DNA of 64,000 bases from the NCBI GenBank assembly GCA_963678705.1, contig OY783219.1, positions 4,402,001-4,466,000 on the forward strand, given 5' to 3'. Source of the stretch: Panorpa germanica (taxonomy: Eukaryota > Arthropoda > Insecta > Mecoptera > Panorpidae). Shown piece by piece: positions 1 to 64,000 of the stretch. How positions within the stretch are numbered: the stretch's first letter is position 1; each line of letters begins with the position of its first letter. The notes beneath the pieces are model-generated. The model saw only the letters and a program-made list of their open reading frames with translations. It was not told the origin of the DNA and searched no databases. Both the position numbers and the translations under genes were made by a program.

Positions 1-235
1 TACACATTCCAAGTGCATGTGACATTAGAAACTGCTACCAACCTTACAGCTTATAAATCTCTGTTTATATATCAAAATATCAAATATTATTTACAGCTAT
101 TTCAAGGAACAATAAAATTTCAATATTATGTCTGCCGTAGCATGGTTAAATAAAATAAAAACTTATTATTCTTGACTTGACTTGATTATTTCGACTATCA
201 ACGGCTACAAAACATTACCACAGCACTATTAATCT
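1..235. repeat. MITE-like element (TGGGYTTGTGTCC family), copy C, cut by window edge
   Basis: This segment matches the right-hand part of two fuller copies at 8854-9478 and 22481-23082. Shared stretches are the opening 'acacattccaagtgcatgtg', the ATATCAAAATATCAAATATTA stretch, the AACAATAAAATTTC block and the 'acaaaacattaccacagca' segment. Similarity stops near 230, before the right terminus. It is non-coding. The left part lies outside the window, so full size and target duplication cannot be judged. Confidence 0.7.
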
Positions 236-3200
236 AATTTGTCCACCATCTTTAATAACTCTGAAGCAAGCTATTCAATCTTGGTCTGCATTTATACTCG
301 GACATATATACGAGTACATACTTATGTTTAGTTTTTTGTTGGTCTTGTTGTCGGTGCATATAACACAACCAATATTATTTACATTTTGTTTTTTCGTTGA
401 AATTTTGTGTAACCCTGTTCTCAACGACTCAAGGTTTGCTTTTGCCAGAACATATAGTTATTAAGGGGGTTCATACTTACCATAATTGTTTATTACAAGT
501 TAGTACATTTTCTAAAATAATGCCAAATGAGTAAGATACATGTGGCCTTAATTATACTACTTCACATATGAGTTTGTTCTGCATATATTTCTAGTCTTGC
601 CAACTTAGATGATTAGTGCTTAAAACTACCAACTTGAAAATACTATACATGGTATGTATCACTACATACTGAGTGGTATAATGTCGTAGTGTTAGTGCCA
701 TAAATATACACATACACTTAAACCCATATAAACTGTATGAGTCTTCTTATTTTGTTTCTGCTTTGGAAGTAGGCCATTCACTTGTGTAAAAGCTGAGCAT
801 TGGGACAGTTCCATGATGATACTATGGGGAACGGGATTCTCTAATAAAAAACTCAACGGAAAACTTGTGGTTTTTATATTGAAAGGGTGGCAAATGTATT
901 TAAGGAAGAGGATGAAGAGAATTGTATTTAAGGGTTAAGTGGGTTTCGAAGGCTAAAAAAAGCTTATTTTCTCTAATTTTTTTCTAATATAATAAATGAA
1001 ATATTTTATTCAAACTTTTTAACATATTACAGATAAATATTTTGTGAAAATTTCATTTGCCGCCTCTGTTACGTTAGCGTCACTATCTGTCCCGCTTACA
1101 CTTCGTAAAGCAACTTTCTCGGTCTCACTCAAACTAGAATCATAAAGTTACTGCCTTTAGAAAAGCTTTGGCTACACTATAATCATTTTTAAGTTAGTAA
1201 GAAAAATTGGTTCAATTCTGGGTTACTTTGCAAAAGAAGAAATTGTTCAAAATTTAAGAAATATTTTAGCAAGTGTCATACCATTTTGGAATCCTTATTA
1301 AATGCGCCAACTTTTAATGTTATTTGACAAACTCGCATAGTACTTTTTTTTTCAGTACAGTCACTCAAAGTTAGGCGAATAATTGATTGGACAAAAACTG
1401 AGAATTTCTTCCAAGCTTGCATTTTATAGAAACATTATTCAGTTAAGATTTAAAGCAACAGGAGTGAAGAGACTGTCACAGGGTGCAGATTTTCTCGATT
1501 TTTTTAAAATATCAATAATTTAAAAAAAAATCCACCTTAGATTTTTTTAAATATTTTCCTAATAACTGTTATGATTTCTTCACTTCCGGCTTGACATCAA
1601 CTTCTGGGACACCCTGTATACATTATAAAATATTAGTGAAATAGTGCTTTTCCATGGTATCGTACATTTATACGGAACAACTTGTTTTAAGCATGAGTAT
1701 TTTGAACTTAGCAAAAAATATGTGTAAATTAGAGAATCCCGTCTATATACTAGACTGTACGCTAGACTGCCATGCAGTAGTAAGAGTTGTGGGAGAGGGG
1801 TATATCATAAAGGGAGGTATTAGAGGGTTGAAAGTACTGCGTGATGATATTGATCACTCTATAGTACTATGCCCATAGTAAATAGTGGTGTTCAAATGCA
1901 TAAATTATGAAATATAATTATAATGATAATTTAATAGAACACTGAATTATTAACTTGCTAAAACTAACCAAAAATACACTTATTATATAGCAATGGTTAT
2001 ATTAGAATTTAAATTGTGCATGTAAAGTACCAATCTGCGTAAATAATTTGTAAAATTTCTTAACCTTCACAATTTGTTAAATACTAATGTTATTTTGACT
2101 ACTTGTGCATTCCAGTTCAATTATTCGGCTTTTGCGCGTGCTCATTCATCAAATTTGGAACCCATACACCAAGGCAAACATTTTTGGTTTAATGTCAGTA
2201 AATAAAACAGATTCAAGCGTACGAATATTTGCTTCGGCCATGTTCGTGGCACCGAACACACATGCGTTGACGACTATGACATTAAAACATAACCTACAAT
2301 TCTCAGTGTGAACAGTCACAGTAATAACCTAACTCTTGTTTTCTTTTAAAAACCTAGGGAGAGACAGTTTTCACGCAGTAAATTTTCATATATTAATTCT
2401 CTTTCCACCACTAAATCTAAATGCTGCATTGTCTCAACAACATATTATTTATTAATTTTAAACAATAGGGTTTTTTAATTATCATTATGTACTCTAGTCC
2501 ATTAGATATTTATTAGACGATAGTCACATAATATTCCGTTGTTAACTAACTGTTGTACCGGTAAATTCAGTTGTGTTCAGATGTGTAACACAGATAAACT
2601 TATTTTGTTATTCTGTTGAATAATAATGTAATGTCTAGTTCAAATTATTCCCGCTGTGGCGTTGCTGTCACAAACTAATGTAACCCCTATAACTTTTAGT
2701 GCAACTTTGAAATAAGACATTAACTTAGCACAGGTAGAAATGTAACAGTTAAATTAACTTGTAGGATGATAACAGAATAAGTTGAATCTTGCACACCGCG
2801 AGAGGTAGAATATGAACCTTGAATATTAACTTGTACTTTGCACTGCAAGAGATATATTTTATATAATGATTATCGATAAAAACGAAAAACAACCTCGATT
2901 AGTTATTTTTTCTGTGACGTCATTGGCAGAGCTAAAACAAGCGGGAAAATTGAATTTCAAATTTGATATTGCTATAACTTCATCAACTTTTGGATATTTA
3001 AAAAAGTAGAAACGCCAATATACATATATTATCCTATATTTAAATCAACAATTTAAAAAACGACCCCTAAAAAATAACTTTTAAAAGTTAGTCCCATCTC
3101 GAATTGATTTTACATATTTTTTTTACTTAATCACTTCTTTCTTATTCAATGTTTAATTTTCTCTATGTTCACTAATTTATGTCTAATTGATGTAAAAATT

Positions 3201-4170
3201 ATTCACTGTGAAGTTTCCATTAGGTGGAAATTCCAATGAACATTGTGAAAGCGTTTCATGGAAATCATTGATACGGAAATCCGGTTCTATAAAAAGAATT
3301 TTCCTATATATTGCTTTCGTAATATGCTTTTTTTTTTAAATACTCATTAAAATAATTAGAATGACTGGTTCATTAATGGAATTAAATGTATGAGTACTTT
3401 AACTAATATTGCCAGGTAATAAACCGGTGCAGAAATATCATTTTATTTATTAATTAAAAATCATATTTTAATTGGGTTGTCAACTATGTTTTTATGATCG
3501 AGTACTTTTTTTAATTTCTATAAAGACATATGCTAATATATATATATATATATATTGATTTTTTAATGTTTGTAATGCCGTTTTCACACCAGAGAAACAG
3601 TTTTGTTGTCAAAATACAAAACAAAACCATGTTTTGTTTTATTTTAAAACAGTTCTGTTTTTCGAAAACAGACTGGTTTTGTGTTTTTCTGTGTGTCCCA
3701 TAAGAAATTATAAACATGATAAACAACAACTGACAAGCGCAAATGTTCACAGAAAACAAAACTGCGTGTTCAAATCAAGCAGACTTAAAACATGTTTTCC
3801 TTTGATCTTAACGAATGTGTTTTGTTTACTAAAACAGCTTTTAAAGACAAAAATGTTTTAAGAACTGTCTCTTTGGTGTAAACATTGGTGTTTTTGTTCG
3901 TGTTTTATTAAACTGTCTCTCTGGTGTGAAACCGGCATAAGGTAGTTGACAATCGTAAGCAAAAGTATAGTCGAATATTAAGTGCAAACATAACGTACAC
4001 TCCATATAGGATAGAATTATATAGTTTTCGAAGACTGTACTCGATACATGTAATTTGAAAGCAAGCTAGATCCCCCTCTCTCTATTTCATCTAACAACCT
4101 TCTAAATGATAACCGATATTTTCTTTAAATATTAACACTTTTGCTACATTTGTTCTTTTGTTTGTTGCAG
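236..4170. other. Non-coding 5' flank or intron of the RGK gene
   Basis: I see no convincing exon. Two short open frames (1654-1878 and 2105-2311, plus strand) have no recognisable domain and no clear splice context. The first coding exon in view starts one base out of frame, so an upstream exon ending after two codon bases must exist, probably left of the window. Contents: AT-rich DNA, a diverged piece (about 2910-3085) resembling the right end of the TGGGYTTGTGTCC family, a (TA)n run near 3537-3556, and a 360 bp TIR element at 3577-3936. Confidence 0.6.
3577..3936. mobile_element. MITE-like element with about 30 bp TIRs
   Basis: The left end reads TAATGCCGTTTTCACACCAG and the right end, reverse-complemented, reads TTATGCCGGTTTCACACCAG. 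The match continues for about 30 bases (AGAGAAACAGTTT against AGAGAGACAGTTT). The roughly 360 bp interior is non-coding and rich in degenerate AAACAGTTTTGTTTT strings. Size, TIRs and lack of coding capacity fit a non-autonomous DNA transposon. TA lies beside both ends and may be the target duplication. Superfamily unknown. Confidence 0.7.
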
Positions 4171-7100
4171 CACGGAGCACCTGACAGCAGAGCCGCGAAC
4201 ATCGGCGAGTCACTCTTTGTGTTCTTCCCGCGAATCCTCCACATCGCAGCCGCCCTACAGGGTGCTTATGCTAGGGGCGGGAGCAGTGGGGAAGTCGTCC
4301 TTAATCTCGCAGTTTATGACTTCAGAATATCTGCACGCATATGACACCAGCATTGGTAAGTCCTTGAGATTTTTAATCCTTACAAAGTCCTTTCAAATAT
4401 GTACGACTGTTATGGAAATTTTATTACGCTATGAATTTCTTTATATCACAACGACACTGTATGAAATGTTGAAAGGATGGGGGCAGACATTTTGGTTAAA
4501 GCTGGGTTTGGTTAAAAATCACTAAGCCTGCAAAAAAATGGACAAATCAAAGAAATCATAGTTTGAGTTGAAATTAAGGTTAGATGAATCATTTTGGTCC
4601 CGTGTAAATTTATCCCAGATTCCATTATCGTTCCAGTATAAATCTACCAAATTTTTAATTTCTCCACTGTGCGTAGTTAAAGCAGGACTCAGAGTTCAGC
4701 CCTGTTTTTATCAGCTGTTGTTTATTTGATTTTATGATATAAGTTAAATATAATGTTGGCACAAAATATTACATCAACTGTTTAAAAAATCTAAGTTTAG
4801 ATTAGTAAATCAAGTAATTAAAAATATACAAGACGAACCCGTACGTCAGAGAGCTTATAAGAAAATAAACACACCGTTAAACTTCCGTTAAACGAGTGAT
4901 TAATTTCCCACTTCTGAATTATAATAAGTTTCCAAAGGAAGGATTCTCTTTTATCTTTCGCGAAGTTATCCATGAAAATAGAATCAATAATTTTTACAAT
5001 CTTCATAAAGCTTCCCGCTAGATCCTCTCCCGCTTTATCCCTGGGTCCTGGTTTCCTAATGAGATCATGTCTTTGATTGAATCATTTGATTTTTTTTGGA
5101 GCACTTAAAATTATTAGAAATGATATTATGTAAGTATTTTCCTGGAAAATGGAAAGAATTTTTCGGGTAATGTTGTTACTTTGTGGATTATAAGACATAA
5201 GAGGGTGGTTTCGTGAAAGAGTGGTTGACAATTTCATCACAGTAAAAACCCAAATTAAATTTTAGAAAAGATGAGAGTTATTGAAGAAGAAGAGGGTTAT
5301 TATTCTTGATGAAAAGACATATTTATTATAAAGCCTCATTCCTACTGACAGTTTTACTATTACATTTATGTTTTATATTAATATTTTAATCTGTATTTTA
5401 CCTTTATAGAATACGCATTCCTTGTTACATTTCTACGTCTTTTAATTTGAGTTTTAATTTTGACAATTCCACTTTTTGTATTTTTAATATCGAAACCTTA
5501 GGACCTTGTAAGATTCTAAAATGATATATAAGACTTAAGTTAAATTTTAACTTAAAACAATGAATAAAAATGATACTTATACTTATAGTGTGTTTCATAT
5601 TTATATATATATATATACTAGCTGACCCAACAGATGTCCTGTTTTTTACGAAAGTTCTTCACAATTCAACTGAAAATAAAGAACTGTATCAATTTTTCGT
5701 CACTATTAGCTTGATTCACAATTTAAAAATCAGGTGTCAAACGATATAGTAGCAAAAATCACAAATAAAAAAGTACTCTTAGTTTTTCCAGGCAATTTTT
5801 TTAATTTTTCTTCCCGTAAAAACCTTATTTAGACTATTATGAACACTTAGAAAGAAAATTAGCCAAATCGGTGCCAAATTAGCCAACTGGTTTTAGTTTT
5901 AATTTAAAGTTTTATCCTTAAATGTAATTTTGAACTTGTGAAATCATGCGTCATGCTATCTTTATTTTGTACAAATTATTGTATTTATTATAATTAAATT
6001 TATTTCTTTATATGTCACAATTTAAGGTTAAAACTTGGGGTTTATCGTAATGTTAAAAAAACGTTATTTTAGTGTTACAAAAAGTACTGTTACGTGATTG
6101 AAAAAATATCATTTGAACCGTTATATTATTTAGCTATCAGATATCATTAAGTTATTGTTCCAACCCTTTTTTCAACACAGGTGTAATAAGTCAATAATCC
6201 CCCCCCCCCCTGTACTCTCCCTCAAACCCACCCAACATTATTCAGTAGACAATGTTGCAATAACAACTGTTGAAATAAAGACTTATGAAAAGCTCTGAAA
6301 AGCTTATTACGTGGTGAGTTATGGCGAGCTTCAACGAACGCCTGTGCGCTGCGTTGGTCGGAGCTTTCGCTCGTTTATGGAATTATTAAAACGTTTAGAA
6401 TAATAAAAAGTGCGTCGTAATAAATTAAAATAAAAACAGGTTAACCGTCACGGTCAACGGCCAGCGATGAGATTATAATTTTATTGTCCTGAATGGGAGC
6501 TTTTTATGTGTTTATACTCGTATTATATTGTGATACATTGTTAAAATTCAAAGCGATGGACTAATATTTCAAGCTTACAGATTTTATTAGGTCGTGCTAG
6601 TCATATGCGTCCGCGGATATTTTACAGTGGGTAGTTATACAACGCTTATAAAGTATAAATATACATTAGATAAAATTGATCTTCAATAACTATTAATGTC
6701 CTTTATGCGTAGAAGAAGTTTCAATACTCCTTGCGCTGCTAATTTATAAGATTTTGACTGTTGAAATTTGCATTTATAACACACGAACCCTAACCGACCT
6801 ATTGAACCGACGGATGTTTTGTGATATAACAATGGTAATTTCCTTACGATTGTTTTAAAAAAGTGAAATCATGCTTCAGTAACATACATTTTGTAATAAT
6901 TACGATTTTTAAATACTTGGCCATTATTTCTAGCGAAATATAGAATTTTTATCCTCTATATATTTTTAAGTCTTAAGCGTAAGTTTGAGAACTATAATAA
7001 AGGTTATAAAATTTATGACAAACCCTTAGAAATGTTACCAGTCATATAAAAATTGGAATTTAACTAGAAAATATAGCTATATTCATTTTCAAAAGTTATT

Positions 7101-10100
7101 TTTGCGGTTCCAACTCATTAAAAGCCAGTGGAAGAAAGCTTAAAATGTAGATACGTTATTCATCTAACTAATTGCAGCTTTAGATTTCGATTCGCGTTTA
7201 TAGTTACTTACATAAAACGATTTAAACATAAAAAAACATGTTTTTTTATAATATTTAACCTGCTGTATAGGCCAAGTATCGTTTCACGTTAATTGTATTT
7301 AATATAATTAATTTTATTTCTTTCTATATCACAAGCTTTAGGTTAAAACCTTAAATTAACACTAAAACTCAGTGAGTGGAATGGGGCTTTAGTGTTATTA
7401 ATTGGGAAGATGACAAATAGGCTGTAAAGAAAATTGCAGCAAGTGGTATTCGTTGTTTTTATAAAATATGTTGAAAGCGAGCTACTTTTAATCGTTTTCA
7501 AGTAGAAAATAGTGACTTGACAAAGCTGTACTACGCGGGAAATTCAAAATTCTAAACCCAACGTAAACAAGTTGTATCCATGACAGTGTAAGAACGTAAC
7601 ACCGTCCTCCCCTGTTCAAAATAATCAAGCTATTACTATTTGATATGTCACTAAGAGATAAAATCAGATTATTTTATGAAAATGTATCAAATATAATTTT
7701 CATGGCCTACAATATTAATAAATTGACGGGCGCTATAACCTCAAATATTAAAGATATTGTTTTTACTACTTTTACGGCCATTTCACGGACACACGACATT
7801 TAAATTTAATGATAACGTTAGGCATAGATAAAGATCCTAATGTCCACTACCACGTAGCTATATTTTTATTTTATTTGTATTTGTACTTGGTAAAACAAAA
7901 TGAGTAAATGTTTTATAGTATATACACAGTAAAAATATAATAGTTAACCGTCCGTTCATTATACTGTCTTACTAGCTGTCCCGGCCACGCGTTGCTGTGG
8001 CTAACGTTTTTGTCATATTACATTACATAGCGCCATCTATTGAATATTTACTCAATCTAGTCAACAGATGTCGCCATCTTTTAAAATCGTTTGGAGCTAA
8101 CAGATAATTAGACAAATAATTTGCAATAAGATAATATTGCAATCGTAAATTGAGATGTAAGCTATCCTATCTTTCCAGTTGGATCAAACTGCACACGGTG
8201 TACAAATTTGATTAAAATCGGTTAAGTAGTTTAGGAGTCCATCGCGGACAAACAACGTGACACGTAATTTATATATATTAAGATATATATATTAAGATAA
8301 GATTAGATATAAAACTTGTTTCTAAAAGTTCGTTATCGTGACGTTTTACCGTGACAGTGTTTTTTTTATAACTTCATTAGATAACTTATATTACTGAAAT
8401 ACAATTGACCGTGCTCTCTGTAACTGTCAATGAAAATGACTGTACAGAAAGTGCAAATATTGACCACGGTGCGTCGCTGCGTGCGCTTGTAGCTAGCTAT
8501 CTTCACCCTTCACATGCATATAGGACGAATACAAGTGTAATGAATTATGTTAATTAGTTTTAGTTCGTCATTAACAAATAACGCCTGAAGTGAAATGTTC
8601 CCAATTACGAACTTAATTACCGTTCAATAATTACGCTCCGTGGAACACCAGCACATTCATTGTTTACTTTAATTTAAATTTATGATTACCTCCATGTTAT
8701 GAGCATGCATACATAACTTTAATTTGTAACGGTACATATAAAATACGGGTATGAACTTCATTGAAAGTAGATTGACATTGTTTTGACTTAATCGGTTAGT
8801 AGCCAATAGCGTAAAATATTGTTTTCATGCAGTTTCTATTGAGAAAACATTAACGAGCTTGTGTCCTATGTCATAATTTCTATAAAAGTGTACTATATAT
8901 TGATAAAGTGGGTTACTAGAACCTCAAATGTTCAATTATTTTTTAATAACTCCTTATATGTTAAGAGATATTAACAATTAAAAAAGTCATTTTGTCTCTT
9001 TAATTATTAAAGTGATTCAACGTTGTACACATTTCAAATGCACGTGACATCACAAACGCTGCCAACCTTACAGGTCATAAATCTCTGCTATATGTATTTA
9101 TATATCAAAATATCAAATATATTCACAGCTATTTCAAGAAACAATAAAATTTCAATATTATGTCTGCCTTAGCAGAATTAAATAAAATAAAAACTTATTA
9201 TTCTTTGACTTGACTTGATTATTTCGACTACTAACAGCTACAAAACATTACCACAGCACTGACCTACTCAACAAATAACTGACGTTAAAATGCATTTCAC
9301 GTCATACAAATATGGCCGACCATTTCTACCGCTAAAACTACAATTCAAACTTTTAATTACTATATCTCCGTCAACATTTAGATATTTAATAAAATAGACA
9401 CGCCAATACACATTTATTAACATCAATTTCAATCAATAATTGAAAAATCGACCACTAAAAAATAAGGGCACAAACCCATTGCATGAACATGAAAACAAGA
9501 CGCCATAAGAAGAACACATTCCTGATACGAAAGGCTTTCAATTATAAAGCTAAAATAAAACGCTAATTCAATACAGATTCCAATGATGATCAATCTTGAA
9601 AGCTCAATACAAACTGATCATAATACGGTTAGAGCTTTAGAGCTTTTAAAACTTTAGAGCTTTCAGAATTTTATTAAATGTACGTATACTCGTTTTAAAT
9701 GGATATATATCCGGTAGGATTAACTTTGACGACCATATCCGGTAGACAATAAAAAAACAAATAAAAAGTTTTTCAAATGGAGAAAAACTTACATAAAAAA
9801 AACAGTGTTGCAGTTTAAAAAGATAGAATGTAAAACCCAAGTCTGTTTAAAGTCTGAGACAATGTATGGCTAACACGAGCCTGTTGACTTAGGAAGCCAT
9901 TTCAGTTCCAAGAAGCAGTTCAAATTTTTGTATTTATTTTATATTACGTTAAGTATTTAACCATTTAAGTTTTATAATATAAAAAGAAAATAGGAACAAA
10001 ATGTTATTTGCTTTACTAACAATTCTCAAAAAGTGGAGAGGTGAGTGAAAGGGAGGGAGGGGGTCGTAACTGATAAAAGGTGAACATTAGCCCGACGATC

Positions 10101-13100
10101 CGTCGTTATTAAATAATTAATTGCCTTCTTTAGAAAGAAAGGTTGAAAGCATGAAAGTCTAAAAGTCTGTAAGTCTTCACGATCTAAAACAGACTGCGTT
10201 AATGAAACTGAACAAAGGAAGAAAAGAAACCAAAGACCGTAAATGAGAAAATAAATAGAGATAGACTTATATAATATATTATAAGTGTGAAAGAGATAGC
10301 AATAGTTTAAATCACAAAATATAAATTAGTTATTTTGTTGTAATTAAAAATCACTCGAGGATTTTACTTGACTTTGCTTGATTTTATGTAATTGAAATTT
10401 ATATATGAAAGGAGATTGCGTTTGTTCCGGTATCAATTTGAAGAAACTCGTTAAATTGAGTGATTAAAGCTCTTTTTTATGTTTTGGCGGGTGTTGGAGG
10501 GAATGGGGGGGAGTTATCTGGCTGTTGTACAATAATGTGTCAAAGTTTAAGACGACCTCTTTTTTTTATATAGTATCTCGGGCTTCCTATGCACGTAGCC
10601 TTTTATCGCCCCTAATATTGTTCTGCTTCTTCTTATACGTTATATCCAGACAACAAGAATGATCTATTCATGGTTACTGCACTTATAAATTTCGGTTTCT
10701 CAATCAAAGAGGGGGTGTTAACAGGAAGCGTCTGCGAAGTCTGTAGCACCGCCCTTTGGAGTCCATTTCTTGCCATTGCTGTATTTTTACATTGCCACAG
10801 AATGTGATCAGGATCTGCTGGATCACCACATTCGCATTTAGAGTTTGGAATGATTTTGTTTCTTGCTAGATGTTTCGGAGCTCCAGTATGATTCATTCTT
10901 AGTCTTGAGGTCATTGTTATTAATCTGTTAATTTGGCAAACCATGGCTTACGTCTCAGTATTGATTGTATTTTATAAAATTCTTTACCTTTATCAGAATT
11001 ATCCCACTTGTCTTGCCAATTTTTCATTTCATTTTTTCTAAAATCCTGCATTTTTCCAAAAAACAAAAATAAATTCCATAAAAAGGTGTTGTTAATTGAA
11101 TCATACGAGTGTATAAGACATACATTGATCGCACAGTTCATTAAATACATTAATTCTTTATAAAAGAACACCCAAAAATAATTTCTTGCTTAAGATATAG
11201 CTGTAAAAGTTCCTTAAGTCCCTTAAATTTATTACAGAAAATAACTAAGGTCAGCTAAACCGTTTAATGACCAACGACTGAGGGTCAAATAACAGGGCAT
11301 TGTATTTACAGGACGATACACCGCTTGTCTTGAATTGCAGACGATCGTTTACTATTCTAAGAGCTTCACCGCCCTTATCTTCCACCCCACTGCCCTGCCG
11401 CGCTGGACGACCTTCGTCTGCGTCCCCCCTCCTCCCCACAAAGTTTCAACAAAGTTGCGGATTGATGATCCCACTGATGTAATTACATTAATCCACCATT
11501 GTACGGTTTTGTGTGGCAATATTTAAATTAAAATAAATATATTTTATTTACACTTATTAACCATGGGTTGAATAGTGCGACACCTCCGTTGCCACCCTTG
11601 CAGCACGGCTGGCATTTCTTAAGAATTAGTTTAAATGTATAAGGTGCGTTTCCATGTTTAATATTATACCAGACTTAAATATGCGAACGGATTTACATTT
11701 TGTAGCGGTAAAAGGACGAGATTATAATACCGGTACCAAACGATACTATTTTCCAACGTTAGACGCATCGTGTGATCGACGCTGAAACTAAATATGTCCA
11801 ATGTTCACGTTGTCGTCTTTTATCCCGCGTCATAAAAGATTTTTCTACCCCCACTAACACACTTGATCCACATGTCATGCACTGTTGCACGAATTGTACA
11901 ACAAATTAAGGTTTTATACTTGAAAGTTTTTGTTAAACAGTGTCAGTGTCAATAATATCAACAAATAAATAAAATAAATAAATCATTCGGATCAAACATT
12001 CGTTCCACCGTGTAGCAGGAAACTTGCCTTGTCAATTTTCCAATATTTACTCACACCGCATCGTTTTGTACCGGCTTAAAAATAAAAAGATTATACTGGA
12101 TACTGAGCAGGTTCTCGACCCTTCTGCACGAGGTCACATTCAAAATCACAATTCTTTTAAAAGTACCGCCGAAGGAGTACCGACATTTTTGTTTTATAAA
12201 AATACTAACTAGAATTTTTAGAAATAGCATAAGTAAGGGCTTTATTAGTGTCGCACTGGTCTGTACGTTAAAAGTACAACACATTTAGTACACTCATGTC
12301 TAAATAATGTCATTTTATGCTTATAAATATATAAATATTGGATGTCATCAATGTGTACGACACGTAAGGCTATGAGTAGTTACGTAGTCTTTTTAAAATA
12401 TTAATTTTTGACAAGTTGAAACTACTTAAATTTATCAAACTCTGGTTCACACTTATTTAAGTCGGTTGGTAGCTTAACTACATGCAAATAACTGTGATAT
12501 AAATATCTCAATGCAAACCTAGCTAATTCATTTCGTAAAAGTTTAATACGCTCATGTCTGAAGTGAGCATAATCTGCTTCGTAGAAACAAAAACACTGCA
12601 CGATGACTACGCGCGTCGTAGATGGTGAGAAAGGGGGTGTGTGGGTGTGTGAAGGCCAGTTGGAAGGAGTGGGGGGAGGGTAGATTGAACGCCATATGAG
12701 TTAAAGCGTAGGCGACCGGGCTGAACTGTCAATCAAAATAAAATTATGCGTTCATGTAGATTACCGTTTCAATTTATTTTGATTTTGTATGAAACAAATG
12801 GTTATTTTAGTGTAGGTAATAAAAATTTGTCTTATTATAGGTGAAATTACGAGAGTTCGGCTGTGATTCATACTTAAAATTGGTTGTGTTGTATAAATCT
12901 ACCATACATTGAAATAATACTGTCTTACTCCTTTTTTATAATGTATTTAGGAACGAATGAGATAAATATTTATATAGTTCAAATTACGAGAGTTCGGCGG
13001 CGACTCATACTTAAAACAAGTTGTGGGGTATAAACTGTCGATATAACTAAAAACCACTGACTCACTTATTTTTCTATAATGTATATAGAAACGAATAATA

Positions 13101-16100
13101 TAAAATTCATTATCGTATTATAGATTTATACCGCTCTTATAACCTCTTTTAAGTATAAATCACCGCCGAACTATCGTTATAAAGTTCTATAGAGCAATAG
13201 TATTAACCAAGGTGTACTATAATAAAGTAATGTTAACTGACTGTTGAGAAATGGGCACTAAATAAATAGCTAAAACGTTAATTTCAAAACTTAACAAATA
13301 ATTTGACGTTTTTAAATTTTAAACTATCGTTTAAAATTTTCAATCAGTTCTCAATAGATCTCAACCCGTTTGTCTTCCTCCCTTGCTCTCTCCCCCTCAC
13401 TCCCTCTCCCACGTTGTACGTGAATACACGTTGCTATGACAACTATTTACAAACAAGACAGCATCATGTACCAGCTAATCTAATAAAAAGAGCCCTCACA
13501 CTATTGACTCTAACTCTAACGCCTTGTCGTCCCACAGATTTCCTGTCGGTGTTTTTGATAGCAAATGGTGAGGGGGGGGGGGGAACTCCAGCAGGGGAGA
13601 GGATACATATACCCGGGATGTACACATCTTAGTATCATCCAGAATTTTTTTCTTCTCCTATTTTTATTGAATTACGTTTACCCCTAACTTGCAGCACGTG
13701 CGCTTCTTCGGTTGTACGGGGTAGGGGAATGGGGGGGGGGGGGTAGATACCTGGGTCTACGTACTATGTATGATGGAGGTACCGACCCTAAAGCGTGGGC
13801 GCTCGCGTGCTGTATTTATAAAGACTGATATATAAAATTAATATCTTGTTTGATGAATATATGAATACTACAGGTAAGTCATTAGGATGTGGGAACGAAG
13901 GTACAAGGTATTCCGAAATGCAGCGAGACTAGCTGCTCCGACAGACGTTGTTCTGTCCAAATTTCAATAAATAGTTTCACAATTCAACTGAATCAATTTT
14001 TCGTCACTATTAGCTTGATTCACAATTGGATTGGACATTATATATTATTTATCATTATTATACAAAATGTTGTAAATAATTCAAGAAAACCAATCGCTTT
14101 AAGTGGGGAGAGGAGTATTTCTTGATAAATATCAAAGAATACTTTGTGAATTTTTCATAAATATATGTCAAGAAATGAGGCATTGACAGCGAATCTCCGC
14201 AGACGTTACAAAAAAGGTAACATTGCGGTGCCACTCATAACTCATCACTTGACTTTCTGAAATCAAAAAACCAAAATGATTTTATTAGTTGATAAGTTAC
14301 TGCAGGTAACCCTGTCGAGTTTTTTTCTTTTATTGATTTTTTACAGCACTTAGAAGTCAAAATACCGTTTTTTCATGAAAAAAATCAAAACCTTGTTATT
14401 TTAAAATACGTTAAAATTAAAAAATTAAAAAAAACTCGGCAGCGTTACCTCGGCATTTATGTAAAGAAAGAGTGTGCAAAATTTCAAAAGGATCGGTGCA
14501 TCTATGTGTGAGAAATACGCGTTTTAAAGTTTCAAAGGAAGACGAAAGCAGACCAGAGAGGTGAACACTTAAAACTCTATATCTCCGATAGTTTTACTCC
14601 AATCGACTTCAAATTTTTACACAATAAACTTAATATGTTGTACATTAATACAAATTAAATAAAATGGAAAAAAAGGTTGAAATCGTATTCACTTCTTTAT
14701 GATTTTATCACGTTGCATGAATTCGCACTCTATTCGACTCATATAAATGCAAAAGAAACTTTAGTACATCAGTTCTGCATTTAAAAATATCAATTGATGT
14801 AGGTAACTTCATCGATGGAAACATACAAGCAAACACTGATTTCAATATAAGTGAACTTGATGAGCAAATGAAATAAAGCTGACGTTCTTTAAGAAAATAA
14901 ACTTACAAAAAAAAATTTTCGTATCTCCGTCGTTGACTCAATTTACCAAAAGCAAAAAAATTCATAAAAAGAATTGCAAATATCGCACGTAATAAAATAA
15001 TAAAATTCTTATAAATATATATAATAGCTCTTGTAGTAGTCTCGAAGTAATATAAAGAAAATAGACTGAAGAATACGATCCAAAGAAAAGTCAACGTTGA
15101 AACAGTACCTCGCCATTTGCATAAACAGTTTCAAAAAAATCTTTTGATGATTTCATACTTGTATAACAATGTTAAATCAAGTTGTGAAATATAGATGGGG
15201 ACATCAGTGTACTGGTAGAAAAAAGCGTCTCTAAATGAAGCGACGCTAGGCGTCGTGGAAGCTGTAGATTAAATCAAATCTTCGTGAATTTTAAATAAAA
15301 GATGAGGGGTGGGAGGGGATGGAATGAATGGTGGCGCGGAATTAATATGAAGAAATTTCATTTAACGTTTATTATGGCGTTAAAATGAATAAAGAATATA
15401 TCACAAATTAAATTTAATAATAAAAGAATAATTTTGAATATATATATACATATATATATGTAGGGTATGGATATTAATGTTAATATTTCGTTTTCTATAT
15501 CAGCGCATAACTAAAAATACTGTTGGAACACAGCGTCTGTGGTCGGACTGATAGAGCTGAAGTGAAATTATTTAAGGCGCTAAATTCAAACTAGAATAAC
15601 AGCTGTCCTTTATAATAACAATTAATATAATGTTTATATAAGTGTATATTTATATTCTTATATGTTTGGTACTGAATTTTGTATGGTAGCTCGAAAACGG
15701 GTCATGGGAAGTTTTTGAAAATTTCCTATTTCGTAGAGAAAAGAATTCTAAGATTTTTGGCGTCCCCGGATTTTTCTCTGAAATTCCTGGAAACCCGTAA
15801 TTTTGGAAAAAGTGTATAACTTTGTCTTTGTAAAAGATAGAAAGGTGAAATTTTGCATGTGTATTACGCTATTGAATGCGAACATACATCAAAACATACA
15901 AATTCAAAATTTAATAAAAGGAGCCCGGTAGGATACTTTGGAGAAAGCTCAAATTTTGAATTGTGTAATAATTGAATATAACATTAAAAAAGAAAAATTC
16001 AAAATTTTATTTAGGGGCCCAGAGGCGGTTTTTGCCGAGGGTAAAAATTGTGCTATAAAGTTGAAAATTTACAAATCGAAAAGAAAAATCCCAAATTTTG

Positions 16101-19100
16101 AAAAAAGTTTTATTTTGTTGAAAGAAAATATATTTTTTTAGTCAGTTTATATGAAAATTTATTTGTTTTTATATGTGAAATTTATACAAAACGCGGGGGT
16201 AAACTCTAGTAACAATTAAAATGCTCTAGTTTCGGTAAATATAAATCTTTTTACCTAATATCTTAAGACAATATTTAAAGGAACATGTCATTGTCACCAG
16301 GTCCTCCGATAAGGACATTGACGGATCCTGTATACATACAAGTATATTATTGTATAAAGCTTAGTCCAAGTATAATAATTACTTAAGTAAACTTTAATAG
16401 TTATGAAAGTTATTGAGCAATCTACGTTTAATTACTAAAGCGGTTTCTAGGAGATAGTTCTAATGTTACTACAGTTTACAAAAGCTCCTTTAAATTGTGT
16501 TAATACATAGAATGAAATCAGGACCGCCTCCAGGATATACGATATACAAGTTCTATCCCGAAAGTTTACGCCTAGCTAAGTTCGAACATTAATAAAGAAG
16601 AAAACATCAATATAGTATTAAATTTGTGAACGTTATATTCCCGATTCCATCTCTGTTTCAAAACTTTCAAGAAAGTTCCAACGAAATCACTCGTCGTGAG
16701 AGCTTTTCATTATTCCAGTGATGAGTTTAACTCGAATGAATATGAGTCGTGTCTTAATAACATCATCATCATGATCATGATGAAGTGTAGGAACGAAGAA
16801 CAATCTGAAAATGAAGGTAATTGAACAAGGGGAGCAACCAACTAGTGTGAATAATCTTATGAATTGACGCGTTGATTGATATGGGGAGATCCGACTTGTA
16901 GTACCAAAGTATAATGCAATAATTGTTTTAACTTAAAATAACATCAATATGCGAATTACTTTTAGTTTGTGTTAGTTGACATTCTGCTCCATTCCTTATC
17001 AAAACCCTATTTTATAAAACCTCTTCAAATATTTCTAAAAATAATTAAAAATATTATTTTCTTGAGGAAAAGACAATCTTAAAAGTATATTTCAACAAAT
17101 ATTTAATTTTAAAGAATTCAATCAATTTTTATCATTGGTAAAAATATCCGGTCTTACTCGTACAATTAATCTCATAAAGGTAGAATAAGAGATGACTAAG
17201 GGTTGCTATAGCGATAAAAGTAAGTAAGGACAGGGGTTGAAGCAGCTTACGATTAGATTCGGGGTAATACAACAAGATTTTACGCGTAAGACTGTTACAT
17301 AAATGTAAAGGACTATTGTACTGTGTGGTTAGGGGTGGTTAAGGGAGAGGGTGGGTGATTTAATAGAAGTGGTTCGAAGGGTGAGTGATGTAAACCTCAA
17401 GTAACCGGCTATCGATACGAAGACATTCAGCCCTTACAGATTTACTTCAAACCATTAAATCCAAAAAGTGCGACTCGAGTAGTAATTAAATATACTGAGG
17501 GTGAGGGGTTGAAAACTTGGACTTACACTGTTAAATATATATTGGATTCAGAATAACTTGAGTACAAATGTTTAACAGTGTATGGTGATATTTTTCGGTA
17601 GTGATTCCGCCATTGTGACACACTTTGTTTGAATAAACGAACTATTGCGCCAAAACAGGCTTTGTTACTCTACATATCAGCAGGACGTAAATTGTTGTAA
17701 CTTCTAAGGGAATGCATGTGGTTTACTGTGATTATATACACTCGAAAGATTATTTAAAATATTAAAATTAATTGAATCCTAAATATTTAGGTCAAGCCGT
17801 TACGGAAGTTGTGATTAACGTGGAATTAGCCGGTAGGGATCTCTAGTGTACCTTAACCCTTAACAAGCCCTAAATATGTTAGTTTTTGTACAATTAAAGT
17901 GTTATAAAAGCACCAAGAATTCATCCTCATGTTAAACATCTATGTTGTCAAGATTTGCACGTTTTGTAAAAAATAAAAATATTTTCCCCATTCGCAGAAC
18001 ACTATCGAATGGCAGTTGCATTAGTACACTCATTAAAACAAACGGCCAAAGCGAATCTCGTATCGATGATATCATTCCACTCCCACTTCTGATTTGGTAA
18101 ATCTTATGCCTTGGATAAGTGTCTTGAAGACAGCTATTCGTCACGAACGGATAGGCGCACACTGGACACTCAATTCTTAACGTTGTCTCTCTTTATTTAG
18201 TATGTAACAATGGTTTAAGCCTCTAAAAATAGCTGGTTTCTAGTATGCGCGCAGAATCCGGCTCGAACGCCTGAATAGTGTTCTGTGAGGTTCAATAATG
18301 TAAGGCCAGTGTTTTGTAACTTCACAAAAATTACCCTGTATTTTCATACCATATATTAGTCAGTCGATACCAGAATTTACAGGGTGTTTTTTATATAATA
18401 ACAAAATGCTGCCCTTACACAAAAGCGCCCTGTATTTCGATGGATAATTACCATAAATCTTTATAGATTGAATAGTAAAGTAATATTAGCTAAACGTTAG
18501 CCTAGTCTGTTGGCGAAAGATAGAAAGAACTAAATAATTTATAGAAATGATAATAACTTTATTCTTTTTTTAAGATGACGACTCTGGGGAGAAATCAGTG
18601 TCCGTTCTCTTAGCTGGCGAAGAATCAGAATTAACTTTCGTTGATATCCCAAGCTCGGAAATGTCGGTAAGTGTCAAATTTCTTGTGTCCTATTTCAATT
18701 TTGTGTTTATCTAATAGAATTTTTTTTTTGCAGCCTGAAAATTGTATGACGAGTTATGAGGCCCACGCTTATTGTGTCGTGTACTCCATGTCTGATCGGA
18801 GCAGCTTCGAAGTGGCGGAGGAGAGTCTGCAGGCGCTATGGACGGCGGGAAGTATGGCGTGCCGGGCCGTCATCCTCGTGGCTAACAAGGCAGACCTGGT
18901 TAGATGCAGAGCTGTCACCACTGAAGGTAAGAAGATTTATCTCTTGTAGATTATCTCACTGTGGACGACTGATTGCAAACGCGAGCCCCGAATCTGCACG
19001 AACCGAATGAGAATGCACGCACACGGCACGAACGAAACTAAACTGATTTGAAACTAGTATCGAGCGACTATGTTTCTTGGTCGCAGAACAATTACGTTAC

Positions 19101-22100
19101 ACGCTTTTGATGGTGGCATCATGTGCAGAGATGTGCACACATACTATTCAAAAGTATTTAAGTTAACTAATTTCAATCACAAGGTTGAGAATGTTGTGAC
19201 GCATTCGGTCGCACGATTCAGAGAGTCATGCGACCGAAGTTGTGCGTAGTCTGTTCCATTGTTATACTTCTAGTGTAATTATTTTTGTATTTTGTTCTCT
19301 ATTGCCAAAAAAAAATCAAGTGTGTTCTTGTCCAATTTGACATGAAACCACTCATATAAGCTTGTTATATAGACTTTTAGGGGTTGAGACGGGGAGTGGA
19401 GGGGAGGGGGTAGTAAACCAACCACCCATATTCACAAATAAATTCACTCCACACATGAATACCACAAAATCTTTTTTAACCTTTTCATTTTCATTGAATA
19501 GAAAATCATGAAAACCCAATGAATATAAAAAATCTGGTATAAAAAAAACTTCAAACGAATATTTTTTTTCAATCAAATCAAAAAATCCCAGATACAGAAA
19601 TGGAAAATAAAGTAACATCCTAAGTTGGCTTCACCCTCCTCCTGCTCCTCCTCCTGGAGGCGACTAGTAACTGCTTTTGACTCCTGCAGCTCTAAACACC
19701 TGATCGTGATATATTTTTGTACTTTTTATTATTCAAAAAGTTTTTAAAAGAGGTTTTTATTTTATTAGAAGAAAAAAACGTGGTTTTGTATCCTTAAGGG
19801 TGAAATCCAAAGATTGTGAAAAATAGAAGTCGCTTTTACGTGAATAATGGGCTTATTTCTTTCGTAAGTCTGTCGCATACACAAAACCGTGGCTGAGATC
19901 TTGTAGAGTTGTATGGGTAATGAATATATCTGATGTGCAAACAAGCCGATCGCTCACGCTTCTTCAATAAGACAAGTCTTCATCATACGCTTTCAAATCG
20001 AATCGAATCGGACCGTGCTAACTGAAATCTGTGTGATATCTGAATGGATTCGACTCTGTATATATGGTTTTGATATTGCTATGCATACCTAACACTTTAC
20101 GAACTCTCCCTCCAAATTATCTTTCGACCTCACTCCGTAAAACCACAATATGTAAAGCGACATATGGGTGAACCGTTTCACTACCCCCCTTCCCCCACTC
20201 TACCAGTTCTCATATCGTGAGATCCATTAGTACATCAGATGTAATTAGTGACACACAATGGAGTTGGTAACGGGCTCAGGCTCGGCTTCTACAAGAACAA
20301 AGCGTAAAACGGAGTGTGACATCGCTAAACACGTCATCATCGTGCTCATCATCCTCCTTTGTGACCCTGAGCCGATTGTACTTAGTAGCGACAATAGTGA
20401 AATTGATACGTCGTGGGAATTACATCGAGCGCGATTAAGTTGTCAGGGGGCACCGGCACCCCTTGAACGTCGTGTCACAAACCATACACCTAACGATTTA
20501 CATAACAAGTTTACCTGAGTAGGTATACTTGTCAGTTATACCGGAGTTTGTTACATGTAAACGTATGGGTAACTGTGCAGGTGCAACTGTCATGTAAACC
20601 TGCTGATGTGTTTCAAATTTTGTTACTTTGTACTGAATTCAGAATATACTTCTTAAGGCGAAACGATACTTGGCCATTTTTGACTCGCGAAATATAGATG
20701 GCGATACTATACAGCAGGTTAAATATTATCAAGAAAACATGTTTTTTTTGTTTAAATTGTTTTATGTAAGTAACTATAAACGCGAATCAAAATCTAAAGG
20801 TGCAGTTAGTTAGATGAATAACGTATCTACATTTTAAGCTTTCTTCCACTAACTTTTAATGAGTTGGAACCGCAAAAATAAATTTTAAAAATAATTTTTC
20901 ATCTAACGTTATTCATCTAACTAATTGCAGCTTTAGATTTTGATTCGCGTTTATAGTTACTTACATAAAACGATTTAAACATAAAAAACATGTTTTCTTG
21001 ATAATATATAACCTGCTGTATAGTATCGCCATCTATATTTCGCGAGTCAAAAATGGCCAAGTATCGTTTCACCTTAATTCTAGATTATATTATTCAAATT
21101 TTGATAATTATTTCGCCCCTTTTTTCGGTAACTTGAAAGGAACCTACTGTAATTTCCATCAAAAGTTGAAGAATCAAAAGGAAATACATCTAGTATTACG
21201 ATATTATTGAATATAATTAATTATTTGAGGTTTACGACCAAAAGTGGGGGGAGGAAAGAGCGTATAGTTTAATTTGCGGCTTCGTGCCTACATTTCTATA
21301 CGTAACATAATTATAAATGTATCGTATTCATAAAATACCAGCGCAATTTCAAAGAGTCTTCGGTTATTGAACAAGTATGTTATTTTCGTATCTGTAAATT
21401 TCACTTCAGTGGAATATTATTTAATTATAGGAACACATAGAGTAGCCTAATGGAATATTCGTATGTAGCATGTGAGAAAGGGTTGGGATGGCGATGGGGA
21501 AGGGGTGAGACGGTAATTGAAGAAGAAAACGATAATTGATTAGAGCGAGAGAGAAAGAGAATTTAATATGAAGAGAGTTACATCTCCATAAGAGAGTAAA
21601 GTGGAAGTCTATTTTATTGCAATGAACTAATGCATATGGGGAATCGGTAGGGTCGCCAATAATAGGAAAGTGGAGGAAATCTTGTTCAAAGGAACTCGTT
21701 GGAAAGAGAAGCTATGTATATGTTCCTTAAGGACATACCCAACAAATATATTAAATATAGTCCAAATCACGATACTTCGACGGCGACTTATACTTAAAAG
21801 AGGTTATAAGAGCGGTATAAATCTGTAATACGATAATGAATTTTATCTTATTCGTTTCTATATACATTATAGAAAAATAAGTGAATCTGTGTTTTTTAGT
21901 TATATCGGCAGTTTATACCCCACAACTTGTTTTAAATGAGTCGCCACCGAACTCTCGTAATTTGAATTATATATATTTATTAATATCCTTTATACGTAGA
22001 AAAAGTTTCAATACTCCTTGCGGTACTAAATTTTTGGATTTTGACTGTTAAAATTTGCATTTTTAACATACAAATCTTACACCGACACCGACCTATGTTA

Positions 22101-25100
22101 TGTAAATGGTAATTTCCTTACGATTCTTTCGAAAAACTTAGAATCATTAATTGAGAATATGACAAATATTGCCGTGTAAAGGAAATTACAGCAAGAAGTA
22201 TTCATTTTTTTTACCATATATGTTAAAAGTGATCTACTTTTGATCGTTGTCGACTTTCTTCACGTATCGCTCCTTAGGGACGTCCTTAAAATTAACGCAT
22301 ATAAAATAACGTAAGGTCTGAATTTAACTATAAGACCGTCGTGCTTGCATTTGCGCCCATACACCGTCTAATATCACTTAAATGCGTTGGATTGATGAAT
22401 TTTATGTTTACTGTTGCCGGTGCGACGTAACACATTTGAGTGGTGCACTCCACGAAGTCTAGATTATGTCCAGTGGTTAATGGGCTTGTGTCCTATGTCT
22501 TAATTTCTATAAAAGTGTATTATATATTGATAAAGTGTAATAACTCATTATATGTTAAGAGATATTAACAATTAAAAAAGTCATTTTGTCTCTTTAATTA
22601 TTAAAGGGATTCAACGTTGTACACATTCCAAGTGCATGTGACATCACAATCCTTGTGTAAGGTTACCAACCTTACAGATCATAAATCTCTGCTATATGTA
22701 TTTTTATATCAAAATATCAAATATTATTTACAACTATTTCAAGGAACAATAAAATTTCGATATTATGTCTGCCGTAACAGAGTTAAATAAAATAAAAACT
22801 TATTATTCTTTGGCTTGACTTGGTTATTTGACTACCAACAGCTACAAAACATTACCACAGCACTGACCTACTCAACAAATAACTGACGTTAAAATGCATT
22901 TCACGTCATAAAAATATGGCCGACCATTTCTAGCGCTAAAACTACAATTCAAACTTTTAATTGCTATATGTCCGTCAACATTTAGATATTTAATAAAATA
23001 GACAAGGCAATACACATTTATTCACATCAATTTCAATCAACAATTGAAAAATCGACCACTAAAAAATGAGGACACAAACCCATTAGACTAATATCACATA
23101 GTAAATGTCTTTCGTACAGGAGATGAAACATTACTCTTCACCCTGTATAGTACAAGTATTCTAGAACACCCTGTGTGACTTGTTCGGTCGTTAAGTTACG
23201 TTTATTGTGCCAGATATTTTTTATAGTTTATTTTATGTTTATTTTATGTTGATAACTTCATTTCAAAAATATATCTTTTTGGTTTCTGCGCGCGGCATTT
23301 TGTAAACATTAAACCCTGTTAAATATACAAACACCACCACCACCACCATCTGTGGGAAATCTGGGAAAACTGTGAAAAATAAAACAAACATTTAGATAAC
23401 TGAATTACGTAAATATTTATGGAATGTAACGGAAATATTAGTTCGTTCATATTTATTTTTATTTATGACATAAAATAACATGGTATTTCTGGTAAAAATA
23501 ATCAATTTTAGTGTAAATGTCAAATGTTGGATGAAAAATGGTTCATTTAGCGAGTAACCTTTTGAAAATGTCGTCTTTTGTAAGTGGTGTATGCAGGCAT
23601 TATCAAAGGGACCCCTCCCAACTCCTCTGATTTTAATTACTATTTATAAAGAAAACAACAAAAGCAATTTAAATTTTACAAAATATATTTAATAAGTAAA
23701 CAACAGAATATATAAATATAATACACATCACATTAGCAGGTAATAGAAAGTAGGAGAAAATACAGATTATGATACAGATGAATCTCGATATAACGGACTA
23801 AGGGGCAGGAAGTATGATTAAAAGAAAAGGATATTAGGTCTGAAATACATAGGTTAGTTTCTTCATGGAAATCACCACAGTGTTAAATTTTACGTGTAAT
23901 ATGCACCGAAAATTTTGTCCGTTTTATCCATAGTCTATTATATAGAGGGTCGATATATGGAGGCTATACTCCATTTAAAAATAAAAATTCTTTTTTCTGT
24001 TATATCCGTTGTTGTAGCTTCTTTATGCTCAATAGCTCACAAGACAGGTTCATGTAAACTAATTTGGCTTGAAATTATTGCTTGATAAAAAGAAAAATTT
24101 AATATATGTTTTTCTATTCCACCTTTGACACATTTACTTGAACGTTTTTATTCTTCAAGATTTCATCATTTTCTATCATATTAAAATAATTACAGTAAAA
24201 GTATCATATTCTAGCCCTATATATAGCAATATTTATTTTTATATTTACAGATAAATAATATGAAGGTTTTACTATACTATATTATGAATTTATTTTTTAT
24301 TGTTTGTATTATTAATTGAATTTTTTATTTGTTGCAGAGGGAAAAGCCATGGCAACAGCTTACGATTGTAAATTTATTGAAACCTCGGTGGGAATCAACC
24401 ACAACGTGGACGAACTCCTAGTGGGCCTTCTCTCACAAATTAGATTGAAATTAGAAAATCCAGAAAGATCAAGGTGAGTTTTATGATATTATTTTTTTAG
24501 GTGTATTTAGCGGGGCATTTATTTGTCATAAATTTTACAACCTTTATTTATGACAAACCCTTAGAAATGTTACCAGTCATATAAAAATTAGAATTTAACT
24601 AGAAAATATAGCAATATTCATTTTCAAAACTTATTTTTGCGGTTCCAACTCATTAAAAGTCAGTGGAAGAAAGCTTAAAATGTAGATACGTTATTCATCT
24701 AACTAATTGCAGCTTTAGATTTTGATTCGCGTTTATAGTTACTTACATAAAACGATTTAAACATAAAAAAACATGTTTTTTTTGAAAATATTTAACCTGC
24801 TGTATCGCCATCTATATTTCGCGAAAAAAATGGCCAAGTATCGTTTCACCTTAACCAGTCCCTAATCTAAGTGGTCTAATGATAATTGTCCTCTATTTCA
24901 GAGATCTCTTCCGAAAACGGAGCACCCGCAAAAATAAGCACCGTAAACCCAGTCCAAATGGAGCTAACTTCAGTCCCCCTGCTTCCCCGCTTCAAAGGAG
25001 CGGCCCCCCAACAGCCCCTTCATCACCTAGAAAGTACCGCGGGTCCAGAACGTCAACATCTTTAAGAGTTAAAGGACTTCTGGGACGAGTTTGGGCGCGA

Positions 25101-25142
25101 GATTCAAAATCAAAATCTTGTGAAAATCTCCACGTATTGTAA
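4171..25142 (+). CDS. Rgk: RGK-family (Rad/Gem/Kir) small GTPase, 5' partial
   Basis: Five exons are in view: 4171-4355, 18575-18666, 18734-18926, 24338-24473 and 24902-25142. Phases agree throughout and give 281 residues to a TAA. The first carries the P-loop GAGAVGKSS after PPYRVLML. The second encodes DDDSGEKSVSVLLAGEE then VDIPSSEM, where ordinary Ras proteins have DxxG; a divergent G3 is typical of RGK proteins. The third has the G4 motif NKADL. The last is basic and Ser/Pro-rich and ends SKSCENLHVL, matching the conserved C-terminal Cys-containing RGK motif; there is no CAAX box. Family knowledge: RGK proteins inhibit voltage-gated calcium channels and bind calmodulin and 14-3-3 through the C-terminal extension. 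Exon 2 uses an AAG acceptor. Missing: the N-terminal extension, upstream of the window. Confidence 0.93.
5618..5765. repeat. TA-flanked interspersed repeat fragment ('ctagctgaccc')
   Basis: Starts after a (TA)n run with TACTAGCTGACCCAACAG, a terminus style common in insect interspersed repeats. It shares CAATTTTTCGTCACTATTAG and 'cttgattcacaattt' with fragments at about 13970-14025 and 27097-27210, so it is a dispersed family. No coding potential. Class undetermined. Confidence 0.5.
6690..7600. repeat. Interspersed repeat interrupted by a nested MITE
   Basis: The two flanks (about 6690-6860 and 7395-7600) correspond to consecutive halves of the copies at 21975-22265 and 26015-26375. Shared marks are 'aatactccttgcg', 'gattttgactgtt', 'atggtaatttccttacgatt', then 'gaaaattacagcaag' and 'gtattcgtt'. 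Here the halves are separated by about 500 bp that includes the MITE at 6905-7292. That order implies the MITE inserted after this repeat was in place. Confidence 0.6.
6905..7292. mobile_element. TTAA-bounded MITE, copy with degraded left end
   Basis: The right half (about 7010-7292) is nearly identical to 24531-24854, including GACAAACCCTTAGAAATG, 'gttccaactcattaaaag' and the terminal 'aagtatcgtttcac' then TTAA. A decayed left terminal repeat is visible at about 6912-6950 (TACTTGGCCATTATTTC, GCGAAATATAGA), recognisable against the intact TIR at 20653-21077. Part of the right TIR (the CGCCATCTATATTTCG section) is missing. Confidence 0.6.
7972..8295 (+). repeat. SINE-like or retroposon-like repeat with TA-rich tail
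   Basis: Begins ACTAGCTGTCCCGGCCACGC, includes the 'aaaatcggttaagtagttta' segment and ends in TATATATATTAAGATATATA. This layout (ACTAGCTG-CCCG head, CGGTT..GTAG..TTTAGGAG box, TA-rich 3' tail) is widespread among insect interspersed repeats. I see no RNA polymerase III A or B box, so tRNA origin is not supported. Non-coding. Confidence 0.5.
8854..9478. mobile_element. MITE-like element (TGGGYTTGTGTCC family), copy A
   Basis: About 625 bp, flanked by TTAA on the left and TTGC on the right. The left terminus CGAGCTTGTGTCC pairs with the right terminus GGGCACAAACCCA. It matches copy B (22481-23082) over nearly its whole length, with the same orientation. No open frame has recognisable similarity, so a non-autonomous DNA transposon is the simplest reading. 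The flanking TTAA/TTNN could be a decayed TTAA target duplication, but two copies are too few to settle this. Confidence 0.7.
10556..11050 (-). mobile_element. LINE (non-LTR retrotransposon) 3' fragment
   Basis: Read on the minus strand, two overlapping frames resemble the C-terminal end of a LINE ORF2. The first has WQDKWDNSDKGKEFY and ILRRKPWF (about 10925-11045). The second has TSRLRMNHTG, then CECG, DPADPDHILWQC, the Cys-Cys-His-Cys pattern that follows the RNase H region in Jockey, I and R1-like elements. The frames meet near 10920-10945 with a shift, so the copy is dead. The 5' part (endonuclease, reverse transcriptase) is absent, as expected of a 5'-truncated insertion. A short A-run on the minus strand near 10560-10570 marks the 3' end. 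A second fragment lies at 27305-27470. Confidence 0.8.
12841..12975. repeat. Diverged partial copy of the 'gagagttcggcggcgact' MITE
   Basis: Contains AAATTACGAGAGTTCGGCTG followed by 'attcatacttaaaa' and a diverged interior ('tttataatgtatttaggaacgaat'). It lies directly upstream of a fuller copy at 12981-13180 in the same orientation, so the locus holds two head-to-tail family members. Confidence 0.55.
12981..13180 (+). mobile_element. 200 bp MITE with about 30 bp TIRs, copy A
   Basis: The left end CGAGAGTTCGGCGGCGACTC pairs with the reverse complement of the right end, CGATAGTTCGGCGGTGATTT; both continue into ATACTTAAAA. The interior is AT-rich and non-coding. A reverse-oriented copy at 21763-21967 aligns over the full length with few differences. 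Confidence 0.75.
15640..16210 (-). repeat. Interspersed repeat ending in ACTCTAGT, copy 1
   Basis: Shares with 28018-28665 and 40243-40875 the strings TTCTTATATGTTTGGTA, GAAAATTTCCTATTTCGTAG, 'ttttggcgtcccc', GATAGAAAGGTGAAATT and the terminal 'gggtaaactctagt'. The minus-strand reading starts ACTAGAGTTTACCCCCG, a head common to insect interspersed repeats, so the minus strand is taken as element orientation. No long frame or TIR. The CTAG|T boundary would suit a Helitron 3' end, but I see no clear subterminal hairpin, so the class stays open. Confidence 0.6.
20653..21077. mobile_element. Long-arm inverted-repeat MITE bounded by TTAA
   Basis: The left arm (20653 to about 20825) and right arm (about 20905-21077) are near-perfect reverse complements for about 170 bases: TTAAGGCGAAACGATACTTG on the left against TTAAGGTGAAACGATACTTG from the right, continuing through CTCGCGAAATATAGATGGCG, CAGCAGGTTA and TAAACGCGAATCAAAATCTA. 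A short spacer holds 'gttggaaccgcaaaaata'. TTAA at both ends could be a piggyBac-type target duplication. Right-half relatives occur at 6905-7292 and 24531-24854. The transcript would fold into a long hairpin. Confidence 0.8.
21763..21967 (-). mobile_element. 200 bp MITE with about 30 bp TIRs, copy B (inverted)
   Basis: The reverse complement of this segment aligns along its whole length with 12981-13180: same terminal GAGAGTTCGG.GGCGACTCAT, same interior 'aacaagttgtggggtataaa', same 'attcattatcgtatta'. It lies in the intron after RGK exon 3, while copy A lies in the intron before exon 2. Confidence 0.75.
21975..22265. repeat. Interspersed repeat, copy related to 6690-7600 and 26015-26375
   Basis: Shares 'gtttcaatactccttgcg', 'attttgactgtt', 'accgacaccgacctatg', 'atggtaatttccttacgatt' and 'gagaatatgacaaatattg' with the other copies. 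Here the two halves are continuous, which is what reveals the nested insertion in the 6.7-7.6 kb copy. Non-coding; class unknown. Confidence 0.6.
22481..23082. mobile_element. MITE-like element (TGGGYTTGTGTCC family), copy B
   Basis: About 602 bp. The left terminus TGGGCTTGTGTCCT is the near-perfect reverse complement of the right terminus AGGACACAAACCCA. Flanks are TTAA (left) and TTAG (right). Best-preserved ends of the three copies. The interior is AT-rich and non-coding. Confidence 0.75.
23330..23349. repeat. (CAC)n microsatellite
   Basis: About six CAC units (ACACCACCACCACCACCACC) in otherwise AT-rich intron sequence. Confidence 0.85.
24531..24854. mobile_element. TTAA-ended MITE, right-half copy
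   Basis: Near-identical to 7010-7292 and carries the intact right terminus (CGCCATCTATATTTCGCG, ATGGCCAAGTATCGTTTCAC, then TTAA) seen at 20653-21077. The left TIR is absent; a small local hairpin around TTGTCATAAATT and TTTATGACAA sits at the left boundary. It ends about 50 bp before the acceptor of the last RGK exon, so it takes up most of that intron. Confidence 0.65.
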
Positions 25143-25470
25143 TCATCTTTTTTTAATAATATTTTTACGGGATGGCAGTGGTGCTGGTTTGTGGTGGTGG
25201 CGGTGATTATCGTTAATTTTTATATATGTTGTTTATAAGAAAATAGTATTAGCATTGATTTGTGGTAGAAATCGTTATATGTATTTTTAAAGATATATTT
25301 TAACAATTTTTGTATTGTAAAATTTTGCGAAATTTCTATCCCGAAAAACGGGGAACTAAGGAAATGATTTATAAGCTAGAAATACGAGTATGTTGTAGGT
25401 TTAGTTTTTTATATTGTGTATTTACTAATATGAAGTTTTATATTTAAAAATATTATTATTTTATTCTGAT

Positions 25471-25539
25471 GGACCGTTCACACTGCTAAAGCATTTGTAT
25501 ACTGTTGTTGAGAAATGTTTAAGCAGTGTAGACGTGTCC
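25471..25539. mobile_element. Very small TIR element (69 bp)
   Basis: The left end GGACCGTTCACACTGCTAAA pairs with the reverse complement of the right end, GGACACGTCTACACTGCTTA. The spacer is about 20 bases. Size and structure fit a tiny MITE or fold-back element in the RGK 3' UTR region. Confidence 0.55.
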
Positions 25540-25595
25540 TATTTAATCGGATCCTGAAATGCATACCGACACATCTTAAGGCTATTTTCTTTTAA

Positions 25596-25653
25596 GGGTA
25601 AGCATCCATCTGCATTTCTGTATCGAATTTATACTCAGCTGTGGACGCTTACC
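25596..25653. mobile_element. Very small TIR element (58 bp)
   Basis: The left end TTAAGGGTAAGCATCCA pairs with the reverse complement of the right end, TTAAGGTAAGCGTCCA. The spacer is about 25 bases. It lies 57 bp beyond the 69 bp element, so the two may form a composite. Confidence 0.5.
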
Positions 25654-26014
25654 TTAACATTGCATTCTAATATTGGTTCTTGAGGTGGTGGGTAGATAAT
25701 TTTCATACAATGCCGTTCTTACACCCCTTAAACGTCTCTAATTAATAACCCTTAATTATTAATAGTAGAAGAATCTTCTAAGATTGTTAGTTTCGTATCT
25801 TAGCGTAATTATCTTTATGTGTCTGTGTTATTCAATAAGACTGTTATTCTTAAGTTTGTTAATTATACATTATTAGTTTTTTATTTATTAAAATTATTAT
25901 TTATTATTGTTTTTTAAATATTATTTTTATTTCATTTTCCTATTTACTATTCCTTTATTTTCTTATTGGTTTTAGCTCAAGAAAATCACTTTTCTTACGT
26001 TTTTCGCATTGTTT

Positions 26015-26375
26015 TTACTTTGTTAAAATTTGTATTTTTAACATACGAACCCTACACCGATACCGACCTATGTTGTGATATAACAATGGTAATTTTCTTA
26101 CGATTGTTTTTGAAAACTTAGCATCCTTAATTGAGAATATGACAAATATTGTCCTGTAAGAAAATTACAGCAAGCGGTATTCGTTTCTTCATAAAAATAA
26201 TTTTAAAGTGAGCCACTTTCTATAATTTTCAACCGTTCTAGAAGATCAAGACTTGGCAACATCGCAATACGCGGGAAGTTTAAAGCACCGTAAAAGACAG
26301 CAAAGTAAACAAGCCGCGTTTTAGTCAGTATAAGAATGCAACGTTGCCAGATCTAAAAAACGACGCCGTAAGTAG
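26015..26375. repeat. Interspersed repeat, third copy of the 21975 family
   Basis: Shares 'tttttaacatacgaaccctacaccgat', 'tgttgtgatataacaatggt' and 'ttgagaatatgacaaatatt' with the other copies. It continues into 'acgcgggaagttta' and 'agtataagaatgcaacgttg', matching the second half preserved at 7395-7600. Non-coding. Confidence 0.6.
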
Positions 26376-27304
26376 TTATTTTTTTATTAGTGCTCTTTGT
26401 AAACGTGTTTAAAAAGTCGGAGTCACGACCCAGTAAACAATTTGGTGAAGTGTCCTGTTTTGTGACGTTTCTATCACTATTGCACTTCAATTATATTTCG
26501 CATCAACTTTATCTGAATTTGTATATAATAGACATTTCATATGAACGAACTGTGATGAAATGAACTCTTTCATGACAATAGGACAATCATACGCATCTTC
26601 AATATGATGTTAAAGTGACTCCAAAATGTTTACTGGGTCGAATTCCGTTCCAGTGTGAGAGCAGCTTACTCACAAATATTGTTAAATCAATTTATTAGAC
26701 CATTAGTCCCGCTGTTTTAATCGCACATTAAACGCCAATTAATTAATCCGTCTGTCACAGCAATCAGCACTAATTCCTCTGTTAGCTAAATGAACCACAT
26801 CAACCTGATTTTGATTTTACCATCAATACATTTGATGGGGCGGGAGAGATTTAGGTAAGGGGAGAGAGGTATAGCTTTATAACGAGCTTTTGTGATATTG
26901 CTAACAAAATTAAATTTATTTTATGTATAATTTTCATTTATTGAACACAAGCCCTCACATCAAGGGGTTGTGAAGCAGTGGGGGAGGGTACTTGTTCATT
27001 AATGTGTTTGATATAAACGCGCTGATAAGAAACGTATAAATAATATACAAAATACGTAGAGGAATATACCCAATATTTTATGTAAAATTAAATTTTCAAA
27101 TATTAATTTTTCGTCACTATTAACTTGATTCAAAATTTCACAATCTGCTGTCAAACAACATTTGCGCACATAGGTTTTTTCGCAATATTTCCAATTTTCC
27201 GGGCAAATTTTCAAATTTTTCTTTCCCTAAAAACTTATTCAGTTTATTACGAACATTTACAGAAAAAATTAAAATGAAAGAACAGTTTTTAATTTTTATT
27301 TTTA

Positions 27305-27470
27305 ATATATAGTTTCTCGGGCTTCCTAGGCACGTCGCCTTTTATCGCCCCTAATAATGTTCTGCTTTAACTTTAATTTTACTTTAACTAAACTTTGTAT
27401 CCCGACAATAAGAATGATCTGTTCATAGCCACTGCTGTTATAAATTTCGGTTTCTCAATCAAAAAAGCGT
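27305..27470 (-). mobile_element. LINE 3' end fragment
   Basis: Matches 10560-10710 (TCTCGGGCTTCCTAGGCACG, GCCTTTTATCGCCCCTAATA, 'ataagaatgatctgttcat', 'ataaatttcggtttctcaat'), the end of the ORF plus 3' UTR of the same LINE family on the minus strand. Only about 165 bp remain; an extreme 5' truncation. Confidence 0.7.
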
Positions 27471-28017
27471 AGCGTTTAATTTTTATTTATAAAGAAGTTA
27501 GAAAAAGAGTAGGTTTCGTTTTGAGTAGAATATTACATCAGTGTTACATAACATGCACTTTCTCGCTACAATATAATTTTATAACGATATAAAACCTAAA
27601 TTGGGTACAGGAATCAATTACGTTCGAAGTTCAAACAATGGACCGGCCGGGCCGCAGTTTTATGTTGTCATTTTAATTATATTTCAATAAATCAAATCAA
27701 ATGTGTTGAACGTATGGGTGATAAGTGGGGGGTAGAGGGAGGGGTTGTACTAGGGGGTAAGTGAGTGAGAGCGATGGGGAAGGGGTTGATGTGAATACAA
27801 TATATGCAATTTAATATTCATAATATATTCCGGCGCGCAAAGGGTATGTGTTTGTGACAGATTTTGATTACTAAAATTAAATTTGCATCGCAAAGCTTTT
27901 ACACATTCAAAGGTAACTTCAATAAACAGCTACTGAAGTACTTAGTAGTTGGTACGGCTGATAAATCTATAGCCTAGCCTGCCTTATTTCCCAACTGTCT
28001 TTATTTTTCGAATCATC

Positions 28018-28665
28018 CTATAATGTTCCAACTGTATGTTTATATTCTTTCATTCTTATATGTTTGGTAGTAAATTTTGTATGATAGCTGGAAAACGGCT
28101 TAAGGGAAGTTTTTGAAAATTTCCTATTTCGTAGAGAAAAAAATTCTAAGATTTTTGGCGTCCCCGGATTTTTCCCTGAACTTCCTGGAAACCCGTAATT
28201 TTGGAAAAACAAGAAAAAAAAGTGGGTTCTTTTTTGCTGTATAACTTTGTATTCGTAAAAGATAGAAAGGTGAAATTTTGCGTGTGTATTACGCTATTGA
28301 ATGCGAATATATTTCAAAACATAGAAATTCAAAATTTAATAAAAGGGGCCCGATAGGAAACTTTGAAGAAAGCTCAAATTTTGGGGGCACGGGGTCGGTT
28401 TTTAGCGAAATTGCACTAGAAAGTTGAAATTTTTTATGTAGGCTAACCTAATTTACAAATTGAAGAAACGAAATCCCAAATTATGAAAAAAGTTTTTCAA
28501 AAATATTTTGTTAAAAAAATATATTTTTTTAGTCAATTGATATGAAAAATTATTTGTTTTTATTTATAAAATTTATACAGAAGGAGTTAAATATAAAATT
28601 TGAAATGATATTCAATTCACATACAAAAGACAGTCGTCGCTTGCAACGGGGGTAAACTCTAGTAT
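28018..28665 (-). repeat. Interspersed repeat ending in ACTCTAGT, copy 2 (best preserved)
   Basis: The fullest copy: runs from 'tgttccaactgtatg' to GCAACGGGGGTAAACTCTAG. It shares the whole middle with copies at 15640-16210 and 40243-40875, in the same orientation. A 64-codon minus-strand frame (28018-28212) is probably incidental. No TIR and no tail of A. Confidence 0.65.
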
Positions 28666-31039
28666 GTTTTATAAAGGACCAGCTAAGTTTTGCGACTTTA
28701 TAAAAGATTTGTCCATAACTACTGCCTCTGTCTTTACTAGTCTCGACTAGCCAGCGAATGTGCTGACGTGTTGCTGCTTTGTGATGTGGTGGGGGAAGAC
28801 CAGTGACTCGCTTGTGAGCTACTAGACCCAGTTACTCTGGGTCCAGTAGCTCAGTATAAAACTGTAATACACCTAAATGTTTAACACAGTTAAAGAAAAC
28901 ATCGCGAAACTCACGAAGATATTGATTGACTCCATGTACTTACTTGACCGATGGAAAATAAACTTCAGTTACTGTTTATGACAGATTTGAATTATTGAAT
29001 GTTAAACATTTTATGTAATGTAAGTTCAGCTGAACGTGTCAGCCTGGAGCTGCGTAGTCAAACTCATAGTTTTATAGTTCATAGTTCATGAAACACTTCG
29101 CTTTGTTCAAATTTTAATTAGTAATTTACTCGGCTAATCACACGCTCCAGTAATCACTGCTGCATACAATTTGTTGAAAACTTGTTATTTATTTATCGCT
29201 TGTTTCCTGGAGAACAACAGGCGTTGCCCGGGTCTACAAACTATATGCATAGATTTATAAAAGATAACCCGGTGAATACAGTTAGGTCTGTCGCACACTG
29301 CAAGCGACAAAGCCGTCCGAATATAGGCGTTACATAGCTCTTATACTGGGACCAAACGAATACACTGGAAGAGAATGCAATATCATCTTTCATAACAGTG
29401 GTGTATCGATAAAAATTAAAGTAAAAGTTTGCTCTTATGATGAATTATGTTAGTACAAAACAACTCCAATATCACTCCACCCTACAGTACACAAGTTTGA
29501 CTTGGCGTACTGCCGTATCGGTACGTGGTTTGTATGTATTGTGACACAACACATGCAAAAAACACAGGAGTCGGCTTGCTTTTAGAGTTCTAGACGCTCA
29601 ACCAAGCCGTCGATTTTTCGTCGCTTAAATACGCTTGCAGTGGGCGAAAGGTGTGCAACATGAGCGATCATTTTATCTTAATAGAGAAACGCAATCGTAT
29701 CTTTGTACCCCCCCCCCCCCAACTAACCCCTCCCTCTCTCGCCACCCATGTAACATCTGTGCTAACTCAAAAAATTTCTTATAAATAAATAAATACACAA
29801 AATAAAATATAAATTTGCAATATATTTGTAATTTTATCAAAAATTTTACAAAATACGTTGTTTAAATTGCCGTTGGATGTTTAATATTAAAATTTAAAAA
29901 TTGGGTCCACTTAAGAATTATTCTTATAGCAATTTTAGGTTAGGATTTTTGACATTTTATTTTTTCAAAACTACATTTATATGTATAGAATTTAGATAAG
30001 AATTATTAACAAGTGTATAAACAGATGTATAGGTTTTGGATTCGTCATCACAGAATTTACCATAGTGGTTTGTTCGAATCCAGGGCCGGTTAAGTAAACG
30101 TTGAAATCTTTTAAAGCACATTTTAAAAATAATTGTCAAATAATAATATGTAACTAGGTGTATATACATATTTAGATATAAAATATTTAAATTTTTTGAA
30201 TTTTTAAATGTTAGTGATACTAATTAATAAATAATTAATGTTTTGTAATTATAAATATATCGGGAAATGTTAAAACTAAAGAAAGGTATGTATAAAGCAT
30301 TTGTATTCGTTTTAAAATTGCGCCCTAACTTTCGGAATATTTACTTGGAAAAATAGCGCCAAAAAACGATTTCATACCCAATACCTTTCTTTTTAACTAA
30401 ATTAATATTATATTATAAATATAATCCTATTTCCAGAGCCGGATTCAGATTTTTTAAGCTTCAAGTCCCGTTACAAAAAAATTATATTAATTTTTACAAT
30501 TATGATTTCTTGAAATGTCTTAATCCGGCCCTGCGTAGTTTTAATAATAATTCAAAAAATGTCCGCCATTTATCAAATATATTTAATATTTAAAAAATTA
30601 TTTATAAAAAAAACCACGAATAAAAATACTCCAATAGTAGATTTTAATGAATGCACATAAAAATTTAAATGACCAATAATTATGGCAGGTTAATACGGCC
30701 TTTTATAAAACAATTCTGATTTAATGTATATTGTGTAACATGGCCTTTTAGTAGTACAACATGGACTGTTCAACGGTCAGTTATATTATTTACATTAAAT
30801 TTTTGAATTAAATATTATACACCAACCTTTGTTTCTACATTAATTGTGCCTTACTTTCGTAAGGTTGGTATACAAAATTTAAGCAAAATTTCAGATTATA
30901 AATTATAGATTTAACAAAATTTTCACGCAGTTTAAAATTTATAATGTGAATCATTTTTGCTTTATACATTTTTTTCTTTAATTTCCTACACTTGCTTCTT
31001 TTCATATTTTCGTTTTGTTTTTGTGCTCAAAATTGTCTT

Positions 31040-32030
31040 GCAGTGCAAGGTTCGCACTTGATTGCTTCCACAAGCTAATTTCAAGGTTCACTTTCCATTT
31101 CTTGTATAAAAATTCTACTTGCTAGCTTGCCACAAGCTATTTTCAAGGTTTATTAACGATAAAAAATGCACTAGTTTTCGTTTTGTGTTTAGTGGAACTG
31201 TTAATTTCTCTCGCCAATGACCAAATCTCGCACACGCACATTTACGCAGCAGTTAAAAAGATAATCATTCAAATCTACACGCATTTTTTACATAGTTTAC
31301 TAATTGTTTTGCTTGATTTTAAATTAATTTTCTTAAAAGAATAAGCTATTACACTATGATGTAAAAATCGCATGTTTTTCGTACCTTTTTCATAAAAAGA
31401 AAGACCAGTGATTTAAGGATGTTCCAGCGTGGTATAGTATAGTCTGAACAGAAATTGAAATTTAAAATAAAATGATATTTTATTTTATTTTCTTTACTCT
31501 TCTAGAACATTTTTTGTGAATAATAGAAAATAGTGGGCGAACACGCTTCAACGCTGGGATTACCTTAAGAAACCTCTCACCCCCCTTCCCTTCGTTAGTA
31601 TTTTTTTAGCTGCTGCTTCCAATAAACATAATTAGACTAAATGTACTGCACCATGCAATTGTATGTGTTTCATGTTTTAGTTAAAATCACAAATTACAAA
31701 TTGTTCGGAAATTTCGGGTAAAATCAATAACTAGCCAACTGTATCAAAACACACACCAACAAAGAATATTGTAAAACTTACAACTTGAATAAAGATTGTT
31801 TCTTTTGTTTTACGGTGAAACGCTGCCGTAAGTTGCTGCAGTAAAGCACCATACCCACCAACTGTTTTAGTTTTTATTTTAAATATTGTTCCAGGTAAAA
31901 AATTATCTTGCAACGCAAGGTGCACAAATCGTAGCTTACAACTAGCTAATTCCAAGCTTCATTTTCTAATGTTCATATAAAAAATTAAAGGTGCACCCAT
32001 GCTAGCTCGTAACAAGCTAATTAAAATATT
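31040..32030. repeat. Diverged dispersed 'cacaagctaattTcaagg' repeats
   Basis: Related blocks recur near 31045-31095 (GTCTTGCAGTGCAAGGTTCG, 'acaagctaatttcaaggttc'), 31115-31155 (CTTGCTAGCTTGCCACAAGC, 'tattttcaaggtt') and 31905-32020 (ATCTTGCAACGCAAGGTGCA, 'aactagctaattccaagctt', 'gctagctcgtaacaagctaa'). Each has a small inverted repeat TTGCNNNGCAAGG followed by an AAGCTAAT box. They look like degraded members of one tandem or dispersed family. Confidence 0.4.
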
Positions 32031-32670
32031 ACATTTTCGTGCGTCAATAATATACTTTATTTTCTTTATTCTAATACAAATAAAACTGAAACTGTAAGTG
32101 GGAATGATACTTTATATTCGTATAGTTTTTTTTCTATTAATTTGTGCATTACTTTCTTTTAACATCAAAATTTTTAAATGAAACGGATGTCTAACTTTTC
32201 TGACGCCGTTTTTACATTAGACGGTTTTATCAGCAACTTAACTTCATTGAAGATAGTACCGTCTAATCAGAACTACAGAATTAGAAACATAAATTCTAAA
32301 ATATATGCAGCAATATCCTACTATATTTTTATAATACTTTTGCAACTTCTTTCTGGTTTAACATAAGAAGGAGGGAGAGTTGACCCCAAAAAGTATTATA
32401 AAAATTGTAAAATCTTAGAAAAATGTAATTTGTACTGTAATTAATGTTCTATATTAATTAATGTATATGCCATGCACAACTCGGAATTTAAAAAATAAGT
32501 AATTATTAATTAATCATAAAAAGAAATTTTTTACTTGTCGAAAACTTTCGGAAAGGTAATTTTTTAATTTCATGAATTTCTTGACTCACAAATAATTAGT
32601 TTTTCTTTTATTCTCGGTGCTTCCCGAAAGTTATTTAAAAATATGTTAAAACTATCTCACCTTCGGATAA

Positions 32671-32814
32671 AGGTGCTCCCACACTAGAATGGATTAACAC
32701 AGTGGTGTATTGATAAACATTAAAGTAGAAGCTTATTCTCAAGATAAAGTGTGCTAATTTGAAACAACTTCAATACACCCCATGACAATAGTCTATTCCA
32801 GTGTGAAAGCAATC
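32671..32814. mobile_element. About 145 bp TIR element with 'cagtggtgta' core
   Basis: The left end GGTGCTCCCACACTAGAATG is imperfectly complementary to the right end 'tattccagtgtgaaagcaatc'. The core 'acagtggtgtattgataaacattaaagtagaag' recurs near 29396-29440 and, inverted, near 35420-35450 and 38120-38165, so this is a small dispersed family. Confidence 0.5.
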
Positions 32815-33425
32815 TAAATTTTTATAATGTACTACATTTTGAAAATCATTATTTTAGTGATCGATCAATGGTATTTAATCTAATCTATTCTATTACAATG
32901 TAACCACTATGCTAGTTATGTATAAGATCGATTTTTCAATATCTATTAATAATTAGATGTTATAATATATTGGTGATGCCATATCATTTAGTTATACTCG
33001 TACATACCTATTTGTGTTAGTTCATTATTGATTCTATATTGAAAATATTTTAATATGATAAATATGTTTAAAATTAGCATGAATATTTATTAAATAAGTT
33101 TAAAAAACTCTTTTATAAAACATCTTTTTGTTCGTTATTATTTATTATTATGAATTGCAACATATAACACGTGTAACATTCTTCCATATTCAGTGGAAAC
33201 CAACCAGGTGATTTAACATTGCACCATTTTAATTGATTAATATTGTTTTCTGTATTTTGGCATTGAATACTTAATGATTATGAGTATTAGGCTTTTACAA
33301 GTTGCATGTTGGTCAGGCTTTAAAACTAAGATTATTTTGTATTATTTGAGATGAAGGAAGTTATACTCTTATTTAAATTGATCACAATGAAAATGTACTA
33401 AAATTTCTTTTGCATTTTTTTCAGG

Positions 33426-33473
33426 GAGTGGATGTGCACGAAGATGATCCCGGGGTGATAGAAGAAGTGTGAG
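33426..33473 (+). CDS. Possible orphan terminal exon
   Basis: A T-rich tract ending TTTTTTTCAG precedes GGAGTGGATGTGCACG. In the frame starting at the junction it reads GVDVHEDDPGVIEEV then TGA; read after a phase-2 junction, such as that of RGK exon 4, it gives REWMCTKMIPG then TGA. The acidic first reading looks more gene-like. Downstream sequence is AT-rich with AATAAAATTTATTTAATAAA near 33703-33722, suitable for polyadenylation. I cannot name a gene or find a partner exon with certainty. It may be an alternative 3' end of the upstream locus or chance. Confidence 0.3.
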
Positions 33474-33805
33474 GAATTCAAAGATACAGGCTATAGAAAG
33501 GAATAGAAAAACATCTCTACAAGGGCTATGGCATCAAATGATCAAGAGGCACTGGATTGGTTTTGTTGCTGAATATATAAGATAGTTTATAAATTTATAA
33601 ATAATATAAATGAAAATAAAAAATAGTAAATTAAATATAATAATAATAATATATTCAAATATAAATATATATGTATATTTATAATAAATTTATATCAAAT
33701 GTAATAAAATTTATTTAATAAAAGATAAGCTTTTGATACTTTATAAATGCCTGACTAACTAATTAATGATATTATAAAATAGTGCATAAAAAAATATTTA
33801 GTTCT

Positions 33806-34110
33806 ACTACAGCAATATAGATAGCACAAGCTACTTATCTAATATTTGAACCAACCATAGTTGATTCAGGTTTTATAATATAGATGGCCATAGCTGTTTA
33901 GCTGAGATCACAACCTTGCATTTCATTGATTCCGGTTTTATAATGTAGATGGTAGTGACTGTTTATCCAAGCTCCCAACCTTTTACCGTTTAGTTTCTCT
34001 TTTATAATTTAGATGACGCTGTATATCTATCCAATATCACAACCTTTTACTATTTAGTTCCTGTTTTATAATTTAGATGGTGATATTTGCCTTACTCAAG
34101 CTCACAATGA
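33806..34110. repeat. Minisatellite, about five units of 64-65 bp
   Basis: Units begin at about 33806, 33871, 33936, 34000 and 34064 with TTTTATAATNTAGATGG, followed by CTGTTTA or CTGTATA and then TCACAACCTT and TAGTT. Spacing is 65, 65, 64 and 64 bases. Units differ by several substitutions, so the array is old. It lies between the polyadenylation-like site and the hairpin element. Confidence 0.8.
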
Positions 34111-34136
34111 TAGCAATGGTGGGAGGTAATTATTTA

Positions 34137-34484
34137 GAGTATATAACAGACGGAGTACCGTGCAGAGCTTCAGTGTAGCGTCAGCTACTCCAGTGAAAGG
34201 AGGGGTAGGCGTGCCGTTTTTTTTACAAATGCGTATAAAGAATGTTGAATAAATTTGTAAAGCCAGCCTACCGGCTGGCTTTACAAATTTATAGGAAGGG
34301 GCCGGAGGCCCCTTCCTGCATTCGCGGAGCGAATGCAAAAACGTTCCTATTGTACGCGCGAAGCGCGTACAATAAAACCGGGGCTTTAGCCCCGGTTTAA
34401 AATATATAGTAAATGCTAGAAGGGACCGAAGGTCCCTTCTAGCATTTACTATATATTTACCTCGTCTGACAATATTGATACTCT
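34137..34484. mobile_element. TIR-bounded insert carrying a chain of six perfect hairpins
   Basis: The outer ends AGAGTATATAACAGACGGAG (34137-34156) and, reverse-complemented from 34461-34484, AGAGTAT..CAGACGAG form an imperfect terminal repeat. Inside, from 34249, six perfect inverted repeats run almost without gaps: 34249-34292 (20 bp stem, TACC loop); 34293-34317 (11 bp, GGA); 34317-34337 (9 bp, GGA); 34348-34374 (12 bp, GAA); 34375-34398 (10-11 bp, TTTA or TT); 34400-34458 (28 bp, GAA). Stem sequences are unrelated and GC-rich at the tips. About 90 bp left of the hairpins is GC-richer with a GGAGTA/TACTCC pair. No transposase. I do not recognise the element; transferred organelle or bacterial DNA is an alternative. 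Confidence 0.65.
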
Positions 34485-34545
34485 ATATGTCTATACATAT
34501 ATATATACAGTTACATCGGATAAATACAAGTTTTAATTTTTAACC

Positions 34546-34800
34546 AGCATGAGCCACCGTGGCCCAGCCGGTAGCGTCGCCGCCTCGTAATCGTACGGTC
34601 CCGGGATCGAAACCCAGCCCCGCCGAATAAAAAACGTAACAAAAATCTCCCGCCATGACCAACCCCCCCCCCCCAGCCCTGACCCCACAAACTCATATAC
34701 AGCGCGACGAACCCTGACCGCCCCCCCCTCTCTACGGAAAAAAACCCCTCCTATCCTACAAAAAAGAAGCTACATTTTGCAATTTTTTTTATTAATTTTT
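34546..34800 (+). mobile_element. tRNA-derived SINE
   Basis: The head GAGCCACCGTGGCCCAGCCG has an A-box-like TGGCCCAGCCGG (34560-34571). About 40 bases on is a B-box-like GGGATCGAAACCC (34603-34615), the RNA polymerase III promoter pair of a tRNA gene. Between them, CTCGTAATC looks like a degraded anticodon arm. The body is C-rich with runs of 12 and 8 C, followed by A- and T-rich sequence. I see no intact cloverleaf, so a functional tRNA is unlikely. It starts about 60 bp beyond the hairpin insert. Confidence 0.65.
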
Positions 34801-35921
34801 TTTTCTTTTTACATTTCTTTTAAATTTCATATATTACATTAAAGAAATTTTGAAGTCAGTAGAAGCAGATTGAAAAAGTTCAGCTGAGTGGTGAAGACCT
34901 GAAATAAAAATACAAAGTCATAAGAGAGATGCATCTATGTATAAGGTGACAAGTCCTAAATAAGAATGATTACTTTGCACAAATTAATTATTGATACTTG
35001 TGTAATTGGTCACCTAATATAATTATAGTTAGGAATGGTAAATAACTTATAAAAAAACATCTGTATTAAAAACGCCTAAGGAAGTGACTTTTACATTTTG
35101 AAGAAACAATATTATTTCTGTCATTTTATTTTTGGCTGTTGTATTCAACTATATAAGAATGGAACAGATAAACATAGGGACTTATTTGTGTATTGTTTAA
35201 CACTAAAATTGTCATATCTCTTGGATTCGATAATAACCGAAGAACTATCAGCAACCAAGGTAGCTCTACTAGGAAGAGTACAAACGTACAAAGTAGGAGA
35301 TAGCAATAGCACTCAGCATCGTAGCTGATTTTTCTTTCGTTATTATCAACTACAAAACACGTCAGTTACGGTGTTCTCAAGCAATTATTAGTACACTTCA
35401 TCATGAGAGGAATTTATATTTTAATGTTTATCAATATACACCAGTGTTTCAAAGAAGTGTACATTTCATACAGCAATGTATACACGACCGTTTACTAGTA
35501 CTGGTCACAGTACAAGTGCATATACAAGCCTATGGAACTATCACATTGAACCTAACATTTCAATGAATATCTACTATAGAAATAATATTTTAGTTCATTA
35601 ATTTTATTTTAAGAAAATGAAAGTACAACATAATTTATCAATTTTAAACTAATTTCTTCCAATGTCTATGAGAACAACACCGTTACCTAATAAGATTACG
35701 ATTATGCAAACAAATAATAAACTAAATTTGATAACAGCCAAACCAAGACAATACAGTAGAGGTCCAGAAATAGAACCCAAAGATGTTGCAATTTGGGTGG
35801 AGCAATAACGTAGACCACTGTTTCACAATCTACACTAACTATTGTATTTCAAATGACTCCTACATAAGTTGTAGGACATATAATTATAAATAAAGATATT
35901 TTAATCAAAATATAAACTTAC

Positions 35922-36043
35922 TTGTAAGTTCGATAAATCAGGAGTCTGGTCGACGCTCTGCACCGCAGCATCATGCGGGATTTGCACCACGTAATCACCT
36001 CTCTGGAGATGATGTCGAAGTTAACAGCGAAGTCTTGCAGTAC
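35922..36043 (-). CDS. Exon-like segment of unknown gene (copy 1)
   Basis: On the minus strand a TACTTCTAG acceptor and a GTAAGTTTATA donor bracket 122 bp. Only one frame stays open across it: it starts VLQDFAVNFDIISREV, continues through MMLRCRASTRLL and ends IYRTY plus two bases. A diverged duplicate sits at 36480-36592 with the same two splice signals. In the first half the differences between copies are mostly silent in this frame, which supports past coding. I do not recognise the protein and found no linked exons. Confidence 0.4.
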
Positions 36044-36479
36044 CTAGAAGTAAATGATTTTATAATTAGTGAAATAATGCCAATGTATATTTTCACAAAA
36101 AGTTTACGCCTGACTAAATTACGAAAGGTAACTATGATTACATTTAAATATACCCCTGACTAAAGTATTATAGGCAAATCTTTTGACGTAACAACTGGCT
36201 GTCAAAGTGACAGGTTTAATTAACACAACTTGATGCTAAGTCTAATTCTATAATAAAATATTTATTAATCAGTTGACGTTTCTTATAATATTTAATACAA
36301 TTAAAACCACAAAAACGCTGTTTAATTAATTGGTCGTCATAAGCAACAATGACCTCGAGGAATGTTCTGTCAAACCATTGTATTCAAAATAACTCTTAAA
36401 GGAGTCCTAGTCCTTAGAAATTGAGTATTTGTTAATGGAAATACCTATTAAATATGTATTGAACTATTTATAAACTTAC

Positions 36480-36592
36480 TTTTGAATGAAGTCTGGTTGA
36501 AGCTGTACACCACAGCATCATGTGGGATATGCACTATGTGTAGTCAGCTCTCTGGAGATGACATCGAAGTTAACAGCAAAATCTTGCAATAC
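36480..36592 (-). pseudogene. Exon-like segment (copy 2), frame broken
   Basis: Duplicate of 35922-36043: TTATTTCTAG acceptor, GTAAGTTTATA donor, 113 bp. It opens VLQDFAVNFDVISREL in the same frame. A two-base length difference then shifts the frame, leading to a TGA shortly after, and about ten bases are missing near the donor side. This copy therefore looks decayed while keeping its splice signals. Start-to-start spacing of the copies is about 550 bp, so a local tandem duplication is likely. Confidence 0.4.
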
Positions 36593-39500
36593 CTAGAAAT
36601 AAATGATAAAATAAATTAATGTAATGTTATGAATTGTTCATCCATTCTTTATACAAAAATGTATTACATTAGGCAGCCATTTTTATTCAAAGAAAATAAA
36701 CGACTGGCATTTCGACAAGTACTAGGTTAAGAAAATTATTTACAAATTACTCAAACATATTATTATGACTTAAAAACGAGTAGTAACGTTTTACTAACCT
36801 GCTAAGAAATTTTCAAACAAACTACATGTATGTATATACACAATTTAACAATAAAAGAAACAAAACTTAAAAAACATTATCACTAAACGTACTCCCATAT
36901 GCAAAGATGGCTTCCAACTACGACGAATAATTATGAAAATAAGATAATTAGGAATAATTAAATGTAGTCAACATGGACATCTATGAAACACCTCTGTAGC
37001 TTTAAGAAAGAAATATTTACCGACTACGAAAAATGTAGTGAGTTTTAGTGCCATCTGTTTTTAACAACATACACTTTTAAAATAAATCTTCATGGTTACT
37101 TTCTGTACTAACTCTACAGTGTTGAAGAGTAGAACTTTGCTACGAAGAAGCATTTTTAAAAACAAATAAAAAAATCTTATACAGGGCCCAACTCTAATAT
37201 ATTTAAAAGCCCTATTCTCAGCCAAATCGGTTATGAAGGTCCCGAAACTGCAGTTCTAGCCTTATGATTAAGATGGCCCTAGCCTGCCCATAAATTACTA
37301 TTTATATTAATATTTAAAATCAACATTAATTTTATTTAAATCATTAGATTTAGCATAAAACAACCAAAATATGAAACACCTAGGACCTGAGAAGCCATCA
37401 ACTCATTATTAAAAAAAACATTTAATTGGGAACAATAATAAGTTAACATGTTTTGATTTGTTTGGTTTCTTTTATGTTTAGAATTGAGATCTTATACAAA
37501 ATGATTTATATTTTAATTGGTTAATCATCAATTAAAATGAAATTTATACTATATTAAAAATAATAATATTGTAGAACATTCTTTGAAATAAATCGATATC
37601 ACCATTTTTGAAATTTCAATTGTTTAAAAAAAAAATTTACCTAACGGCATATATAATAACAATTATTACATTAATTTTTTACAATATGTGGAAGTCTTGG
37701 AGGCCAAGCATTAATTTTGCCTGTTTTTATTTTTAATTAAGAGCAATTAAGGGGTAATGTTGGTCATCAAAATCATTTTCATTGTTGCACTGTTTAAATC
37801 TTTGCTCTCTTTAATATTTAATGTTTTTATGGCACCAAAGTCTTCCTATATCTGACCAACTAATATTTATAAATAATATTATTGATAAATTAATATTTAA
37901 TTAAAATTTCTTTTGTAATTACAACAAGGCGATACCAAAAAATCTTACTTAATACTCCTAATATACAATTTAGACATGTTGCGAAAAACAAAATGACTGT
38001 ATTTGTATAACATTGCCCCTTACTTCATTTCAAGGTGGAAAGTCTACGGTTTCTCTCACAGTGGAAAAGACTACTTGCGCCGCAGACTATTTCAGTATTC
38101 GTAATGTTTCGCATCACTATATCATGAGATGAAGTTTCTACTTTAATGTTTATCAATACACCACTGTATCGAACGTAATAAAAATGCATTTTGATATCTG
38201 TATCGTTTTCCTCTCTAAACAATCCGTTGTCCATGCTATATTCCATGGTAAGAACCATATTATGAACACGAACGTGTGAAATACAGATTTCTTCGATACT
38301 TTAATATTGATAAACTGTAAAGACAAATCTTCATCTCGTTATAAAAGTAGGTTAATGCTACAAACACCCTACTGAAAAAATCGGTAGTTTGTTCCAATGT
38401 GAGAGCATCAAAATTCTTCCGAACGAAACTAGATTATATTTCTATTTGAAATAAATAAAATTATAAACGTACTTCTAAAATTAATGGTTGAAAAACTAAA
38501 TACACGATCGTTTAACATATGGTTTAGAAAGTACGTTAAGATACGTTAATTATTTAATTACTAGAAAATACTAAATAAAAGAAACTAAAATGTATCCTAA
38601 CTTAAAATTACTAAACAATGAACAGATGCAATACATAAAAATGTAAATGAAATTACAAATAATTTTATATAATGATGGTTTAAAAAGTAAATAATAAATT
38701 TATATACCACAAAAATATAATCAAAATTTAAGAAATTCTCAAAATCATTTGATTAAATGAACATAATTAATATCATATTAATATTATCTAAAATACTAAA
38801 ATTTAAGCTTAATAAACAGTGTAGGATTAAATTTTTGCAAATGAGTGATTAGTAGAGGTCAAAAAGATTTCTAGTGCAGCAAATGCTATATTCGTAGCTT
38901 AAGTCTGTATGGTACCTAATAGAAATATGAATTTGTAGAAAAATGTCTTACTTTAAGTATATAAATATAATATTTACTGCAAAAACCATTCTAATTATTT
39001 ATTATTTGAAATTGATTTGATTTTTATACCGATATAATAAAAATAAAGTAGCAATTAAGTCTTCAATTTTCTGTTCTTAATAAATGTTATAATTACATTT
39101 AAAATGATTATTAGTGAGCTTCTAATTATATCTTAATTAAGAGTTACCACAACTTCATTAGTTATTGTATTTATTATTTTAATTCACAATATTAAAAGCA
39201 TGAAACACATTTTTTTAACAACATTTTTAGTATTGATTTTTTCCTTTTTATGATTGAATATTTGCAATTATTTTAAAATTTTTCTTTTTTTTATTATTAT
39301 TATTGAACTTTATAAAAATTTCTATTTCAAAATATCTATTTCTTTTTATTTTATTATTACCCAAATTTGTATTTTTATTTGAAAATTGTAATTAATGAAA
39401 TAAGTGACTTAATTTCTTAGTTTTGTCGAAAATAGAAATTGTTGAACAACAACACCTTTACTATTAATTTAAGTCATTACTTCAGTATTGAAAATAATAA

Positions 39501-40006
39501 ATATATACAAAAATAATGATATATTTTGGTCAACAGTCCGACATCGGTTCAATAACAAATTATTTATCACTTTATTGAAAATGTCATCAAAACGAAAAAG
39601 TCTATTTTATGCAAAAGTATTTTTTAATGACATTTTTTTTATTTTATATTTTTTATTTGTTTATATTTTTTTACTACTATATAATAATGATTTATAATAA
39701 AAATAAAAATGTCATTTTATTCTTATTATGTGAATCATTATTATTATAACGCCACCGACACCAATACTTACGTTTTGTTAAGCAATACATTTTCTTAAGA
39801 GCCGATAAATTCCAGTTTCTATGTGACTTGACTTGACTTGACTTCCATTACATTAATAGTTTAATGATTTCTTTAACTAAAGTCTGATTAATCACTGATT
39901 ATTTTTATAGACATAACATATGGTGGTAGAAAACGTTTTATCACTAAGAGAGATCAGGATGCCAGTAGCGCCCCGCCAGGACTAACCTGGTCGTTGATAG
40001 CCAAGG
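36593..40006. other. AT-rich non-coding region downstream of PHAF1
   Basis: No supported exon. A 77-codon minus-strand frame at 38025-38258 overlaps the dispersed CACTGTTGAT-type repeat core (about 38120-38165) and is probably incidental. A short (ACTTG)n tandem lies near 39828-39846. The rest is AT-rich sequence without visible structure; the PHAF1 3' UTR should occupy its right end. Confidence 0.55.
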
Positions 40007-52814
<12,808 letters not shown>

Positions 52815-53761
52815 TCACTCACTAAACACAACACTAAATCACTTATATCTTGGTATAAACAGTTTAATTAATAAATATCACTATTATGCTTTAATTAATT
52901 AATTAAAAAAAATTTTAACACTAAAAAAAGTCACACCTTACAGAGTTGCGATAATCACACGACCATGCACGGTGGTTAGGTTAAAACAAACTTTAAGTAG
53001 ATGGCGTACTGTTGCGATTAGCAACTGCACTGAAATTTGCGCATGACAACTTGATAACGGCGCGAAATATTAAAAGTATAAATCTTGAATAAAATAATTA
53101 GACGCTGTGTTAATTATGAGTAACAAATAATATTTACTCTAATTACAAAATAAATAATTACACAATACGGATATTAATATCATAAAAATTGCTTTTTTTT
53201 CGAAGCTGGTAATACTTTAAATTATTTTAACGAATCCGAAGTTAATTAGTTTACTAATTCTTATCTTATGTTTAATTACACATAAAAGGCATAGGAGAGG
53301 GATAAGAAACTCAACATTAATATATTTTTGTTACTTTATTTTCTAATACTGTACATGATTTTTTTATAATTGTACACACATGCAAAGCGTTACATTGAAG
53401 AATCAACAGAAATACGTAAAATATTCATACAATGATTGAATTGGAATGATATTTATAAAGAATAAAATATTTCAAAAAATAATATACAAACAAGAAATAA
53501 AATTTACTAAATGGCCGCCACCAGAAAATTTCTGTGTGCAGAAGTAAAAATATGATACAATGATATTGAAAATATTTAAATTAGAACTTTACTTCTAATA
53601 AACTTTACTACAAGACCTAACAATAATATAATTTATTCCAGAAGAGGAAAAACACACTTTTTACAACAAAGTTTGTATTGTTTATATTATAATGAACAAC
53701 AGAATTCGTAAAATGTTTCGAACGAGCGAAAGAATGAACGACATTTATATTTATTTTTGAT
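52815..53761. other. Vha13 3' flank and TRF4 promoter region
   Basis: Between the TRF4 ATG and the Vha13 stop, both on the minus strand. A minus-strand AATAAA at 53335-53340 lies about 420 bases past the Vha13 stop and is a good polyadenylation candidate. The TRF4 side (52815-53060) is less AT-rich (CGATAATCACACGACCATGC) and is the likely promoter. No specific factor site can be claimed. Confidence 0.5.
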
Positions 53762-55283
53762 TTATTCCTTGCGATAATTTTTGTGCAATTCTGGTTTGAT
53801 ATCATACACAAGTTTCAGAACTTCCAGCATCACCTAAAAATATAAATAATACATGTTATACAGAAATATAATTAGTTAGATAATAATAAAGTCAATCTGA
53901 AACATAACACGAACCGCTAAGTTTAATAAAATCGCATAAAACGTAATATTCGTGTACTATTTTACGTAATATTTCTTATCTAACGTTTCGTTTTATTTAT
54001 TACCGAAGTTTAACATAAGTATGTTACATTGTTATTAAATAAATGCAAAAAATATTAAAAATCTTTCACTAATATATTAAGTTAATATGTAATATTACAT
54101 AATCTTAAAAAAAAAGCTTTATTAACGCCTGAGAACATAAATTGATGTCGAAAAAACTTTTGTTATGTAATCTTACATTATATTAAAATAAAATAAATTA
54201 TGTAAAACTTTGTTATATTAAATAAACCTTAAATATACGTAAACTGTGTTTAGCGGGAGCGAATATTCTTATGAACTAGTTAATTTAGGATTTAAGTAGA
54301 TCATATTACGACTTCTTACCGCATCTTTTTGTTGAGCTACAGCTTTATTCATGCTTTCGATTTTAATTTTTGTGTCAGCATCAATTCGTGCTGCAACTCC
54401 TTCTCGTGTCCCCATATGCTAGAAAATATTTATATCTTTTACAAATCAACGTTTAGGAAATGATTAGTAATATTTTAATGTCTTTATATATATACATATT
54501 CTGAAAGCTGAGTTATCTAAGAAAATGACATAATGTAAGAAAGAAATGAATGAAATTAGTGTTTTCAACAATTTCTAATACATTTCTATAAAACCAAATT
54601 TTGAATAAGAATTACCTTAGCCTCGAAATCTTTGAACTGCCTTTCTCTTTCTTGACGGTACTTTTCGATCTCATCTTGAGCTTCTTCTTTGGCTTGCTTC
54701 AATCTACGGGCTTTGCCTAAAAGCAAAAATGTTTTTGTAATAATCACACCTGTAAGGAGATCGACATCACCTGACATACCACTGACATTACAATTTCAAT
54801 ATACGTAGATGTCATATATGTCTTTTATTAATAATTAAAAGATTTACTTAACCATTTTACTTAAGATATTCACATAAAAATCTATTGTAACTATATTCTA
54901 TTTACATTTAAGAACATACTTGGGTACACACATAACAAAACTTCTCATAAGAGTAGTCACAAGGTTTATCACATGACTAGGTTAAGACCATAAGAAAATA
55001 AGGAGGAACATTAATTTTTCTTCTAATTATTCACAAAATCATTACCAGAAAGAACAATTGTAATATTATATAAATAAACAGTCATTTACTTATGTTTTAA
55101 GTGTTACACCCACCCACCCAAATAGGTCAAAATAAACTTGAGTTTCCAAAGTCTTAAAAATCATTATTTTTATTATTATAATAACGAATTAATAAACATA
55201 CGTTTTCTTGCTTCAGACACCTTCTCTGCGGCTCTCTTTTCTGCTGCAAGAAGCTGCTGAATACCCTGGGTTTGGCTGGCCAT
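53762..55283 (-). CDS. Vha13: V-type proton ATPase subunit G, complete
   Basis: Four exons: 55202-55283, 54616-54716, 54320-54418 and 53762-53833; 117 residues, the usual length. It opens [20 protein letters not shown], the invariant start of insect subunit G, and continues [35 protein letters not shown], then [13 protein letters not shown] near the end. The protein is almost entirely charged alpha helix. In the V1 sector, subunit G pairs with E to form the peripheral stalks joining the ATP-hydrolysing head to the membrane rotor, so it serves acidification of lysosomes, secretory vesicles and apical membranes. The ATG is 380 bp from the ATG of the divergent Hsp110 gene, and the two probably share a promoter. 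Confidence 0.97.
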
Positions 55284-60655
<5,372 letters not shown>

Positions 60656-61660
60656 CCATAATTTTGCGTATAGTAAAATAGTCTCAGTTAAAATAAATAA
60701 TTCATAAATTCCGGATTGTGTGGATAAACGAGATTGTGTTGAATGGTTAACAGTATTGTTCAATTTGCAATGCCCTCATCTTTTTTGCCTATTTTTTATA
60801 TTATTTATTGTTCAATAAAATATTTTTGGTATAGATCTTTTGAGAAGTTTTCAGATTCTGTTTTCATATTTCATTGTAATTTTAATTAAGAAGATTTGAA
60901 AATTGATTATAGTAATTAACTCAAGTTACATTTTCTACTATAGTATACTTATTTTATTACTGAAAATATTTTGTCTTAAATTCGTAGAAAATACGAAAAT
61001 TTATTAAATAATTATTTAGCAATTAACAGCAAGTTTTTGTGGATTGGATAATATATAAACATGTGCTCACTAATTTGATGTAGTGTAACGCTGTTATTTT
61101 TAATTACTGTTCGTTGTATATTTGTTTAAATTATATTGCACATCTCCATAATACATGCAATAAAAATATACCATAAAATTATACTATTATAATATGAAAT
61201 AGATCCAAAATAAATGATCAGTATACTGCTTTCATTCCAGATGTAAACATAATTTTAAAAATCTTATGCAATTAATAAAAACAATTAGAAATATGGCTTA
61301 AAATTAATTTTTAAAATTTTGTTGGCCATTGTACATAAAATAAACTGCATTGCATTTACTCCTGGTGTTTGCATTGCGCAATTCACGCAATAAACGTATT
61401 TTTTTCTTCGTATTGTGTTAATTAATAAAAAATATTAATGAATTCATATTTAATAATCATATTCAAATTTGAAGGAGCAAGTGACTAAAATATTTTTAGT
61501 TCACTGTAAGGAATATTGAAGGAAGAAAACTTTTTTAAGTTGTCAATACTTTTTTTTGTGAAACGTAACCACACTTTTAAATACTAAAAAATATTTCTGA
61601 ATATTTACAACTAATTAAAAAATATTTATTTTATAAATTGAATTTAATCATTAAATTAAT
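60656..61660. other. Hsc70Cb 3' UTR and spacer to EMC10
   Basis: An AATAAA at 60814-60819, 159 bases past the stop, is the likely Hsc70Cb polyadenylation signal. The remaining spacer is AT-rich. GCGCAATTCACGCAATAAACG near 61375 is the only less AT-rich point and may belong to the EMC10 promoter. No RNA gene or repeat recognised. Confidence 0.55.
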
Positions 61661-63049
61661 ATGCCTTTAAAAAAATATTTTGTTTTATTATTTATTAGCT
61701 GTATCTGTTATATAAATGCCGTAAGTAAATAATATAAGTGACAACTACGCAAAGTACACAATTAAAATTTTAACAATGAATTATTAATTTAAGTCTAGTA
61801 TTGAATATGACGGATGGATGAATATACAAATGTTCCATGCACTGGATAATGAGTCTCCAGATAGTTTTATTGAAAGAGGAAATATTAGCGTAAGGAGTAT
61901 CAGAACTGGTGCTAGTGTAGTTAACCAAAAAGCACTTTCACAATCAGACCAGGAGAAGCTTAAGGTTAGTAATACCCGTAACCTGCAGATTGAATCTGTA
62001 ACCATCATTATTATATTCGTATACTTTCAGCATCTCGCAAATGAAAACAAGCCTTATCGTATGAAAGTTGTTGTAGAGGGATCAGAAGGTTCCAGGAGAA
62101 CTTTCATTACTGGAGTCAAAGCTGTAACGTAATTTGTGTTTTATTTTGCTTTAAAATAACTCCAGAAGTAGCTAACACTAAGTTGTTTCCAGTGTGCTTT
62201 GTTGTCAGTGCAGCTGTCGGATACTATTACAGTTTTTCTGGATCACCAGGGCAATGCTATGGGAGTGTCGCAAACTGTCTGGAGTACACAAGATACAGCA
62301 TGCGAAGATTTAATTGATGAAACTGATGAATTTAACACCGATATATATTTGAAACATATGGAAGTTGCCCCCATGTAAGCCTCCCCACAAACAATGTTGA
62401 CAAGATTCGTATAGGATTCGAACGGACTGAACCGAATCGCATTAGAATCGTATAAGATTCGTACGAGATTAAGAGAAGTTGTTTGTAGGGCTATTCGTAT
62501 ATTAACAGCAGTAATTTCAGATGTGTAGTATCCGCTAAACAAAGTTACGCGTATTTAAGGTTTATGTAATATAACAAAACCTGTTAGGTCAACTATTTTA
62601 CCTAATATAAATTATTTTGTAACTTATTTTACAAGAATTACAAAGTTTTGAGAATTCCTTTTTAAGGATTAAAGGGTTTTAGAATAGCTATAAAATAAGA
62701 CACTTTCAGATTAAATATTACTAGATTTTCCTTGAGTAAAATATTACATAAATGTAAGGTAATATTTATGTTTTGTACGAATAATTTATTTTAAATGCAG
62801 ACCCGACACTGCCAGTTACATCCAGAAATTGGAGAGAGAGAAGGAAGCCAGAGAAAGGGGAGAAGTTAAAGATAATAGATCTTTCTTAGCAAAATATGTA
62901 AGATGACAACAATAAAACTGAATTTGTAATTCTGCTTTTATAATAAAAACATATTTTTGTTCTAGTGGATGTATATCGTTCCAGTAGCTATCTTTGTATT
63001 GATTTCTGGAGCAGCAAACCCAGAAGCAGGAGGCGGTGGTGGACGTTAA
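61661..63049 (+). CDS. EMC10: ER membrane protein complex subunit 10, complete
   Basis: Six exons: 61661-61720, 61794-61964, 62031-62123, 62193-62374, 62801-62897 and 62966-63049; 228 residues. Exon 1 is a signal peptide (KKYFVLLFISCICYINA). The lumenal beta domain follows with IEYDGW, SISVRS-like NISVRSIRTGASV, LSQSDQEKLK and FLDHQGNAMGVSQ. Near the C-terminus are SYIQKLEREKEARERGE, SFLAKYW, a membrane helix (MYIVPVAIFVLISG) and the Gly-rich end EAGGGGGR, which mirrors vertebrate EMC10. Role: lumenal and membrane subunit of the EMC insertase for tail-anchored and multipass proteins. The exon 2 acceptor must be AAG (61791-61793); the TAG five bases on would break the frame. The gene converges with mL64. 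Confidence 0.93.
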
Positions 63050-63228
63050 TGCTACATCAGAAGATAATTACAGTAATTATGTAATATAGTAGAAGCACCA
63101 ATCACTACAAAATGTATTAATTTTGTATTTCACTACGTATAAGTTCAAATATACAAAATAATGAAAAAAATAAAGTACAACAAAATAATACGCTACTCTT
63201 TTATTAACTATTGTTTCTGTAATATAAA
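63050..63228. terminator. Convergent 3' ends of EMC10 and mL64
   Basis: Stop codons of the two genes are 180 bp apart. A plus-strand AATAAA lies at 63169-63174 for EMC10 and a minus-strand AATAAA at 63200-63205 for mL64. Cleavage sites downstream of these signals would make the two transcripts overlap by a few tens of bases. Confidence 0.65.
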
Positions 63229-64000
63229 CTATTCAGTTATTTTTTCTTGTTTTTCTGTTAATTTTGCAATCATTTTAGCTTCTCTTGCTTTTCGTTTCGA
63301 TTCCTTTTGCATTTTCTTATCTTCTTTTTCTTTCTTCTCCAGCATTTCTTTAAATCGTTCATCTCTGGGGTCTACCTTAAATCCAAAGTGCCGCCTAACT
63401 TCTTCAACGAGTCGATCTTTGCGATCCTAAAATACCAATCATTTTTTAAATATCAATTTCCTGACTCTTCAGAATATTTTTTAAATTACCTTAGCAGCTT
63501 TAGCTTCAGCTTCTTTTTTCGCCACTTTATTTTGTAAATCTAATTTCCATTGATCTAATTTTTCAAGTTTCTTAGTGATTTCATTTTCTCGTTCTTGTAT
63601 ACTTGCATACTTTTCTGCTTTGAGTTTTTCATTTTGAACAATCAGTTCTTGAATTGTATTGGGATATGCAATTCTTTCATATTCGACTTTGTCGTCTAAA
63701 TCCTCTTTTGTTGGCCAACAAATTGCTGGAAATTATTAACACGTAAAATACTTTATTTCTAATTGAATTAGCTTACCATGAAATTAATAAAAACCTGGAT
63801 TAACACCACTTTTTTCTCCATACTTTCCAAACATCATTTTCTTGTATTTTACAGTCTCATGTATCCATGATTGTGGTTCACTATATGGAACCTCACCGTG
63901 AAGCATATTTCGATGTTGAGGAAGTAAACGTGATTTATTCCTCTTTCTTTCTATTTCAGCCTCACGCTGTAGACGATCATCTTCGTCAATAACTTCTACA
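63229..64000 (-). CDS. GADD45GIP1: Mitochondrial ribosomal protein mL64 (CRIF1/GADD45GIP1), 5' partial
   Basis: Three exons in view on the minus strand: from the window end to 63795, 63490-63725 and 63229-63426, giving the last 212 residues. Visible blocks are LLPQHRNMLHGEVPY, PQSWIHETVKYKKMMFGKYG, YPNTIQELI, and RLVEEVRRHFGFKVDPRDER, followed by FKEMLEKKEKEDKK. The rest is a Lys/Glu-rich helix (REAKMIAKLTEKQEK). This order and the HFGFKVDPRDERF signature match the CRIF1 family. Role: component of the mitoribosomal large subunit near the exit tunnel, needed for synthesis of membrane OXPHOS proteins; a nuclear role reported in mammals is not testable here. The start codon and mitochondrial targeting sequence lie beyond the window. 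Confidence 0.88.

Follow-up and report, generated by a model that had tools for sequence, protein, structure and literature searches.

Results

A block among interrupted genes of animal type

The window, by which we mean the whole stretch of 64,000 nucleotides analysed here, holds genes of the HSP70, Ras and PAP_assoc families, all of them interrupted and of animal type, with long introns. Ten of its 34 listed frames were compared with Pfam, and six of the ten match one of these three families; we take the genes to be those of an insect-like animal, encoding an HSP110, an RGK-type GTPase and a Trf4-like protein. Three of the tested frames, at 57627-60655, match the HSP70 family and are probably exons of the HSP110 gene. 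Another frame, on the minus strand at 10633-10947, carries a cysteine/histidine pattern without a Pfam match at E 0.01, and is presumably comparable to the C-terminal end of a non-LTR retrotransposon. No N bases are present in the window, and no tRNA was found in it under the bacterial code.

The block that concerns us (34249-34458, 210 bases) lies in what looks, from the make of its surroundings, like non-coding animal nuclear DNA. Just to its left is a degenerate tandem array with a period of 64-65 bases (33861-34107). To its right, 34548-34640 has the look of a tRNA-derived SINE head, an assignment that we assume from A-box- and B-box-like words, and is followed by a C-rich, strongly C-skewed tail that runs to about 34735; the 11-mer CTACCGGCTGG is common to the centre of the first hairpin, H1, and the reverse complement of this SINE-like stretch. 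GC content is raised in the block, but on both flanks too, and the flanks fold no better than their shuffles. A weak inverted pair, TAGAGTAT..CAGACG (34132-34152 and 34463-34488), surrounds the chain of hairpins, and the RNA fold of the plus strand closes on this pair. As terminal inverted repeats, the flanks are unconvincing: their best alignment was matched by 99 of 500 shuffles and is not significant, and on this ground we set aside a TIR transposon or MITE.

Six perfect hairpins end to end

Six perfect hairpins in close succession take up nearly the whole block (Table 1). Besides the spacer that follows H3, 10 nt long, the only gap is a single A between H5 and H6, and H2 and H3 have one base, 34317, in common. 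The preliminary description had announced six perfect, adjoining inverted repeats with stems of 20, 11, 9, 12, 10-11 and 28 bp, and both a hairpin scan and a check by script bear this out: with H3 counted as 8 bp and H5 as 10 bp, the 89 stem pairs contain no mismatch. In the absence of selection, and if changes are taken to arise at 1e-8 to 2e-9 per site per year, such perfection bounds the age of the stems at roughly 1.7-8.4 million years.

Table 1. Hairpins and spacer of the block, in window coordinates.
Feature	Positions	Strand	Description
H1	34249-34292	+	Perfect; 20-bp stem, loop TACC; base AT-rich, top GC-rich
H2	34293-34317	+	Perfect; 11-bp stem, loop GGA; resembles the core of H6
H3	34317/18-34336/37	+	Perfect; 9-bp stem (8 bp if base 34317 is assigned to H2), loop GGA
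Spacer AAAACGTTCC	34338-34347	+	The only real gap of the chain
H4	34348-34374	+	Perfect; 12-bp stem, loop GAA, centre GCGAAGC
H5	34375-34398	+	Perfect; stem of 10 bp (loop TTTA) or 11 bp (loop TT)
H6	34400-34458	+	Perfect; 28-bp stem, loop GAA, centre CCGAAGG

The chain is far beyond chance. When 3000 first-order Markov copies of the block were scanned for stems of at least 8 bp with loops of 3-6 nt, 2886 contained no hairpin, 99 yielded a single hit and 15 yielded two hits, which may be two registers of one hairpin; the real block holds six. Folded as DNA, positions 34240-34470 reach -98.0 kcal/mol on the plus strand and -96.6 kcal/mol on the minus strand (z -20.8 for each), and none of 200 shuffles folds as well on either strand. 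Folding of the block as RNA is also very strong. Nothing comparable turned up in the rest of the window, whose 16 other hairpins with stems of at least 9 bp have at most four GC per 9-bp arm and where one pair of neighbouring hairpins was seen.

A seven-pair helix (one pair of it G-T) between 34240-34246 and 34340-34346 would enclose H1-H3, as if these may lie inside an older hairpin; the DNA fold of the plus strand includes this additional 7-bp outer helix and that of the minus strand does not. Through the whole chain runs a stop-free frame of 126 codons on the minus strand (34102-34482), which has no Pfam match at E 0.01 and is probably due to chance.

One style of loop and a gradient of GC

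Loops and closing pairs in the block are markedly uniform against those of the 56 other hairpins of the window with 3-nt loops (stems of at least 6 bp, read on the plus strand). All six stems are closed by a C-G pair, as against 6 of the 56, and all four triloops of the block are GNA on the plus strand, as against one of the 56. Loops and closing pairs such as those of d(GCGAAGC) stabilise hairpins of single-stranded DNA, and the claim that the loops are of this stabilising sort holds, with C-GNA-G in every triloop and C-G closure throughout. It had further been proposed that stability is biased towards one strand. All four GNA loops are indeed on the plus strand, but the energy model puts the difference between the strands at 1.4 kcal/mol, which is barely a bias.

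The stems themselves are graded, with GC pairs close to the loop and AT pairs further out. GC accounts for 33 of the 42 pairs at stem positions 1-7 from the loop and for 9 of the 47 beyond, a distribution that none of 20,000 permutations equals; when the first three pairs are kept constant, GC is still enriched at positions 4-7 (p = 0.0009).

H2 resembles the core of H6

That the stem sequences are unrelated to one another, as the preliminary description had it, is too strong a statement. H2 together with the start of H3 agrees with the core of H6 in 23 of 28 ungapped bases, a likeness attained by 28 of 4000 palindromic null chains (0.007), while a test on the arms alone gives 0.16 and is not significant. 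On account of this likeness, a single pair that was found after looking, the stems would not all be independent. The differences between H2 and H6 include a change from G-C to A-T on both sides of the stem, and one from GGA to GAA in the loop. The compensated pair is the sole hint, read from two sequences, that structure rather than sequence may have been kept. No related copy of the hairpins was found elsewhere in the 64-kb window.

Searches for relatives

Phages, plasmids and E. coli genomes yielded no blastn match to the block at E values up to 1, and neither exact nor degenerate patterns of the block matched viral contigs. A peptide pattern taken through the stop-free reverse frame was searched in the genome contigs of 84,980 species and in viral contigs, where 69 and 5 stretches matched, respectively; none was confirmed as a relative. 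The core pattern of H2/H6, searched in genome contigs, matched once in each of three bacteria, with no chain at any of these sites, and the whole block gave weak matches (E up to 1) in two of those three genomes.

One of the two is from Aureimonas, where a lone perfect hairpin of 18 bp with the loop GGA (locus L004, 1501-1523) contains 23 of 23 bases of H2. Its E value of 1.3e-4 is not independent evidence, because the genome had been picked by the core pattern. What the match does tell us is that bacteria carry single hairpins of such make; the likeness to H2 is either fortuitous or due to a make that is common among bacterial hairpins. The Oscillibacter genome matches the block at E 0.004 and 0.65, in stretches that are, by eye, not hairpin chains.

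We also scanned 254 loci (2.28 Mb) for hairpins with stems of at least 8 bp and loops of 3-5 nt. There were 407 hairpins and ten chains of two, and no chain of at least three. The scan took in 10 loci (0.04 Mb) from the bacterial searches, 233 viral loci (2.02 Mb), all of which had been chosen for three GNA cores among the matches listed, as well as a 220-kb part of a single prokaryote genome (33% GC) from the class to which the Aureimonas genome belongs. One viral locus with three GNA cores (L070) is, by eye, a direct repeat and not a set of hairpins. The Pfam family PF01617 proved unspecific as a Rickettsiales-like marker, matching 33 of 96 genomes. A bacterial, plasmid or phage origin had been considered for the chain; the searches of phages, plasmids, E. 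coli, viral contigs and prokaryotes lend it no support, and all that they offer is the lone Aureimonas hairpin with its H2 core.

No Rfam family matches the window at the curated threshold. With the threshold lifted, 23 matches appear near the block, all of them below their cut-offs, the nearest being ar9 at 33.2 of 45 bits; a microRNA or another Rfam RNA is rejected on this basis. A microRNA cluster is in any case unlikely, since microRNA hairpins need loops larger than 3-4 nt. Nor did the titles and abstract openings listed by searches of the literature describe such a hairpin chain in animal nuclear DNA, and the accessible portions of PMC8700879 and PMC11572364 hold nothing decisive on it.

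Discussion

A cluster made by fold-back copying?

The reading that we favour, tentatively and at rather less than an even chance, is that the block is a cluster of short hairpin elements that arose by fold-back copying and now lies inert in the nucleus. It would work in the manner of the repetitive hairpin-forming elements (RHEs, SIRs) that some mitochondrial and plastid genomes carry. In such a process a GC-clamped mini-hairpin, turning on C-GNA-G (or C-TTTA-G), would let a single strand fold back on itself, and a polymerase would extend the strand's 3' end outward on its own template, building the perfect, AT-rich outer stem until copying stopped at the base of an adjacent hairpin that had already folded. 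It is this halt at the neighbouring hairpin that would account for the near-zero spacers. Some units could then have been recopied as units, as H2 and H6 suggest, and the finished cluster would have been joined into the chromosome, perhaps from a hairpin-rich, organelle-like replicon or perhaps after forming in the nucleus, to lie there inert. The preliminary description had invoked a single-stranded DNA intermediate, among other possibilities; an origin through one is plausible, and an organelle-type source for the chain fits in kind. In favour of the reading are the adjoining, perfect stems with their short loops, the GC gradient, the likeness of H2 to H6, and the resemblances to organellar hairpins and to fold-back products that are set out below. 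Against it, no related copy lies elsewhere in the 64 kb, RHE-like repeats are scarcely recorded from Bilateria beyond the control region, sponge elements conserve their stems and vary their loops, the opposite of this chain (PMC2800124), and nuclear palindromes of Volvox often have mismatched stems (PMC2670323). The likeness of H2 to H6 is also modest, and the loops are smaller than those of the repair studies. In the Pol theta work, moreover, hairpins that had been extended completely concealed their 3' ends from the following step (PMC11292364), which makes it harder for a next hairpin to bud.

Could the block instead be the scar of one repair event? Pol theta, Pol delta or a similar polymerase would have healed a nuclear break by repeated fold-back synthesis at its 3' ends, with no mobile element involved. 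We think this unlikely, and worth a serious hearing. Stems of 8-28 bp fall within the range given for fold-back in the accessible text of one study, mostly 5-34 bp (PMC11724301), templated insertions are, in the part of another that is available, reportedly the commonest products of theta-mediated end joining in Drosophila (PMC11292364), and perfect stems would fit a young event. The flanks, as a source of template, give a divided answer. The centre of H1 shares 11 bases with 34564-34574, the H4/H5 junction shares 10 with 33932-33941, and within 1000 bases the block and its flanks share 13 exact matches of at least 9 bases, against a null mean of 5.0 and a count reached by 30 of 1000 nulls. 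However, the other eight flank measures, taken over 0.5, 1 and 2 kb, were reached by 95-389 of 1000 nulls and reveal no clear excess; the longest match and the score, for instance, were reached by 109 and 95 nulls within 500 bases, by 226 and 104 within 1000, and by 389 and 231 within 2000. Moreover, six successive events, the GC gradient and the likeness of H2 to H6 are not expected of a repair scar.

A different kind of explanation is that the structure has been selected: the block would be a functional scaffold of single-stranded DNA or RNA, such as an origin, a recombination site or the end of a mobile element, and its stems would be perfect through selection. Six perfect stems, all closed by C-G, with GNA in all four triloops on one strand and with very strong folding as both DNA and RNA, are what such a scaffold could look like, and the weak inverted pair around the chain could even mark the ends of an element. 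Against this, 99 of 500 shuffles align as well as the inverted pair does, the flanks fold no better than shuffles, no Rfam family reaches threshold (the 23 matches near the block all being sub-threshold), and no recognisable partner gene adjoins the block among the 10 of 34 listed frames compared with Pfam. We consider selection for structure quite improbable.

A bolder form of the fold-back reading may also be considered, which we regard as a long shot, namely that these are self-priming hairpin elements of animal nuclear DNA. C-GNA-G mini-hairpins would seed the fold-back, each unit would rebuild its perfect stem and bud the next, and the cluster would grow without any protein of its own; H2 and H6 would then represent two generations of the same unit.

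More doubtful again is that foreign DNA, from a symbiont, an organelle or elsewhere, was captured whole, its hairpins being ordinary features of the donor, terminator-like or RHE. GC-rich tops on AT-rich bases do resemble the hairpins of AT-rich bacterial and organellar genomes, and the lone perfect 18-bp hairpin of Aureimonas, with its 23 of 23 H2 bases, is a concrete instance. However, the Aureimonas locus has no chain, the Oscillibacter match at E 0.004 is by eye not a hairpin chain, no chain of at least three was found in the 254 loci (2.28 Mb), and the searches gave neither a blastn match (phages, plasmids, E. coli), nor a confirmed relative by peptide pattern, nor an exact pattern in viral contigs. 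Least probable of all is an artefact of assembly or library, a chimeric or gap-filled sequence absent from the organism, for while the chain is isolated within the window and hairpin DNA readily undergoes polymerase fold-back when amplified, the window contains no N, and to our knowledge neither a likeness of the H2/H6 type nor a GC gradient, both present here, is a recognised mark of library chimeras.

What would follow? Should the cluster of hairpin elements that we favour be real and occur repeatedly in the genome, animal nuclei would have their own counterpart of organellar hairpin elements, whose mode of spread the cited papers, in their accessible parts, call unknown. With its near-zero spacers, the chain would then preserve a record of fold-back synthesis, one that can be tested with purified polymerases. 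As a single repair scar, on the other hand, the block would stand as an extreme case of iterated stem-loop synthesis.

Comparison with known systems

Fold-back repair shows how such stems can, in principle, be made. As far as the available text of these studies goes, human Pol theta carries out stem-loop synthesis in vitro from two paired 3' bases, loops of 6 nt being cited there as most favourable in Drosophila (PMC11292364), and yeast breaks gain inverted duplications by fold-back, mostly of 5-34 bp, with a local fold-back loop of 41 nt (PMC11724301). The block is like these insertions in consisting of perfect inverted copies, drawn from one strand, whose 8-28 bp lie within that range; it differs in that the insertions usually have one inversion per junction, a template in the flank or at one distant site, and larger loops, whereas here six inversions stand in a row with no clear local template (PMC11292364, PMC11724301).

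In its anatomy the block is like the hairpin families of some organelles. RHEs and SIRs are short hairpins with short loops, commonly but not obligatorily tandem or nested, and sit in organelle genomes. The block has short hairpins with short loops, and they stand in tandem, perhaps nested as well, as the outer 7-bp helix may enclose H1-H3; its setting is not an organelle genome, the window holding interrupted HSP70-family, Ras-family and PAP_assoc genes. RHEs are, besides, defined by dispersed related copies. Because the block is not organellar and dispersed copies of it are not shown, we class it not as an RHE but only as working alike.

Among the RHEs of sponge mitochondria, the accessible portion of the source describes perfect hairpins, multiple hairpins in tandem, types rich in GC, and a pair of types separated by few complementary substitutions (PMC2800124). 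In perfection, tandem and multiple arrangement, GC-richness and perhaps types set apart by complementary substitutions, the block is like them. Sponge stems are conserved and loops variable, however, several types having loops of 5-7 nt, and these elements are organellar, with many dispersed copies; the block is one nuclear cluster in which the stems differ and the 3-4 nt loops are of one style (PMC2800124). According to the same portion, Bilateria have hardly any known RHE-like repeats outside the control region (PMC2800124), although, in the available text of another study, Drosophila is among the mitogenomes with a palindrome type present more than ten times (PMC7813641).

That study also describes, in the text available, a GC-rich family of placozoan mitochondria, GGVBCC-(N)3-GGVBCC, of which a single type can exceed 150 copies in an organelle (PMC7813641). 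A GC-rich stem adjoining a 3-nt loop is common to this family and the block, and by eye the core of H2 fits the formula, whereas the other five hairpins do not. The long introns of the window would argue against a placozoan as host.

The palindromes of the organelles of the green alga Volvox have, in the accessible part of their description, stems of 4-37 nt and loops usually of 3-5 nt, often TTTA, and frequently lie inserted within each other (PMC2670323). They form families of more than 50% identity with TAAA/TTTA loops, in contrast to the GNA loops of the block, and many of their nuclear copies have mismatched stems, where those of the block are perfect. Short loops, the TTTA that recurs in H5, and the very existence of copies in the nucleus are nonetheless what the two have in common (PMC2670323).
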